Assembly: GCF_003268855.1 (NCBI RefSeq)
Contig: NZ_QLSZ01000001.1
Coordinates: 321,369-385,368 of the forward strand
Reading direction: 5' to 3'
From: Flavobacterium aciduliphilum
GTDB taxonomy: Bacteria > Bacteroidota > Bacteroidia > Flavobacteriales > Flavobacteriaceae
DNA: 64,000 nt
Shown piece by piece: positions 1-64,000 of the stretch. The notes beneath the pieces are model-generated. The model saw only the letters and a list, made by a program, of their open reading frames with translations, was not told the DNA's origin and did not search any database. Every line of letters starts with the position of its first letter. Within the stretch, counting starts at the first letter, position 1. The translations under genes were made by a program, and so were the position numbers.

Positions 1-751
1 CGGAATAGAGAAATCATACGTTGCTTTGTAAGTATCTCCGTTTGTATCGTCCATATTACTTTTGTCCTTTACAACTTGTTCCCAATAATCAAATTCGCTT
101 TCTCCATATCTTGTGCTGTCAGTGTCGGTTTCTGTTGCTCTATCTTGGCCTATCATTGCCATTATTCTGCCTAATGGGCAACCACTGGAATAAATAAGTT
201 TTGTTACCCTTTTACTCTTAAGTGCTAGTTTTGCAGCAATTGTGCTTCCTTCTGAATGCCCTGCTAACACTAATTTAGAATTGTCAACAAAGGGAAATTT
301 TTCTAAATAATCAATTACTTTCAAGTTTCGTTCTACATAATAATCAAGGAGATTCCGGCTTGAATACTCTTTTGGAATTTTTCCTGTTTTCGGGTCTTCA
401 TAAACGAAATTGCGCCCTAATGTTTTTGCATCAACAACCATTGGAATAAATGGCTTACTAATTATTGCAATGTGATAATCAATTTCTAAGCTGTCTGTTT
501 TAAATGGGAAAACACTATATGTTTTATCTCCGTATTTTTTAATGAGTGGTTGAGGCAAACTACCTTGACAAAATAGAAAAATTGGCTTTTTTTTTTAGTT
601 CATCTCCTTTCTTTGATTTTATCAAGATGTCAACTGTGTCACCTTTGTAAATTGTCTGAAAATGTCTAAAACCAAAGTCTTCAGCTTTATTTTTTTGAGC
701 AAGAACTTGGGAAGCCATAAATATTGTCAATATGTAAATTGTGGTCTTCAT
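1..751 (-). pseudogene. alpha/beta hydrolase, frameshifted in an A10 tract, 3' end beyond window
   Basis: Reading from 751, the product starts with a Sec signal peptide (MKTTIYILTIFMASQVLAQ) and runs to GDELKKK, then hits a stop at 560. The break is at a run of ten A on the coding strand (587-596). With one A fewer the frame continues without a stop to the window edge. It then encodes a hydrolase-like segment with the nucleophile elbow GHSEGS around 255-272 and a downstream SSGCPLG stretch. This fits a secreted alpha/beta hydrolase of unknown substrate. The indel may be a real mutation, a slippage-prone tract or a sequencing error; the sequence cannot decide. The C-terminus with the catalytic His lies outside the window. 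Base composition is AT-rich, as in the next gene. Confidence 0.75.
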
Positions 752-927
752 AATATTACAGTTAACTTGAATTTATATAAAATATACACCTTTTTTTTTA
801 GCTATTTCTTTCGTTTACAACTACTGCCACATTCTTGTTTTGTTTTCATTTTAGCATTGTTCAGAATGTATTTGTGTAGTAGTATGGGAACGAATTGTAA
901 ATTTGCTTCGTCGGATTATTTAGTTTT

Positions 928-1866
928 TTAATCCTCTGTTTTTTTTGTATAAAGTAAAAAACTAGGTGAAACGAGAGTACTTTTGTGTGGTTTTTTAAAA
1001 AAGCTATTTGCAAAATCGTAATTGATTAACCTATTAACATTAATTAAATCTGGTGTCATTTCTTTTGTTATATAATTTATCCCTTTTGAATAATAATCAG
1101 TTTTATTAGACAATTGAAATTCTATATTAGTTTTTTTATCTTCATCAGGATTTATTATTTTATTCTTTTCATCTTCATAATTTATTAATTGAACAGAAAC
1201 AAATAAAGGTTTATTAGGTGTAAGGTAAATTTCAGAATTTATATCTACTTCTATTCTCTTTTTTTTATTAGGATATATCAATAATGTATCCGAGGAAGAT
1301 AATACATTTCCAATCTGTAAAAATTGTTGCCCTTTTTGTGGAGATGTTTCAGTAACTTCAAAAAAATTGATTTTATATCTAGTTTTGTAGGTTATTTTAT
1401 TGATATAAAATACCATTTTATTTATTTGTACTTTTTTTGTCAAATCATTTTTAAAAATCACTCCATAAATTAAATCTTTATTTATTGGCTTACTCTGTCT
1501 ATTGACAAATCTGTTTGTTTCTCCCAAAACAATTTCATTGCTTTTTTTTGACCCTACTACTATTTCATCAAGAGATATTATCTTCTTGGATAAAAATAAG
1601 CTTGAATTAATTTTTTGTTTTGTTATTCCTAGCGTTTGATAATCAACTCTTGATAAATTAATAGAGTCAAATTCAACACCAATATTTAAATTTGTAGCTC
1701 TCTCATTTTCAGTAATCCCTTTAAAGACTACCTTGTTTTTCAAAAAAAGCGTAAAATTAACATTTTCTATAAATTCATTAGTATCTTTATCTAAAGGGAT
1801 AAAATTCTGCCCGTATATTGTAAAAGAAATTGATACAAATAAAACAAACAAGAATATTTTTTTCAT
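928..1866 (-). CDS. secreted protein with carboxypeptidase-regulatory-like N-terminal domain, function unknown
   Basis: The 312-residue product has a signal peptide (about residues 1-19, ending IYGQ). Residues ~22-105 resemble the CarboxypepD_reg-like beta-sandwich found at the N-terminus of Bacteroidota outer-membrane proteins, ending in the hallmark LDEIVV. No TonB plug or barrel follows. Residues ~105-312 form a beta-rich region I do not recognise. It is probably periplasmic or surface located. The gene stands alone in very AT-rich DNA with 176 and 162 bp spacers in which I see no other gene. It may be an orphan relative of the domain used in SusC-like proteins. No enzymatic motif is visible. 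Confidence 0.6.
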   Translation of the reverse strand: MKKIFLFVLFVSISFTIYGQNFIPLDKDTNEFIENVNFTLFLKNKVVFKGITENERATNLNIGVEFDSINLSRVDYQTLGITKQKINSSLFLSKKIISLDEIVVGSKKSNEIVLGETNRFVNRQSKPINKDLIYGVIFKNDLTKKVQINKMVFYINKITYKTRYKINFFEVTETSPQKGQQFLQIGNVLSSSDTLLIYPNKKKRIEVDINSEIYLTPNKPLFVSVQLINYEDEKNKIINPDEDKKTNIEFQLSNKTDYYSKGINYITKEMTPDLINVNRLINYDFANSFFKKPHKSTLVSPSFLLYTKKTED

Positions 1867-2028
1867 AGTTAAATAGTAAAATTGATTATAGCTTGTTTGC
1901 TATAATGTTATTTGAAGATTTTTTTTTTACATTTTCCTTTTTTGTCCTCTTCGTGTCATAGAATAACTAAACAAGGTCTTTGGATCTAGTCTAAATCTGC
2001 TCAATCTATACTCCAAACTATTATAGTT

Positions 2029-3639
2029 CTACTTCTCCAAAACCTCCATCAAAACCTTTGCTTCGGTTCCGTTGGGAAACGTAATTTTGAGTTTTTGAGC
2101 CAATGTGGGCGCGATTTGCGTAATTTCTTTACGATCGTGGGTTGCTCCTTTTTTAATTTGCCAGCCATAAAAAAGCAAGGGCACATGGGTGTCATAGCTG
2201 TAAGGAGTTCCGTGTGAGGTTCCGGTAGCGCCATATTCAATATAACCGGGTTGGTCTAAAACAACCATATCGCCATCTTGCGTGGGGTCATACCCTTTGG
2301 CAAGGGCGTTTAAATAAAAATCATTGCCCGTAGCCCCCAGAATTTCTTCTTCGGTATAGACCCGTTTTACTTGGTCTTGGGTATATAAAAAGTCTTTGAA
2401 TGCTTGTTTTACTTTAGGCAACTCTAAGCCTTTAGTTTTGAGGAGTTCTTTATTAAAAAAGAGGTTAAAGTTGGAGTAATTCAGCACCACATCTTCCCCA
2501 AAAGTATCAGTAGAAAATTTCTTTAAAGAGGCACGAATGTCTTTGGGGTCTATGTGGGTCACATTGTATTTTTTGTCGTTTAAGAATTGAGCGTTTTCTG
2601 CCCCAGCATGGTCGGCCGTAAGAAAAACCAAATAATTTCCTTTGCCCACCGTAGTATCTAAATAGTTTAAAAAATCGGCTAGTGTGGCATCCAAGCGCAG
2701 ATACGTATCTTGCAATTCCATAGATCGGGGTCCTAATGTATGCCCCACGTAATCGGTAGACGAAAAACTTACCGTAAGAAAATCGGTAGTAGCATCTTTT
2801 CCTAAATCTTCCTTCTCGATAGCTTTTTTTGCAAATTCTTCTAATAAATCGTTTCCAAAAGGTGTGGCACGCAGAATGCCAGCATCGTTTTTCTCATACA
2901 TCTCTTTTAGGTTGTAGGGAAAGACAGGTTTAGCGCCATATAACTTGCTTTCATAGGGATTGTCGTCGGGCAAACTTTCGTCATAAGTTGCCGCGGGTTT
3001 TAATAAATCCCAACCTTGATTGATGTAGGTCATATAATGCTTTTCTGCATTGAATTGGGTCACCCAATCGGGCAACGTTGCGCCATAAAACGTACTAGAA
3101 ATGAAGGCACCTGTCTTGCTGTACCAAAATGCCCCATTGGCAAAATGTCCTGCGGGAAGAATAGCCCCTCGGTCTTTTAGGCTTACTCCTATAACCTTTC
3201 CTCTAAAATTGGTGGCTAAGCGCAGTTCATCTGTAATGGTGGTCGCTAAGAGGTTCTTGGGCGACATCTCCCCTTCTGCTTTTGTGCCGTCTCCCACGGT
3301 TTGCACGGAAGCATCATCGGTACAATACCTTTCTTTTCCTAGTTTTCTACTAAACCATTCATTGCCCACAATACCATGTATGGCAGGCGTAGTACCCGTA
3401 TATATGGAAGCATGACCCGGTCCTGTATAAGTAGGCATATAGTTGTAATGCACATTATGAAAAACATAGCCGTCTTCGATCAATCGCTTGAATCCTTTAT
3501 CGGAAAAATCGTTCGAAAAACGGTATAGGTACTCCATTTTCATTTGGTCGACTACGATGCCTACGACCAATTTGGGACGTTCTTGTGCTTGGTTGACCCA
3601 CACACACGCCAACAAAAGAAAGCTAACCATTTTTTTCAT
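2029..3639 (-). CDS. pafA: PafA-type alkaline phosphatase
   Basis: This 536-residue periplasmic phosphomonoesterase belongs to the alkaline phosphatase superfamily and resembles Elizabethkingia PafA. A signal peptide (1-19, ending NQAQ) precedes the metal-binding VVDQM segment. The nucleophile is Thr72 in PTYTGPGHASIYTG. Asn93 (VGNEW) and the pair Lys155/Arg157 (LKDRGAILPAGH) match the phosphate-contacting residues known for PafA. DHAG and GTSHGTPYSYDTHVPL carry the C-terminal metal ligands. Its product would be inorganic phosphate released from extracellular monoesters. The start codon overlaps the stop of the upstream fabK-like gene by ATGA, so the two are probably translationally coupled, although no functional link is evident. 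Confidence 0.88.
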   Translation of the reverse strand: MKKMVSFLLLACVWVNQAQERPKLVVGIVVDQMKMEYLYRFSNDFSDKGFKRLIEDGYVFHNVHYNYMPTYTGPGHASIYTGTTPAIHGIVGNEWFSRKLGKERYCTDDASVQTVGDGTKAEGEMSPKNLLATTITDELRLATNFRGKVIGVSLKDRGAILPAGHFANGAFWYSKTGAFISSTFYGATLPDWVTQFNAEKHYMTYINQGWDLLKPAATYDESLPDDNPYESKLYGAKPVFPYNLKEMYEKNDAGILRATPFGNDLLEEFAKKAIEKEDLGKDATTDFLTVSFSSTDYVGHTLGPRSMELQDTYLRLDATLADFLNYLDTTVGKGNYLVFLTADHAGAENAQFLNDKKYNVTHIDPKDIRASLKKFSTDTFGEDVVLNYSNFNLFFNKELLKTKGLELPKVKQAFKDFLYTQDQVKRVYTEEEILGATGNDFYLNALAKGYDPTQDGDMVVLDQPGYIEYGATGTSHGTPYSYDTHVPLLFYGWQIKKGATHDRKEITQIAPTLAQKLKITFPNGTEAKVLMEVLEK

Positions 3640-4574
3640 AAACTACTGATTTGTTGTTTTGCTAATTCAAATTCGGCGATAATTTCTTTGATGATATCCT
3701 CTACTGGTTTGATTTCGTGGATTAATCCAGCTATTTGACCTATTTCCAATTCGCCTTCTACCAAATCGCCTTCAAACATGCCTCGTTTGGCGCGGCGTTT
3801 TCCTAAAAGGGACTCTAAATCTTCTTTCGACGGACATTGAGCGTATAAGGCTTGCACATCATTATAGAATTTATTTTTAATCAATCGCACAGGCGCTAGT
3901 TCTTTTAAAGTCAATTGCGTATCCCCCTCACCTGTTTCTAGTACGGTGTTCTTAAAATTTTCATGTGCCGAACTTTCTACAGAGGCTACAAAACGGCTTC
4001 CCATTTGCACCCCATCAGCTCCCAAAACTAGGGCTGCTAGCATGCCTCGTCCCGTAGCAATACCTCCCGCAGCAATAAGAGGAATGTTTATTTTTTCTTT
4101 TACCATTGGAAGTAACGTGAAGGTGGTGGTTTCCTCTCGTCCGTTGTGTCCCCCGGCTTCAAAGCCTTCGGCAACTACGGCATCTACACCCGCTTCTTGG
4201 GCTTTTAAAGCAAATTTAGAACTGCTCACTACATGCACTACTGTGATGCCTTTTTCTTTTAAAAATGACGTCCATGTTTTCGGATTTCCCGCAGAAGTAA
4301 AAACAATCTTCACGCCCTCTTCAATGATAATGTTGATGATTTCTTCCACATTGGGATACAACATAGGAATGTTTACTCCGAAGGGTTTATCGGTGGCTTT
4401 CTTGCATTTTTGAATATGTTCGCGTAAAACATCGGGATACATTGACCCCGCACCTATTAATCCAAGACCGCCTGCATTACTCACCGCACTTGCGAGTTTA
4501 TAACCACTATTCCAAATCATTCCGCCTTGAATAATAGGATATTGTATTTTGAAAAGTTGTGTGATTTTGTTCAT
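3636..4574 (-). CDS. FabK-like enoyl-ACP reductase / nitronate monooxygenase family flavoprotein
   Basis: A 312-residue FMN-dependent TIM-barrel protein. IIQGGM near the N-terminus, the FEAGGHNG loop, PLIAAGGIATG and GADGVQMGSRF (phosphate/FMN binding) are the family hallmarks. The family contains both the enoyl-ACP reductase FabK and nitronate monooxygenase; Bacteroidota homologues of this length are annotated either way and sequence alone does not settle it. It is cytoplasmic, without a signal peptide. It lies 11 bp downstream of the subtilase gene and overlaps pafA by 4 bases (ATGA). Confidence 0.75.
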   Translation of the reverse strand: MNKITQLFKIQYPIIQGGMIWNSGYKLASAVSNAGGLGLIGAGSMYPDVLREHIQKCKKATDKPFGVNIPMLYPNVEEIINIIIEEGVKIVFTSAGNPKTWTSFLKEKGITVVHVVSSSKFALKAQEAGVDAVVAEGFEAGGHNGREETTTFTLLPMVKEKINIPLIAAGGIATGRGMLAALVLGADGVQMGSRFVASVESSAHENFKNTVLETGEGDTQLTLKELAPVRLIKNKFYNDVQALYAQCPSKEDLESLLGKRRAKRGMFEGDLVEGELEIGQIAGLIHEIKPVEDIIKEIIAEFELAKQQISSL

Positions 4575-4585
4575 AGAGGTGTGCT

Positions 4586-6199
4586 TTATTTTTTTATAAT
4601 TTTACCCGTCTGTGTGCTTCTTGCACTTTCAATTTTGTATAAATAAACCCCTGTATTCCAAGAATCAACAGCAATCGTGCGCTGTGTTGTGAGGGTTTCT
4701 TGATATACTAATTGGCCAAGAGTATTGTAGCATGTGAAAGTTGCGGCACTAATTTCTTCGGGCCATGAAACGGTAATGTCATGCTCTGCTGGGTTAGGAG
4801 TTATTAGAAATGAATTGGTTTCGTGTTGTTCTGATACAGTCAACAAAGCTGTTGTTAGGGCTTGTTGAAAATTAGGAATACCATAGCCATATAAAGTATC
4901 GGGATTGGAGTACCTATCGGCCGATTGTTTTACAAAATCAATTACTTGTTGATTGGATAATTGTGGTACAGCTTGCCAAAAACTTGCAATCATTCCAGCC
5001 ATAACGGGACACGAAAACGAAGTTCCACTCGCAGTCATGATGTTTCCTGAAGTGTCAGATACAGTTGTAGCATATCCTTTTGCCATGACATCGGGTTTGA
5101 TGCGTCCATCATAACTAGGTCCTACCGAGCTAAATGGAGCATAATTTCGGACACTGTCTACCGCTCCTACAGCTAAAACGTGAGTCGCTTCAGCAGGAAC
5201 CCCTATATGTGGTTCATCAGATCCACCATCATTTCCTGCACTTGCAACCACAATCATTCCTTTGCTAAAAGCCATATTGGCTCCTTTAGACGCAAACGCT
5301 TCATTTCCCGTCATGTCGGCATAAGTATGCCCATAGTTTGGATTATCAAAGGCAAAATAACCTAAAGAAGTCGAAATAATATCGGCTCCCACTCTATCAG
5401 CTTGTTCTGCGGCTTGAACCCAGTAACTTTCTTCTACGGGATTTTCACTATTCACATCTTCTGTTATGTATAAATAATAATCGGCATCAGGTGCTGTCCC
5501 TACCAATTGTCCGTCAACATAACCTGCCATACAAGACAATGTCATGGTGCCGTGATTGTGTGTAGAAAAAACGTCTGTAGTTCCTGCTACAAAATTATAC
5601 CCCCCTAAATAGTGTCCTTGTGTAAACATTCTGCTAAACGGACTAATCGTATTTACACCTATAAATCCAGCATCTAATACGGCAATAATTTTTCCACTTC
5701 CTGTATCGTTGGCCTGATGCAAATATTGTCCGTTCATCATTTCAATTTGGTTGGCCGAATTGCCATAATTGAAACTCGTTTGCACTTCCATAGTTTTATG
5801 AAACGGTTTGACACTAGGGACGTGAGTGGCCATTTTTAGATTTAATGAATTATCAGCATAATGAATATGATGGACAAAAGGAAAAGTCAATACGTTTTGA
5901 ATATCAGAATACGCTCCTCGAACATGCACGCAATTGAACCATTTTGACTGTGCCATTATCGTAACTCCTGGTGCCGTGGCCAACTGTGTAATATAAGACG
6001 ATTCGATGGGAGCATCGGTATCGTTTAGAGCCATACCTTGGGCTTGTCTTCTGTCGAGCGCTCGCTGACTTAATTCGCCCAACGGATTATCAAAAAAAGC
6101 TTGTACATTAGGCTTGTCATTAAAATACACCCAAGCGTCTTCTTGAGCCCAAACCATTTGAACCAGTCCTAAAACTACAATGACAACTATTTTTCTCAT
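4586..6199 (-). CDS. S8 family serine peptidase with T9SS sorting domain
   Basis: A 537-residue secreted subtilase. A signal peptide (1-19, VWAQ) is followed by a propeptide-like region of ~140 residues. The catalytic triad is visible: Asp176 (AVLDAGFIG), His216 (THNHGTMT) and Ser394 (GTSFSCPVMAG), with the oxyanion Asn323 in ASAGNDGG. Residues ~463-537 (TPNPAEHDITV through TGVYLYKIESA to KIIKK) form a type A T9SS C-terminal domain. The enzyme should therefore cross the outer membrane by type IX secretion and be attached to or released from the cell surface. It is likely a degradative protease. It is 26 bp downstream of mnmA on the same strand. Confidence 0.9.
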   Translation of the reverse strand: MRKIVVIVVLGLVQMVWAQEDAWVYFNDKPNVQAFFDNPLGELSQRALDRRQAQGMALNDTDAPIESSYITQLATAPGVTIMAQSKWFNCVHVRGAYSDIQNVLTFPFVHHIHYADNSLNLKMATHVPSVKPFHKTMEVQTSFNYGNSANQIEMMNGQYLHQANDTGSGKIIAVLDAGFIGVNTISPFSRMFTQGHYLGGYNFVAGTTDVFSTHNHGTMTLSCMAGYVDGQLVGTAPDADYYLYITEDVNSENPVEESYWVQAAEQADRVGADIISTSLGYFAFDNPNYGHTYADMTGNEAFASKGANMAFSKGMIVVASAGNDGGSDEPHIGVPAEATHVLAVGAVDSVRNYAPFSSVGPSYDGRIKPDVMAKGYATTVSDTSGNIMTASGTSFSCPVMAGMIASFWQAVPQLSNQQVIDFVKQSADRYSNPDTLYGYGIPNFQQALTTALLTVSEQHETNSFLITPNPAEHDITVSWPEEISAATFTCYNTLGQLVYQETLTTQRTIAVDSWNTGVYLYKIESARSTQTGKIIKK

Positions 6200-6224
6200 A
6201 TTAAAACTTTTAAGAACTGCTAAA

Positions 6225-7412
6225 TTACGAAATTACTCCAGACCCAACCAATTCTTCTCCAATATTCCATGCTACGAATTGTCCCTCAGTTATCGCCGAT
6301 TGAGGCTCATCAAACTGCACATACAATCCACTTTCAAATTGGTATAACGTGGCTTTTTGAAGTTCTTGACGGTATCGAATACGTGCACGTACTTCTAGTG
6401 TTTGCCCATTTTCAAGTCTTAAATCTTGACGTATCCAATGCACCTCTGAAGGTTGTACCCGCAATGTTCTTCTGTATAATCCTAGATGCAAATGCCCTTG
6501 TCCTGTATAAATAGCGTTGGTGGCTATGTCGGTCGCAATGATAAACAACGGTTCTTTTGTTCCACCCACATTAAGTCCTTTTCTTTGCCCAATGGTATAA
6601 TAATGTGCCCCTTGATGGGTGCCTACTTTTTTTCCATCGGCTGGAGTATATTGAATTGGAGTGGCTTCAAACTGCAACGCTTCTTCTTTTGAATTAAAAG
6701 TAGGGAGCTTTTGTTGGTATTTTTCACACGAAGCTGGAATTTCATAGATAAATCCCTCTTTAGGCTGTAATTGTTGTTGCAGAAATTCGGGTAACCTTAC
6801 TTTTCCAATAAAACAAAGCCCTTGCGAGTCTTTCTTCTCGGCGGTAACCAATTCCATTCGAGTAGCGATTTCTCTAACTTCAGGTTTGGTTAACGCTCCT
6901 ATAGGAAATAGGGCTTTTGCTAATTGTTCTTGAGCTAATTGACATAAAAAATAAGATTGATCTTTATTCCCATCTTTTCCAGCCAACAATTGGTATACAG
7001 GTTTTCCGTCGACTTCAATTTCGCCTTTTCTGCAATAGTGACCAGTGGCAACATAATCAGCTCCCAAACTCAATGCGATTTTCATAAATACATCAAATTT
7101 GATTTCGCGATTGCATAACACATCCGGATTAGGAGTACGTCCTTTTTCATATTCGTTGAACATATAGTCAACGATTTTCTCTTTGTATTGCTCACTCAAA
7201 TCGATAGTTTGAAAAGGAATTCCTAGCTTTTCTGCTACCAAAAGGGCATCGTTACTGTCTTCCAACCATGGACATTCCGAAGAAATGGTTACCGACTCAT
7301 CGTGCCAATTTTTCATAAAAAGACCTATGACATCATACCCTTGCTCTTTTAAAAGATAGGCTGCTATACTCGAATCAACCCCTCCAGAAAGTCCAACTAC
7401 AACACGTTTCAT
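6225..7412 (-). CDS. mnmA: tRNA-specific 2-thiouridylase MnmA
   Basis: This 395-residue enzyme installs the 2-thio group on U34 of Lys, Glu and Gln tRNAs using ATP and a sulfur relay. The PP-loop GLSGGVDSS (residues 7-15) is at the N-terminus. Cys100 (DVLCNRE) and Cys200 (GLCFIGK) are the catalytic pair. The tRNA-binding central domain (GHYCRK, KDQSYFL) and the C-terminal beta-barrel are present, and the length is normal. The ATG start abuts the conserved [11 protein letters not shown] sequence. A hairpin at 7454-7487 separates it from the upstream gene, so it probably has its own promoter. Confidence 0.95.
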
Positions 7413-7453
7413 GACTCAATTATTTATTTGCAAAATTACATCAAATAATAAAA

Positions 7454-7487
7454 AAAAGTATATGCTTTGAGGGAAACATATACTTTT
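7454..7487 (-). terminator. hairpin terminator after the MORN-type gene
   Basis: An 11-bp perfect stem (AAAAGTATATG / CATATACTTTT) with a 12-base loop lies between the stop of the upstream minus-strand gene and mnmA. The stem ends in an A/T run that gives U residues on the minus strand. Confidence 0.65.
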
Positions 7488-7507
7488 AAAATTGGGTTTC
7501 TTATTTT

Positions 7508-8221
7508 TTATCGGTCTTCTGGTCTCGTAATGGGCTTTTTGATAAACTTTCTAACTTTTTGTTTAGACATGTTGGTTTTTAATAGAACCCCTTTTTCATT
7601 AATCATTTCCCAAATGCCTTCTTTTTTGCCTTTTATAAACATTCCTTTAGCCACGACTTTATTTTCTGGACTTTTAAAAATGGCTAATCCATCAAATTCC
7701 CCATTTTTATAGAGGCTCTCTTCAAGTATTACTCCCGTTTCGGTGTATTTTTTATAAATCCCGTCCCGTTTTCCATCCATATAATTAGCCTCCTCAGCTA
7801 TTTTACCACTGGGGTAATACACTTTTCGCAAGCCGTTAAGTTTGCCATTGCTGTAAAGTTCCAACGTCATTATCTGCTTGGAATCTTCATGGTAGTATTT
7901 CCATTCGCCTTCATACAATTTATTAACCAACTTTCCTTCACTTACTTTATTCCCTTTTTGATTGTAAAAAATAGTATAACAAGAATTGTCTTTTGGATTA
8001 AATTCTCTTGTGGCAATCACAGTTCCTGCTTTGGTATCGTCAAAAAATTTAAACATTCCTGTTTCCTTACCGTGAACAAAAGTCCCTTCATATCGTGGCC
8101 GTTTAGATTCTTCATAAACCCCTTTCCAAATCCCATCTTTTTTCCCATCGACATCAAGCTTATTAATGTCTTGTGCAATAGAAATTATAGGGATAAACAG
8201 TCCTAAAATAATATATTTCAT
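7508..8221 (-). CDS. secreted MORN/YwqK-type repeat protein
   Basis: A 237-residue protein with a short signal peptide (ends SIAQ). The rest consists of repeated units of the form GxxxGxxxxYxxxG, for example NGKLNGLRKVYYPSGKIAE and DGKRDGIYKKYTETG. These match the MORN-like repeat family often named YwqK antitoxin-like. The name does not imply a toxin-antitoxin role and no toxin gene is adjacent. It is likely a periplasmic or surface beta-repeat protein of unknown function. It is followed by a hairpin terminator and preceded by yidC, which ends in its own terminator. Confidence 0.65.
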   Translation of the reverse strand: MKYIILGLFIPIISIAQDINKLDVDGKKDGIWKGVYEESKRPRYEGTFVHGKETGMFKFFDDTKAGTVIATREFNPKDNSCYTIFYNQKGNKVSEGKLVNKLYEGEWKYYHEDSKQIMTLELYSNGKLNGLRKVYYPSGKIAEEANYMDGKRDGIYKKYTETGVILEESLYKNGEFDGLAIFKSPENKVVAKGMFIKGKKEGIWEMINEKGVLLKTNMSKQKVRKFIKKPITRPEDR

Positions 8222-8270
8222 ACAATGTATTTTGTTAGATAACTCAATTTTTAATTCATTATTGTTTTAT

Positions 8271-8306
8271 AAAACAAAAGCCATCATTACTGACGGCCTT
8301 TTGGTT
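8271..8306 (-). terminator. terminator downstream of yidC
   Basis: The complementary arms AAAACAAAAGCCATCA and TGACGGCCTTTTGGTTTT form an imperfect long stem right at the yidC stop codon, with A/T runs on both sides. Confidence 0.6.
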
Positions 8307-10196
8307 TTATTTTCTGTTTTTTTGAGCCTCAGCTTGTTCCATAGCTTCTCTGAGCTTTTTCTGGAATTTGCCTTCCTTAACAGGTTTTGTTTTGTTTTCT
8401 TGAATTTGCGCGTGAATTTTATCACTGTCAATAAAATATTTTTTGATGACTAACATGATTCCAATTGTAATTAAATTGGACATAAAGTTATACAAACTCA
8501 ATCCTGAGCCATAATTATTGAAGAAAATTAACATCATCAATGGTGAAATGTAAATCATCATTTTCATCATTTTGGTCATATCTGGCATTCCTTCTTGTTG
8601 GGGTTGTGCCATTTGGTTGTCGCCCGATGTCATTTTCATGTAGAAGAAAATTGCAATCGCAGCCAAAATCGGGAATAAACTCACGTGATCACCATACATC
8701 GGAATATTAAACGGCAACTTAAAGATTTGGTCAAAAGAAGACAAATCGTCTGCCCACAAAAACGGTTGCTGTCTCAATTCGAAAGCCGATGGGAAGAATC
8801 GGAACGACGCCATCAAAAATGGCATTTGAATTAAAGCGGGTATACATCCTGCCATTGGATTTACTCCTGCTTTGTTATACAACTTCATAGTTTCTTGTTG
8901 TCTTTTTACTGGGTCTTTTATTTTTTCAGCGATTTCAGAAATCTCTGGACGCAATACTTTCATCTTCGCTTGAGACAAGAAAGACTTGAATGTAATAGGA
9001 GACATTGCAATCTTTATGATAATAGTAAAAATAATAATTGCCAATCCAAAAGACATAAATCCTCCTAAGAATCCGAACAACGGAATAAAAATCAATCGAT
9101 TGATCCAACCAAAGATTCCCCATCCTAAAGGAATAATTTTATCTAAATTTTTTCCTTCATATTTTCCTAACGTTTTATAATCGGTTGGCCCATAATACCA
9201 ATTCATTTTGTAATCAACTTCTCCATTTCGAAAGGCCAACGGCATAGTCGATTTAAATTGTTTGATGAATACCGTATCTTTTTTTACATCATTTACCAGA
9301 GAAGCGGAGTGAATTTTAGTCGTTTCAAATGGTGTTGACGTCATTAAAATAGAAGAAAAGAAATGTTGTTTGTAGGCAATAAACGTAGTTTTTGTTGGAT
9401 TTTCTTCTTTATCTTTTCCTTGTCCTACATAATCAATTTTGCCATCATTATATTCAAAATAAGCTTCCGCATTTTGATTCTCATAAGACACACTTTTCTC
9501 ATTTCGATAGGTTTTTAAATCCCATTCTAAATTGATGGGTTTTGAAGTATTGAGTACGCTTTGCAATCCTTGAGAGCGTACATCAAAATCAAGCATGTAA
9601 TCATTTGGCTTCAGTACATATTTATATTCTAAATAAGCTTGATCAGAAGCCTTTAATTTCATAGAAACAACTTGATTACCATCTACTGTTGTTAGGGTAG
9701 GCTCAAAATACATGTCTTTTGTACTTAAAACACGATTGTCCTTCGTTTGCAGTGTCAAATTTAAACTTGCATTGTTGTTTTTAATCAACTCTACTAATTT
9801 ACCTGACCCTTTTTTAAATTTTTCGTATTTTTTCAAAACGGCGCTAGCAATATACCCTCCTTTGTTAGCGATGGTTAATTTTACTAGGTCGTTTTCTATA
9901 GTTGTGACAGCATCTTTAGCAGAAGGTAAGGTAGCTGAATAAGCAAAACCACCCAACGTATTTTGAAGTGCTTTCATTTTTAGAGTATCGCTTACTGTTG
10001 AATCTTTTACAACAGCGGCTACTTCTTTCGACTTATTGTCAAGCGCTTTTTTAGCTTTGTTTACGGCTTCTTGTTTAGCTTTTAAGATGCGTTCTTTTTC
10101 AGCTTCTTTTTGATTGTTGATCGTCATCCAAACAAAAATCAAAACAATCAATGTTATTCCAATTATTGAATTTTTGTCAATTTTCTTTTGTTCCAT
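8307..10196 (-). CDS. yidC: membrane protein insertase YidC
   Basis: A 629-residue inner-membrane insertase that integrates proteins alone or with SecYEG. An N-terminal membrane segment (~8-24) is followed by a large periplasmic P1 domain (~60-340). The conserved insertase core begins near residue 355 (GWGIFGWINRLIFIPLF) and includes the hairpin KSFLSQAKMKVLRPEISE and GCIPALIQMPFLMASFRFFP near 440-460. A highly charged tail (KFQKKLREAMEQAEAQKNRK) ends the protein, as is usual for this phylum. It is 38 bp downstream of pyrG on the same strand, a pairing common in Flavobacteria. Confidence 0.96.
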   Translation of the reverse strand: MEQKKIDKNSIIGITLIVLIFVWMTINNQKEAEKERILKAKQEAVNKAKKALDNKSKEVAAVVKDSTVSDTLKMKALQNTLGGFAYSATLPSAKDAVTTIENDLVKLTIANKGGYIASAVLKKYEKFKKGSGKLVELIKNNNASLNLTLQTKDNRVLSTKDMYFEPTLTTVDGNQVVSMKLKASDQAYLEYKYVLKPNDYMLDFDVRSQGLQSVLNTSKPINLEWDLKTYRNEKSVSYENQNAEAYFEYNDGKIDYVGQGKDKEENPTKTTFIAYKQHFFSSILMTSTPFETTKIHSASLVNDVKKDTVFIKQFKSTMPLAFRNGEVDYKMNWYYGPTDYKTLGKYEGKNLDKIIPLGWGIFGWINRLIFIPLFGFLGGFMSFGLAIIIFTIIIKIAMSPITFKSFLSQAKMKVLRPEISEIAEKIKDPVKRQQETMKLYNKAGVNPMAGCIPALIQMPFLMASFRFFPSAFELRQQPFLWADDLSSFDQIFKLPFNIPMYGDHVSLFPILAAIAIFFYMKMTSGDNQMAQPQQEGMPDMTKMMKMMIYISPLMMLIFFNNYGSGLSLYNFMSNLITIGIMLVIKKYFIDSDKIHAQIQENKTKPVKEGKFQKKLREAMEQAEAQKNRK

Positions 10197-10234
10197 TCGT
10201 GTTACATTTTAAACTTCGGTCGCAATTGTGTGAC

Positions 10235-11973
<1,739 letters not shown>

Positions 11974-11987
<14 letters not shown>

Positions 11988-12210
11988 GAGGGTATTGCTT
12001 TTTGATGTTGCGAATAAGTTCCTCCAATCCATTTAACTTTAATTCATATACAAGTTTGAGTTGTTCGCCTAGAACACCTTTTGGGAGTCGATTATTTTGA
12101 ATCCAGACCAAATAATATTCGGGTAAGTCAATGAGATACTTGCCCTCGTACTTCCCGAAAGGCATTTTAGTGTGAGCCAATTTGATAAGCTGTCTTTGTT
12201 GGTCGTCCAT
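11974..12210 (-). CDS. DUF3820 family protein
   Basis: A 78-residue cytoplasmic protein with the DUF3820 signature: a hydrophilic N-terminus, KMPFGKYEGKYLIDLPEYYLVW, then a helical tail. The MPFGKYxGxxLxDLP motif also occurs in exonuclease-associated domains, but no catalytic residues are present here. It is 50 bp downstream of osmC. Function unknown. Confidence 0.8.
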
Positions 12211-12260
12211 CTTTATTTAACCGCAAAGCGCGCAAAGGTTTTTCACAAAGTCCGCAAGTA

Positions 12261-12665
12261 TTATTTCCAATTAAAAACAATCTCTTTTTTAATATCTGGA
12301 TGTAAACTATAGAATACTGGACAAGTCATTGCAGTTCGTTCTAAAATGGTTTTCGTTTTTTCATCGGCAGCTAAATTCATTTGAAAAGTGATATGAATTT
12401 CTGAAATTCTTCGAGGATCTGTAGCCATGATTTTAGTTACTTCAGCAGTTGACCCTGAAAAATCTACCTCCAAGTCTCGAGCTTTAATTCCCATTACCGT
12501 GAGCATGCAGGTTGCTAAAGAATTAGCTACCATATCGGTAGGAGAAAACGCTGCTCCTTTTCCGTTGTTGTCTTTTGGAGCGTCAGTAATACTTTCAATT
12601 CCCGATTGTAAATGTATGGAAGTTGTGCGTAAATCGCCTAGGTAGGTTACTTTCGATGTTGCCAT
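12261..12665 (-). CDS. OsmC family protein
   Basis: A 134-residue protein of the OsmC/Ohr fold, a family of thiol-dependent peroxidases for organic hydroperoxides. The two conserved cysteines are in SLATCMLTVMGIKA and MTCPVFYSLHPD. The arrangement is closer to the OsmC/YhfA branch than to Ohr. The start overlaps the stop of the LysM gene by one base (TAATG), suggesting coupled translation. Confidence 0.85.
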   Translation of the reverse strand: MATSKVTYLGDLRTTSIHLQSGIESITDAPKDNNGKGAAFSPTDMVANSLATCMLTVMGIKARDLEVDFSGSTAEVTKIMATDPRRISEIHITFQMNLAADEKTKTILERTAMTCPVFYSLHPDIKKEIVFNWK

Positions 12666-14575
12666 TATTGTGCTTGTTTTATCGTTAAATCTTCGTCGTA
12701 ATAGAGAATATAAATTCCGTTGTTGGTATACCCTCCTGAAATTCTTTTGGCATAATCAAATTTTCCTTCTACTTGTTCGGTAGCATCTTGTTCCAAAGAT
12801 TCTTGTAATGATGAACTTTGCGACATGCGCAACAAGGTATCGAACGTCACATCAAATCCTCGTACCGCATATTGATTGGGGAAAATTCGATTTTTCTTTT
12901 TGTAGGCGATTTCAAATTGTTGCGCCTCTTCTGTATCATTATCACGGGTTGTCGAGGGATACATCAACTTTAATTTAGTGAGGCTATTCAAATCAATTTC
13001 TTCAAAATCAAGGGTTTCGTTGGGTTCTAAAATTACCATTTGGACTTTATAATCCTTCATAAAAATTTGTAACGCTTTGACAAAAGCAAGAACTGTTCCT
13101 GTTTTTTCGGAGCCCAAAATCACATAATTCATTCTATCTTTTACCAAATATTTTTTAATACTATCGGAAACAAATCCTTTATCAGAAAATCCGACTATTT
13201 TAACCTCTTTTTGATTGTCGTGAATGTATTGTTTTAAAGCCCCTTTTTTTGGATCAATTACTGCAATGATGCTTCCATTCTTTGCATGCATATACTCAAA
13301 CATTGCTTTTCGAATAGTCTCATTTTGAGGCATGGATTGGTACAAGTTAGATACACTTCTACCTTCATCTTTAGATAGCGGAGAAATCACAGGAATGTTT
13401 TTATTCTCCAAAGCTGTCGCTACTTTTTCGACATTTACTTGATAAAAGGGGCCTATTACCGCATCTACATTTGTAAAATTTTCACTCGCTATAATATTCA
13501 AAGCATTTGTCGTATTTTTGGTTTCTTCCGAATCAAAGACTTTGACGTCAACATTTATACCTAATACCTTGGCCGAGTCAATAGCCATTAAAGCACCCGA
13601 ATAAAAATCGAGCGTTAGGTTTAAAAATTTGTCTTTTTTCAAACGCTCCCCTATTGAAGTAAGGGAATCATTTTCTATTTTTGATACATTAAAAGGTAAA
13701 AATAATGCTAGTTTTTTCCGACTTTGAGTAGAAAGCGTTTTCGTTAAATCTTTATTTTTATTTTTCGATTCCTTTGTTAAGAGGATGTTAGCAGGAACTT
13801 TTAAAACCATTCCTTCTTGTACTCCTTCTTTCAAACTTGGATTGAGCGCGATCAAGGCGCTTTCAGATAAATTAAAAAGATGAGTCAAACTATATAGGGT
13901 ATCTCCAGATTTCACCTTATATTCGAATAAATCGGAAGATTGACTATTAGGTTTTAACTCCTCTGTAATCCGATTTGGATTATCTTTTTTACTAATATTC
14001 AATTGAGTTCCTAAAGGTAATCCCTCTTTTATTATTGGATTTTGAAGTTCTAATTCTTCAATCGTTATACCAAATTTTTTTGCCAAACTGTATTTTGTGT
14101 CTCCTTCAACAACGGTATATAAATCTGTATCCTTTTGCGATTGTTGTTCTTTTACTACCGGCTTTTTTAATGACGTTTTGGTCACACCTTGAATCATGAG
14201 TTTATATCCTAAAGGCAAAGCATTCCCAATTTCAGGGTTCCAATCGTGCAGTTCTTCTACAGTGACTCCATATTTTTTAGCGATGCTATATGCTGTTTCT
14301 CCTGCCAATACTTCATGAATGACTCCTTTATTTTTTGAGGTAATAATGGGTTTCGTATTGGACGTATCATTTTTTGGAATTAATAAAATCATGTTGGGTT
14401 GAACGCCATTTTTAGCATCTGGATTTAACTTGTAAATATCAAAAGGCGTAACTTTATATTTCTGTGCGATTAGTACAATCGTTTCCCCTTTGGCTACTGT
14501 GTGTTTGGTATAACTCTGTGCCAAAACAGTAGTTGTAAAAACCAATATTACAAGGTAAATAATTCTTTTAAACAT
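12665..14575 (-). CDS. LysM-repeat protein fused to a periplasmic-binding-protein-like domain
   Basis: The ATG at 14575 (MFKRIIYLVILVFTTTVLAQ, a signal peptide) is preferred over an upstream in-frame TTG. It gives 636 residues. Four LysM peptidoglycan-binding repeats fill the first ~270 residues; each starts like HTVAKGET, HEVLAGET, YTVVEGDT or YKVKSGDT and ends near L(M/L)IP or LKVP. The second half (~285-636) resembles type I periplasmic binding proteins of amino-acid ABC transporters (LALFLPFN, VDAVIGPFYQVN, IPVISPLS). No transporter genes are adjacent. It is probably a periplasmic cell-wall-associated protein, perhaps a scaffold or LpoA-like regulator; this last is inference. Confidence 0.8.
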   Translation of the reverse strand: MFKRIIYLVILVFTTTVLAQSYTKHTVAKGETIVLIAQKYKVTPFDIYKLNPDAKNGVQPNMILLIPKNDTSNTKPIITSKNKGVIHEVLAGETAYSIAKKYGVTVEELHDWNPEIGNALPLGYKLMIQGVTKTSLKKPVVKEQQSQKDTDLYTVVEGDTKYSLAKKFGITIEELELQNPIIKEGLPLGTQLNISKKDNPNRITEELKPNSQSSDLFEYKVKSGDTLYSLTHLFNLSESALIALNPSLKEGVQEGMVLKVPANILLTKESKNKNKDLTKTLSTQSRKKLALFLPFNVSKIENDSLTSIGERLKKDKFLNLTLDFYSGALMAIDSAKVLGINVDVKVFDSEETKNTTNALNIIASENFTNVDAVIGPFYQVNVEKVATALENKNIPVISPLSKDEGRSVSNLYQSMPQNETIRKAMFEYMHAKNGSIIAVIDPKKGALKQYIHDNQKEVKIVGFSDKGFVSDSIKKYLVKDRMNYVILGSEKTGTVLAFVKALQIFMKDYKVQMVILEPNETLDFEEIDLNSLTKLKLMYPSTTRDNDTEEAQQFEIAYKKKNRIFPNQYAVRGFDVTFDTLLRMSQSSSLQESLEQDATEQVEGKFDYAKRISGGYTNNGIYILYYDEDLTIKQAQ

Positions 14576-14646
14576 AATTATTAAATTACAAAAACAAAAT
14601 CCAAATTTCAATTCCGATATACTGACAACTGAATACGATCAATAAA

Positions 14647-16176
14647 CTATTCCCACTCAATGGTTGCTGGCGGTTTTGAACTGATGTCATAAACCACTCG
14701 ATTTACCCCTTTCACTTTATTGATGATTTCATTGGATATTTTCATTAAAAAATCATATGGCAAATGCACCCAATCGGCAGTCATCCCATCAGTTGATTCT
14801 ACAGCACGGAGCGCAACTACTTTTTCATAGGTGCGTTCATCTCCCATAACTCCTACACTATTTACAGGCAGCAAAATAGCCCCAGCTTGCCATACTTTAT
14901 CATACAATCCATGTTCTTTCAATCCCTTGATAAATATGTCGTCAACTTCTTGCAAGATACGTACTTTTTCTGGAGTAATGGCTCCTAGTATACGAATTGA
15001 CAAACCAGGCCCTGGAAATGGATGTCTCCCCAATAATTCGGCATCAATTCCTAGAGTGGCCCCCACTCTTCGCACCTCATCTTTAAACAACATGCGGAGT
15101 GGTTCTACTATTTTTAATTTCATAAAATCGGGCAAACCGCCCACATTATGATGTGATTTTATTGTGGCACTTGGTCCTTTTACTGAAACCGATTCGATAA
15201 CATCAGGATAAATTGTTCCTTGTGCTAACCACGATACATCTTTTAATAGGTGGGCTTCTTCATCAAAAACCTCAACAAAAACCCTTCCAATAATTTTACG
15301 TTTGGTTTCTGGGTCTTCAACGTCTGTCAACTCAGCCAAAAAACGTTCCGAAGCGTCGACGCCTTTCACATTCAAACCCATGTCTTTGTATTGGTGCAAT
15401 ACGTTTTCAAATTCGTTTTTACGCAATAATCCGTTGTTTACGAAGATGCAGTATAAGTTTTTACCAATCGCTTTGTTTAGTAAAACTGCTGCTACAGTAG
15501 AATCAACACCACCTGAAAGTCCTAGCACTACTTTATCGTTTCCTACTTTTTCTTGCAGTTCTTTGACGCAATCGTCGACAAAGGCATTGGGAGTAAAGGA
15601 TTGCTCTACCTGTGCTATTTTTACTAAAAAGTTTTCCAACATTTGCTTACCATCGGTTGAATGGTATACTTCAGGATGGAACTGAATGGCATAGGTAGTT
15701 TCGCCTTCAATTTTGTAGGCGGCATTTTCGACATCATTGGTGCTGGCTAGTTTTACACCATTCGTTGGTAAGTGTTTGATGGTATCGCTATGACTCATCC
15801 ATACTTGCGAATGGAAGTTGACCTTTTCAAAAAAGAGTTCATTTTCTTTAATGTAGCTCAGATTGGCTCTTCCGTATTCCCTGATGTTGGAAGCCGCTAC
15901 TTCACCACCTGAAAAATGAGCCAAATATTGCGCACCATAACACACCGCTAAAATCGGTAGTTTACCTCGAATATGGGACAAATCGATGTGTAAAGCATCT
16001 TCGGAGCGCACGGAATAAGGACTCCCACCTAGAATGACTGCTTTGTAAGACGATAAATCAGTGGGACAATGGTTGTAAGGAAAAATTTCGCAGAATATGT
16101 TTAATTCGCGAACGCGGCGTGCAATGAGTTGTGTGTATTGCGAGCCGAAATCTAAAATAAGTACGTTGTGTTGCAT
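14647..16176 (-). CDS. guaA: GMP synthase (glutamine-hydrolysing)
   Basis: This 509-residue enzyme converts XMP to GMP. The ATG at 16176 ([21 protein letters not shown]) is the family start; a TTG two codons upstream is less likely. The class I amidotransferase domain carries Cys79 (AVCYGAQ) and HPEVYHS. The ATP pyrophosphatase domain has the PP-loop [13 protein letters not shown] near residue 217. The C-terminal dimerisation domain ends in KPPATIEWE, which is invariant. It has a long leader containing a CAA-rich element like those of pyrG and folD. Confidence 0.96.
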
Positions 16177-16189
16177 GTGCAAAAGTATA

Positions 16190-16199
16190 GTTGTGTTGT
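16190..16199 (-). promoter_or_regulatory. CAA-rich leader element of guaA
   Basis: ACAACACAAC on the minus strand is the core of the 17-mer shared by pyrG and folD. Here it sits within a longer CAGCAACAGACAACACAAC stretch 13 bases before the ATG. Confidence 0.4.
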
Positions 16200-16258
16200 C
16201 TGTTGCTGTATATTCAATACCTTAAAAAAAGAAAATAAGAACTTTTTTATTGACGATA

Positions 16259-16266
16259 CAAAAGTA
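16259..16266 (-). promoter_or_regulatory. guaA promoter -7 box (candidate)
   Basis: TACTTTTG on the minus strand, about 80 bases before the guaA start. A second TACTTTTG at 16180-16187 lies only 3 bases from the ATG and would give a nearly leaderless mRNA. Which one is used cannot be told. Confidence 0.45.
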
Positions 16267-16453
16267 AGTAAAACAAATTACTTTAAGCAGGTAATCTCAC
16301 AACTATACATATAGGCCTATAAAGGCTATATAAATTCAAGTTTATTCAAATTACTTTTTTTAGATTTTTGATATTATAAACTTAAATCATTTTCTTTATT
16401 GTAAAAAATGGAATAATAATCTATCTAACTTGAATTAAATATTTAAGTTTGAC

Positions 16454-19387
16454 TTATTCAATGATCAATTTTTTTGTCTGTGTTTTTCCTTCCGAAGTTA
16501 CAGTAACAAAATAAACTCCTTTCTCAATTTGCCCAAGATTAATATCTTGACTAAAAGAAGTCGTGTTATTATTATATTCATTTACAAAACATTTTCTCCC
16601 ACTAACATCATACAATTCTATTTTTACTTTATCAGAAGTAGCATAATTGATTGTGACTATCCCTTTAGTAGGATTTGGATACATTGAAAACATTTCAAAA
16701 TTTTCTTTTTGATTTGATAAAACTTGGGTTCCTATAACTTCAAAATTATCAATAACTGCGCCTTCGTATTGAACTCCCGGATCAGAAACAAAATTAAATC
16801 GGAATATAATGTTTGATTGTGGTGCAGAACCTCCATAACCAAAATCTGACATATTCCAAGAATAATTTACCATATCAGCATTAACCCCTCCAATTTGGTT
16901 ATTATCCGAACCTGCTCCAGTCCATTGAGCACCAACGCACAAATCACAATTAGTAGAATTTGGAATATTAGCACTATTATACCATGTGCTTCCCGAACTA
17001 GCATCTCCTAAAATTGACCAAGTGACACCACTATCTGTTGAATATTCTACATTAATATAATCATAATCAGGCTCTAAATCAAAAGCCATATCAAATTTGA
17101 TCACTGGATTTTGAATTTGTGTTAAATCATAACATTGAGAAACAAGATAGGAATTCATACTATCAGGGTATAATCCGGAAAGATTTGTACCATAAACTTT
17201 TGAACCTCCTGTCGTATTATTGTTTAAAACAGAACCTAAAGCTTGTCCTCGTTGCCACAATAAGTTTGTATTACCTTTATCATAAGAAATGAGAGTATCG
17301 GTTGTTGCGTCAAAAGTGTTTATAGCATTTACTGTTCCTGAGTCATTGACTAAGACTAATGCTGTTTTAGTATTATTGGTTGCATTACCATCATTATTAG
17401 TGGTAGTTGTAAATGAAATAGTATGAGTACCTCTACTCAAGACTCCTAATGTAAGCGGATAACTAAAAGCTTGACAAGCCGCTAAAGATCCTGTCCATGT
17501 AGTCATTGTTACAGCACCTCCATCAATACTATAAGAAATAGTTACTGAATTAATAGTGTTTGTTCCACTATTTTCAAAAGTGATCGTTGGATTATTAATA
17601 GCTCCACAAGCCACTGACATGGGTTGCGTTACATTTTTAAGAGCAACATCTGTTGGATAGCCAACATATTGATTTCCAACATTCACAGCATACCAAGCAT
17701 TGGTTACTGCAATAACTTCTGCACTTGAACCACAATACAAATTGTTTGCTACTTCAAGTGTAGCATTTCTCATATCTAAATAAGTTGCATTAGACGTCAA
17801 ATAATCTCTCTCTGCATAGTATACTATTTGAGAAGATTTAGTCATACCAATCCCTGAAACAGAATAGGAATATGGAGTCGGAGCAGTATTAGTTCCTGAT
17901 TGTCCTGCTGTGATAATATAAAACCAATGATTCAAAACACCACTGTTATTATGTACACCACATTGGTCATTATTGCTTGAAGGAGTACAATTCCCTTCAT
18001 CACCAGTAGAAGTCCAATTAGTCCCCAAATACGTGTCAGGATTTCCATGGGTTAATGGCGCACTCATACTTCTAAAAGGTGAAGAACCTAAATCTTCAGC
18101 AATTGTAAATACGGCTGATGCATAAGGTCCTGTTAAATTCCCATTTCTACCATATTGTTCTATACAAGCACCCCAAATATCTGAAAGCCCTTCATTTATT
18201 GCTCCTGATTGATTTTGATAAGCTAAATTAGCCGTAGCGGAACACACTCCATGACCTATTTCATGCCCACAGACATCAATGGCCGTAAGAATATGAACAG
18301 AATTATTTCCATCACCATAAGACATTACAGCACCATTCCAAAAGGCATTTACTAAGCTTGTATTTGCATTTGAACGATAATGAACATAACTTTTTAACAT
18401 CGTTCCTTGGTCATCATAACTGTTTCTATTGAATATATTTTTCCAAAAATCATACGTCATTTCGGCACCCCAATGTGCATCTAAAGCTCCTTGATCTAAG
18501 TTAGCGTTATTATATTCTGCCGTTGTCCAGTTATTATCATTATCTGAAAAGTTTGTTGTTGGGTAGGTTGCCGTTTTTGCACTATTAAATGTTTGAATAC
18601 CACCACCTCGAGTATCATCTTTCAAAATGTATTTATTAGTAGACGTGTTTAAAGTGGTTTTTATAGCTCTAACCCCGCTGTATTTTGTTGAATTTGCAGA
18701 ACCAGTTACTGAAACTGAAGTTGGAGTTATCGAATTATTTGTGTTTTCTGACAAATCATGAACGTGTTTTATGATTGGATTACTATAAATAATTTGTCCA
18801 GAATGAGCATCTACATATATTTCGTCACGTGCTAAAGGTTCTGTAGAATAGATATCAAACTTGTACGCTAAATTTACAGTTCCTGTTTTTACATTTGGTA
18901 AAATTAATAATTCCCCTTTGGGCTTTTCATAATTCATTACAATAGCATCTTCTGGAAATTCCCATAAATATTTTGCTCCTTTTTTTGAGTTTAAAATAAC
19001 ATCTAAAGCTTGATTGTTATCAATAGTTGGGATTAAATCTAAATTTAAAGCATTATAAACTTCTCCATTCATCATATAAACCTGATTATTCTGACTATGT
19101 GTAATAACCACACCAAATTCTACTTTCAAACCTTTATAGTATTGTTGAAAATGTTCATGTCTTCTTCCTGTTTCATCTATATTTGAATACGTAGGAACAT
19201 AACTATTCGCTTTTTCTAGCTTATTTTTAGATTTGAATTGATTAAATGCATCTGTTTTAGAAACAGGAAATTCGAATTTTAAAATAGTTTGAATAGGCTC
19301 GTTATCATTTAATTTTTTGTTAATTTGAGCTATACCACATTGTAAAAAAAACATTGAAAAACAAAAAGTTATTATTTTACCCTTCAT
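16454..19387 (-). CDS. M4 family (thermolysin-like) metallopeptidase with T9SS sorting domain
   Basis: A 977-residue secreted zinc protease. The signal peptide (1-20) is followed by FTP/PepSY propeptide domains (~30-210) that act as inhibitor and chaperone. The catalytic domain has the zinc motif H375-E-I-G-H379 and the third ligand Glu399 in NEGLSDIWG, followed by GVLNHWFY, the family's C-lobe His region. Residues ~575-690 resemble a CARDB-type beta-sandwich. Residues ~690-890 look like a jelly-roll adhesion or MAM-like domain (YSTDSGVTWSIL). The last ~75 residues (MYPNPTKGIVTINY to KKLIIE) are a type A T9SS domain. It is probably a surface or extracellular protease for protein nutrition. 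The flanking 278 and 155 bp are AT-rich with no gene. Confidence 0.92.
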   Translation of the reverse strand: MKGKIITFCFSMFFLQCGIAQINKKLNDNEPIQTILKFEFPVSKTDAFNQFKSKNKLEKANSYVPTYSNIDETGRRHEHFQQYYKGLKVEFGVVITHSQNNQVYMMNGEVYNALNLDLIPTIDNNQALDVILNSKKGAKYLWEFPEDAIVMNYEKPKGELLILPNVKTGTVNLAYKFDIYSTEPLARDEIYVDAHSGQIIYSNPIIKHVHDLSENTNNSITPTSVSVTGSANSTKYSGVRAIKTTLNTSTNKYILKDDTRGGGIQTFNSAKTATYPTTNFSDNDNNWTTAEYNNANLDQGALDAHWGAEMTYDFWKNIFNRNSYDDQGTMLKSYVHYRSNANTSLVNAFWNGAVMSYGDGNNSVHILTAIDVCGHEIGHGVCSATANLAYQNQSGAINEGLSDIWGACIEQYGRNGNLTGPYASAVFTIAEDLGSSPFRSMSAPLTHGNPDTYLGTNWTSTGDEGNCTPSSNNDQCGVHNNSGVLNHWFYIITAGQSGTNTAPTPYSYSVSGIGMTKSSQIVYYAERDYLTSNATYLDMRNATLEVANNLYCGSSAEVIAVTNAWYAVNVGNQYVGYPTDVALKNVTQPMSVACGAINNPTITFENSGTNTINSVTISYSIDGGAVTMTTWTGSLAACQAFSYPLTLGVLSRGTHTISFTTTTNNDGNATNNTKTALVLVNDSGTVNAINTFDATTDTLISYDKGNTNLLWQRGQALGSVLNNNTTGGSKVYGTNLSGLYPDSMNSYLVSQCYDLTQIQNPVIKFDMAFDLEPDYDYINVEYSTDSGVTWSILGDASSGSTWYNSANIPNSTNCDLCVGAQWTGAGSDNNQIGGVNADMVNYSWNMSDFGYGGSAPQSNIIFRFNFVSDPGVQYEGAVIDNFEVIGTQVLSNQKENFEMFSMYPNPTKGIVTINYATSDKVKIELYDVSGRKCFVNEYNNNTTSFSQDINLGQIEKGVYFVTVTSEGKTQTKKLIIE

Positions 19388-19542
19388 TAATTTTAAATTT
19401 ATTGATTATTACAAGCAAACTTACTAATAATTAAATAAAACAGAATTAAGATTCTATTAATATAAAAATTATGAATACTATTAATCTTTTAAGATTTTAT
19501 AAATCAAGTAAATAAAAAAATAATACCATTACAGAAATAAAA

Positions 19543-20631
19543 TTAATGAAGCTTTTCTTTTATCTTTAAAAATGGTAATTCTAGAAATTGGTATGAAAGT
19601 GATGCAACAAAAATGCTTAATCCAAATGTAAAAAAATACAAAACAAAAAAATGATACCCTATTGTTTTAGAAAGACTATTTAACACAAAAACAATAATGA
19701 TTTGATGATACATATACAATCCGTAAGAAATTTTTCCTAAGTAATTGATTGGTTTGGCTTCTAACAACTGAGCTAATTTAGGATGATTGATTAGATTTAA
19801 AATAAGAATAATAAACAAAATCGCATAATATGTAGCCTTGAAAAAACCTAAATTAAACGAATAAAAAACTGAAATCACAACTAAAACAAGTGTGCAAAAA
19901 AACACATACAAATGAGTTACTTTTTCAACAATTACACTCTTACAATAATACAAATAAGCACCTAAAGCCCCTAGAGTTAAGCAATCCAGTTGAAAAAAAT
20001 GCACAAAACTATTAAGTAACTCAAAATACCTAAAGTTAGAAAACACACGGTATTGTAATACTAATAAAACAAGATTATACCCTAGAACTATACTTATAAA
20101 TATTGGTTTTAATCTTTGGCATTTAGAAATTAAAAGGGGCCAAATAAGATAAAATTGTTCTTCGGTTCCAATAGACCACGTTTGCGTTGCAAAAGGAATG
20201 AGTTTTATTGATATTAATACATTAGTAAGAAAAAAAACAAAACATCCAATCATTACAAAGAGTCTTGTGGGTGACTCAATATCTAATTTTAAATTTGGAA
20301 TGTGAAAAACCTCAAAATTGGGAAGCACAACTAACGATAATATCATTATAAAATAATAAAGGGGCCAAATGCGATAAATACGTCGTAAGTAAAATTTTTT
20401 TAACGATATAAAACCATTCTTTTGTTTTTCTTTAAGTAGCAAATACGTAATTAAGAAACCGCTTAATACAAAAAAAAGAGATACTCCTAGCCAACCCAAA
20501 TCTTTTACCTTTTGAAAAGAATTTGATATGTTAAAATAAGATTTATTTAACTCTATATGACTTATAATAACAAGCAATGCAGCAATTCCTCGCAAACCAT
20601 TTAAATTATTAAAATATATTTTTTCTTTCAT
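19543..20631 (-). CDS. acyltransferase family 3 membrane protein (OafA/YrhL type)
   Basis: A 362-residue integral membrane protein with about ten hydrophobic helices. Family hallmarks are NGLRGIAALLVIISHIE (with the conserved His), FFVLSGFLITYLL, a YRIWPLYYF segment and WSIGTEEQFYLIWPL. Such enzymes O-acylate surface glycans, lipids or exported polysaccharide. No C-terminal SGNH domain is present. The gene lies 16 bp downstream of a glycosyltransferase gene on the same strand, so the pair probably acts on one cell-surface glycan. Confidence 0.88.
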   Translation of the reverse strand: MKEKIYFNNLNGLRGIAALLVIISHIELNKSYFNISNSFQKVKDLGWLGVSLFFVLSGFLITYLLLKEKQKNGFISLKKFYLRRIYRIWPLYYFIMILSLVVLPNFEVFHIPNLKLDIESPTRLFVMIGCFVFFLTNVLISIKLIPFATQTWSIGTEEQFYLIWPLLISKCQRLKPIFISIVLGYNLVLLVLQYRVFSNFRYFELLNSFVHFFQLDCLTLGALGAYLYYCKSVIVEKVTHLYVFFCTLVLVVISVFYSFNLGFFKATYYAILFIILILNLINHPKLAQLLEAKPINYLGKISYGLYMYHQIIIVFVLNSLSKTIGYHFFVLYFFTFGLSIFVASLSYQFLELPFLKIKEKLH

Positions 20632-20647
20632 AGTTTCTTTCTTTCAA

Positions 20648-22189
20648 TCACTTAAAATTATCTTTCAATCGATTAGCATAATACAAACTTTGACGCCATT
20701 GTTTCATAAGATAAATCGTGTATAAAATTGGATTTTTCATTTTTTGCAAAGGATAATATTGTAAAAACAATAAGGTTTTGGCTCCTAACAATTCTTTCGA
20801 TGAACTGTGCAATAAATGGTAGAGCATGATTGTAGGAGAAGGTTTTGGTTGTATTTTATCTTCCTGCCAAGGAAACGTGAACGGAGTTCGGAATCCTCCA
20901 ATGGGAGCCTTTAAGTGTGTTATTTTTGGATGTGAAAAAAACACAATATCAGTTCCTTTATTTCGTATTTGCATCCCAAAATCCAAATCTTCACGGTATC
21001 CGAATTCATATCCTAAATGAAATGAGAGCTTATCTAATGCTTCACGAGCTACAAAACTGCAACCAGAACCAAAATATTCCAATTGATAAGGAGGAATCTC
21101 AGGCTGACTCACTCCTTCTGGTAAACAAGAAAGCGTTATCGCTTTTTGTCCATAACTTATACAATTATGAAGACATGTTTCTAAAAAATGAGGATCAATC
21201 CGTATATCATCGTCTGCTAAAAACACCCAATCATTACGCACCAGCAGTAGTCCTTTGTTTCGAGCCTGACACGCCCCCAATTGATGTGTAAAGACATGCT
21301 TTATCTCAAAAGGCCATTCTTCATTTGTTACATAATCTAACTCCGAAACAGCAGCGTCTTGCCCATTTTGTTCTACGATGATAATAGCTTTGGGTAGTAT
21401 CGATTGATTCTTTAAATCACATAAAACATCATACAAGTACTTTTTACGTCCAATGGTTGGAATGAGCACGTCTATAGTTTGATTTTTTAAAGCCACACCT
21501 TCCTTGAATTTCGCTTCCATTTGATGAGGCACTGGTTTGATTTTTTTATAAAAGAAAGAGATAAAACAGCCCCAAAAAGGGATTTTTTTTTCGTGAAGTA
21601 AAAAATTAAGTAAAAGAATAAAAATCCAAGGGGTTTTATAGTGTTGTTTTATAAATATAAACAACCGTGATTGAGAGATAACCTCTTGTTTGTAAGTCAA
21701 TTCGGTTGAATTTAAAAGCAACTGTGGCTCAGAATAACAAAACAATCCATATGCTTGATAAGATTTAGCTAATGAATGCAAAAAAAAATCTAAATTGGAA
21801 TGTCTTGGATGTTCTTGATAAGCATTTAATACAGAAGCATCGGTAAATCCCACAGCACCCGACATCAACCAAGTTGGATATTTTACCGTTCGATTCACCT
21901 TAATAAATGGGTTCTGTTCTACATATCCTATAGCTTCTGAAAGATAAGAAGAATTACTCGGTTGAAATGTAAATAGGGTTTGAGAGTAACTATTATTATT
22001 CTGAATAAACACTTTATTTAGGTTTTTTTTCAAATCTTTATGACACCAAACAATCTTATCATGTGAAGCTTTTTTTGCCACTAAAAAAAGTGCATCAACC
22101 ACAGACTTTCCTTCAAGACCAGAAAGAAGTTCCAATTGAACCCCTTCTACAGCAACTACCTTATGATTCAGATGATAAATTACAACCAT
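20648..22189 (-). CDS. glycosyltransferase family 2 protein with extra N-terminal region
   Basis: A 513-residue protein. Residues ~235-480 form a GT-A fold GT2 domain: IDVLIPTIGRKKYLYDVL, IIIVEQNG, QARNKGLLL and the DxD-like LADDDIRIDP metal-binding motif. Residues 1-230 are unusual for GT2 enzymes. They contain a GAVGFTDASVLNAY segment reminiscent of the acceptor half of a second, degenerate glycosyltransferase. Two hydrophobic patches around 180-215 may anchor it to the membrane. With the acyltransferase 16 bp downstream it probably builds a surface glycan. The donor and acceptor are unknown. Confidence 0.8.
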   Translation of the reverse strand: MVVIYHLNHKVVAVEGVQLELLSGLEGKSVVDALFLVAKKASHDKIVWCHKDLKKNLNKVFIQNNNSYSQTLFTFQPSNSSYLSEAIGYVEQNPFIKVNRTVKYPTWLMSGAVGFTDASVLNAYQEHPRHSNLDFFLHSLAKSYQAYGLFCYSEPQLLLNSTELTYKQEVISQSRLFIFIKQHYKTPWIFILLLNFLLHEKKIPFWGCFISFFYKKIKPVPHQMEAKFKEGVALKNQTIDVLIPTIGRKKYLYDVLCDLKNQSILPKAIIIVEQNGQDAAVSELDYVTNEEWPFEIKHVFTHQLGACQARNKGLLLVRNDWVFLADDDIRIDPHFLETCLHNCISYGQKAITLSCLPEGVSQPEIPPYQLEYFGSGCSFVAREALDKLSFHLGYEFGYREDLDFGMQIRNKGTDIVFFSHPKITHLKAPIGGFRTPFTFPWQEDKIQPKPSPTIMLYHLLHSSSKELLGAKTLLFLQYYPLQKMKNPILYTIYLMKQWRQSLYYANRLKDNFK

Positions 22190-22353
22190 TACTCCAACAC
22201 AGCTTACAGAAATTAAACCTTACAAATATAATAGATTGTGTCCTACTTTTTAAATAGATTTATTCAGAACTTATTAATAGATAATATAAAAAACCTTATT
22301 CGGTTGTATCCTTTTTTTACTACTTTTGAGACACTGTTAAAGAAATAAAATTA

Positions 22354-23574
22354 ATGTATAATTCTATAAAAAGCATCCCTAAATGGCTCATGATTAGTGC
22401 CGGTGTTGGTATTCTATCGGGTTTAGCTTCTGCACTATTTTTAGTAAATTTAAGTTGGGTCACTTCTTTTAGAGAAGCACATAGAGACTTATTTTGGGGC
22501 TTACCCTTGGCTGGAATTATGATTGGTTTGGGCTATCACTATTATGGAAAAGAAATTGTAAAAGGAAATAACCTTATTTTGGAAGAATATGAAAATCCAC
22601 AAAAAACAATTCCTTTTAAAATGGCTCCTATGATATTTCTTTCAACTTTACTCACCCATTTAGTGGGGGGTTCCGCTGGACGAGAAGGCACGGCTATTCA
22701 ATTGGGAAGCACGCTAGCAGACCAATTTACGAAATTCGTTACCCTAAGCAAACACGAACGAAAAATCCTTTTATTACTTGGTATTAGCGCAGGATTTGCG
22801 TCTGTTTTTGGAACGCCGATTGCTGGTGCTCTTTTTGCCATTGAAGTCTTGTGGTTCAGTAATGTATCGTACAAAAGTATCTTTTTATCTTTTACTACAG
22901 CCTTTTTTGCTTATTTCACTGTATCTTTCATGCCCGTTGTTCACACCCATTACGCCGTAGTACCCTTAGCCCATGAACATATTTCTTGGCTTGCTTGGGC
23001 ACTAGTTTTTGGTGTCATTTGCGGACTTATAGCCTTATTATTTTCAAAAACAGTACATCTATTTAGTACTCAATTTACAAAATATATTCCCTATCCTCCT
23101 CTTCGTCCAGTAATAGGAGGCGTTACCTTGGTCTTATTTTTTTATTTGTCGAATGAATATAAGTATGCAGGACTTGGCATTCCTACAATTGTAGATTCAT
23201 TTAAAATACCTAGCGGTTTCTTTGATTGTATCCTCAAATTAATCTTAACATGTTTTACATTGGGTTGCGGATTTAAAGGAGGAGAAGTGACGCCACTTTT
23301 TTTTATTGGAGCCACTTTAGGAAGTAGTGTGTCTGGCTTTATTCCCATGCCCATATCGCTTTTGGCTGCTATGGGTTTTGTAGCCGTTTTTTCAGGTGCA
23401 ACACATACTCCTATAGCCTGTACCGCAATGGGTATGGAACTTTTTGGATGGGAAAATGGTATTTATATTGCAATTGCTTGTTTTTTTTCTTATCTTTTTT
23501 CAGGAACTAAAGGAATTTATAGGTCTCAGCAACTAAAAGGATTGAAAAGTCGATTTATATTAAAATACTTGTAA
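22354..23574 (+). CDS. CLC-family transporter with fluoride-type (CLC-F) signature
   Basis: A 406-residue ClC-fold membrane protein. The chloride filter motif GSGIP is replaced by GNNLI (71-75). The gating-glutamate motif is GREGT (109-113, Glu111), and the third motif is GGEVTP (309-314, Thr313) instead of GGxFxP. Tyr389 lies in GIYRSQ near the C-terminus. These match, as I recall, the fluoride/proton antiporter subclass, whose Enterococcus member uses Glu118, Thr320 and Tyr396; the spacing between the three residues is the same here. It should export fluoride using the proton gradient. No cytoplasmic CBS domains follow. No fluoride riboswitch is visible in the 165 bp leader; a TACTTTTG box is at 22321. 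Confidence 0.85.
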   Translation: MYNSIKSIPKWLMISAGVGILSGLASALFLVNLSWVTSFREAHRDLFWGLPLAGIMIGLGYHYYGKEIVKGNNLILEEYENPQKTIPFKMAPMIFLSTLLTHLVGGSAGREGTAIQLGSTLADQFTKFVTLSKHERKILLLLGISAGFASVFGTPIAGALFAIEVLWFSNVSYKSIFLSFTTAFFAYFTVSFMPVVHTHYAVVPLAHEHISWLAWALVFGVICGLIALLFSKTVHLFSTQFTKYIPYPPLRPVIGGVTLVLFFYLSNEYKYAGLGIPTIVDSFKIPSGFFDCILKLILTCFTLGCGFKGGEVTPLFFIGATLGSSVSGFIPMPISLLAAMGFVAVFSGATHTPIACTAMGMELFGWENGIYIAIACFFSYLFSGTKGIYRSQQLKGLKSRFILKYL

Positions 23575-23586
23575 GAAATTCAAAAT

Positions 23587-23617
23587 AAAAAAGGGCAGCT
23601 TATCACTACCCTTTTTT
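23587..23617. terminator. bidirectional terminator between CLC gene and pccB
   Basis: AAAAAAGGG and CCCTTTTTT flank a short loop with additional AG/CT pairing. It serves both convergent genes. Confidence 0.75.
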
Positions 23618-23629
23618 AATTTAGTCCTA

Positions 23630-25171
23630 TTATAATGGAATATTTCCATGTTTTCTTTTTGGAGTATCAACAACTTTATTTTCAAGCATACTAAACGCTT
23701 TCAATAATTTGCGACGAGTATCTTTTGGCAAAATAACTTCATCTATAAATCCTCTTTGTGCGGCCGTGTACGGATTGGCAAACAAAGCAGCATATTCAGC
23801 TTCTTTTTCCAATAATTTAGCGGCAGGATCTGAGGCTTCACCAATTTCTTTTTTGAAAATAATTTCAGAAGCCCCTTTAGCTCCCATCACGGCAATTTCT
23901 GCGCAAGGCCAGGCAAAGTTCATGTCGGCTCCGATGTGTTTCGAATTCATCACATCATAAGCACCACCATACGCTTTACGAGTTATGACCGTAACCCTAG
24001 GCACTGTAGCCTCACTGAAGGCATACAATAATTTGGCGCCATGTACAATGATTCCATTCCATTCTTGATCGGTTCCTGGTAAGAATCCAGGTACATCTTC
24101 TAAGACCAATAACGGAATATTAAAACAATCACAAAAACGTACAAATCGAGCGCCTTTTATAGAAGATTTCACATCTAAACAACCAGCTAAAAACTGCGGA
24201 TTATTGGCTACAATTCCGATACTACGTCCTCCCAATCGGGCAAATCCTACGATAATATTTTCTGCAAAATCTTTATGAATTTCAAAAAAAGAATCTTCAT
24301 CAATAATGTTCTCAATCACCTCGTGCATATCATAAGGTTTGTTTGCATTATCAGGCACAAGTGTGTCAAGTTTTTCGCGCACTTCTTCTCCAACAACATA
24401 GGGTATTTTAGGTGTCGTTTCCCTATTGTTCTGAGGCAAATAACTAAGGAGTCTCTTGATATCTTCGAGACATTCGACACCATTAGGTGAGGTAATATGT
24501 GCTACACCCGATTTTGTAGAATGCGTACTGGCTCCTCCCAATTCTTCCGAACTTACTTCTTCATTGGTAACTGTTTTTACCACATTAGGTCCCGTAACAA
24601 ACATATAACTATTGCCTTCTACCATCATTGTAAAATCGGTCATCGCAGGAGAATATACCGCTCCTCCAGCACAAGGTCCCATGATAGCAGAAATTTGTGG
24701 AATGACTCCACTTGACTGCACATTTCTGTAAAAAATATCGGCATATCCGCCTAAAGAACGTACCCCTTCTTGAATACGAGCCCCGCCCGAGTCATTCAAT
24801 CCAATCATAGGTGCCCCACTTTTTAATGCCATATCCATTACTTTGCAGATTTTTTCGGCGTGGGTTTCTGATAATGACCCTCCAAATACGGTAAAGTCTT
24901 GAGCAAAAACATATACTACACGTCCATTTATCGTTCCGTAACCAGTCACTACACCATCCCCGTAAACAATTTCTTTTTCCATTCCAAAATCGGTCGTTCG
25001 GTGGGTCACTAACATTCCAATTTCCTCAAAAGAACCCTCGTCTAAAAGGTATTCAATTCTTTCACGAGCAGTAAGTTTCTTTTTGGCATGATGCGCTACA
25101 ATTCTCTTTTCGCCTCCACCTAATTTAGCCAAGGCAATTTTATCGTTTAATATTTTGATTTTATCTTCCAT
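23630..25171 (-). CDS. pccB: acyl-CoA carboxylase carboxyltransferase subunit (propionyl-CoA carboxylase beta type)
   Basis: This 513-residue carboxyltransferase transfers CO2 from carboxybiotin to an acyl-CoA. The crotonase-like N- and C-lobes are both present: [16 protein letters not shown] and [16 protein letters not shown] in the first, [16 protein letters not shown] and [18 protein letters not shown] in the second. This two-lobe single-chain form is typical of propionyl- or methylcrotonyl-CoA carboxylases. It ends the accB-accC-pccB operon. Substrate preference is inferred from family resemblance only. Confidence 0.93.
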
Positions 25172-25270
25172 ATTTTTGAGATTAAAGTAAATAGAGAATA
25201 GAAAAAAGACTTTATCAGTGTATGTTCTATTTTCTATTATCTATATCCTATGTTCTTTATTCTTATTTTT

Positions 25271-26722
25271 TTACTCAATAGGTAATCGTAAGATTTTTTT
25301 ATCTTCTAGATATTGTTTTAAGGCAACCCTAGCAGCAATTTCTGCTTCTACATCCAATTGCGCTTTCATTTTCTCAGGATTGTAATACGCTTTTACAAAT
25401 CCGGTGTCAAAATCTCCAGAACGGAATGCTTCATGCTCCATGACAAATTTCCCAAAAGGAAGGGTTGTTGCTACGCCTTCTACATGATAATTGTCGATAG
25501 CTTTAATCATCAATTCAATGGATTCTTCACGGGTTTTTCCATAAGTAACCAATTTTGAAAGCATTGGGTCATAATAAATAGGTACATCCATGCCTTCTTC
25601 AATACCATTATCAACTCGAATTCCTTCCCCTTCAGGAAGTTTATAAGTACTTAAAAAACCAACATTGGGTAAGAAATCATTCATAGAATCTTCGGCATAT
25701 ACACGAAGTTCCATGGCATGACCGTGAATTTTTAAATCCTCTTGCTTGATGTTGAGGGTTTCGCCGCGAGCTACACGTATTTGTAATTCTACTAAATCTA
25801 AGCCTGATACCATTTCTGTTACTGGATGTTCCACTTGTAGACGAGTATTCATTTCTAAGAAGTAAAAATTATGTTGGTCGTCCATTAAAAACTCAACCGT
25901 TCCAGCTCCAACATAATCGCAAGCACGTGCCACTTTTACAGCCGCTTCTCCCATTTCTTTTCGTTTTTCTGGAGTTAAAATTGATGAGGGCGCTTCTTCA
26001 ACTACTTTTTGATGTCTTCGCTGAATACTACATTCTCTTTCAAAAATGTACAACACATTGCCATGCGTATCTGCCATAATTTGAATTTCGATGTGTCTCG
26101 GTTTGGTTACATATTTCTCGATGAATACAGATCCATCCCCAAAAGCAGATGTTGCCTCGCTGATAGCCCGATTCATTTGTGATTCAAAATCTTCTTCTTT
26201 CTCCACTATACGCATCCCTTTTCCACCTCCTCCTGCGGAAGCTTTAATTAAGATAGGAAATCCAACCGCTTGGGCTGTTTTTTTGGCTTCTTCCACGTCG
26301 ATAATCGCATGATCAACGCCAGGAACCATAGGGATATCATATTTCATAACAGCTTCTTTAGCCGCTAGTTTGCTGCCCATCATTTCAATCGCTTTCGATT
26401 TTGGACCAATAAAGATGATGTTGTTTTGTTCGCAAGCCTCTGCAAAATGTGAGTTCTCACTTAAAAAACCATATCCTGGATGCACGGCATCAACTCCAAG
26501 TTGTTTGCAAACTTCAATTATCTTATCACCACGTAAATAGGATTGACTCGAAGCAGCTTCTCCAATACAAACCGCTTCATCAGCATATTTTACGTGTAGG
26601 GCATTTCTATCGGCAGTAGAAAATACCGCTACCGTTTTAATGCCCATTTTTTTTGCGGTTTTCATTACTCTGATGGCAATTTCCCCGCGATTGGCAACTA
26701 ATATTTTGGATATTTTTTTCAT
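25271..26722 (-). CDS. accC: biotin carboxylase subunit
   Basis: A 483-residue ATP-grasp enzyme that carboxylates biotin. MKKISKILVANRGEIAIRVMK is the N-terminal signature, ASAGGGGKGMRIV the glycine-rich ATP loop, EMNTRLQVEHPVTEMV the catalytic segment. It lacks a fused biotin carrier domain, which is supplied by the upstream accB gene. It is about 30 residues longer than E. coli AccC at the C-terminus. Middle gene of the operon. Confidence 0.95.
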   Translation of the reverse strand: MKKISKILVANRGEIAIRVMKTAKKMGIKTVAVFSTADRNALHVKYADEAVCIGEAASSQSYLRGDKIIEVCKQLGVDAVHPGYGFLSENSHFAEACEQNNIIFIGPKSKAIEMMGSKLAAKEAVMKYDIPMVPGVDHAIIDVEEAKKTAQAVGFPILIKASAGGGGKGMRIVEKEEDFESQMNRAISEATSAFGDGSVFIEKYVTKPRHIEIQIMADTHGNVLYIFERECSIQRRHQKVVEEAPSSILTPEKRKEMGEAAVKVARACDYVGAGTVEFLMDDQHNFYFLEMNTRLQVEHPVTEMVSGLDLVELQIRVARGETLNIKQEDLKIHGHAMELRVYAEDSMNDFLPNVGFLSTYKLPEGEGIRVDNGIEEGMDVPIYYDPMLSKLVTYGKTREESIELMIKAIDNYHVEGVATTLPFGKFVMEHEAFRSGDFDTGFVKAYYNPEKMKAQLDVEAEIAARVALKQYLEDKKILRLPIE

Positions 26723-26804
26723 ATTTGTAAGATTTAAAAGAAGAAAGACTCTAACATTATTCTTGTTTCTTTCTACTTTTTTCTATTTTCTATTTTCTAT
26801 TTTC

Positions 26805-27290
26805 CTATTCAAATTCAATTAACAATTGTCCTTTATCAACAGCGATTCCTTTGGTAACAGCAATTGATTTTATCTTTCCATCTCGTGGAGATAAAAAGCT
26901 GTTTTCCATTTTCATCGCTTCCAATATTAATAGTGGATCATTTTCTTTTACCTCTTGTCCTACTTCAACATTGATTTCTAAGATTAAACCAGGCATCGGA
27001 GCTTTGATGGCGTTGACCACTTTGGTTTTCCCTCGTTCAATACCAAGTCCTTTGATGAGATTGTCTAAGTCATTAGAAAGTGATACTTCATAGGTGTTGT
27101 TGTTTACTTTTACGGTGTATTTTTTTGCTAAAAAATCACATGAAATAATTTCTGCCACATAGGGTTTACTGTTTTGGAGCACATGGAATTTATGAGTTCC
27201 AATAGCCACAGCGTCTAAATGTTCTAGAGAACTTTCATTGAAATCAAAAGTTGTGGTATGATTTACTGAAAGTGTATACGTTTTACTCAT
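26805..27290 (-). CDS. accB: biotin carboxyl carrier protein
   Basis: A 161-residue biotinyl carrier. The C-terminal ~75 residues are a biotin/lipoyl domain with the biotinylation site EAMKMEN (Lys in MKM). The N-terminal ~85 residues form a beta-rich domain resembling the BT domain of acyl-CoA carboxylases, which docks on the carboxylase subunits. First gene of the accB-accC-pccB operon. Two perfect palindromes lie upstream (27326-27337 and 27342-27355). Confidence 0.92.
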   Translation of the reverse strand: MSKTYTLSVNHTTTFDFNESSLEHLDAVAIGTHKFHVLQNSKPYVAEIISCDFLAKKYTVKVNNNTYEVSLSNDLDNLIKGLGIERGKTKVVNAIKAPMPGLILEINVEVGQEVKENDPLLILEAMKMENSFLSPRDGKIKSIAVTKGIAVDKGQLLIEFE

Positions 27291-27325
27291 AGTGCTATTT
27301 TTAATTTGTTGTAAATTTAGGAAAA

Positions 27326-27355
27326 GAAAACGTTTTCGTTACTGATATATATCAG
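27326..27355. promoter_or_regulatory. two adjacent palindromes upstream of accB
   Basis: GAAAACGTTTTC (27326-27337) and CTGATATATATCAG (27342-27355) are perfect inverted repeats, 36-65 bases before the accB start and about 90-120 bases before the divergent TPR gene. The first resembles a LacI-type operator with a central CG. The binding proteins are unknown. Confidence 0.4.
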
Positions 27356-27446
27356 AAATTTGGAAAATTAGTATAGCTTTTTAAGTGAGCTTTAAAAAAT
27401 ATTGTTTGGAAAAAGCTTATTTTTGTTAAGTAAATAAATCCGTAAA

Positions 27447-28568
27447 ATGAAGAAAATTATATTGTTTTATATGTTTTTTTGGAGTATCATAGTTTTGAGC
27501 CAAACGACTAAGCAACAGCTAAAAGAAAATGCACAACAAAAGTACTATGTTGAAAATTTTAGAGGAGCAATTTCCGATTTTGATACATTACTTAAACAAT
27601 TTCCAAACGATTCATCAGCCTACAATGACAGGGGATTGATAAAAGAACTCATACATGATTATAAAGGAGCTTTACGTGACTTTTCTGAGGAAATAAAAAT
27701 AGATCCTACATTTGCAGATAGTTACTTTTTTAGAGCCATGGTTAGAGATAAAATTGGAGACAAAAAGGGAGCTGTTTCAGATTATAAAATGACTGTGAAA
27801 TTTGAACCCAAAAACTCGGATGCCTATTATTTTATGGGTATCGACCAATTTAAATGCAAGCAATACTATCAGGCATTAGCAAACTTTAAGTTAGCCCTTA
27901 CAAAAAGAGACGATAATTATGCGGTATATGCCGACATGGGGTTACTATATGCTCAATATAAAAAATATAAAAAAGCATTGTATTATTGTGATAAAGCAAT
28001 TCGATTAGATAAAACAATTTCAAAAGCCTATCTATATAAGGGTTGGATTTTGGCACAAGATAAAAATTACAAGCAAGCATTGATGACTTTCTATGACGTT
28101 TTTAAGGAAGATTCTTCAGTAGAAGACAATTTATATTATGGACATTTGAAAAAAAATTATAAATCCTTTAAAAAAGTATTATTTGATTTTAATAAGACCA
28201 ATAAAGATTCAGCTTATTTTGCAAAAGGAATTTTAAATCAATATTTAAAAAACTATTCTCAAGCCTTACACTATTATGACAAAACCATTCAATTGAATCC
28301 CAATTGCAGAGACGTTTTTGAAAAAAAAGCACAGGTAGAACAAATTCTGGGTCTTAATAATAACGCTTTAGCGGATTATACAAAATCTTTGGAATCGTCT
28401 TCAAGGAAAGACAAAATTCTATACGAAATAGCGCTAATATATTATAAAAAACAGGATTGTAAAAATGCTTTAATCTTTATCAATAAGGCTGTTCAAATGA
28501 ATGAGTTTGATACTAAATATGCCTCTTTAAAAAGTAAGATACAAAAAAATAAAAGCACAATAAAATAA
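27447..28568 (+). CDS. secreted tetratricopeptide-repeat protein
   Basis: A 373-residue protein with a signal peptide (ends VLSQ) and about eight TPR units, for example DSAYNDRGLIKELIHDYKGA, DSYFFRAMVRDKIGDKKGA and AVYADMGLLYAQYKKYKKA. TPR arrays mediate protein-protein contacts. No enzymatic domain is fused. It is 18 bp upstream of apbE on the same strand, so it may help assemble or present the flavinylation machinery; that link rests on position only. Confidence 0.8.
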   Translation: MKKIILFYMFFWSIIVLSQTTKQQLKENAQQKYYVENFRGAISDFDTLLKQFPNDSSAYNDRGLIKELIHDYKGALRDFSEEIKIDPTFADSYFFRAMVRDKIGDKKGAVSDYKMTVKFEPKNSDAYYFMGIDQFKCKQYYQALANFKLALTKRDDNYAVYADMGLLYAQYKKYKKALYYCDKAIRLDKTISKAYLYKGWILAQDKNYKQALMTFYDVFKEDSSVEDNLYYGHLKKNYKSFKKVLFDFNKTNKDSAYFAKGILNQYLKNYSQALHYYDKTIQLNPNCRDVFEKKAQVEQILGLNNNALADYTKSLESSSRKDKILYEIALIYYKKQDCKNALIFINKAVQMNEFDTKYASLKSKIQKNKSTIK

Positions 28569-28586
28569 TATCTAATCTTTAAAATA

Positions 28587-29579
28587 ATGAAAAAAGAATT
28601 TATCATACTAATCCTATTTCTTGTTAAAATGAGTTCATGTTGTGCTCAATTACAACCCATGTTTGTAGAAGGCTTCGCCCAAGGCACAACATATCATATC
28701 ACATATATAGATAAAGAAGAACGTTTTTTTAAGAAAGAAATCGATAGTATTTTGAAAGATTTTGATTTTTCTGTATCGACGTATAATCCAAATTCGATTA
28801 TTACAAAAGTAAATACAAATAAAGATGTGGTTCTTGACAACTATTTCCTCACATGTTTTAATCAAGGGAAAAAAGTTTGGAAAGATACCCATGGAACTTT
28901 TGATCCTACTGTTTTTCCATTGGTTAATGCGTGGGGATTTGGTCCAGGAAAAAAACAAAAAATAGAGTCTAGAAAAATTGATAGTATCTTAAAATTTGTT
29001 GGATTTAATTTAATAAACTTAAAAAACAACAAAGTTGTTAAATCCGATTCCAGAGTCGCACTAGATTTTAATGCATTTGCTCAAGGATATTCTGTTGATG
29101 TTATCGCATCCTTTTTGAATTCAAAAGGGATTACTTCCTATATTGTAGAGATTGGAGGTGAAGTATATGCACAAGGAACATCTGAAGAAGGTAAAAAGTG
29201 GGTTATTGGTATTGAAACTCCTATAGAAAATAAAGCCGCCTCTAACCCTATTATTCAAAATATTCAATTAGATGGGTTAGCGATTGCTACCTCTGGAAAT
29301 TATAGAAAATACATTGAAGAAGACGGAACTAAATATGCCCATCATATTGATCCGAGAACAGGATATCCTACAAAAAACAGCTTATTAAGCGTGTCTATTG
29401 TTTCTAAAAAGGGAATCATTTCCGATGCTTATGCCACAGGCGTTCTAGTTATGGGGCTAGAGAAAGCCATTAAGTTTTTAAAAAAACACAAAGAATTAGA
29501 AGCTTTTTTAATTTATGCAGATACTGAAGGAAAATATCAGTTTTATGAAACACCTCGTTTCAAATTATTAAAAATATAA
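28587..29579 (+). CDS. apbE: FAD:protein FMN transferase
   Basis: A 330-residue periplasmic lipoprotein-like enzyme (signal region ending MSSCCAQ, a plausible lipobox). It transfers FMN from FAD to a Ser/Thr in a target motif of the form Dxx(S/T)GA(S/T). Family features are SVSTYNPNSIITKVN, the INLKNNKVVKSDSRVALDFNAFAQGY region split by charged residues, IVEIGGEVYAQG, HHIDPRTGYPT and the metal-binding SDAYATGVLVMG. Length is normal. Its likely client is the convergent DUF2271 protein, which carries candidate acceptor motifs. Confidence 0.93.
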   Translation: MKKEFIILILFLVKMSSCCAQLQPMFVEGFAQGTTYHITYIDKEERFFKKEIDSILKDFDFSVSTYNPNSIITKVNTNKDVVLDNYFLTCFNQGKKVWKDTHGTFDPTVFPLVNAWGFGPGKKQKIESRKIDSILKFVGFNLINLKNNKVVKSDSRVALDFNAFAQGYSVDVIASFLNSKGITSYIVEIGGEVYAQGTSEEGKKWVIGIETPIENKAASNPIIQNIQLDGLAIATSGNYRKYIEEDGTKYAHHIDPRTGYPTKNSLLSVSIVSKKGIISDAYATGVLVMGLEKAIKFLKKHKELEAFLIYADTEGKYQFYETPRFKLLKI

Positions 29580-29585
29580 AAAAAT

Positions 29586-29613
29586 AGAAGCCGTCTAAAA
29601 AAGACGGCTTCTT
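29586..29613. terminator. bidirectional terminator between apbE and the DUF2271 gene
   Basis: A perfect 9-bp stem GAAGCCGTC / GACGGCTTC with the loop TAAAAAA is flanked by A/T-rich tails on both sides. Confidence 0.85.
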
Positions 29614-29638
29614 ATTCTTAGTTAGAATCTTGTTATGA

Positions 29639-30457
29639 TTATTTATCTAACACAACTTTATAACTTGATGAACCATTATCATCTGAAACATTAATAAAGT
29701 AAATACCATTAGTATAAGCCGACAAATCAATAGATTTTGAAGTTGTTGCTGCAGTAGCTTCTATGTTTTCTTCATAGATAATTGCTCCAAGGGTATTAAC
29801 AACAGTTATGTTTTTTATTGGTGATTTAAAATCAAGGTTAAAAATTCCTTTAGAAGGGTTTGGATAAACCACCACTTCAGGTCCTTTTGTAAAAGAATCT
29901 GTAGCCAATGTTGGTGTCCATGTTAAAGTAATCCCTGTAAAGTTTGTATCTGCAGTTACATCAGTAGTGTTTGTGTATGCAGTAGCACCTTTCACAAATG
30001 GGAAATAACGTGTGGCTGTAGCTGAACCATGTCCCCAAGTTTCTTGGATACATACTCTGTAATTTCCATCAGCCATCAATGTAGTACCCGCAGCGTTTTT
30101 ACCATCCCATGTTACCGTACGAGCAGCAAAAGTAGTTTGAGTTGAACCTGTTATAGCTCCTGTTGTACTCGCTCCTGATTTCGAATTCCATGTTGGCAAG
30201 TGGTCGTTTGTACCTCCAGCCCAATAACGTAAATTTGTTTTAACAAATGTAGAGGTTCCTACTGTAGTTCCTGCACCACAAGTAGTACAACTCTCAATCC
30301 ATACTGCCAAAACATATCCTCCAGAAGTAATATAATTACCTGTCGTATGCTTAGGGGTTGTAAACGTAAACGACATAGTTCCCGCCGTTTGGGCTTGAAC
30401 GGAATAAGACGCTCCCATAAAAAGAGCAAATAAAGCTAAAGTAATTATTTTTTTCAT
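29639..30457 (-). CDS. DUF2271 protein with T9SS sorting domain, candidate flavinylated protein
   Basis: A 272-residue secreted protein. A signal peptide (1-23, VQAQ) is followed by a DUF2271-like beta domain (~25-155): YVLAVWIE, then RTVTWDGKNAAGTTLMADGN in the family's WDG-x-D-x-G pattern. The family's usual DxVSGATR stretch aligns here with GAITGST (100-106), and SKSGAS (92-97) is a second SGA(S/T)-like motif. These resemble ApbE flavinylation sites but lack the leading Asp. Two extra cysteine pairs (CTTC, residues 57-60) are present. Residues ~195-272 are a type A T9SS domain. It is the last gene of a redox-like operon and converges on apbE. Confidence 0.78.
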   Translation of the reverse strand: MKKIITLALFALFMGASYSVQAQTAGTMSFTFTTPKHTTGNYITSGGYVLAVWIESCTTCGAGTTVGTSTFVKTNLRYWAGGTNDHLPTWNSKSGASTTGAITGSTQTTFAARTVTWDGKNAAGTTLMADGNYRVCIQETWGHGSATATRYFPFVKGATAYTNTTDVTADTNFTGITLTWTPTLATDSFTKGPEVVVYPNPSKGIFNLDFKSPIKNITVVNTLGAIIYEENIEATAATTSKSIDLSAYTNGIYFINVSDDNGSSSYKVVLDK

Positions 30458-30480
30458 GATTAATTTTAATTTTTGATTTG

Positions 30481-31017
30481 TTATTTTTTATCTTCTAATT
30501 CTAATTTAATACTGATTTTAGCTGTTTCAGCCAAGGTTTTCTTTGCCATAGCAGGTACTTCCAATTTGTAATCGTTTAGTTTTACAGTAAAAGTTCCAGA
30601 TACAGTCACTGAACCACCTGCATTAGAAACGGTTACTTTAGTTTTCACTTTGTTAGTCACACCATGAATCGTTAAATCACCTTCTACATCGTAAGTTCCG
30701 TTTTTACCATCAAAACCAACGATTTTTCCTTTAAAAGTGGTTTTTGGAAGTTTATCACTTTCCATATAATTTTCATTATAGTGTTCTTCCATCAAAGGCG
30801 ATTTGAATTTAAACGATTTCACCATGCCTTGAACCACAAAATCTCCAGTTGCTTTATCAAGAATAGCAGAAACCGTGTTGCTCGTACCTACTACAGGATC
30901 CATAGCTCCTGGAACGGTTGCGTCAAATTTTATTTCTCCTGAGCGAGTCATCACTTTTTGTGAAAACAGTACGCTTGAGAAAACTAAACAAATTAAAGTT
31001 ACAATTGTTTTTTTCAT
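30481..31017 (-). CDS. YceI family periplasmic lipocalin-like protein
   Basis: A 178-residue protein with a signal peptide (ends LFSQ) and a YceI beta-barrel: GEIKFDATVP, MVKSFKFKSPLMEEHYNENY, YDVEGDLTIHGVTNKV and a terminal strand. The barrel binds isoprenoid-type molecules in known members. In the operon it sits between the cytochrome and the DUF2271 gene, so it may carry a quinone-like or lipid ligand; this is inference. Confidence 0.88.
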   Translation of the reverse strand: MKKTIVTLICLVFSSVLFSQKVMTRSGEIKFDATVPGAMDPVVGTSNTVSAILDKATGDFVVQGMVKSFKFKSPLMEEHYNENYMESDKLPKTTFKGKIVGFDGKNGTYDVEGDLTIHGVTNKVKTKVTVSNAGGSVTVSGTFTVKLNDYKLEVPAMAKKTLAETAKISIKLELEDKK

Positions 31018-31038
31018 AATATAGTTTTTGATTGATTC

Positions 31039-31398
31039 TTATTGTTCTGGATAGTTGTTATTTATCCAGGTACTTATAGTCGTTATTGTTGAACTTGATA
31101 AAGGAGCATCTCCTTTTGGCATTCTATTTGATGTACATGGACTAGACATTAAGCTACAAAGCAATTGATTACTATTTGTACCATCTTGAGCACCTTTTAC
31201 AGCAGCATAGGTATCTAAATCTGGAAATTGATTTCCGCCAGAATGACAAGACACACACTTAGCATCCATAATAGGCTTAATGTTCTTAACATAGGTAGGA
31301 TCTTTTACGATTTCTAATTCTTGTTGCGTTCTTGAATCACATGAAACAAAAAATACAATTCCTACTAATGTTGTTATAATTAAATTTATTTTTTTCAT
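31039..31398 (-). CDS. monoheme c-type cytochrome lipoprotein
   Basis: A 119-residue lipoprotein (lipobox VSC, Cys at ~20) with one heme c motif CVSCH and a downstream NRMPKGDAPLSSS segment supplying a methionine as likely distal ligand. The fold and spacing match small cytochromes of the planctomycete/Bacteroidota type. Two extra cysteines (LLCSLMSSPC) may form a disulfide. It is anchored in a membrane facing the periplasm or the cell surface and would pass electrons singly. Neighbours are DUF5777 (12 bp) and yceI (21 bp). Confidence 0.88.
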   Translation of the reverse strand: MKKINLIITTLVGIVFFVSCDSRTQQELEIVKDPTYVKNIKPIMDAKCVSCHSGGNQFPDLDTYAAVKGAQDGTNSNQLLCSLMSSPCTSNRMPKGDAPLSSSTITTISTWINNNYPEQ

Positions 31399-31409
31399 AA
31401 CTAATTTTA

Positions 31410-32282
31410 TTAAAAAACTCTATACATGTTAAATCCAAAGAAAATTCCTCTACCTCCTTTAATTCCAGAAGCCGTTGTGTAATAAGCCACATCATTCATA
31501 GCTTGACTATTAGACAACACTAACTGAAAGACATGACCACCTGTTTCTATGTCCATACCCAGAGTAACGGGATTTTGAGATAGTTGAGTATAATATGGAA
31601 GATTAAGAGTGGCTCTTTTTGCATAATCCATATTTAAACTGATTCGTTTAGAAAGTTTATAACGTGCTCCAACACCTAAAAATACAGCATTTTTTTCATC
31701 TTCAAACATATCATAGAGATTTCTATGAATAAATATTGGATTGAATTGATATGAAAAAGAACTATTAACTTTTCTTGAAATAATCAACTGCGTTGAGAAT
31801 GCATAACGATCAGTTGCTTTTAAGTCTGAATACATTTCTTTTTTCAAATCACTACGAATATCCATGGTATTGTAACCTACAATAGTAACAGGGAATCCGT
31901 TATCTTCTTGATTCGCTAACTTATATTTTGCAGCCAATTCATATGTTTTTTGATATGTATGTCTTGAAATTCCAAGAGACAACCAATTGGTTACACCATA
32001 GATTCCAGATAATTTGGTTAAAGCACCATCCAACCCGTAAAAGTTTTCAAATCCATAGGTCAAATCACCAAAACGGTGAGATACAAGAAAATAGAACTCT
32101 CCTTTAACAGGAAGTTTAGTCGATTGCATATTGGCTACTTGCAAGCCTTTAAAAGCTGCAGAGGCAATTTCTTTTTTATCATTGTTTCCTGAATCCAATT
32201 CATTCATCAAATCGTCTTGTGCTTGAGCAAATCCAAAACACAACAACGCAAACATTGAAATTTTAAGTTTTGTTAATTTCAT
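31410..32282 (-). CDS. DUF5777 family beta-barrel protein
   Basis: A 290-residue protein with a signal peptide (ends AQAQ). The body consists of amphipathic strands typical of outer-membrane barrels, ending in an aromatic residue (FGFNMYRVF), a feature of BAM substrates. Phrases such as HRFGDLTYGFENFYGLDGA and RISLNMDYAKRATL fit the DUF5777 family. It may provide an outer-membrane scaffold or conduit for the adjacent cytochrome. No direct functional evidence. Confidence 0.78.
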   Translation of the reverse strand: MKLTKLKISMFALLCFGFAQAQDDLMNELDSGNNDKKEIASAAFKGLQVANMQSTKLPVKGEFYFLVSHRFGDLTYGFENFYGLDGALTKLSGIYGVTNWLSLGISRHTYQKTYELAAKYKLANQEDNGFPVTIVGYNTMDIRSDLKKEMYSDLKATDRYAFSTQLIISRKVNSSFSYQFNPIFIHRNLYDMFEDEKNAVFLGVGARYKLSKRISLNMDYAKRATLNLPYYTQLSQNPVTLGMDIETGGHVFQLVLSNSQAMNDVAYYTTASGIKGGRGIFFGFNMYRVF

Positions 32283-32297
32283 TTTTTGTGGGGTTAA

Positions 32298-32702
32298 TTA
32301 ATTATTTATCGAACATTGATCTAAATTGACACTTCCCATTAAGTCATCAAATCCAACCGCTCTTCCTTTAATACTGATGGTTTGACCTACTTTAAGCGTA
32401 GCATCTGGAGTTGTGAAATTGCATACAACTACATCGTCCAAAATAACTTCTTTTCCATTTACTGAAGTTATGGCACCCGATACTGCTACTGGTTTTTCTA
32501 GGTATTTTTTATTAGCAGAAGCTTCATTCGCTGTAAATTCGGCTACAAAATCTTTTGCTTTTAATGTAAATGCAGCTTCTTCCGACTGCACGTCTCTTTT
32601 ACCGCCATGATAGGCGTAATAACGCGCTGCAAAAAAGCCAACAACACCAATAATTGCAAGTAGTAAGAAAGCAATTATTACTTTTTTTAAGGTTTTTCCC
32701 AT
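32298..32702 (-). CDS. membrane-anchored OB-fold (tRNA_anti-like) protein
   Basis: A 134-residue protein with an N-terminal membrane helix (VIIAFLLLAIIGVVGFFAA, ~8-26) and a C-terminal OB-fold (~50-130) containing VSGAITSVNGKEVILDDVVV and GQTISIKGRAVGFDD. It matches the tRNA_anti-like domain often seen beside extracytoplasmic proteins in Bacteroidota. It starts the operon that continues with DUF5777, the cytochrome, yceI and DUF2271. Confidence 0.75.
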   Translation of the reverse strand: MGKTLKKVIIAFLLLAIIGVVGFFAARYYAYHGGKRDVQSEEAAFTLKAKDFVAEFTANEASANKKYLEKPVAVSGAITSVNGKEVILDDVVVCNFTTPDATLKVGQTISIKGRAVGFDDLMGSVNLDQCSINN

Positions 32703-32741
32703 TGGTCTTTTATTTGTTTTTTATTGAGTTGATTATCATAC

Positions 32742-32769
32742 CAAAAGTATAAATAATATATCAAAACAA
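32742..32769 (-). promoter_or_regulatory. promoter of the OB-fold/DUF5777/cytochrome/yceI/DUF2271 operon
   Basis: TTG (32767-32769) and TACTTTTG (32742-32749) on the minus strand with a 17-base spacer match the Bacteroidota -33/-7 consensus. It lies 40 bases upstream of the first gene. Confidence 0.65.
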
Positions 32770-32844
32770 CCTTGAGAAAACTTAATTTTTCCTTAAAATA
32801 TTGTTTTTTTTTTAGATTAATTCTAAATTATATTGGTTTAAAAT

Positions 32845-35022
32845 TTACAAAACTAAAAGTCCAAAATCTCGCAACGTAGTAATTGGTTTAGAAAACCAAA
32901 ACAATTCAAAATCTTGAAAGTGTTGTTCAAAATCAGATTTTAATTCTTTGTAGGTTATTTTATGATTCATTTGAACCGAAATTCTTTCTAAAATCTGAAG
33001 AAGCCATTGTGCTTTGTCTTTATCTAATGTGATTTCGAAGGTTTCTGTTTTATCATAAAAAGTTAATTTCATCATTTCCCACGAATGTCCTTTTTTGGAT
33101 TTTGTGAAGGTTTTCGAAATTGGAGCTCCTCCTATCCAAACAATTCTAGCAGAGGATTTTATATTAAAATCAAATTCTTTTTCTAGACAAGAAACAATAT
33201 AGTCGGGAGGGATTTTGGTGTTTGGAATTTTAAAATCAAACCATTCTTGCAGTGGATAATCAAAACCAATTCCGTACATGTAATTGAATAGCGATTTCTT
33301 CAATCCAAAACTGAATCTATCGTGATTGATTCCTGTTTTGTCTTTGAAGTTGATGTCATTATGAGCAAAAGTAATTTCGTTTAGTTCAGGTATGACACCA
33401 AATTCTTCTGGAAACATTCCCACTGGTGCATGGGCTGTCATGGCAAACTGATGCCAAAATCCGCTTTGTAAAATTCCAAGAGCAAACAACTGACGCACCA
33501 TTTCGAGACTATCCATTGTTTCTTGAACCGTTTGTGTAGGAAAACCATACATTAAATACGCATGTACCATAATGCCACTTTTAGTAAAATTTCGGGTAAC
33601 TTGCGCCACTTGTTCGACAGTAACTCCTTTTTTAATTAATTCCAAAAGTCTATCGGAGGCAACTTCGATTCCGCCTGAAACGGCAATACATCCAGAAGCT
33701 TTCAATAAAACACACAAATCTGAGGTAAAATTTTTTTCAAAGCGAATATTAGTCCACCAAGTGACCACTACCTTTCTTTTTATAATTTCAAGAGCTACTT
33801 CGCGCATCAAGGCGGGTGGTGCCGCTTCATCTACAAAATGGAATCCATTTTCTCCCGTTTGAGCTATTAATTCCTCCATCCTATCGACTAAAATTTTAGC
33901 AGCAATAGGTTCGTATACTTTGATGTAATCTAATGAAATATCGCAAAAGGTACATTTTCCCCAATAGCAACCATGCGCCATAGTGAGTTTGTTCCAACGA
34001 CCATCGCTCCACAAACTGTGCATCGGATTGGCCATTTCTATCACCGAAATATATTTATCCAACAACAAATCCGAATAATCAGGAGTCCCCACTTCGCTTT
34101 GTTTGTAGTCTGGTTTTGTGGAGTTGTTTCTATAAACTACTTTATCATCTTCAAGAAGAAAAGTTCGCTTGAATTCATTTGAATTTGGATTTTGAACACT
34201 AGAATATAACAATTCAATGGGTAGTTCTCCGTCATCCAAAGTGATAAAATCAAAGAATTCAAAAACGCGTTGGTCTTTTACTTCCCGTAATTCGGTATTT
34301 GGAAATCCGCCTCCCATGGCGATTTTCACAGAAGAAAAATGATTTTTTATATGTTGAGCACAACGAAAAGCACTGTATAAATTCCCTGGAAAAGGAACTG
34401 AAAAGCAGATCAATTTAGGCCGTACTTCTTCAATTCTTTTATTTAGAATTTCAAGGGTGATTTTGTCAATATACGTGGTTTCGCTTTGTAAATATTGATA
34501 CAATTCATCAAATGAGTTGGCACTTCTTCCTAAACGTTCGGCATAGCGACTGAAGCCAAAATTTTCATCCACACATTCTACAATAAAATCGGACAAGTCT
34601 TCAAGATATAAGGTAGCCAAATGCTTGGCTTTGTCTTGCAATCCCATCGTTCCAAAAGCCCATTCCATATCGTCAAGTTGTGCAAATCGAGAAGCTTCTG
34701 GAAGGAAATTCCCACTACAAATTTGACGCGCTAAAGTCGGATTTTTCCCTTGTAAAAATGCAATTACGGAGTTGATGGTTTCGATGTAATCATGTTTAAG
34801 AAAAGCTATTCTTTCCGCGTTTGGTGATACGTGTTGAAAGTCGGATGAAAATAGTTCTGTTAACCCTTTTTTAGAGAATAATTCCAAGATTACTTCCATA
34901 CCCAAATCCATTTGAAAAGCAGAAATGCGTTTTGTATTCAAATACCCTTTCAAATAGGCCGTGGCTGGATACGGTGTATTCAGTTGGGTGAAAGGTGGCG
35001 TAATTAACAATAGGTCTTTCAA
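32845..35022 (-). CDS. B12-binding-domain-type radical SAM protein
   Basis: A 725-residue protein. The N-terminal ~280 residues resemble the cobalamin-binding-like domain preceding many radical SAM enzymes (LLLITPPFTQLNTPYPA, KIAMGGGFPNTELR), but I see no cobalamin-ligand His motif. The [4Fe-4S] motif is C352-YWGK-C357-TF-C360, so CX4CX2C instead of CX3CX2C. Barrel strands such as GFHFVDEAAPP, VVTWWTNIRFEK and SGGIEVASDRLLELIKKGV follow, then a C-terminal region of ~230 residues. No ATG fits; TTG at 35022 (MKDLLLITPP) is the best start. Substrate unknown. Confidence 0.78.
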   Translation of the reverse strand: MKDLLLITPPFTQLNTPYPATAYLKGYLNTKRISAFQMDLGMEVILELFSKKGLTELFSSDFQHVSPNAERIAFLKHDYIETINSVIAFLQGKNPTLARQICSGNFLPEASRFAQLDDMEWAFGTMGLQDKAKHLATLYLEDLSDFIVECVDENFGFSRYAERLGRSANSFDELYQYLQSETTYIDKITLEILNKRIEEVRPKLICFSVPFPGNLYSAFRCAQHIKNHFSSVKIAMGGGFPNTELREVKDQRVFEFFDFITLDDGELPIELLYSSVQNPNSNEFKRTFLLEDDKVVYRNNSTKPDYKQSEVGTPDYSDLLLDKYISVIEMANPMHSLWSDGRWNKLTMAHGCYWGKCTFCDISLDYIKVYEPIAAKILVDRMEELIAQTGENGFHFVDEAAPPALMREVALEIIKRKVVVTWWTNIRFEKNFTSDLCVLLKASGCIAVSGGIEVASDRLLELIKKGVTVEQVAQVTRNFTKSGIMVHAYLMYGFPTQTVQETMDSLEMVRQLFALGILQSGFWHQFAMTAHAPVGMFPEEFGVIPELNEITFAHNDINFKDKTGINHDRFSFGLKKSLFNYMYGIGFDYPLQEWFDFKIPNTKIPPDYIVSCLEKEFDFNIKSSARIVWIGGAPISKTFTKSKKGHSWEMMKLTFYDKTETFEITLDKDKAQWLLQILERISVQMNHKITYKELKSDFEQHFQDFELFWFSKPITTLRDFGLLVL

Positions 35023-35038
35023 ATGGAAATCATTTTTG

Positions 35039-35066
35039 CAAAAGTAAGGGAAATTAAAGTTTGCAA
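35039..35066 (-). promoter_or_regulatory. promoter of the radical SAM gene
   Basis: TTG (35064-35066), 17-base spacer, TACTTTTG (35039-35046) on the minus strand, 16 bases before the TTG start codon. Confidence 0.6.
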
Positions 35067-35117
35067 AAAGGAAAACGATTTGCTTTTCAAAAATAAGTAT
35101 TTTTGCACAAAAAAAGT

Positions 35118-36710
35118 ATGGACTACGATTGTATTAGCTATCAAAAATCAGGATATTTCACTAAATTAATGATGGATTATTTAGATGAAAAGCCAGAACT
35201 AAAACAATTGTACAATCGGTTTCCTACTCTTGATAATTTCAAAGCACAAATCGTTGAAAAACAGCATAACTATCCTTTTGAACATCGGGAAATTTTGGTC
35301 TCCGAATTAGAAAAGCAATATGCTTGTTTTGAACCATCCGAAACAACATTAAATCACATCAAACTTTTAAACCTTTCTAACACGTTCACCATAACGACGG
35401 GACATCAACTAAATTTATTTACAGGACCGTTGTATTTTATTTATAAAATCGTTTCTACAATTAACCTCTGCAAACAACTAAAAAAGGAATATCCTGAAAA
35501 CAATTTTGTCCCTGTGTATTGGATGGCCACGGAAGACCATGATTTTGAAGAAATCAGTTTTTTTTATTGCAAAGGGCAAAAAATACAATGGAATCGAGAA
35601 AGTAGCGGTCCCGTTGGAAGATTATCCACAGCGGGCTTAGATGTGCTTTTGACGATTTTTTCAAATGAAATTGGGACTTCCGAAAACGCATTAGCATTAA
35701 AAAAACTTTTTGAAAATGCGTATTTAAATCATACAAACCTGGCGGATGCAACTCGCTATTTAATAAACGAGTTATTCAAGGATGAAGGTCTAGTGATTAT
35801 TGATGGTGATTCGGTTGCGCTAAAAAAGGTATTCATTCCTTATGTGGAAAAAGAGCTTTTAGAACAAACCTCGTACAAAAAAGTAACCGAAACCAACACC
35901 CTTTTAAAAGACTATGACGTTCAAGTTAATCCGAGAGAACTGAACCTTTTTTATATGGAAAACAACCTACGAGAACGCATTGTACTTGAAAAGGAAACCT
36001 ACAAAATAAATAATACTTCCATCCAATTCTCAAAGGTTGAACTCTTAAGTGAATTAGAAAACCATCCTGAAAAATTTAGTCCTAATGTCATCCTTCGTCC
36101 GTTGTATCAAGAAGTTCTTTTGCCCAATCTTGCTTATATTGGAGGGGGAGGCGAATTGGCGTATTGGTTAGAATTGAAATCTAATTTTGAAGCCAATACT
36201 ACCACATTTCCAATCTTGGTATTACGTAATTCGGCACTCTTAGCCCATCGAAAACAAGAACAGAAAATAAAAAAATTAGGTTTGACGTGGCAAGATTTGT
36301 TTGTAAAGCAACAAGAATTACTTAATAGAAAAGTTAGTGATTTTTCTAACATAACAATCGATTTTACAGAACAAAAAGAGATTCTCAAAAAACAATTTGA
36401 GGCTCTTTATAAAATAGCTCAACAAACCGACAAATCTTTTATTGGAGCCGTAAAAGCCCAAGAAGTCAAACAAATGAAGGGACTTGATCATATAGAAAAA
36501 CGCTTGTTGAAAGCAGAAAAAAGAGTGCATCATGATCTACTAGTCCGAATAGTTTCAATACAGAATGAGTTGTTTCCTAATCAAAGTTTGCAAGAAAGAA
36601 AAGCTAATTTTTCCGAATTTTATATAGAATATGGTCAAGAATTCTTCAAAAAAATTGGTGCTTTTTTTGATCCTCTTGACGCTCACTTTAGTATCCTTAT
36701 TTTCGAATAG
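35118..36710 (+). CDS. bshC: bacillithiol biosynthesis cysteine-adding enzyme BshC
   Basis: A 530-residue enzyme that adds cysteine to glucosaminyl-malate, the last step of bacillithiol synthesis. The ATG at 35118 (MDYDCISYQKSGYF) is preferred to an in-frame TTG 15 bases upstream that is part of a TATTTTTG promoter box. Family motifs include TITTGHQLNLFTGPLYFIYK, PVYWMATEDHDFEEI, RPLYQEVLLPNLAYIGGGGE and the C-terminal coiled coil (HIEKRLLKAEKRVHHDLL). It is divergent from the radical SAM gene. bshA and bshB are not in the window. Confidence 0.94.
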   Translation: MDYDCISYQKSGYFTKLMMDYLDEKPELKQLYNRFPTLDNFKAQIVEKQHNYPFEHREILVSELEKQYACFEPSETTLNHIKLLNLSNTFTITTGHQLNLFTGPLYFIYKIVSTINLCKQLKKEYPENNFVPVYWMATEDHDFEEISFFYCKGQKIQWNRESSGPVGRLSTAGLDVLLTIFSNEIGTSENALALKKLFENAYLNHTNLADATRYLINELFKDEGLVIIDGDSVALKKVFIPYVEKELLEQTSYKKVTETNTLLKDYDVQVNPRELNLFYMENNLRERIVLEKETYKINNTSIQFSKVELLSELENHPEKFSPNVILRPLYQEVLLPNLAYIGGGGELAYWLELKSNFEANTTTFPILVLRNSALLAHRKQEQKIKKLGLTWQDLFVKQQELLNRKVSDFSNITIDFTEQKEILKKQFEALYKIAQQTDKSFIGAVKAQEVKQMKGLDHIEKRLLKAEKRVHHDLLVRIVSIQNELFPNQSLQERKANFSEFYIEYGQEFFKKIGAFFDPLDAHFSILIFE

Positions 36711-36794
36711 GCTTCCTTTGAACAAAAATACATTATTTTCAAAACATTCTTAAAATCCATAAGCGGTTGATTTTTTTTTTCGCTTCAGATACCT

Positions 36795-36802
36795 TACTTT
36801 TG
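36795..36802 (+). promoter_or_regulatory. ndk promoter -7 box
   Basis: TACTTTTG, 21 bases before the ndk ATG. A TTG at 36767 gives a 25-base spacer, longer than usual, so only the -7 box is confident. Confidence 0.5.
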
Positions 36803-36823
36803 CCAAAAATTTAAAAAAACAAG

Positions 36824-37243
36824 ATGGCAACAAATAGAACATTTACCATGATTAAGCCAGATGCTGTTGAAAAAGGACACATCGGAGGTATTTTAAATAT
36901 GATTACTGAAGGAGGTTTCAGAATTGTATCTATGAAATTAACCCAATTGACGGTAGCGGATGCACAAAAATTTTATGCAGTTCACGCTGAAAGACCGTTC
37001 TACGGAGAATTAGTTGAGTTTATGTCACGCGGTCCTATTGTAGCAGCTATCTTAGAGAAAGATAATGCAGTAGAGGATTTCAGAAAATTAATTGGCGCTA
37101 CAAATCCTGCGGAAGCTGCTGAAGGAACTATTCGTAAAAGATACGCCACTTCAATCGGTGAAAATGCTGTACACGGATCAGATTCTGATGAAAATGCTGC
37201 TATAGAAAGTGCATTCCACTTTGCAGGAAGAGAGCAATTCTAG
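36824..37243 (+). CDS. ndk: nucleoside diphosphate kinase
   Basis: A 139-residue kinase that equilibrates NTP and NDP pools by a phosphohistidine intermediate. [14 protein letters not shown] opens the protein and the catalytic His117 is in NAVHGSDS, followed by AIESAFHF. Length is standard. It is a single-gene unit closed by a strong terminator. Confidence 0.97.
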
Positions 37244-37291
37244 TATTTAGTATTCAGTAGCAGTTTGCAGTTATGCAAATTGTGTAAAAAT

Positions 37292-37327
37292 AAAAAATCC
37301 CATTTCGTAATTGAAATGGGATTTTTT
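37292..37327. terminator. bidirectional terminator between ndk and the DUF721 gene
   Basis: A perfect 15-bp stem (AAAAAATCCCATTTC / GAAATGGGATTTTTT) with a 6-base loop. The left arm overlaps the stop codon of the convergent DUF721 gene. Confidence 0.9.
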
Positions 37328-37622
37328 ATCGTAAAATTAGCTCTTTAACTACTTCTTTTTGAAGTTCTTCATTAAGCATACTGATGATTTTATGTTTCCC
37401 ATAACTCAGCTCTTCTCGTAATACGGCTGAACTTAATTTGACATAAAGCGTCTGTCCTTTAAGCACCACTTCTTGAGTGTAACTATTAACTCCGTTACCC
37501 ATAAGCGTTTTCCAAGCCTGTTCCACATCAATCTTATCCATACCTGATTCTAATTTATGCTGTTGAATGAATTCTTTCAATACAGCCGAAATAGAACTCT
37601 CGTTGCTTAATCGTTTTGCCAT
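37326..37622 (-). CDS. DUF721 (DciA-like) protein
   Basis: A 98-residue protein of the DUF721 family, whose members include the helicase-loading factor DciA. KIDVEQAWKTLMGNGVNSYT and the LYVKLSSAVLREELSYGK strand-helix (KH-like) pattern are typical. A role in loading DnaB is plausible by family but not shown here. It is 9 bp downstream of the lipoprotein gene. Confidence 0.82.
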   Translation of the reverse strand: MAKRLSNESSISAVLKEFIQQHKLESGMDKIDVEQAWKTLMGNGVNSYTQEVVLKGQTLYVKLSSAVLREELSYGKHKIISMLNEELQKEVVKELILR

Positions 37623-37631
37623 TGTACCTGT

Positions 37632-38051
37632 TTATTTTATTGAAAAAGGTGTTTGACGCACATAATGATATTCCGTATTATCTTTATTTTTCAAGACCAT
37701 AATACTATCTTGTAGGTCTAAAATTTCTTCTTTCCATTTGCCATAATTCGAATGATATTCAATGTAGTAATTTTCTTCACTTTTGGAAATCTCTAGTGCC
37801 TCTCTAATGTCGTTTGTTAAGTACTTTCCATCTAATTGAGGCATCACTTTCATACGAAAACCTTTCTTGCCATCCAATTTAAAAAAATCAATAGTCTCAT
37901 TAACTTTGTATTCTTTTTTAGTACCATCGGGCATTTCTACTTTTTGAATTTCCCAATACCCATTCAGTTTTTTGATATCTTGCTCTGAAACAGCATGATG
38001 ACATGAAATTCCAAAGAGACCCAACGTTATTAATACATATATTTTTTTCAT
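37632..38051 (-). CDS. small lipoprotein, lipocalin-like
   Basis: A 139-residue lipoprotein (lipobox GISC, Cys17). The sequence starts with KKLNGYWEIQKVEMPDG, the W-E/K pattern of lipocalin-like Bacteroidota lipoproteins, and continues with beta strands to a short C-terminus. Ligand and role unknown. It is co-directional with the DUF721 gene. Confidence 0.65.
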   Translation of the reverse strand: MKKIYVLITLGLFGISCHHAVSEQDIKKLNGYWEIQKVEMPDGTKKEYKVNETIDFFKLDGKKGFRMKVMPQLDGKYLTNDIREALEISKSEENYYIEYHSNYGKWKEEILDLQDSIMVLKNKDNTEYHYVRQTPFSIK

Positions 38052-38154
38052 ACTCTAAATAAAATCTAAAAATACAATATATTTTAAAAAATAAAAAAGT
38101 AATTTTGATTAAACCTTCTGTCTAAATTTTGTTCCTACTCTAAAACCCAACAAA

Positions 38155-39240
38155 ATGATACAAAAAATAACATTTCTCACCTTGATTTTTATTCTTTTTA
38201 GCTGTTCTACAGAACACAGTGAGTCTAATACAAGTGCTGATAACATGTATTTCCCTCCTACAGATGGAAGTACGACATGGGAAACAAAATCCATTACCGA
38301 TTTGGGTTGGAATGTTAGCGCTGTTCAACCGTTGCTGGATTATTTGCAAGAAAAAAATTCGAAATCATTCATCATTTTAGGCAATGGGCGTATCGTTTTA
38401 GAGCACTATTTTAATGGCCATACTGCGTCTACCCTTTGGAAATGGAATAGTGCTGGAAAAACACTAACCTCAACAGTTGCAGGAATTGCTGCACAAGAAG
38501 GTTTACTTAATCTAAACAATAAAGTATCGGATTATATCGGAACGGGGTGGACTAGCGCCCCATTGACAAAAGAAAACCTGATTACCTGTAAAAATTTATT
38601 ATGCATGAATTCAGGTCTTGACGATTCTTTAGGAGATGATGTTTCTCCTTCAAATTTGAAATACTTAGCTGATGCAGGGACTCGATGGGCGTATCATAAT
38701 GTTTATGTTAAATTACAAGATGTTGTTGAACAAGCCTCTGGACAACCCTGGAACACGTATTTCAACACAAAATTGCGAGATAAAATTGGCATGGAATCCT
38801 CTGGATTTTGGTATATAGGTACTGGAGCTAACTTAGGTTTGAAAATTTATTTCAGTACTACACGAAGTATGGCTCGATTTGGATTATTAGCCTTAAATAA
38901 AGGAAAATGGAATGGTACTCAAATCATAAACGAAGCGTTTCTAAACGATGCTACTTCAACCTCACAAAACATTAATCAAGCCTACGGCTACTTATGGTGG
39001 CTTAATGGAAAATCCAGTTATCATTTACCTCAAACACAACTTCAATTTAGTGGCTGTTTAATCCCAACAGCACCAAACGACATGTTCTGTGCCTTAGGAA
39101 AAGACGATCAAAAAATCTACGTAATACCTAGTAAAAAAATGGTGATTGTTAGAATGGGTGATGCCGCAGATAGTAGCAATATGGCCTTATCTGATTTTGA
39201 TGAAGTTTTGTGGCAAAAAATAAGCGCCTTATATCCATAA
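38155..39240 (+). CDS. class C beta-lactamase-fold serine hydrolase lipoprotein
   Basis: A 361-residue lipoprotein (lipobox FSC, Cys17). The penicillin-binding fold is shown by the catalytic SxxK motif S99-A-G-K102 and YHN in the RWAYHNVYVKLQDVVEQASG helix. The GYLWWLNGKSSYHLP stretch lies where the third motif is expected. It resembles the broad serine hydrolase family (esterases, D-peptidases); antibiotic resistance should not be inferred. Single gene, preceded by 100 bp of AT-rich DNA. Confidence 0.82.
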   Translation: MIQKITFLTLIFILFSCSTEHSESNTSADNMYFPPTDGSTTWETKSITDLGWNVSAVQPLLDYLQEKNSKSFIILGNGRIVLEHYFNGHTASTLWKWNSAGKTLTSTVAGIAAQEGLLNLNNKVSDYIGTGWTSAPLTKENLITCKNLLCMNSGLDDSLGDDVSPSNLKYLADAGTRWAYHNVYVKLQDVVEQASGQPWNTYFNTKLRDKIGMESSGFWYIGTGANLGLKIYFSTTRSMARFGLLALNKGKWNGTQIINEAFLNDATSTSQNINQAYGYLWWLNGKSSYHLPQTQLQFSGCLIPTAPNDMFCALGKDDQKIYVIPSKKMVIVRMGDAADSSNMALSDFDEVLWQKISALYP

Positions 39241-39255
39241 AGCGCTAGTTTCTTT

Positions 39256-39444
39256 TCACTTAAATATTTTGTTAAAAAACTTAATCAAAGCATATATAAA
39301 TAGGGCAAAAGTTATGAGCTGAAGCCCCATGGCTATATCTGTAAATTTTTTTTCTATAAATTTGGCTAGAATTCCGATTGCTCCACTTATCAACAAGAGT
39401 ATTAATGGGGAAGCCGATTTGAAAAACAAACTCATTTTATTCAT
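39256..39444 (-). CDS. small two-helix membrane protein
   Basis: A 62-residue protein with two predicted membrane helices (SPLILLLISGAIGILAKFI and MGLQLITFALFIYALIKFF). It starts with ATG 6 bp after the ftsY stop, so it is probably the last gene of the ftsY transcript. Function unknown. Confidence 0.6.
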   Translation of the reverse strand: MNKMSLFFKSASPLILLLISGAIGILAKFIEKKFTDIAMGLQLITFALFIYALIKFFNKIFK

Positions 39445-39450
39445 AAAACC

Positions 39451-40404
39451 CTATTTAAAAAAACTATCCACAAATTCGAATTTATTAAATACTTGTAAAT
39501 CGTCAATTCCTTCTCCTACTCCAATATATTTTACTGGGATTTGAAATTGATCTGAAATTCCAATAACCACACCACCTTTTGCCGTTCCGTCCAATTTTGT
39601 GACCGCCAAGCAAGAAACTTCAGTGGCAGCAGTAAATTGTTTCGCTTGTTCAAAAGCATTTTGTCCCGTAGAACCATCTAATACTAAAAGAACATCGTGC
39701 GGCGCATCACTTAGTACTTTTTGCATTACTTTCTTAACCTTTGTAAGCTCATTCATTAATCCAATTTTGTTATGCAAACGCCCCGCAGTGTCAATAATCA
39801 CCACATCCGCATTTTGAGCCACAGCACTTTGCAATGTATCAAAAGCGACAGAAGCAGGGTCACTCCCCATTTGTTGCTTTACAATAGGCACTTGCACCCG
39901 ATCTGCCCATATTTGTAATTGATCGATTGCGGCTGCTCTAAAAGTATCAGAGGCACCCAACACCACTTTTAGTCCGGCTTTTTTAAACTGATATGCTAAT
40001 TTTCCAATAGTTGTCGTTTTTCCTACACCATTAACGCCAACTACCATAATAACATAGGGCTTTTTATTAGCTGGCACAACAAATTCGGAATCATTTCCTG
40101 AGTTTGTCTCCGCCAAAAGTGCTGCAATTTCTTCTCTTAATATTTGATTGAGTTCGTCAGTACCCAAATACTTATCATTGGCAACTCTAGCTTCTATTCG
40201 TTGAATGATTTTTAGAGTTGTTTCTACACCAACATCAGAAGACACCAAAATCTCTTCAAGATGATCTAAAACTTCATCGTCGACCTTAGACTTCCCTGTA
40301 ATAGCTTTAGTGAGTTTAGAAAAAAATGTGGTTTTCGTTTTCTCTAATCCTTTATCTAATGTTTCTTTCTTTTCTGAAGAAAAAATTCTTTTAAAAAAAC
40401 TCAT
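39451..40404 (-). CDS. ftsY: signal recognition particle receptor FtsY
   Basis: A 317-residue SRP GTPase that receives ribosome-SRP complexes at the membrane. The four-helix N domain (~20-100) is followed by the G domain: P-loop GVNGVGKT (123-130), DTFRAAA, DTAGRLHNK and TKLDGTAKGG. The acidic A domain of the E. coli protein is missing, leaving about 20 basic/acidic residues, which is common in this phylum. Its partner Ffh is encoded at 62.5-63.8 kb. Confidence 0.96.
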   Translation of the reverse strand: MSFFKRIFSSEKKETLDKGLEKTKTTFFSKLTKAITGKSKVDDEVLDHLEEILVSSDVGVETTLKIIQRIEARVANDKYLGTDELNQILREEIAALLAETNSGNDSEFVVPANKKPYVIMVVGVNGVGKTTTIGKLAYQFKKAGLKVVLGASDTFRAAAIDQLQIWADRVQVPIVKQQMGSDPASVAFDTLQSAVAQNADVVIIDTAGRLHNKIGLMNELTKVKKVMQKVLSDAPHDVLLVLDGSTGQNAFEQAKQFTAATEVSCLAVTKLDGTAKGGVVIGISDQFQIPVKYIGVGEGIDDLQVFNKFEFVDSFFK

Positions 40405-40468
40405 TTATACAAATTATATTAGTTGTAACACTATTTTGCTACAAAGGTAGAACAAATATAAAAATAAA

Positions 40469-40496
40469 AAAGCTACTCTCGCATGAAAGTAGCTTT
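40469..40496 (-). terminator. terminator after the rpmB-rpmG-DUF4295 operon
   Basis: AAAGCTACT / AGTAGCTTT, 9-bp stem with a 10-base loop and a U-rich minus-strand tail, between DUF4295 and ftsY. Confidence 0.75.
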
Positions 40497-40516
40497 GTTA
40501 TATTATGAATTATGAA

Positions 40517-40669
40517 TTATTTCTTTTTAAGAAACTCATCTACTTCTTCAGGAGACATAATGCTTTCAACGAAAGTATAGGCACCTGTTTTTGGAGATTT
40601 TACCATTTTGATGGCTTTTGTTAATCTCTTTGAAGCTGTTTGTAACGTTGCAACGGTCTTTTTTGCCAT
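40517..40669 (-). CDS. DUF4295 family small protein
   Basis: A 50-residue basic protein found by direct translation. It begins MAKKTVATLQTASKRLTKAI and ends VDEFLKKK. DUF4295 proteins are encoded with L28, L33 and FtsY throughout Bacteroidota and are likely ribosome-associated, although their role is not known. The gap to rpmG is 43 bp. Confidence 0.88.
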   Translation of the reverse strand: MAKKTVATLQTASKRLTKAIKMVKSPKTGAYTFVESIMSPEEVDEFLKKK

Positions 40670-40712
40670 GATTTAACAAGTATTTTTGAATTTTCTATAA
40701 AAAAAATCCGAA

Positions 40713-40895
40713 TTATTTAATTTCTTTATGAACAGTCATTCTCTTTAAGATTGGATTAAATTTTTTAATCTCTAATCTGTCTGGAGTATTTTTTTTGTTT
40801 TTCTTTGTGATATAACGTGAAGTTCCTGGTAAACCAGTTGCTTTGTGCTCTGTGCACTCTAAAATTACTTGAATTCTATTACCTTTCTTTGCCAT
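40713..40895 (-). CDS. rpmG: 50S ribosomal protein L33
   Basis: A 60-residue protein with the L33 pattern [33 protein letters not shown] and [14 protein letters not shown]. Only one Cys remains, so this is the zinc-free form. Confidence 0.96.
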
Positions 40896-40922
40896 CTTAC
40901 TTTATTTTTATTGGAACAAGAA

Positions 40923-41159
40923 TTATTTGATAAACCCTTTAGCTCTTGCGTCTTTTAACACAGCAGCTAATCCATTTTTATTGATTGTTTTAATTGTAGA
41001 CGCTGCTACTCTAAGAGTAACCCATCTGTCTTCTTCAGCAAGATAAAAACGTTTTTTTACTAAGTTCACAGAAAACTTTCTCTTAGTTTTATTCATAGCG
41101 TGAGAAACGTTATTTCCTACCATCGCTCTTTTACCTGTAAGGTCACAAACTCTTGACAT
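40923..41159 (-). CDS. rpmB: 50S ribosomal protein L28
   Basis: A 78-residue protein: [21 protein letters not shown] is the L28 signature, followed by a KRKFSVNL segment and a [12 protein letters not shown] helix. It has a single Cys, hence no zinc ribbon. First gene of the rpmB-rpmG-DUF4295 operon. Confidence 0.96.
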
Positions 41160-41233
41160 TATGCTTTTCTTTTATCGTTATTCAAAATCAGGGTGCAAAG
41201 AAACAAAAAAGAAACCTTATACACAAAAAAATA

Positions 41234-42484
41234 TTACACATTTTTTAAAATTTCTTTTCTCAGCATTTCAAACGCTTTGACAACAGCTCTGTCTATTACT
41301 TTTTCACGAGGTTGTCCAAAATTAAACTCCTCTACTTCAACCCCATAAGGAGTTGCAAGCGCAATACAAACGGTTCCTATTTCAACATCAGAGTCTCCCT
41401 TAAGCGGGCCGGCATTGCCCGTTGTTGCAAGAGCATAATCGGTATTCATTATGTTTTTTACTCCCAATGCCATTTCTTTTGCAACTTCTTTACTCACCAC
41501 AGAGTTTGTTTTAATCACATCTTCAGAAACGTTCAACACAGATACTTTGACATCGGTTGCATAGCTCACTATACTTCCTCTGAAATAGTTCGATGCTCCT
41601 GGAACCGATGTAATCATCTGAGCTATCTTACCTCCTGTACAACTTTCAGCCGTAGCTAATGTCCTTCCTATTTTAGAAAGTTCTCTACCAACAACCACTT
41701 CTATAGGCTCATTATCGTCATAGCCAACCACAATATCGCTAAGTATCGATACTAATTCTGATGCTTTTTGATTTATTAAATTTTCAATATAATTCCTGTC
41801 AAAATCCCTAGCCGTAAGTCGTAATTTCACCCTACCAGGGGCAGGAAGGTAGGCTAACTTAATGTTTTGTGGCAATTCATTTTCCCAAGTTTCAATTCGT
41901 TCTGCCACTAAACTTTCCCCTTGCCCATAGGTTTGGATAGTTTTATGAATAATATAAGGCCTCTTATATTCTTGTACTATCTTGGGAACGACTTCATTCT
42001 CTATCAAGTATTTCATTTCAAAGGGGACACCAGGCAAAGACACATAAACCGTATCTTCCTTTTTCATCCACATTCCAGGAGCAGTTCCATATTTATTAAA
42101 AAGCACATGACATTTTGAAGGCACAAGCGCTTGCTCTTTATTCATTTGGGTAATAGGTCGTTTAAACACACGTTCAATAAGCTCTTTTACATGTTCTAAA
42201 ACTGAGGTATTCTCAATTAAAACATCATCGAAATACTCACAAAACGTTTTTTTTGTGATGTCATCTTTTGTAGGTCCAAGTCCCCCGGTGATAACCACCA
42301 AATCTACATGATTCTGAAATTTCTCAAATGTTTCTAATATTTGCTGTTTATCATCTGAAATCGAGAGCATCTCAACAACCTGCACCCCAACAGCATCTAA
42401 TTCTTTTGCAATAAATCCTGAATTGGTATCTACAATTTGCCCAATTAAAATTTCATCCCCAATAGTTACAATAGCTGCTTTCAT
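41234..42484 (-). CDS. cinA: CinA family nicotinamide-nucleotide amidohydrolase
   Basis: A 416-residue two-domain protein. The N-terminal MoCF-like domain ([32 protein letters not shown]) is linked to ADP-ribose pyrophosphatase activity in the family. The C-terminal domain ([31 protein letters not shown]) corresponds to the NMN deamidase PncC. It would recycle pyridine nucleotides. Despite its historic name, competence is not implied. Confidence 0.93.
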
Positions 42485-42519
42485 CTGTTAAATCGGATTG
42501 ACTTAATACATTACGTATT

Positions 42520-42864
42520 TTATAAATTAAAGTCTTTTTTTATTTCTTTTATAGCTTTATCCAATTGCGCTTTTAAACTTTTAAAAACCTCCTCTATTTC
42601 TTTTCTCTTTCCTTTAGCTTTTGTCCATGACTCTATTTGAAGTATTTCGTCATACATCATTTCCATTCCTAATAAATCAAGTGTAGGCTTAAGTTTGTGC
42701 GCATAAGAATAGGTTTGGCTATAGTTTTTTTCTTCGATTCCTGATTCAAGATGCATTAGATCATGGGGTACTTCGGCAATAAAAACCTTCATGATTTGCA
42801 ATACAAAATCAGAATCATTGTCTGACAATGCATAAACTTTTGATAAATTGTAGTGTAAAGCCAT
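42520..42864 (-). CDS. Hpt domain phosphotransfer protein
   Basis: A 114-residue stand-alone Hpt protein with the four-helix phosphotransfer fold. The phosphorylatable His56 is in YAHKLKPTLDLLGM. It would relay phosphate between response regulators, but no histidine kinase or regulator is encoded nearby. Its ATG overlaps the stop of the upstream FAH-family gene by one base. Confidence 0.85.
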   Translation of the reverse strand: MALHYNLSKVYALSDNDSDFVLQIMKVFIAEVPHDLMHLESGIEEKNYSQTYSYAHKLKPTLDLLGMEMMYDEILQIESWTKAKGKRKEIEEVFKSLKAQLDKAIKEIKKDFNL

Positions 42865-43475
42865 TATTTAACTTGTATTCTAAACGATTTTTTTTCTTGA
42901 ATAAATCCTTCCAAAATATCGTTGGGTTTAACACGTCCAACTCCTTCTGGAGTTCCTGTAAAAATAATATCTCCTTTTTTTAAGGTCACATATTGGGAAA
43001 CGTATGCAATCAACTCGTTAATATTCCAAATCATCTGTTGGGTATTCCCTTTTTGCACGATTTCTCCATTTTTGTAAAGTTGAAAATCTATATTTTCAGA
43101 AGATTCAAATTGATCTTTCGGATAAAACAACCCAATTACCGCCGAACCATCAAATGCTTTTGCTTTTTCCCATGGTAATCCTTTTTCTTTCAACTTATTT
43201 TGCACATCACGTGCTGTAAAATCAATTCCTAACCCTATTTCGTCATAATAATTAGGCGCAAATTTTGGTTCGATGTATTTACCCACTTTACAAATTTTCA
43301 CAAGAACTTCCACTTCATGATGCACTTCATTTGTAAACTCCGGAATCACAAAAGGATGTTGCTTTAATAAGACAGCCGAATCTGGCTTTAGAAAAAAAAC
43401 AGGTTCTTCTGGCTTTTCATTCTCAAGCTCCTTAATATGATTGACATAATTTCTACCAATACAAATTATCTTCAT
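42864..43475 (-). CDS. fumarylacetoacetate hydrolase family protein
   Basis: A 203-residue member of the FAH family. CIGRNYVNHIKEL, the metal ligands in HHEVEVLV, DFTARDVQ and the terminal GDIIFTGTPEGVG loop are hallmarks. Family enzymes hydrolyse or decarboxylate 2-oxo acids such as acylpyruvates or oxaloacetate; the exact substrate cannot be told. Confidence 0.9.
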   Translation of the reverse strand: MKIICIGRNYVNHIKELENEKPEEPVFFLKPDSAVLLKQHPFVIPEFTNEVHHEVEVLVKICKVGKYIEPKFAPNYYDEIGLGIDFTARDVQNKLKEKGLPWEKAKAFDGSAVIGLFYPKDQFESSENIDFQLYKNGEIVQKGNTQQMIWNINELIAYVSQYVTLKKGDIIFTGTPEGVGRVKPNDILEGFIQEKKSFRIQVK

Positions 43476-43516
43476 TTTAAAACTATGCTAAAAAAGGCTA
43501 CAAAATGCACCTCTTT

Positions 43517-44287
43517 CTATTTCGTATTTAACTTTCTTAATTTAATTCCTGTTAATACTTTTTTAGTATACAGCGGAAAATCGGCTCCTTGAATCCAACC
43601 ATAATATCCAGGTTCTTTCTCAAGTACCTCTTCAACCAATTGTCCTTTATTTTTCCCAAAAGTAAAAATTTCTTGCCCTTTGTCATTTAAAGCAATGAAT
43701 CCAGCAAAATCAACTATTTTTTTTCGGGTAGTAAATTCTGAAAGCGCTTTGATATCATTTTTCAAATCTTCATAACGATCAAGTTGCGCCGTCAATATTT
43801 CATAGGTTGCCATTGTATCTGCTTCGGCAGAATGTGCATTATCGAGATTTTTATTACAATAAAACTTATACGCGGCACTTAATGTTCGCTCTTCTTTTTT
43901 ATGAAAAATTGTTTGAACATCCACTGAAACACGGTTTTTCATATCAAAATCGACTCCAGCACGTAGCAATTCTTCAGCAAGTAACGGAATATCGAATCGG
44001 TCGGAATTGAATCCCGCCAAATCAGCATCTTTAATCATGTTGTGAATATGAGAAGCCAATTCTTTGAATGTAGGTTCATGGGCTACTTTTTCGTCGGTAA
44101 TACCATGCACTGCAGTAGTTTGTGGCGGAATTGGAATGGTGGGATTGACCAACCATGTCTTACTTTCTTTATTCCCATTTGGATACACTTTGAAAATCGA
44201 AATCTCTACAACTCGATCTCTTGCCACATCAATTCCAGTTGTTTCAAGATCAAAGAAACAAATAGGCCTATTTAGTTTTAATTCCAT
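43517..44287 (-). CDS. DEDDh 3'-5' exonuclease
   Basis: A 256-residue DnaQ-like exonuclease. Exo I is FFDLETTGID (Asp13, Glu15), Exo II AGFNSDRFD and Exo III AHSAEADT, with the HGITDE segment between. The C-terminal ~65 residues carry a small domain (EIFTFGKNKGQLVEEVL..YYGWIQGADFP) of the DUF3820 type, the same fold as the protein at 11974. It probably trims DNA in repair or RNA; the family does not decide. Confidence 0.9.
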   Translation of the reverse strand: MELKLNRPICFFDLETTGIDVARDRVVEISIFKVYPNGNKESKTWLVNPTIPIPPQTTAVHGITDEKVAHEPTFKELASHIHNMIKDADLAGFNSDRFDIPLLAEELLRAGVDFDMKNRVSVDVQTIFHKKEERTLSAAYKFYCNKNLDNAHSAEADTMATYEILTAQLDRYEDLKNDIKALSEFTTRKKIVDFAGFIALNDKGQEIFTFGKNKGQLVEEVLEKEPGYYGWIQGADFPLYTKKVLTGIKLRKLNTK

Positions 44288-44362
44288 TCTTTTTATATTA
44301 TGCTACAAATATATGATAATGTGTGTGTCGTTTATCGATAGCTTTATTTTTTTACTCACAAA

Positions 44363-44398
44363 AAAAGACTGAGACAATTTAAGCTGACTCAGTCTTTT
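44363..44398 (-). terminator. terminator downstream of the E2 gene
   Basis: AAAAGACTGAG / CTCAGTCTTTT, an 11-bp perfect stem with a 14-base loop and an A6 flank giving U residues on the minus strand. Confidence 0.8.
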
Positions 44399-44419
44399 CA
44401 ATGTTATGTAAAAGTTATT

Positions 44420-45727
44420 TTAAAATTCTCTATTCACATCCCAAGCCTCAAGATAATCGGCTACACGTTTTACAAAACTTCCGCCAAGGGCACCATCTAC
44501 CACTCTATGATCGTAACTGTGTGACAAGAACATTTTTTGACGAATTCCAATAAAATCACCTTCTGGAGTTTCAATAACTGCTGGCACTTTTCGAATAGCA
44601 CCCAATGCTAAAATCCCCACTTGTGGCTGGTTGATAATAGGTGTTCCAAAAACCGAACCAAAAGTTCCTACATTGGTAACCGTATAGGTTCCTCCTTGTG
44701 TATCGTCTGGTTTTAGCTTACCCGCTTTCGCGCGGTTTCCTAAATCATTCACCGCTTTTGCCATTCCCACCAAATTTAACTGGTCTGCATTTTTAATCAC
44801 AGGAACAATTAAATTTCCGTTAGGTAACGCCGCAGCCATACCTAAGTTAATATTTTTCCTTTTGATAATATATTCGCCATCTACAGAAATATTCATTCCT
44901 GGAAAATCTTTCAACGCTTTAGCAACAGCTTCCATAAATATAGGTGTAAAAGTAAGTTTTTCATCTTCACGTTTTTCGAAAGCATTTTTAACGCGATCTC
45001 TCCATTTCACAATATTCGTAACATCCACCTCAATAAAGGATTGTACGTGTGCCGAAGTTTGCACTGAAGCCACCATATAACCTGAAATCAGTTTACGCAT
45101 ACGATCCATTTCAACAATCTCGTCGCCACCATTAACCGATACTGGCGTTGCAATTGGAGTAGTTGCAGCAACTGGTTTAGATGCTACTGGTTGTGAAACC
45201 GATGCTGGAGCCGTCGTTACAGGTTGATTGCTTCTATTTTTTACAAAATTTAAAATATCTTCTTTTGTCACGCGTCCCTCTTTTCCTGAACCTGCAATAC
45301 TTTCTAATTCAGCCAATGACACACCTTCTTCTTTAGCAATGTTTTTCACTAATGGAGAAAAGAATTTGTCAGAACCCGAAAAATCAGCAGGAGCAGCCGT
45401 TTCTTTAGCCACCTCAACCGCTTTAGTGATTTCAGCAACTGCAGGAGCCACGGCTTCTGAAGCTTTAGGAGCTTCTACACTTCCACCTTCTGTTTCAATA
45501 ATAGCAATCGTTTGTCCTACTTGAACCACATCGTTTACTTGAAACAGGAGTTCTACTAGTGTTCCCGAAACTTCACTAGGAACTTCACTATCAACTTTAT
45601 CGGTCGCAATTTCCAATACTGCTTCATCGGCAGCAATAGAATCGCCTACGTTTTTTAACCAATTGGTAATGGTCGCTTCCGCAACACTTTCACCCATTTT
45701 CGGTAATTTCAATTCAAACTTTGCCAT
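44420..45727 (-). CDS. 2-oxoacid dehydrogenase E2 (dihydrolipoyl acyltransferase)
   Basis: A 435-residue E2 core. The single lipoyl domain carries Lys44 in EIATDKVDSEV, then an Ala/Pro linker, an E3/E1-binding domain (~122-160, SPLVKNIAKEEGVSLAEL) and a second linker. The trimeric catalytic domain ends with SHSYDHRVVDGALGG (His407, Asp411). The single lipoyl domain and sequence suggest the branched-chain 2-oxoacid type, but 2-oxoglutarate is not excluded. No E1 or E3 genes are adjacent. Confidence 0.9.
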   Translation of the reverse strand: MAKFELKLPKMGESVAEATITNWLKNVGDSIAADEAVLEIATDKVDSEVPSEVSGTLVELLFQVNDVVQVGQTIAIIETEGGSVEAPKASEAVAPAVAEITKAVEVAKETAAPADFSGSDKFFSPLVKNIAKEEGVSLAELESIAGSGKEGRVTKEDILNFVKNRSNQPVTTAPASVSQPVASKPVAATTPIATPVSVNGGDEIVEMDRMRKLISGYMVASVQTSAHVQSFIEVDVTNIVKWRDRVKNAFEKREDEKLTFTPIFMEAVAKALKDFPGMNISVDGEYIIKRKNINLGMAAALPNGNLIVPVIKNADQLNLVGMAKAVNDLGNRAKAGKLKPDDTQGGTYTVTNVGTFGSVFGTPIINQPQVGILALGAIRKVPAVIETPEGDFIGIRQKMFLSHSYDHRVVDGALGGSFVKRVADYLEAWDVNREF

Positions 45728-45803
45728 ATATCTAAACTAAAGTTGTGTTTTTTAATTATGATTGCAAAATTAGTAATTTTCTCTTCATTTTATAAAGAAT
45801 ATA

Positions 45804-46928
45804 CTAATTTTTTACTTGCCATACTTCTCCTCGATCTATTGCATTATTACTTCCAATCAAATAATTTGAAGTGTAAATATAGTTTTTAAATGTTAAATTT
45901 TTACTTTTATGAGAATTCATAAAAGCGATGATTTCTTTATAACTAAATGATTTGGTGTCAAAAACAACCTCTATTGAGTTTTGAAAATCGTTTTTAAAGT
46001 GGATCAAATCATTCAAAATCGTTTCTTTTTTTCCTGAGTGTAAGTATAGTTTTTCTTTAGAGAAAATCACATATTCATCAATCGCTCTTTTTTGTGAAAC
46101 AGATTGCTTTTTTTTGAGAAATGAAAAAGCCAACGCTCCGATTTTCATAAAAAAATCAAATACAACCGATTTTTTAAAATGTTTGTTGTAAAAAAACTGC
46201 ATGGCTTCTTGAAAACGTTTCATATATTTTTCGTCTCGAATCGTACTCTCTCCTTTATAATGAATTACAGTCGTTTCAGGGAAGTAATAATTGGTTTTCC
46301 CTTTTTGCAGAACCATATAACTCAAATCTATATCGTCAGAATACATGAAGCACTTTTCATCAAATCCTCCTACTTCTAGATATAAATTGCGCTTCATCAC
46401 CATAAAAGCACCTACCAAAATATCCACTTTTCCTGATTGATTTTCAGATAAATGTTGTGCATAATATTTCCCAAAAACATCAGAAAACTTATAGAACCCA
46501 CAAATTTTTGTAATCGCAACCCATGGGGTGGGAACGCCACGCTTACTTTCAGGCAAAAACGTTCCAGTGCCGTCAATCAATTTACAACCTACAACTCCCA
46601 CATTATCTGTCACTTCGAAAAACGCAGCAATCTTTTTAAAAGTATCTTCCGCTACTACTGTATCGGGATTTAAGATGCAAATGTATTCCCCTTTTGCTTG
46701 AGCCACTCCAATATTATTCCCTTTTGGAAACCCTACATTTTCTGTATTTTCAATAAGTTTGACATTAGGAAAACGTTGCTTCATCATAGCACAACTCTCA
46801 TCAGATGAATGATTGTCCACCACAATGATTTCGCCATCCATGCCTTCAAGGGCTTTTTGAACACTTAAAACGCATTGCTCTAAAAAATAGCGCACATTAT
46901 AATTAAGGATGATAACCGATAGTTGCAT
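45804..46928 (-). CDS. glycosyltransferase family 2 protein
   Basis: A 374-residue GT2 enzyme: LSVIILNYNVRYFLEQCVLS, IIVVDNHSSDES, NVGFPKGNNIG, the DxD-type ILNPDTVV and DEKCFMYSDDIDLSYMVLQKG. This is the rhamnosyltransferase-like branch used in O-antigen or exopolysaccharide assembly. The last ~60 residues (FKNYIYTSNYLIGSNNAIDRGEV interrupted) are of unknown role. It is divergent from the ABC-F gene; promoter box TATATTTG at 46933-46940. Confidence 0.88.
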   Translation of the reverse strand: MQLSVIILNYNVRYFLEQCVLSVQKALEGMDGEIIVVDNHSSDESCAMMKQRFPNVKLIENTENVGFPKGNNIGVAQAKGEYICILNPDTVVAEDTFKKIAAFFEVTDNVGVVGCKLIDGTGTFLPESKRGVPTPWVAITKICGFYKFSDVFGKYYAQHLSENQSGKVDILVGAFMVMKRNLYLEVGGFDEKCFMYSDDIDLSYMVLQKGKTNYYFPETTVIHYKGESTIRDEKYMKRFQEAMQFFYNKHFKKSVVFDFFMKIGALAFSFLKKKQSVSQKRAIDEYVIFSKEKLYLHSGKKETILNDLIHFKNDFQNSIEVVFDTKSFSYKEIIAFMNSHKSKNLTFKNYIYTSNYLIGSNNAIDRGEVWQVKN

Positions 46929-46932
46929 AGCG

Positions 46933-46966
46933 CAAATATAAACTTTTTAAAATTCCAAAAAACAAA
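46933..46966 (-). promoter_or_regulatory. promoter of the GT2 gene
   Basis: TTTG (46963-46966), 22-base spacer, TATATTTG (46933-46940) on the minus strand. The -33 element lies in the first copy of a 17-base direct repeat. Confidence 0.5.
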
Positions 46967-46986
46967 TATAAATTCCAAAAAACAAA
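46950..46986. repeat. tandem direct repeat in the GT2/ABC-F divergent promoter region
   Basis: AAATTCCAAAAAACAAA occurs at 46950-46966 and 46970-46986, exactly 20 bases apart, so two copies face the same side of the helix. It may be a regulator site or a duplication of the promoter. Confidence 0.6.
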
Positions 46987-47013
46987 AGTCTATTTTTGCA
47001 AAAAATTACACTT

Positions 47014-48873
47014 GTGAATTACCTTTCTGTAGAAAATATTTCAAAATCGTTTGGCGAACGCACCTTGTTCAAAGACCTCTCTTTTGGCATCAACAAAGAC
47101 CAAAAAATCGCTTTTATTGCAAAAAATGGCTCGGGTAAAACTTGTATTATGAAAATTTTGAATGGGGAAGACGAACCTGATACGGGTCAGGTTATCATTC
47201 GAAAAGACATTAAGATGGCTTTTTTGTCGCAAGTACCGAATTTGCAAGATGAATTGACAGTGGAAGAAAGCATCTTTGCCAGTGATAATGAAATTCTACA
47301 TGTGATTGAACGTTACGAAAAAGCGTTAGAGAATCCAGAAGACACTGAAGCATATGAAAAAGCTTTTGACGATATGGACCGATTCAATGCGTGGGATTTT
47401 GAGACACAATTCAAACAAATTTTATTCAAATTGAAGTTGGAAGATTTCAAATTGAAAGTCAAAAACATGTCGGGAGGACAAAAAAAACGTTTGTCCTTGG
47501 CGATTATCTTAATCAATCGTCCTGATTTATTGATTCTAGACGAGCCCACCAACCACCTCGATTTGGAAATGATTGAATGGTTGGAAAGTTATTTTGCTAA
47601 AGAAAACATCACCTTGTTTATGGTTACTCACGATCGGTTCTTTTTGGAGCGTGTGTGTAACGAAATCATTGAATTGGATAACGGAAAGTTATACAGTTAC
47701 AAAGGCAATTACTCCTATTATTTAGAAAAAAAAGAAGAACGCATTGCTTCTGAAAATGCCACAATCGACAAAGCTCAAAACTTATTTGTCAAAGAATTGG
47801 CTTGGATGCGACGTCAACCCAAAGCGAGAACAACTAAATCAAAATCCCGTCAGGATGATTTTTACAAAATCAAAGCCGTTGCTGAAAGTCGTCGAAAAGA
47901 AAATGTAGTCGAACTCGAAATAAACATGGAACGCTTGGGCAGCAAGATTATCGAGTTGCACAAAATTTCGAAAAAATTTGGAGACAAAAAGATTTTGGAA
48001 AATTTTAGTTTCGATTTTCAACGTGGCGCACGCATTGGGATTATTGGTAAAAACGGTACAGGAAAATCAACTTTTTTGAATTTATTAACTCAAACTATTC
48101 CTACAGATTCTGGAAAAGTGATTACCGGAGACACTATTAAAATTGGGTATTACACACAAAGTGGCATCAATCCAAAACCAGGTCAGCGTGTGATTGATGT
48201 GATTAAAGAATATGGCGAATACATCCCGTTGATGAAGGGCAAATTGATTTCGGCCTCTCAACTGTTGGAACGCTTCTTGTTTGACAGCAAAAAACAATAC
48301 GATTATGTAGAAAAATTGAGTGGAGGCGAATTGAAACGTTTGTATTTGTGTACGGTGTTGATTCAGAATCCGAATTTTTTGATTCTCGATGAGCCCACCA
48401 ATGATTTGGATATCGTAACGTTAAATGTATTAGAAAGTTTCTTACTAGATTATCCTGGTTGTTTATTAGTAGTCTCGCACGATCGTTATTTTATGGACAA
48501 AATTGTGGATGATTTACTGGTTTTTAGAGGTGAAGGGGTGATTGAAAATTTCCCAGGGAATTACTCCGATTTTAGAGCCTATGAAGACTCTATCGAGCCG
48601 GAAAAAGAAGATAGTCCGAAAGAAAAAAACAATTGGAAACAAAACCAAAACACGAGTTCAGGGTTGAGCTTTAACGAACAAAAAGAATTTAATAAACTTG
48701 AAAGAGAAATTAAAGATTTAGAATACCAAAAAAAGCAAATCGAACAATTATTTTCAGACGGAAAAGTAGCCGATAACGAAATTGAAACCAAAGCCAACGA
48801 ATTACAAAAAGTAATTCATACACTAGAAGAAAAAGAAGAACGTTGGTTTGAACTTTCAAGTAAAATGGAATAA
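47014..48873 (+). CDS. ABC-F family ATPase
   Basis: A 619-residue soluble protein with two ABC domains. GTG at 47014 (MNYLSVENISKSFGER) is preferred because the longer frame starts with a TTG inside the TATTTTTG promoter box. Walker A motifs are AKNGSGKT and GKNGTGKST, the signatures MSGGQKKRLSLA and LSGGELKRLYLC, and the Walker B motifs LLILDEPTNHLDLE and FLILDEPTNDLDIV. A ~80-residue interdomain linker (KELAWMRRQPKARTTKSK) and a C-terminal coiled coil (LEREIKDLEYQKKQIEQLF) are present. Family members act on ribosomes; this one resembles the Uup branch. Confidence 0.93.
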   Translation: MNYLSVENISKSFGERTLFKDLSFGINKDQKIAFIAKNGSGKTCIMKILNGEDEPDTGQVIIRKDIKMAFLSQVPNLQDELTVEESIFASDNEILHVIERYEKALENPEDTEAYEKAFDDMDRFNAWDFETQFKQILFKLKLEDFKLKVKNMSGGQKKRLSLAIILINRPDLLILDEPTNHLDLEMIEWLESYFAKENITLFMVTHDRFFLERVCNEIIELDNGKLYSYKGNYSYYLEKKEERIASENATIDKAQNLFVKELAWMRRQPKARTTKSKSRQDDFYKIKAVAESRRKENVVELEINMERLGSKIIELHKISKKFGDKKILENFSFDFQRGARIGIIGKNGTGKSTFLNLLTQTIPTDSGKVITGDTIKIGYYTQSGINPKPGQRVIDVIKEYGEYIPLMKGKLISASQLLERFLFDSKKQYDYVEKLSGGELKRLYLCTVLIQNPNFLILDEPTNDLDIVTLNVLESFLLDYPGCLLVVSHDRYFMDKIVDDLLVFRGEGVIENFPGNYSDFRAYEDSIEPEKEDSPKEKNNWKQNQNTSSGLSFNEQKEFNKLEREIKDLEYQKKQIEQLFSDGKVADNEIETKANELQKVIHTLEEKEERWFELSSKME

Positions 48874-48970
48874 TGGTTCACAAAGTCGCACGACGTTTTT
48901 CACAACGTTTCGCGATGCTTTTTTATTATTATTCCTTTGTGTTACTTTGTACTAAACTTTGAGATACTCT
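48874..48970. repeat. CACAAAGTC-type dispersed intergenic repeat
   Basis: This spacer holds TTCACAAAGTCGCACGACG, then CACAACGTTTCGCG, and after a T-rich loop CTTTGTGTTACTTTGTAC and CTTTGAGATACTCTGTG, which are the complementary sense. The first part resembles 12213-12258 (TTTTTCACAAAGTCCGCAAG). It looks like a degenerate inverted element with copies in other spacers. Confidence 0.5.
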
Positions 48971-49750
48971 GTGCTACAAATTATAAAATCATACCTAACC
49001 TTCCTTTGGCACTCCAAAAACGAACATGGAGTCCATTCGCCTTTTGTGTTTGATTTAGTGACAAAATGCTTTTACGATAAGAAAAACTATACCGAATATT
49101 CTGTTTTAAAAGAATATCGAAATTCGCTATTACAAAACAAAAACACGATTGAAGTCACCGATTTTGGTGCGGGTTCACGAGTTTTTAAAAGCAACACACG
49201 AGCGATCAATCAAATTGCAAAAAACGCCGGAATTTCTTCAAAACGCGCTGAAGTATTGTTTCGACTCGTTCGTTATTTTCAACACGAAAACATTTTAGAA
49301 ATAGGTACGTCGCTAGGTTTAGCCACTGCTGCATTATCATTAGGAAACAAAAATGCAAAAATTAGTACTTTGGAAGGATGCCCAAACACAATAGCAATTG
49401 CAAAAAATCAATTTCAATTACAAAATCTAAAAAATATTGAATGTGTAAACACCAAATTTGAAGACTACTTAAAATCTTTCAACTTTCGACTTTCGACTTT
49501 TGACTTAGTGTACTTTGACGGCAATCATTCTAAAAAAGCAACTTTAGCCTATTTTGAGTTATTACTACCCACCATTTCCAACGATTCCGTTTGGATTTTT
49601 GACGACATTCATTGGAATGCAGCCATGGAAGAAGCATGGGATAATATAAAAAAACATCCCAAAGTAAAAGTGACCATCGATACCTTTCAATGGGGCATTG
49701 TTTTTTTCAGAAAAGAGCAAGAAAAAGAGCATTTTGTGATTAGAATGTAA
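48971..49750 (+). CDS. class I SAM-dependent methyltransferase
   Basis: A 259-residue protein when started at GTG 48971 (MLQIIKSYLTFLWHSKNEHG); a TTG 12 bases upstream is possible. HGVHSPFVFDLVTKCFYDKK is a conserved Bacteroidota signature. The Rossmann methyltransferase core follows: ENILEIGTSLGLATAALSLG (motif I), ISTLEGCP, LVYFDGNHSKKATLAYFE and SVWIFDDIHWN. The pattern resembles O-methyltransferases of the catechol type. Substrate unknown. Confidence 0.82.
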   Translation: MLQIIKSYLTFLWHSKNEHGVHSPFVFDLVTKCFYDKKNYTEYSVLKEYRNSLLQNKNTIEVTDFGAGSRVFKSNTRAINQIAKNAGISSKRAEVLFRLVRYFQHENILEIGTSLGLATAALSLGNKNAKISTLEGCPNTIAIAKNQFQLQNLKNIECVNTKFEDYLKSFNFRLSTFDLVYFDGNHSKKATLAYFELLLPTISNDSVWIFDDIHWNAAMEEAWDNIKKHPKVKVTIDTFQWGIVFFRKEQEKEHFVIRM

Positions 49751-49752
49751 CA

Positions 49753-51117
49753 CTACTCTTTAATAAACTTTTGAATGGTTGTTTTTCCACTAGAAGTAAC
49801 CGAAAGAAAATAAATACCCGAAGCTAAATTTTGAACATTGATTTGATTAAAATTATTCTTCTGTTTTAGCATCACTTTTCCCATTAAATCAATTACTGAA
49901 ATCTCTTCTATTTCATTTTCATTTGAATTAATGTTTAAAATGGTTGTTACAGGATTTGGATAAATTTGAAATGAATTTAAAATCTGATACTCTTCATTAT
50001 TTAAAGCAGGACAAGTTATTGTTATTGGTACCAATGATGTTGTAGTGCTTCCATTTCCAAGTTCGCCATAAAAGTTTTGACCCCATGCCAACATAGAATC
50101 ATCCATATTAATTCCAATTGTATGATACTCACCTGTAAAGGCAAATTTCCAATTAGTAGCAGTTCCTACTTGTGTAAAAACATTTTTCTGAATAGTTGTT
50201 CCATCTCCAAGCATACCGTAAAGATTATAACCACTAATCCATAATGTTTTGTTGTATTTTATTGCCAAAGAATTCTCTCTCCCAACACCTATACTTTCCC
50301 AATCATTTTGAGTTCCAACTTGAGTTAGTGAATTCAAATTAGTTATCATACCATGTGCTAAAGCACCGAAACTACTGTGTCCTGTCGTGTAAATTGTACC
50401 ATTTGTCTTTAAAGCTAGTGTATAATACGAACCTGATAAAGCAGTTTTCCAATTATTATCAGTTCCAACTTGAATTGGAATATAAGAATTAGTATTATTT
50501 CCATTTCCAAATTGACCATAAAAATTATTTCCCTATGCCCATAAAGTTCCGTTATTTTTAATTCCTAAACTGTGAGAAGGACTAGCACAAATTTGAGCCC
50601 AATCATTTGCAGTTCCTATTTGAGTTGGTACAGTTTTATTTACTAAAGTTCCATCTCCCAATTGTCCATAGTTGGAGTTATCACCCCAAGCCCAAAGCGT
50701 TCCATTGTTCTTTAATGCTAAATTAGAAAAAGCGGTCGCTGAAACTGTTTTCCAATCATTTGCAGTTCCTATTTGAGTTGGAATTAGTTTATCTGTAGTT
50801 GTTCCGTTACCTAATTGTCCAGAACTATTTGAACCCCAAGCCCACAAAGTGCCATTTATTTTTATTGCAAGTGCATGTGCTCCACAAATTGAAACCGTTT
50901 TCCAATTGTTTTCGTTTCCAATTTGTATAAAAGTATTGCTATCTGTCAAAGTACCATTTGCTAACTGACCACTCCAATTAGCACCGCAACCCCACAAAGT
51001 ACCATCATTCTTAATGCCTAATGTATTGTAAAGTCCAACTGAAATCGATTTCCAACATTGCGCATTGCTATTTTGAAAAAAAAGAAGTAATAAAATTAAA
51101 ATAAGAATCTTTTTCAT
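49753..51117 (-). pseudogene. secreted RCC1-repeat protein with T9SS domain, interrupted by one amber codon
   Basis: From 51117 the frame encodes a signal peptide (MKKILILILLLLFFQNSNAQ), then about seven RCC1-like repeats of ~48 residues with the consensus NGTLWAWGxNxxGQLGNGT and TxIGTANDWKTVS. The frame is open to 49753 except for a single TAG at 50533-50535, where the consensus WAWG demands Trp (TGG). After it the repeats continue and end with a type A T9SS domain (YPNPVTTILNINS to KFIKE). One base change therefore splits a ~454-residue protein. It is either a recent nonsense mutation, a sequencing error or an unusual readthrough. RCC1 propellers bind proteins, so a surface interaction role is likely. 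Confidence 0.85.
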
Positions 51118-51302
51118 AAATTTAGTATTATTCATCAATAATGCAAAAACCTGAAAGGTTGGATGAAATAAATTTGATTTAAAAAACTCTCAAATATATT
51201 AAAATAAAACTCAAATCTAAATTAATATTCTGTAACAAAAATAACAAACCTTATACTTACATTTGAAATAAATTTCCCATTAAGTGGTAATCCAAAATCA
51301 AA

Positions 51303-52001
51303 ATGAGCACCCCATTAATCAACATCAGCAACATCAAACGTGATTTTCAACTTGGAAGTGAAATCATTAACGTTTTAAAAGGAATTGATTTACAAATCTA
51401 CAAGGGCGAATATGTTGCCTTAATGGGGCCCTCAGGTTCAGGAAAATCAACTTTAATGAATCTTTTAGGATGCTTAGATACGCCTACTTCAGGAACATAC
51501 ATTTTAAACGGAAAAGACGTTTCGCAAATGCACGATGATGATTTGGCCGACATTCGCAATAAAGAAATTGGATTTGTTTTTCAGACGTTTAACCTTTTAC
51601 CAAGAACAACAGCTCTAGATAATGTTGCCTTACCCATGATTTATGCAGGTTACAGCAAGATTGAACGTCATAAAAGAGCTACAGAAGTTTTAACACAAGT
51701 AAACTTGGCAGACAGAATGGATCATCAACCCAACCAACTTTCGGGAGGGCAACGCCAACGTGTCGCTGTTGCAAGAGCTTTAGTCAATCATCCATCAATT
51801 ATTCTTGCCGATGAACCTACAGGAAATCTTGATAGTAAAACGTCGGTAGAAATCATGAAACTTTTTGGTGACATCCATGCGGCTGGAAACACCGTCATCT
51901 TGGTTACTCATGAAGAAGATATCGCTCAATACGCTCACCGCATCATCCGACTACGAGATGGACTTATAGAAAGTGATACGCCCAATGTGAATCACTTGTA
52001 A
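51303..52001 (+). CDS. ABC transporter ATP-binding protein (MacB/LolD type)
   Basis: A 232-residue ATPase with Walker [11 protein letters not shown]-loop FQTFNLL, signature [15 protein letters not shown] and Walker [14 protein letters not shown]. The [12 protein letters not shown] stretch is typical of the MacB/LolD group, which drive lipoprotein release or extrusion with FtsX-type permeases. No permease gene is next to it in the window, so the partner must be elsewhere. Confidence 0.9.
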
Positions 52002-52004
52002 TGT

Positions 52005-52688
52005 TTAGATCTCTTTTTGTTTAAAAAATTCATACAAGTGTATGATAGATGCAATAAGTAAAAAACCATAAAAAACATCCTCTATAGGAATGGTTCCTAA
52101 TCGGATGCCGAGATTTTCCTTGTCATTATAACACACTACAGGCGCTTTAATAAAAGTACCTGTTAAAATTCCATTTACTAAAAAGAAAAAAGGAAGCGTT
52201 GCGCCATAAGACACGTATGTTTTAGACATATCAACTTTTTTCTTCCATTGATGAAATAAAAAAATCGAAGTGAGAAGGAAAGTGGAAGCGGTATACCATT
52301 TTGTTATGAAAATGAGCCCAATAACTGCCAAACTTAGAGCCATAAATAGTGTTAATACTCTTTCAAAGGAGAGTTTCCATGACTCGTTGATAAAGTACTT
52401 TGAAGCGAAATATATAAAAACACTTGCATAAGGAATAAAGAAAAAAAATAAGACTTCTTCTATTGGAATATTGACTAAATAATACCCCATTAAATACGTT
52501 TTATTAAATCCCCAAACGCCTAAATGGGTAAAACAAACATCCCATACAATAAAAAAAGTGGCCACCACACTGTTTGCCAAAAAAAAGGGTTTCCATTCCT
52601 TGACAAAAGCATGTTTTTTGTAAAAACTAGCCATGAAAGGAACAAAAATACTTCCTAGATTTAACGCCAAATAGAGATATGTATTCAT
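52005..52688 (-). CDS. lycopene beta-cyclase, fused heterodimeric type (CrtYcd)
   Basis: A 227-residue membrane protein with six or seven hydrophobic helices. The ATG at 52688 (MNTYLYLALNLGSIFVPF) overlaps the crtZ stop (TAATG); the longer frame starts with a doubtful upstream codon. Two lycopene-cyclase domains are in tandem, each with the PxE(E/D) motif: PIEE at 75-78 and PIED at 201-204. This is the CrtYc/CrtYd-type cyclase, unrelated to the FAD-dependent CrtY. It would convert lycopene to beta-carotene. Last gene of the carotenoid operon. Confidence 0.85.
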   Translation of the reverse strand: MNTYLYLALNLGSIFVPFMASFYKKHAFVKEWKPFFLANSVVATFFIVWDVCFTHLGVWGFNKTYLMGYYLVNIPIEEVLFFFFIPYASVFIYFASKYFINESWKLSFERVLTLFMALSLAVIGLIFITKWYTASTFLLTSIFLFHQWKKKVDMSKTYVSYGATLPFFFLVNGILTGTFIKAPVVCYNDKENLGIRLGTIPIEDVFYGFLLIASIIHLYEFFKQKEI

Positions 52689-53137
52689 TACATTTTGAAA
52701 TATTTTTTGGGCACATACAGCATGCCAAAACATTCTCCTTCTTCTTTCCCTAAATGTTTGTGATGTACTTTATGAGCTTTTCGTAAACCTACAATATACT
52801 TGTTTTTAACCCTTGAAAACATTTTTATTCGCTGATGAATGATAATTTCATGTACCACAAAATAAGCCATACCATAAAGCAGTATACCCAATCCGATGAA
52901 AAACATAAAATTTAGTTCTGGATGCACACCAAAATAAAAAAGCAACATACTAGGAATGGCAAAAATCACAAAAAACCAATCATTTTTCTCAAAAAAAGAA
53001 AGATATCTGGGTTGGTGGTGGTCTTCATGCAGGTACCACAAGAATCCATGCATAACATATTTATGGGTTAACCAAGTAACACATTCCATGCCCATAAAGG
53101 TTCCAAAAGTGATTAAAAAAAATTGTAGCGCCATCAT
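52688..53137 (-). CDS. crtZ: beta-carotene hydroxylase
   Basis: A 149-residue membrane di-iron hydroxylase of the fatty acid hydroxylase superfamily. The ATG at 53137 overlaps the crtB stop in ATGA. Histidine clusters are HKYVMH (25-30), HEDHH (37-41), HEIIIHQR and HKVHHKH, the expected set. It would hydroxylate both rings of beta-carotene to give zeaxanthin. Translational coupling to crtB is likely. Confidence 0.92.
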   Translation of the reverse strand: MMALQFFLITFGTFMGMECVTWLTHKYVMHGFLWYLHEDHHQPRYLSFFEKNDWFFVIFAIPSMLLFYFGVHPELNFMFFIGLGILLYGMAYFVVHEIIIHQRIKMFSRVKNKYIVGLRKAHKVHHKHLGKEEGECFGMLYVPKKYFKM

Positions 53138-53973
53138 AACATGTAATTTAATTGGCAATTCACAAAAGATTTTCCAATAATAAACATTTTACTCACGTCA
53201 TCAACACGAATTCGTTTATTTAAAATTTCTTCAGGTTCAGTTTTGGCGATTTTATGCAATAAACTTTTGTAATATCTGTACGCGGTATACACTCCAAATT
53301 TTGCCTCATTTGGTAAATTTTTAATTCCTACAAGTGCTTCTTTAAAATCGTTTTCGATTTCAGCAACTATAGCTTGCTTATCCGTATGGGATAATGATTT
53401 CATATTTACATTGGGAAAATAAATTCTTCCTAAATTCTCGTAATCATGTTTTAAATCCCGCAAAAAATTCACTTTTTGGAAAGCCGAACCAAGTTTCATT
53501 GCACTAGCTTTTAGGGCATCATATCGTTTTCTATCACCATTCACAAAAACCAAAAGACACATCAACCCTACCACATCAGCAGAACCAAAAATATACGCTT
53601 CATATTCCTCTTTAGTAAGATATTCTTTTTTATTCAAATCCAATCGCATACTTTTTAAGAAAGGCTTTACCAAATCGAGCATATCATAACGATGCACCAC
53701 TTCTTGAAAAGCATTCAGCACAGGATTTAAACTTATTTTTCGCTCATAAGCTTTGTAAAAATCAGCTTCAAATTCGTCTAACAACTCTTTTTGATTGAAC
53801 TCGTCAAAAGTATCTACAATCTCGTCGGCACAACGAACAAATCCATAAATGACATAAATATCATTTTGGATTTTAGGAGCTAACATTTTGATAGCTAATG
53901 AAAAAGAGGTACTATACTTTTTGGTAATTATTTTGCTGCATTCTATTGCAGATGTGTCAAATAAACTTTTCAT
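53134..53973 (-). CDS. crtB: phytoene synthase
   Basis: A 279-residue head-to-head prenyltransferase that condenses two GGPP to phytoene. The two Asp-rich motifs are D50EIVD54 and D173LKHD177, the second within FLRDLKHDYENLGRIYFP. SAFQKVNFLRD is also typical. The start overlaps the crtI stop by ATGA. A GGPP synthase (crtE) gene is not in the window, so it must be elsewhere. Confidence 0.94.
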   Translation of the reverse strand: MKSLFDTSAIECSKIITKKYSTSFSLAIKMLAPKIQNDIYVIYGFVRCADEIVDTFDEFNQKELLDEFEADFYKAYERKISLNPVLNAFQEVVHRYDMLDLVKPFLKSMRLDLNKKEYLTKEEYEAYIFGSADVVGLMCLLVFVNGDRKRYDALKASAMKLGSAFQKVNFLRDLKHDYENLGRIYFPNVNMKSLSHTDKQAIVAEIENDFKEALVGIKNLPNEAKFGVYTAYRYYKSLLHKIAKTEPEEILNKRIRVDDVSKMFIIGKSFVNCQLNYML

Positions 53974-55430
53974 AATTTGTTTTCTTTACTAATTTTATCA
54001 CTTGCAATTTTTCCAGAAATTAGCGAGGGTGGTACTCCTGGGCCGGGAACCGTTAGCTGTCCCGTAAAATATAAATTTTTTACTTTTTTACTTTTTATTT
54101 TAGGTCTTAAAAAAGCCGTTTGTGTTAGGATGTTTGCCAATCCATAAGCATTTCCTTTGTAGGAATTATAATCATTTTTAAAATCATTAACACAAAATGA
54201 TTCTTTGACAAGGATATGCTCTCGAACCGATTGATTGGTTATTTTTTCAAAACGAGTGATAATCTTTTCGAAATACTGTTCTCGTATTTCAGGAGTATCT
54301 TCAAGATCAATAGCTAAAGGGATTAAAAAAATAGCCGCTTCTTTATCTTTTGGCGCAAAACTATCATCAGTGATAGAGGGAAAACTTGCGTAGAATAACG
54401 GATTTTTAGGCCATTTTTTGGTATCATAAATCTCTATGGCATGTTCCTCGAAAGGAGCATCAAAGAAAAGTGTGTGGTGCTTTACGTGAGCAATCTTTTT
54501 ATCAAATCCAACATAAAATAATAATGAAGAAGGAGCAAACGTTTTTTTGTTCCAATATTGTTCAGAATATTGACGAAGATTTGGAGCTAATAATGTTTCA
54601 GTAAAATGATAATCAGCACCACTAAGCACGATATCGGCTAAAATATTTTTTTTATTTACCTGCAAGCCTGTAACCTTACCCTTCACTACATTTATTTTTT
54701 CCACAGTAGCGTTAATATGAATTGTTACACCTAATTCTATCGCTAATTGTTCCATAGCCTCAACCACAGAATACATTCCTCCTTTTGGATGCCATGTTCC
54801 CAAGCCAAAGTCGGCATAATTCATAAAATTATAAAATCCAGGAGTGTTTGATGGTTTGGCACCTAGAAACAATATAGGAAATTCAAGAATTTGCTGCAAT
54901 CGCTTATCTCTAAATCGCGACTTAACCGTTTTACTAATAGTAGAAAAGAATTGAGAGACTTTTAAAACTGTTTTTGGTGTAATCAATTCAAGAATAGAAT
55001 CTCCAGGTCTGTACACCAAATCTTTAATAGCAATTTCATAATTATTTCTTGCCTCATCAATAAAGGAATGTAATTTTTTGCCACTACCTGGCTCAATTTC
55101 TTCAAAAGTTTGCTCGATTTGAGCTAACGAATCAGCGATTTCAACAGCATTATTTTGTCCAAAAAAAACTTTGTAGGCGGGTGATAACTTTTCAAGCTGG
55201 TAATAATCCTCTACTCTTTTTCCAAAATCTTGAAAGAATTTTTCAAATACATCAGGCATCCAATACCAAGTAGGCCCAATATCAAAGGTGAACCCTTTGG
55301 TTTTTAATTGTCGGGCTCGACCACCTACTTGACTATTTTTTTCATAAAGCGCTACTTCATATCCTGCTTTAGCAAGATAACAAGCCGAAGCCAGTGATGA
55401 AAATCCAGAACCGATGATTGCTACTTTCAT
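53970..55430 (-). CDS. crtI: phytoene desaturase
   Basis: A 486-residue FAD enzyme that desaturates phytoene to lycopene. The Rossmann motif IIGSGFSSLASACYLAKAGY has Ser in place of the third Gly of GxGxxG. FTFDIGPTWYWMPDVFEKFF follows, and the C-terminal LTVPGPGVPPSLISGK is the carotenoid-desaturase signature. First gene of crtI-crtB-crtZ-cyclase, with a promoter at 55450-55481 that overlaps candidate MerR sites. Confidence 0.94.
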   Translation of the reverse strand: MKVAIIGSGFSSLASACYLAKAGYEVALYEKNSQVGGRARQLKTKGFTFDIGPTWYWMPDVFEKFFQDFGKRVEDYYQLEKLSPAYKVFFGQNNAVEIADSLAQIEQTFEEIEPGSGKKLHSFIDEARNNYEIAIKDLVYRPGDSILELITPKTVLKVSQFFSTISKTVKSRFRDKRLQQILEFPILFLGAKPSNTPGFYNFMNYADFGLGTWHPKGGMYSVVEAMEQLAIELGVTIHINATVEKINVVKGKVTGLQVNKKNILADIVLSGADYHFTETLLAPNLRQYSEQYWNKKTFAPSSLLFYVGFDKKIAHVKHHTLFFDAPFEEHAIEIYDTKKWPKNPLFYASFPSITDDSFAPKDKEAAIFLIPLAIDLEDTPEIREQYFEKIITRFEKITNQSVREHILVKESFCVNDFKNDYNSYKGNAYGLANILTQTAFLRPKIKSKKVKNLYFTGQLTVPGPGVPPSLISGKIASDKISKENKL

Positions 55431-55440
55431 TTATTGTCAT

Positions 55441-55475
55441 TTTGTTTAACAAATGTAGTTTTTAAATTAAACAAA
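55441..55475. promoter_or_regulatory. candidate MerR operator at the crtI promoter
   Basis: TTTGTTTAA (55441-55449) and TTAAACAAA (55467-55475) form an inverted pair with 17 bases between. The left arm is also inside the perfect palindrome TTTGTT-T-AACAAA (55441-55453). The pair overlaps the -7 box and the spacer of the crtI promoter, where MerR-family proteins bind. The same 9-mer occurs twice at the merR promoter. Confidence 0.45.
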
Positions 55476-55481
55476 AACAAA
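55450..55481 (-). promoter_or_regulatory. promoter of the carotenoid operon
   Basis: TTTG (55478-55481), 20-base spacer, TACATTTG (55450-55457) on the minus strand, a full match to the Bacteroidota consensus, 19 bases before the crtI ATG. Confidence 0.65.
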
Positions 55482-55495
55482 TAAAAAACAATATT

Positions 55496-56392
55496 TTATA
55501 CAAAATCAATTAGAGATGCCACGGTATCAAACTTATAAATTCCTGAATATAAAGAGGCTAACTGTTTAGTTTGGGCTCCAGAAATCAATAATTTACTGTT
55601 ACTTTGGGCAATTATTTCATCATTAAAACGGAAGAGATACGACTCTAAAACATCCACATGAGGGGCAACAGTAAAATATGATACATAAATGACTTCCTGA
55701 AACATCTTATTCATTTCTACCAAATCCGAAAACGGCACACTCGATCCCAAATAAATGGTTTTGTAGCCCATCTCTAGCAACTGGCTATTAACAAACATCA
55801 ATGACATCTCATGTATTTCATTCTCAGGAAGAAACAATACAAATGTTTTAGTTTCATCTATATAATTAGCCTCTTTATTAATTGTAGCTATGTAGGAAAT
55901 TAACTTTTGATAAATTAGGTAACTTACAAAATGTTCATGAATCGATTTTATACTATTGGTTTGCCAAAGCATTCCAATTTCTCTTAAAAATGGAAAATAC
56001 ACATCTATAAATATTTCACCAAAGCTTTTTACTTTAGCCAATTCCTCATGCGTCTGATTGAATAAAACAGAATCAAAATTAAACATCGCTACTTTTAGAA
56101 CATTTATAGAGTAATTTAAGTTTGTAATGCTTGAATTTACTTGTTTTACAGTAGCAATCAGATCCTTATCAGAGAGTGATGCTATTCTAGAAATTTTATA
56201 CCCATAATTATTCAAGAATGCAATATTCAACAATTTACACAATTCCTCAATAGAATAAAACCTTACATTTGTCTCGGTTCTATTGGGATTAAATATATGA
56301 TAGCGTTTTTCCCATATCCTGATTGTATGTGCTTTTATCCCGGAAAGATTTTCTAAATCTTTTATACTAAATTCAATTTTAATATTGTTCAT
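55496..56392 (-). CDS. MerR family regulator with adenosylcobalamin-binding domain (CarH/LitR-like)
   Basis: A 298-residue regulator. The ATG at 56392 (MNNIKIEFSIKDLENLSG) fits better than an in-frame TTG upstream. The N-terminal winged helix is of MerR type (GIKAHTIRIWEKRYHIFNP). The C-terminal part matches the B12 photoreceptor architecture: a helical bundle with W143...E153-H154, exactly the Wx9EH motif, and a Rossmann-like domain with the cobalt-ligand motif E192-I-H194-E-M-S197 (Gly of ExHxxG replaced by Ser). In known members AdoCbl keeps a repressor tetramer bound in the dark and light breaks it. It lies directly upstream of crtI, same strand, and next to the AdoCbl-making enzyme. Confidence 0.87.
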   Translation of the reverse strand: MNNIKIEFSIKDLENLSGIKAHTIRIWEKRYHIFNPNRTETNVRFYSIEELCKLLNIAFLNNYGYKISRIASLSDKDLIATVKQVNSSITNLNYSINVLKVAMFNFDSVLFNQTHEELAKVKSFGEIFIDVYFPFLREIGMLWQTNSIKSIHEHFVSYLIYQKLISYIATINKEANYIDETKTFVLFLPENEIHEMSLMFVNSQLLEMGYKTIYLGSSVPFSDLVEMNKMFQEVIYVSYFTVAPHVDVLESYLFRFNDEIIAQSNSKLLISGAQTKQLASLYSGIYKFDTVASLIDFV

Positions 56393-56393
56393 C

Positions 56394-56418
56394 TTAAACA
56401 AATATAATATTAAACAAA
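56394..56418. promoter_or_regulatory. candidate autoregulatory MerR sites
   Basis: TTAAACAAA occurs at 56394-56402 and 56410-56418, 16 bases apart, overlapping the merR -7 box. Because CAAA is also the complement of the TTTG promoter element, some similarity is expected by chance. Confidence 0.4.
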
Positions 56419-56445
56419 ATTACAATTCCTTACCGAATAACCAAA
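56415..56445 (-). promoter_or_regulatory. merR promoter
   Basis: TTTG (56442-56445), 19-base spacer, TAATTTTG (56415-56422) on the minus strand. A second TATATTTG box is at 56399-56406. Confidence 0.5.
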
Positions 56446-56527
56446 CAAAATACCTTAAAATAATGCAATTCCATTCTTTTTACTTTTATTCCATCCTTTT
56501 TATTACTTTTGAATCCTAAAAAAAGTC

Positions 56528-57097
56528 ATGAAAATATATACCAAAACTGGAGATTCAGGACTCACCTCACTTTTTGGAGGTACACGAGTGCCAAAACACC
56601 ACATTCGCATTGAAAGTTACGGAACTGTAGATGAATTGAACTCCTATATTGGTCTTATTCGGGATCAAGAAATTCATTCCCTCTATAAAAAGGTGCTCAT
56701 TGAAGTGCAAGACCGACTTTTTACAGTTGGAGCTATTTTGGCTACTCCTCCTGAAAAAGAAACACTCAAAAACGGCGAGAAAAGACTTCAAAATCTCGGC
56801 ATTAAAGCATCTGATATTGAATTTTTAGAACACGAAATCGACAACATGGAAGCCCATATCCCTCCCATGACACATTTTGTTCTTCCTGGAGGACATCCTA
56901 CAGTGTCACATTGTCATATTGCGCGATGTGTTTGCCGACGTGCCGAACGTTTAGCTGTACATTTAAATGACATTGAGCCCACGGATGAGCATGTAATCAA
57001 ATACCTAAACCGACTTTCTGACTATCTTTTTGTCTTGGCACGAAAGTTGTCTTACGATTTGAACGCTGAAGAAGTTCAGTGGATACCAAGAAAATGA
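56528..57097 (+). CDS. ATP:cob(I)alamin adenosyltransferase (PduO type)
   Basis: A 189-residue trimeric enzyme that adenosylates cob(I)alamin to AdoCbl. KIYTKTGDSGLTSLFGG is the ATP-binding N-terminal signature, followed by YGTVDELNSYIGL, the HFVLPGG loop, CRRAERLAV and the C-terminal NRLSDYLFVLARKL. It is divergent from the merR gene (135 bp apart) and has a TACTTTTG box at 56504-56511. The product is the cofactor expected by the neighbouring regulator. Residual alternative: supply for an AdoCbl-dependent mutase elsewhere. Confidence 0.93.
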   Translation: MKIYTKTGDSGLTSLFGGTRVPKHHIRIESYGTVDELNSYIGLIRDQEIHSLYKKVLIEVQDRLFTVGAILATPPEKETLKNGEKRLQNLGIKASDIEFLEHEIDNMEAHIPPMTHFVLPGGHPTVSHCHIARCVCRRAERLAVHLNDIEPTDEHVIKYLNRLSDYLFVLARKLSYDLNAEEVQWIPRK

Positions 57098-57241
57098 TGT
57101 TTTTGGATTGTTGATTAACGATTTATAAATTTTAGAGTTAAAAGCTACACAAAAATTGAAATCAAAAAACCAAAAATCATTGTTCTCAAATCAAACAAGC
57201 AACACGTTCTTAACTTTAATTAAAAATAAATCAATTTTTAC

Positions 57242-57271
57242 TTGACTTTTTGAGTAATAAATTTATTTTTG
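57242..57271 (+). promoter_or_regulatory. promoter of the DUF2795 gene
   Basis: TTG (57242-57244), 19-base spacer, TATTTTTG (57264-57271), a full consensus match 24 bases before the ATG. Confidence 0.65.
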
Positions 57272-57295
57272 CATAAATTATAAAATCGAAAGCAG

Positions 57296-57517
57296 ATGTA
57301 TTGGACATTAGAATTAGCATCTTATTTAAGTGATGCACCGTGGCCTGCTACCAAAGATGAACTCATTGACTACGCTATTCGAGCTGGAGCTCCACTAGAA
57401 GTAGTAGAAAATCTTCAGTCAATTGAAGACGAGGGAGAAATATATGAATCAATGGAAGAAATTTGGCCTGATTATCCGACTGACGAAGATTACCTTTGGA
57501 ATGAGGATGAATATTAA
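57296..57517 (+). CDS. DUF2795 family acidic protein
   Basis: A 73-residue very acidic protein (about 20 Asp/Glu). MYWTLELASYLSDAPWPATKDELIDYAIRAG fits DUF2795, a small domain of unknown function; the C-terminus is an acidic tail (PTDEDYLWNEDEY). It is in front of secA but followed by a weak hairpin (57541-57569). Confidence 0.75.
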   Translation: MYWTLELASYLSDAPWPATKDELIDYAIRAGAPLEVVENLQSIEDEGEIYESMEEIWPDYPTDEDYLWNEDEY

Positions 57518-57540
57518 TCAAAAAATAAACTAAACCGTAA

Positions 57541-57569
57541 AAAAAGTCTCCTATGGGGCTTTTTTTTTG
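57541..57569 (+). terminator. weak terminator before secA
   Basis: AAAAAGTCTCC and GGGGCTTTTTTTTT pair with G-U pairs and a very short loop, followed by T8. Probable but imperfect. Confidence 0.45.
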
Positions 57570-57613
57570 TTTAAATTTGCACACCCTATTCGGGGTATAT
57601 TAAATAAAAAATT

Positions 57614-60600
57614 ATGAGTTTTATTAACAACATTATCAAAATGTTTGTTGGCGATAAATCTGAAAAAGATGTCAAAGCCACACAACCTTATATTACGAAA
57701 ATCAAAGCTTTAGAACCTGCTTTAATGGCGTTGTCACACGATGCATTGAGAGCCAAAACGACTGAGTTCAAAGAAAAAATAAAAACGGCACGTGCCAAAC
57801 AAGACGCTGAAATAGCCGCTAAAAAGATTGAAGCTGAAAACACCTCTGATATCGACCTGAGAGAAGATATTTATAATGCTATTGATGCATTAGAAAAAGA
57901 GGCGTATGACATTTCTGAAAAAGTGCTCATGGAACTTCTTCCTGAAGCATTTGCTGTTGTTAAAGAAACCGCACGCCGTTTTAAAGAAAATGCAACTATT
58001 GAAGTTACTGCAACTGCAAAAGATCGAGAACTTTCAGCTACTAAACCCTATATCACATTAGATGGAGATAATGCTCTATGGGCAAACCAATGGAATGCTG
58101 CGGGAAAAGATATCACTTGGGATATGATTCACTATGACGTGCAGCTTATTGGAGGTATTGTTCTGCATCAAGGTAAAATCGCTGAGATGCAAACCGGAGA
58201 AGGTAAAACCTTAGTTGCTACCCTTCCACTATATTTAAATGCACTTACCGGTAATGGTGTCCATTTGGTTACTGTAAATGACTATCTAGCCAAACGTGAT
58301 AGCACATGGAAGGCTCCCTTGTTTGAATTTCATGGTTTAACAGTAGATTGTATTGACAACCATTCACCCAACACTGAGGCGCGACGCAAAGCGTATGAAG
58401 CCGACATCACTTATGGAACCAATAATGAGTTTGGTTTTGATTATTTAAGAGATAATATGGCTCATGCTCCTGAGGATTTGGTACAACGAAAACACAACTA
58501 TGCGATTGTCGACGAGGTCGATTCGGTATTAATTGATGATGCTCGTACGCCTTTAATCATTTCGGGACCTGTACCTGATGGAGACCGTCATGAATTTAAT
58601 GAATTAAAACCTAAAGTTGAAAATTTATATAATTTACAACGTCAATTATCGAATGGTTTTTTAGCAGAAGCTCGAAAATTAATCAAAGAAGGAAACACAA
58701 AAGATGGCGGATTCCAATTACTAAGAGCCTACCGTTCGCTTCCTAAAAACAAAGCACTTATCAAATTTTTGAGTGAGGAAGGAGTAAAACAACTGCTCCA
58801 AAAAACTGAAAACGAATACATGCAAGACAACAATAGAAAAATGCCTCTTGTTGACGAAGCCTTGTATTTTGTTATTGAAGAAAAAAACAATCAAGTTGAA
58901 TTAACAGATCATGGTATCAAATTCTTATCACAAGATACCGACGAAAATTTCTTCGTACTGCCAGATATTGGAACAGAAATTGCAAATATCGAAAAACAAA
59001 ATTTAGATAAAGACAAAGAAGCTGAGGCCAAAGAACATTTATTTCAAGACTTCGGAATCAAATCAGAACGTATTCACACGCTAACTCAGTTATTGAAAGC
59101 CTATACGCTTTTTGAAAAAGATGTAGAATACGTGATCATGGATAACAAAATCTTAATCGTGGACGAACAAACAGGTCGTATTATGGATGGTCGTCGCTAT
59201 TCTGATGGATTACACCAAGCTATTGAAGCGAAAGAGCAAGTAACTATCGAAGCAGCTACACAAACTTTTGCAACCATCACGCTCCAAAACTATTTCCGCA
59301 TGTACAGTAAGTTGGCTGGTATGACAGGTACTGCTGTTACGGAAGCTGGAGAATTTTGGGAAATTTACAAATTGGATGTCGTTGAAATTCCTACAAACAA
59401 AGGAATTTCTCGTCATGATAAAGAAGATTTAATCTACCGTTCGGTTCGTGAAAAGTTCAACGCTGTGATTGAAGACGTGACCCAACTTGCTGCTTCAGGA
59501 AGACCTGTATTGATAGGAACCACATCGGTTGAAATTTCTGAATTATTAAGCCGAATGCTTAAAATGCGTGGTGTAGCACACAATGTGTTGAATGCTAAAA
59601 TGCACAAAAAAGAAGCCGAGATTGTGGCCGAAGCTGGTAAACCAGGCGTGGTAACCATCGCAACAAATATGGCAGGTCGTGGAACCGATATTAAACTTAC
59701 TCCAGAAGTGAAAGCCGCTGGCGGATTAGCAATTATCGGTACAGAGCGTCACGATTCACGTCGTGTAGACCGTCAGTTACGTGGTCGTGCCGGCCGTCAA
59801 GGAGATCCAGGAAGTTCTCAATTTTATGTATCCTTAGAAGATAATTTAATGCGTCTTTTTGGTTCAGAACGAGTGGCTAAAATTATGGATAGAATGGGCT
59901 TGAAAGAAGGAGAAGTGATTCAGCATTCTATGATGACCAAATCTATTGAACGAGCACAGAAAAAAGTAGAAGAAAACAACTTTGGTACACGTAAACGTTT
60001 GCTAGAATACGATGATGTGATGAATGCTCAAAGAGAGGTCGTTTACAAACGCCGCCGTCATGCTCTTCATGGCGAACGCTTGAAGTTGGATATTGCCAAT
60101 ATGTTGTACGATACTTGCGAATTAATTGTTAGTAACAGCAAAGCTACAAACGATTTTAAAAACTTTGAATTTGAACTCATTCGCTATTTTTCTATAACCG
60201 CTCCAGTCTCTCAAAATGAATTTGAAAAAATGAATGAGATGGAACTTACGGGAAGAGTGTACAAAGTAGCCATGCAATTTTACAATGAAAAATGTGAGCG
60301 TTGTGCCCGAGAAGCATTCCCTATTATCGCTAATGTATACGAGAATCCTAACAACCAATATGAGCGCATCATCGTTCCTTTTACAGACGGAATCAAATCC
60401 TTAAATGTTGTAACCGATTTGAAAAAAGCTTATGAGGGTCAAGGCGCTCAACTTATTGCCGATTTCGAAAAAAATATCACCTTGGCGATTGTAGATGAAG
60501 CTTGGAAAAAACATTTGCGTAAAATGGACGAATTGAAAACTTCTGTTCAGTTGGCCGTTCACGAACAAAAAGACCCTCTATTGATTTACAAACTTGAAGC

Positions 60601-60955
60601 GTTCAATTTATTTAGAAACATGCTAAATGGTGTCAACAAAGAAGTGATTTCTTTCTTATTTAAAGGAGATTTACCGCAACAAGACAACACGATTCAAGAA
60701 GCCAAACAAGAAGTTCGCAGAAAAGAAAATTACACCGAATCAAGAGAAGAATTTCAAAGTAGCGATACGTCCCGTCATGAGGGAGAACAACCGAAACGTC
60801 AAGTTACCGAAACGATTGTTCGTGATCAACCTAAAATTAACCGAAACGACAACGTGACGATTAAACATGTTATGAGTGGAAAAACTGAAAGCATGAAATA
60901 CAAAAAAGCGGAGAGTATGATTGCCAGTGGCGAATGGGTCATTGTTCATGAATAA
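57614..60955 (+). CDS. secA: preprotein translocase ATPase SecA
   Basis: A 1113-residue motor that pushes preproteins through SecYEG, ~210 residues longer than E. coli SecA. Walker A is GEGKT (195-199) in MQTGEGKTLVATLP, the DEVD box is at 300-303, and the second motor half has TNMAGRGTDIKL and QLRGRAGRQGDPGSSQFY. The extra length lies mainly between the DEVD box and the preprotein-crosslinking region (~325-500), as in other Bacteroidota. The C-terminal zinc/SecB-binding Cys motif is absent; the chain ends in VMSGKTESMKYKKAE and EWVIVHE. It has a TAAATTTG box at 57572-57579. Confidence 0.96.
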   Translation: MSFINNIIKMFVGDKSEKDVKATQPYITKIKALEPALMALSHDALRAKTTEFKEKIKTARAKQDAEIAAKKIEAENTSDIDLREDIYNAIDALEKEAYDISEKVLMELLPEAFAVVKETARRFKENATIEVTATAKDRELSATKPYITLDGDNALWANQWNAAGKDITWDMIHYDVQLIGGIVLHQGKIAEMQTGEGKTLVATLPLYLNALTGNGVHLVTVNDYLAKRDSTWKAPLFEFHGLTVDCIDNHSPNTEARRKAYEADITYGTNNEFGFDYLRDNMAHAPEDLVQRKHNYAIVDEVDSVLIDDARTPLIISGPVPDGDRHEFNELKPKVENLYNLQRQLSNGFLAEARKLIKEGNTKDGGFQLLRAYRSLPKNKALIKFLSEEGVKQLLQKTENEYMQDNNRKMPLVDEALYFVIEEKNNQVELTDHGIKFLSQDTDENFFVLPDIGTEIANIEKQNLDKDKEAEAKEHLFQDFGIKSERIHTLTQLLKAYTLFEKDVEYVIMDNKILIVDEQTGRIMDGRRYSDGLHQAIEAKEQVTIEAATQTFATITLQNYFRMYSKLAGMTGTAVTEAGEFWEIYKLDVVEIPTNKGISRHDKEDLIYRSVREKFNAVIEDVTQLAASGRPVLIGTTSVEISELLSRMLKMRGVAHNVLNAKMHKKEAEIVAEAGKPGVVTIATNMAGRGTDIKLTPEVKAAGGLAIIGTERHDSRRVDRQLRGRAGRQGDPGSSQFYVSLEDNLMRLFGSERVAKIMDRMGLKEGEVIQHSMMTKSIERAQKKVEENNFGTRKRLLEYDDVMNAQREVVYKRRRHALHGERLKLDIANMLYDTCELIVSNSKATNDFKNFEFELIRYFSITAPVSQNEFEKMNEMELTGRVYKVAMQFYNEKCERCAREAFPIIANVYENPNNQYERIIVPFTDGIKSLNVVTDLKKAYEGQGAQLIADFEKNITLAIVDEAWKKHLRKMDELKTSVQLAVHEQKDPLLIYKLEAFNLFRNMLNGVNKEVISFLFKGDLPQQDNTIQEAKQEVRRKENYTESREEFQSSDTSRHEGEQPKRQVTETIVRDQPKINRNDNVTIKHVMSGKTESMKYKKAESMIASGEWVIVHE

Positions 60956-60966
60956 TCAAAATATAT

Positions 60967-60994
60967 AAAAATCCTCAATTGAGGATTTTTTTTT
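60967..60994. terminator. bidirectional terminator between secA and the GNAT gene
   Basis: A perfect palindrome AAAAATCCTCAA / TTGAGGATTTTT followed by more T residues. Confidence 0.85.
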
Positions 60995-61001
60995 GCGCTT
61001 C

Positions 61002-61493
61002 TCAAAGTATCAATTCCATAACATAATCATCCATTATAAATCCTGCTCCAATATCAATAACAATGTCTTTAATGATTTCGAAACCATTTTTTTTATAAAA
61101 TGAAATAGCACTATTTTGCTTATTTACATTTAGATATAAAGTCGTGTCATGATGCACTTTCGCTTGATGGATAACATAAGCTACAAGAGCCTTGCCAACT
61201 CCTGTTCCTTGAACTTCTGGGAGCACATATAGTTTGTGTATTTTAGTAGCTAGGCTTCCTTCTGCATGAAGCTCATAAGACACAAAACCTATAAAAGTGT
61301 CTGCTTTTTGAGCGAGAATAAACACATGACCTTGTTCTTTTTGCTGCTCTAAAGCCGATAAGGCATAAAACGTTCCCAACATATAATCCAACGACTCTTG
61401 GGAATGTGTCGCACCATACGTATGCGGCCAAATTTTGTAGGCTAACTCTCGAATAATTGGAAATTGCTGTGCAGTCGCTTCAACTAGAACCAT
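61002..61493 (-). CDS. GNAT family N-acetyltransferase
   Basis: A 163-residue acetyl-CoA-dependent transferase. HKLYVLPEVQGTGVGKALVAYV is the R/Q-x-x-G-x-G/A acetyl-CoA loop (motif A) and LNVNKQNSAISFYKKNGFEI is motif B. The closest pattern is PhnO/small-molecule acetylators; the substrate is unknown. It is one base downstream of folD on the same strand. Confidence 0.88.
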   Translation of the reverse strand: MVLVEATAQQFPIIRELAYKIWPHTYGATHSQESLDYMLGTFYALSALEQQKEQGHVFILAQKADTFIGFVSYELHAEGSLATKIHKLYVLPEVQGTGVGKALVAYVIHQAKVHHDTTLYLNVNKQNSAISFYKKNGFEIIKDIVIDIGAGFIMDDYVMELIL

Positions 61494-61494
61494 T

Positions 61495-62379
61495 TTATTT
61501 TTTTAATCGTTTCTGTTCTCTTGCCAATAAAGTGTTTTTTAACAACATGGCAATTGTCATCGGTCCCACCCCTCCCGGAACTGGTGTAATGTAGGAAGCT
61601 TTTTTCGACACATGTTCAAAATCAACATCACCTACAATTCGATATCCCTTTTCAGAAGTTTCATCTGCAACCCGTGTGATTCCTACATCAATAATCACGA
61701 CATCATCTTTCACCATTTCTGCTTTTAAATAATTGGGGACTCCCAAAGCGGTGATAATGATATCTGCTTGTGTGGTAATTTGGTTGATGTTTTTTGTATG
61801 ACTGTGTGTGAGCGTCACGGTAGAATTTCCGGGAAAATGATTTCTGCCCATCAAGATACTCATGGGGCGACCAACTATATGACTACGTCCAATTACTACG
61901 GTGTGCTTTCCATTGGTTTGCACGTTATAGCGTTCTAATAACTCCAAAATCCCAAAAGGAGTTGCAGGAATAAACGTACTCATATCTAGTGCCATTTTCC
62001 CAAAATTCTCTGGATGAAAACCGTCTACATCTTTACTCGGGTCAATCGACATAATGATATGCTGAGTATCGATTTGTTTAGGCAACGGGAGTTGAACAAT
62101 AAACCCGTCTATAGCGTCATTTTGATTGAGTTCATGAATCTTTTTAAGCAACTCGGTTTCAGAGGTCGTACTAGGCATTTTAATTAACGTCGATTCAAAA
62201 CCAACTCGTTCGCACGCCTTTACTTTGCTGGATACATAGGTCAAACTGGCACCATCATTTCCCACAATAATCGCTGCCAAATGGGGTACTTTTTCGCCTT
62301 GGTCTTTCATTTTTTGAACCTCTGCGGCGATTTCGTTTTTAATATCCTCAGATACTTTTTTTCCGTCTAAAATTTGCAT
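61495..62379 (-). CDS. folD: methylenetetrahydrofolate dehydrogenase/cyclohydrolase
   Basis: A 294-residue bifunctional enzyme interconverting 5,10-methylene-THF and 10-formyl-THF, supplying one-carbon units for purine and thymidylate synthesis. GNDGASLTYVSSKVKACERVG carries the catalytic Tyr/Lys, VQLPLPKQID and DPSKDVDGFHPEN are conserved, as are VVIGRSHIVGRPMS (NADP fold) and the terminal ITPVPGGVGPMTIAML. Its leader holds the same 17-mer as pyrG, immediately after a TAATTTTG box. Confidence 0.96.
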   Translation of the reverse strand: MQILDGKKVSEDIKNEIAAEVQKMKDQGEKVPHLAAIIVGNDGASLTYVSSKVKACERVGFESTLIKMPSTTSETELLKKIHELNQNDAIDGFIVQLPLPKQIDTQHIIMSIDPSKDVDGFHPENFGKMALDMSTFIPATPFGILELLERYNVQTNGKHTVVIGRSHIVGRPMSILMGRNHFPGNSTVTLTHSHTKNINQITTQADIIITALGVPNYLKAEMVKDDVVIIDVGITRVADETSEKGYRIVGDVDFEHVSKKASYITPVPGGVGPMTIAMLLKNTLLAREQKRLKK

Positions 62380-62385
62380 ATATAG

Positions 62386-62402
62386 GTTGTTGTGTTGTTG
62401 TA
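62386..62402 (-). promoter_or_regulatory. CAA-rich leader element of folD
   Basis: TACAACAACACAACAAC on the minus strand, identical to 11857-11873 upstream of pyrG. It directly follows the -7 box TAATTTTG (62403-62410), so transcription would start within the repeat. Confidence 0.55.
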
Positions 62403-62410
62403 CAAAATTA

Positions 62411-62430
62411 TAAAATCAATATTGATTTTA
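62411..62430. repeat. perfect 20-bp palindrome upstream of folD
   Basis: TAAAATCAAT / ATTGATTTTA, perfect inverted repeat immediately upstream of the folD -7 box. It could be an operator or an AT-rich hairpin. Confidence 0.5.
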
Positions 62431-62431
62431 T

Positions 62432-62458
62432 AAAAAAAAGACGCGATTTATCGCGTCT
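62432..62458 (-). terminator. terminator downstream of ffh
   Basis: AGACGCGA / TCGCGTCT, an 8-bp GC-containing stem with loop TTTA, followed on the minus strand by a run of U (A8 at 62432-62439). Confidence 0.8.
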
Positions 62459-62468
62459 CTAAATATCA

Positions 62469-63806
62469 TTATCTCATTCCTTTCATTCCTCCCATCATGC
62501 GCATTAAATTTTTACCACCAGGTCCTTGCATCATCTTCATCATTTTACTCATTTGGTCAAATTGCTTCATCAATTGATTGACTTCTTCAATTTTTCTACC
62601 CGAACCTTTCGCAATTCTTGTTTTGCGTTTCATGTCTATGATAGAAGGTTTGCTTCGTTCTTTTGGAGTCATCGAATAAATGATAGCCTCGATATGTTTG
62701 AACGCATCATCTTCAATTTCTACATCTTTCAAGGCTTTACCAGCACCTGGAATCATCCCAACCAAATCTTTCATGCTTCCCATTTTTTTGATTTGTTGAA
62801 TCTGAGCCAAGAAGTCGTCAAAACCAAATTCGTTTTTAGCGATTTTCTTTTGAAGTTTACGCGCTTCTTCTTCATTATATTGCTCTTGAGCACGCTCTAC
62901 CAGAGATACCACATCTCCCATACCTAAAATTCTGTCGGCCATACGAGACGGATAGAATACATCAATCGCATCCATCCTTTCTCCTGTACCCACAAATTTT
63001 ATAGGCTTATTGACTACCGATTTAATCGTAATGGCAGCTCCTCCACGCGTATCCCCGTCCAATTTGGTAAGAATTACCCCATCAAAATTCAAACGATCGT
63101 TGAAGGCTTTTGCCGTATTTACTGCATCTTGTCCTGTCATGGCATCCACCACAAATAAGGTCTCTTGCGGTTTAATCGCTTGATGCACATTGGCAATCTC
63201 GGTCATCATTTCTTCATCTACCGCCAATCGTCCTGCTGTATCGACAATCACTACATTAAAACCATTTGATTTGGCATAGGCAATGGCTTTCAATGAAATA
63301 TCTACAGGGTTTTTATTTTCAGGTTCTGAATAGACTTCAACACCTATTTGCACTCCAACTACATGCAACTGATTGATTGCGGCTGGACGATAGATATCAC
63401 ACGCTACCAATAGCGGTTTTTTATTCTTTTTTGTTTTTAGATAATTCGCTAATTTTCCTGAAAAAGTAGTCTTTCCTGAACCTTGCAATCCCGACATTAA
63501 TATCACGGTTGGATTCCCCGAAAGGTTAATTCCTGTAGCTTCCCCTCCCATCAATTCGGTTAGTTCGTCTTTCACCAACTTCACCATCAATTGCCCAGGC
63601 TCTAGCGTCGTTAATACGTTTTGTCCTAATGCTTTCTCTTTTACAGAAGTAGTAAAATCTTTCGCAATTTTAAAGTTCACGTCGGCATCCAATAAGGCAC
63701 GTCTTACTTCTTTCAGCGTTTCAGCAACGTTTACCTCAGTGATTTTTCCATGTCCTTTTAAAATATGAAAGGCTTTATCTAATTTTTCGCTTAAATTATT
63801 GAACAT
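62469..63806 (-). CDS. ffh: signal recognition particle protein Ffh
   Basis: A 445-residue SRP54 homologue. The N domain (1-90) is followed by the G domain with P-loop GLQGSGKT (106-113), DTAGRL and TKLDGDTRGGAA, and the Met-rich M domain (~300-445) with IYSMTPKERSKP and KTRIAKGSGRKIEEVNQLMKQF split by spacing, ending in MMKMMQGPGGKNLMRMMGG. It binds signal sequences and 4.5S RNA and docks on FtsY. The 4.5S RNA gene is not seen in the window. Confidence 0.97.
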   Translation of the reverse strand: MFNNLSEKLDKAFHILKGHGKITEVNVAETLKEVRRALLDADVNFKIAKDFTTSVKEKALGQNVLTTLEPGQLMVKLVKDELTELMGGEATGINLSGNPTVILMSGLQGSGKTTFSGKLANYLKTKKNKKPLLVACDIYRPAAINQLHVVGVQIGVEVYSEPENKNPVDISLKAIAYAKSNGFNVVIVDTAGRLAVDEEMMTEIANVHQAIKPQETLFVVDAMTGQDAVNTAKAFNDRLNFDGVILTKLDGDTRGGAAITIKSVVNKPIKFVGTGERMDAIDVFYPSRMADRILGMGDVVSLVERAQEQYNEEEARKLQKKIAKNEFGFDDFLAQIQQIKKMGSMKDLVGMIPGAGKALKDVEIEDDAFKHIEAIIYSMTPKERSKPSIIDMKRKTRIAKGSGRKIEEVNQLMKQFDQMSKMMKMMQGPGGKNLMRMMGGMKGMR

Positions 63807-63857
63807 AACATTCTATTTTTTTGAAGTGCAAATATACTATAAAGGTTTAATTAAAAT

Positions 63858-64000
63858 TTACATTCGTTCGGGAACTTCTATTCCTAATACCCGAAAAGCC
63901 AATTGAATCGTGTCAGCTACTTTTTTAGAAAGTTGCACTCTAAATATTCTTTTTGTTGGGTCTTCTTCTCCTAAAATGGACACATTTTGATAAAATGAAT
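63858..64000 (-). CDS. argS: arginyl-tRNA synthetase, C-terminal fragment
   Basis: The last 46 codons of a gene whose 5' part lies beyond the window. The fragment starts SFYQNVSILGEEDPTKR, then VADTIQLAFRVLGIEVPERM, the characteristic C-terminus of class Ia ArgRS (anticodon-binding helix bundle). Gap to ffh 51 bp. Confidence 0.88.
   Translation of the reverse strand, partial: SFYQNVSILGEEDPTKRIFRVQLSKKVADTIQLAFRVLGIEVPERM

Follow-up and report, generated by a model that had tools for sequence, protein, structure and literature searches.

The closest described system to the locus discussed here is CarH of Thermus thermophilus (PDB 5c8d, 5c8e, 5c8f), a regulator of carotenoids that shares with the protein analysed here a MerR DNA-binding domain, a Wx9EH four-helix bundle and a Rossmann-type domain with a His ligand. 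CarH-Tt and CarH-Bm bind 11-bp direct repeats in tandem, of the form nnnnTnnACAn (PMC9304148; all papers given here by PMC number are cited from excerpts). The carH of Myxococcales is often found among carotenoid genes or close to them, as it is here, while the operators mapped for CarH and CarA in that group consist of direct repeats plus pseudo-repeats; operator design is plastic and the CarH of Cystobacter is dimeric, so that not every relative is known to follow the Thermus scheme (PMC9304148). The class II LitR proteins of Pseudomonas (PplR/PmlR) share with the system proposed below their photolyase, cryptochrome-like, SDR and folE targets, but are thought to be B12-free and to answer to a LOV protein (PMC9758184). 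No work on a CarH from Flavobacteria or Bacteroidota turned up in a literature search of open-access papers, and the excerpt of PMC8156234 holds nothing on Bacteroidetes. Here we report a computational analysis of genes, motif conservation, fold match, synteny, conserved sites and other B12-enzyme genes for a 64,000-nucleotide stretch of Flavobacterium aciduliphilum DNA (the window) and its genome (Table 1).

The regulator and its carotenoid genes

A first-pass annotation had placed a MerR-type regulator with a Wx9EH motif between a crt operon and a divergent cob(I)alamin adenosyltransferase (ATR), and all three parts are indeed found at these places, with 135 bp between the divergent regulator and ATR genes. 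One operon member, whose crtZ-like name we take to follow from its His-rich sequence and His motifs, gave no Pfam or NCBIfam match at E 0.001. The gene directly 3′ of carH is crtI in 79/80 named loci and in 58/58 other best-match loci; these two sets share some genomes, and the relatives made into loci were the best 30 matches per search, not a random draw. Within the genus Flavobacterium, carH is present in 90 of 102 good genomes.

Table 1. Features of the window, with positions counted from its first nucleotide.
Feature	Positions	Strand	Detail or basis
ABC transporter ATPase	51303..52001	+	adjoins ATR (5′) in 17/28 other best-match ATR loci
Lycopene cyclase, CarR domain, last gene of the crt operon	52005..52733	-	TIGR03462, 107 bits, over cutoff; PF18916
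crtZ-like carotenoid hydroxylase	52688..53158	-	homologue downstream of crtB in 77/80 named loci
Phytoene synthase crtB	53134..53973	-	PF00494, E 2.6e-45
Phytoene desaturase crtI, CrtID type	53970..55430	-	NF058655, 731 bits vs cutoff 640
Predicted CarH operator, crtI promoter: GTTTAAT-N15-GTTAAAC, -7-like TACATTTG inside	55444..55472	-	phylogenetic footprint
CarH-like MerR regulator, C-terminus of cobalamin-binding type	55496..56392	-	MerR_1, E 3.3e-11
His194 codon, predicted lower-axial cobalt ligand	55811..55813	-	aligned to the GERHE His of Thermus CarH
Wx9EH, W143-QTNSIKSIH-E153-H154	55931..55966	-	aligns with the same segment of Thermus CarH
Predicted autoregulatory half-sites, carH promoter: TATATTTGTTTAAG and, upstream, TTTTGTTTAA	56393..56419	-	
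-7-like element TACTTTTG, presumably the ATR's own promoter	56504..56511	+	no CarH-type site over it
PduO-type cob(I)alamin adenosyltransferase (ATR), part of the ABC-ATR-secA neighbourhood	56528..57097	+	TIGR00636, 180.6 bits vs cutoff 108.45
secA	57614..60955	+	ATR neighbour (3′) in 26/28 other best-match ATR loci

The regulator likely starts at the ATG at 56392, giving a product of 298 aa. Its N-terminus is a MerR winged helix (PF13411, MerR_1, 43.6 bits) with a WERRY-type recognition helix, RIWEKRY, whose W27, E28, K29 and R30 are found in 59/59 aligned proteins (the window regulator and 58 best-match relatives sharing 43–63% identity with it). W143, E153, H154 and His194 are likewise invariant in this alignment, and because they are so at such identities, the Wx9EH is not a chance motif; GxxWx9EH recurs in 79/80 named loci, the exception (L184) having EN. 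The ExH cobalt-ligand motif is kept as well, with E192 and H194 in 59/59. The B12-binding_2 family scored 22.0 bits, slightly below its cutoff of 23, and 24.8, above cutoff, in a whole-genome search; the Pfam B12-binding (Rossmann) family gave no match to the regulator at E 0.001. The classic B12 motif D/ExHx2G/Px41SxT/Vx22-27GG is present in part: its first portion occurs in most proteins (G in 56/59, Ser in the window protein), and its second is degenerate, with SxxT and a single Gly for GG. Of the GxxW, EH, GxxH and GxxxP motifs of light-responsive B12 domains (PMC11796333), the family has all except GxxH, which is NxxH in 56/59. The NCBIfam CarH model NF052513 gave 58.2 bits, below its equivalog cutoff of 400.

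A His following the Trp and an Arg-Asp dimer salt bridge are features of many CarH proteins, not of all. Unlike Thermus CarH, the flavobacterial proteins have Gln after the Trp (59/59), and at the positions aligned to the residues that we take to make the Thermus salt bridge they carry Ile, Val or Met for the Arg, just before the ligand His, and Ser, Asn or Thr for the Asp of LGPDTP. The structure model of the regulator (pLDDT 89.9) found Thermus CarH in all 12 best Foldseek matches, the top one being 5c8d_E at E 4.6e-14; over the whole chain this match has a TM of 0.55 and an rmsd of 8.7, and the B12-domain chains reach a TM of about 0.7–0.79 when normalised by target length. Judged by sequence and model, the regulator is most likely a diverged, flavobacterial CarH-type protein, predicted to be a B12 light sensor. 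A CarA-like protein that kept the fold, lost the use of AdoCbl and light and takes its signal from a partner protein or from elsewhere would fit the degenerate Rossmann motif, the Trp-Gln for Trp-His, the NxxH and the weak family scores, and B12-independent relatives do exist in CarA and in class II LitR of Pseudomonas (PMC9304148, PMC9758184). We nevertheless find such a protein unlikely here, with Trp, Glu, His and ligand His all invariant, M. xanthus CarA being without the Trp (PMC9304148), and a genome that shows signs of B12 import and has an ATR for AdoCbl. MliR was also considered as the identity of the regulator and rejected; it is described as MerR-like but lacking an effector domain (PMC9478572).

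In the carH tree, whose base is unsafe with two long out-class rows, the window regulator falls in a group (97/87) with those of G342, G316, a MAG (L151) and G308, separately from the remaining 26 Flavobacterium rows (100/99). This separate position may reflect either horizontal replacement or fast evolution.

A repeated site at the crtI, carH and photolyase-cluster promoters

The crtI promoter is covered by a conserved repeat, GTTTAAC-N14-GTTAAAC, and the version at this promoter is the sole perfect site in the window and the sole match of a longer pattern in its own genome. At ≤1 mismatch, GTTTAAY-N13..16-RTTAAAC was found in 67/82 unique crtI gaps of ≥30 nt against 0.4% of shuffles; the pattern was written with the crtI gaps of 59 initial loci and 30 initial TetR promoters already in view. 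The spacer is 14 in 67 of the 71 crtI gaps that fit at ≤2 mismatches. Cleaner tests of the pattern come from named-genome crtI gaps (n = 39), where 7 repeat sequences of the first set and 27 of the 32 others fit at ≤1 mismatch, and from the 63 later promoters and the family scan described below. Shuffles preserved dinucleotides except for sequences in which this failed; such sequences had their single bases shuffled in the crtI-gap test and were left unshuffled in the carH/photolyase-promoter test. The carH-crtI gap is shorter than 30 nt in 47/138 loci, which have no intergenic site, and a full site lies 5′ of carH in only 2 of these. With this conserved site and the adjacency of crtI, the claimed pairing of a CarH-like sensor with a crt output is supported.

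The half-sites at the carH promoter are also widespread: TAnnTTTGTTTA[AG] occurs ≤70 nt from the carH start in 105/139 loci (98/131 unique sequences), against 0.04% of shuffles. Across the genus, 17/121 genomes hold the exact longer pattern and none does in the reversed control; counted by eye, 13 of the 17 matches fall at crtI or carH, 6 of them between the two genes and 7 before carH, and 4 lie away from both. As a genome-wide predictor the half-site alone was rejected, with 8 matches in the window's own genome and 12 in the reversed control.

In contrast to the CarH-Tt and CarH-Bm operators, the TnnACA-core half-sites look inverted relative to each other here, with a spacer of 14 bp. This geometry fits best, but the half-sites are near-palindromic and also allow a direct reading at crtI: GTTTAAC and GTTAAAC differ by one base, which makes their orientation hard to tell, and the 21–22 bp between them are about twice 11. 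The site could then be a pair of CarH direct-repeat units that stand some two turns apart around a degenerate middle unit. Such a revision has a precedent in the inverted repeats first proposed for M. xanthus CarA, which were later judged to be direct, and Myxococcales CarH operators are described as plastic (PMC9304148). The consensus is symmetric, though, and many photolyase-cluster promoters keep the right-half TTAAACA without the TTTG that direct repeats need (by eye); we regard the direct arrangement as less likely, though a serious possibility.

The repeat recurs on another contig of the same genome, at C2:110069-110096, 5′ of a cryptochrome/photolyase/folE operon that comprises TetR-like, AarF, DASH-cryptochrome, photolyase-related, SDR and folE genes. 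Among 96 TetR/photolyase-cluster promoters, 63 carry the site at ≤1 and 80 at ≤2 mismatches; for the cluster promoters of 63 carH-bearing genomes, fetched after the pattern was written, these counts are 43 and 53, with N14 in 53/53. In the family-wide scan the exact palindrome was present in 87/249 genomes and absent from 162, compared with 2 in the reversed control. It tracks carH, occurring in 86/206 genomes with a carH match and 1/43 without; the Fisher tests are uncorrected for kinship, and three of the 206 genomes have only weak carH matches (E about 5e-4). In 30 loci the gene closest behind the exact site was crtI (8), TetR-like (7), an unnamed protein of ~142 aa (6), fasciclin-like (3), folE (1), DASH cryptochrome (1), or other or none (4). 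The conserved site suggests that genes for light-driven DNA repair, at another place in the genome, are under the regulator's control as well.

Inverted repeats are common targets of TetR-family proteins, and the site stands 5′ of a TetR-like gene in most of the cluster promoters above, so the repeat could belong to another factor such as the TetR-like protein encoded behind it. Three genomes have the TetR gene without a carH match, and the site is found at 1 mismatch in one (68% complete) and at 2 in another (89%). Against a TetR-like binder, the crtI site is perfect in 4/4 usable genomes that have carH and no TetR match (75–100% complete; 5 of 12 such genomes were inspected, one of them without a gap), the site tracks carH, and half-sites recur at the carH promoter. 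We therefore think it unlikely that the TetR-like protein binds the crtI site.

The adenosyltransferase and the B12 supply

The divergent ATR had been read as the circuit's own cofactor enzyme. Compared with PduO-type ATRs generally it is ordinary, and only its position beside carH is unusual. ATR adjoins carH in 2 of the 99 Flavobacterium genomes in which both were found, although the two genes lie on separate contigs in 79 of these pairs, where adjacency across a contig break is possible; the arrangement was not seen in the 80 named loci, with flanks up to 10 kb. The second genome is G342, with a gap of 142 bp, and the close relative G316 is without the arrangement, in an assembly that is 76% complete and in which no ATR was found. 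ATR itself is near-universal in the genus with or without carH (101/102 good genomes), and its usual neighbours are secA and the ABC gene (Table 1). In the window, the crt-carH cassette sits between the ABC gene and ATR; it presumably came between them in this lineage, which would be why ATR adjoins carH. The inverted-repeat site was found in 0/28 ATR promoters at ≤1 mismatch, and its best match in the carH-ATR gap has 5 mismatches in the window and 3 in G342. Several relatives have TAnnTTTG elements like TACTTTTG 5′ of ATR (by eye).

The genome contains genes for other AdoCbl enzymes. It also has a riboswitch 5′ of a BtuB-like TonB-dependent receptor, beside a BtuF-like gene, and CbiC was not found in it; B12 is thus likely imported rather than made, a question that the first-pass annotation had left open. 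The imported B12 appears to serve several clients.

The annotation's idea of a self-contained circuit, with ATR recruited beside carH for a co-regulated supply of cofactor, sensor and output, draws on the divergent arrangement in the window and G342 and on the CarH-type half-sites within the window's carH-ATR gap. We consider it improbable: the adjacency is rare and absent in G316, ATR keeps its secA neighbour and its own -7-like element with no site over its promoter, and an enzyme near-universal regardless of carH is needed by the other AdoCbl enzymes. Furthermore, should the site belong to CarH, the circuit would not be self-contained, because the same site lies at the photolyase operon on another contig. 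ATR was thus rejected as a dedicated CarH partner and looks like a chance neighbour, a housekeeping enzyme.

Proposed light response

We put at roughly three in four the probability that the regulator is a diverged CarH which, in the dark and with AdoCbl, represses crt and photorepair genes through a two-turn site, with ATR as a housekeeping enzyme. Imported B12 would be converted by this ATR, and the AdoCbl-bound regulator would in the dark occupy the two half-sites over the crtI promoter, some two helical turns from each other, and block crtI transcription; it would also bind the half-sites at its own promoter. Light would break the Co-C bond and take the regulator off the DNA, so that the carotenoid genes are expressed. 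AdoCbl binding, release by light, repression and the regulator as the binder of the site are what we infer in this scheme. The same site would put the TetR-like/AarF/DASH-cryptochrome/photolyase-related/SDR/folE cluster under the same control, and the circuit would be no three-gene unit but a regulon for photoprotection and photorepair.

More tentatively, and at somewhat less than even odds, these proteins may form a distinct flavobacterial branch of B12 photoreceptors that uses the two-turn inverted repeat and governs a family-wide light regulon. With other residues in place of the Arg-Asp dimer pair and of the Trp-His photoproduct ligand, its dimer or tetramer geometry may differ from that of Thermus CarH. 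The putative regulon would include carotenoids, DASH cryptochrome, the photolyase-related protein, folE, msrA (one genome), fasciclin-like lipoproteins and the undescribed ~142-aa protein.

If the proposed response is right, the switch would learn of B12 status by way of import and an adenosyltransferase that is shared, which corrects the picture of a self-contained cassette. Optogenetics makes use of this protein family, to which the flavobacterial proteins may add a new operator geometry. One sequence-recognisable site would allow the regulon to be tested in many species in culture. Pigment and photorepair would then be coupled to B12 supply and light in a large family of bacteria that are aquatic and non-phototrophic.

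A CarH-like regulator beside the carotenoid genes

The locus lies in a 2.74 Mb genome of 99.94% completeness. Its genus is taken to be Flavobacterium, since two regulators from the same genus have exactly the sequences found at named loci from F. glaciei and a Flavobacterium sp. All three parts named by the first-pass annotation are indeed present in the window: crt genes, a MerR-type regulator with the Wx9EH motif (carH) and a divergent cob(I)alamin adenosyltransferase gene (ATR).

Features of the carotenoid locus and its surroundings (window numbering, except for the riboswitch)
Feature	Position	Strand	Remarks
ORF pair	50533-51138 and 49753-50349 (together 49753-51138)	minus	by eye, looks like one interrupted RCC1-repeat protein with a C-terminal sorting domain; possibly a broken gene
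Four carotenoid genes	52005-55430	minus	
Predicted site	55444-55472		15-bp spacer; only perfect site in the window
MerR-type regulator, carH	55496-56392	minus	directly upstream of crtI
PduO-type adenosyltransferase, ATR	56528-57097	plus	divergent from carH
Small acidic ORF	57296-57517	plus	about 73 codons, between ATR and secA (raw sequence)
Cobalamin riboswitch	G000:C1:423545-423782 (window's own genome)		sole one found in the genome

The Wx9EH motif and the ligand His of the regulator align with Thermus CarH and are unchanged in all 59 aligned regulator proteins, while GxxWx9EH is intact in 79 of the 80 named loci. For the AlphaFold model (pLDDT 89.9), the first structural matches are the CarH chains 5c8d/e/f, followed by other light-responsive B12 domains. 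The NCBIfam CarH model gives the protein 58 bits against a cutoff of 400, and the second half of its B12 motif is degenerate. In the regulator family, the Arg before the ligand His of Thermus CarH is replaced by Ile, Val or Met, and the Asp of LGPDTP by Ser, Asn or Thr; these two residues presumably make the dimer salt bridge of Thermus CarH. Furthermore, the regulator carries NxxH in place of the GxxH described for other light-responsive B12 domains (PMC11796333), and Gln at the position of the His that light exposure turns into the upper ligand in Thermus CarH (PMC9304148). Because of the low NCBIfam score, the degenerate B12 motif, the NxxH, the Gln and the replaced Arg and Asp, we place the regulator in a diverged branch rather than with full CarH; judged from sequence and model, it probably works like CarH without every defining CarH feature.

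CarH control of carotenoid genes is known in Thermus, Bacillus and Myxococcales, and in Pseudomonas the class II LitR regulates genes for photolyase, cryptochrome-like proteins and FolE independently of B12 (PMC9304148, PMC9758184). No CarH study in Flavobacteriaceae was found in the open-access literature searched. Light induces carotenoids in Chryseobacterium lacus, although the authors of that study did not find car or lit genes in it (PMC7064467). In our phylum sample, a carH match at E 1e-15 appeared in 63 of 296 genomes and in none of the six genomes listed for a second family of this order (f2), which may or may not be the one that holds Chryseobacterium.

A predicted operator at the crtI and carH promoters

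Between carH and crtI lies a short, variable gap that frequently contains a near-fixed string, TTGTTTAAC, about 10 bases, then TAnnTTTGTTAAACAA. Promoters of Bacteroidetes are built from TAnnTTTG and an upstream TTG; the string therefore overlaps the promoter. Of the 82 unique gaps that measure at least 30 nt, 67 contain GTTTAAY-N-RTTAAAC with at most one mismatch (shuffles 0.4%); the spacer is 14 bp in 67 of the 71 sites found at up to two mismatches. A further 32 gaps from named genomes, none of them a repeat of the first set, gave 27 that fit the pattern. The window's site is also the sole match in its genome to a longer pattern. The carH promoter itself has a half-site in 105 of 139 loci, or 98 of 131 unique sequences (shuffles 0.04%), and seldom a full site (7/131). 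In 47 of 138 loci the gap is shorter than 30 nt; only 2 of these 47 have a full site upstream of carH. ATR promoters gave no site at up to one mismatch (0/28) and three at two mismatches, with a spacer of 16.

The site could instead be read as direct repeats: each half-site is close to a palindrome, and for CarA an earlier proposal of inverted repeats gave way to a direct-repeat reading (PMC9304148). Read as an inverted repeat, the arrangement suggests, together with the replaced Arg-Asp pair, an oligomer that differs from the tetramer on direct repeats.

Adenosyltransferase and B12 supply

Among 121 Flavobacterium genomes, ATR matches were obtained in 115 and regulator matches in 105. The idea that the ATR is carH's own cofactor enzyme, within a self-contained circuit, is not supported, given that the two genes adjoin in 2 of the 99 genomes having both (the window's and that of a relative, G342), that the ATR has other usual neighbours and that it has other likely clients. 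In the pair that comes closest after these two, the genes are 19.8 kb apart; 79 of the 99 pairs are split between contigs. In the 28 best ATR loci besides these two, secA lies 3' of ATR in 26 (the other two loci seem to run into a contig end), and the ABC-transporter gene known from the window lies 5' in 17. The window and G342 both show the order ABC gene, reversed crt-carH cassette, ATR, secA; the cassette therefore sits in the ABC-ATR junction. In another relative, G316 (76% complete; regulator 63% identical), the cassette lies elsewhere: the 16 kb read there contain no ATR, secA or ABC gene of the window's kind, and this incomplete assembly yielded no ATR match. Judged from gene order, the ATR adjoins carH through rearrangement.

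In the carH tree, most Flavobacterium sequences fall outside the branch made up of the window's carH and three relatives (branch loci L008, L068, L069, L151), although for the ATR the window's protein shows 69-88% identity to same-genus ATRs from 113 of 114 other genomes in which the match covers all or nearly all of the length. The cassette may have been acquired by horizontal transfer.

Methylmalonyl-CoA-mutase-type genes on contig C1 of the window's genome and a 1144-aa mutase-type frame on C9 are likely other clients of the ATR. A second B12-binding_2 gene, an 895-aa frame on C2, would encode a MetH-like protein. CbiC, the cob gene searched, was not found in this genome and is present in 7 of 14 control genomes. 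The riboswitch lies just before a gene for a TonB-dependent receptor (putatively BtuB-like), divergent from one for a periplasmic binding protein (putatively BtuF-like). The absent CbiC and the riboswitch before a receptor gene make it likely that B12 is imported.

Sites beyond the carotenoid genes

A half-site search of the window's genome gave 8 matches, not above the reversed control (12). One of these places, on C2, has a full site (N14, 1 mismatch) immediately upstream of a cluster encoding a TetR-like protein, an AarF/ABC1 kinase, a DASH cryptochrome (TIGR02765, 475 bits, cutoff 317), a photolyase-related DPRP, an SDR and FolE. The TetR gene is found in 96 of 121 Flavobacterium genomes, together with carH in 93; 12 have carH only, 3 TetR only and 13 neither. 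Both starts fall within 20 kb on one contig in 46 of the 93 pairs. The TetR promoter carries the site in 63 of 96 cases at up to one mismatch and in 80 at up to two; three of the TetR-bearing genomes lack a carH match, and the mismatches there number 3 in the one that is 99% complete and 1 and 2 in the two less complete.

In 249 genomes of the family, the exact palindrome occurs in 87, versus 2 for the reversed pattern; it is present in 86 of 206 genomes with a carH match versus 1 of 43 without. In 30 exact-site loci, the nearest gene judged to lie 3' was crtI (8), TetR-like (7), a gene for a protein of about 142 aa (6), fasciclin-like lipoprotein (3, one Pfam-checked), folE (1), DASH cryptochrome (1) or other/none (4), with the divergent gene on the other side of the symmetric site an alternative target in three.

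The conserved protein of about 142 aa directly follows an exact site in several Flavobacteriaceae (loci L357, L358, L360, L363, L328, L329, L332, L334, L344, L347). Its genes sit near SDR and mostly also folE genes, and the four clusters read whole (L357, L358, L360, L363) have one site before TetR and another before this gene. Two members gave no Pfam match and one no NCBIfam match; the protein is a candidate new light-response protein. Fasciclin-like lipoprotein genes follow exact sites in several genomes (L330, L340, L356, L359, L361, L362), and in one relative (G308:C1, L118 4633-6002) msrA and a folE-type gene have the longer pattern in front of them.

By analogy with CarH, the regulator would bind AdoCbl, respond to light and bind DNA: in the dark, the AdoCbl-bound form would occupy the predicted site and exclude RNA polymerase, and in the light it would be released. 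That the site overlaps the promoter, that carH has half-sites of its own and that the predicted targets are photoprotective all fit this model of dark repression.
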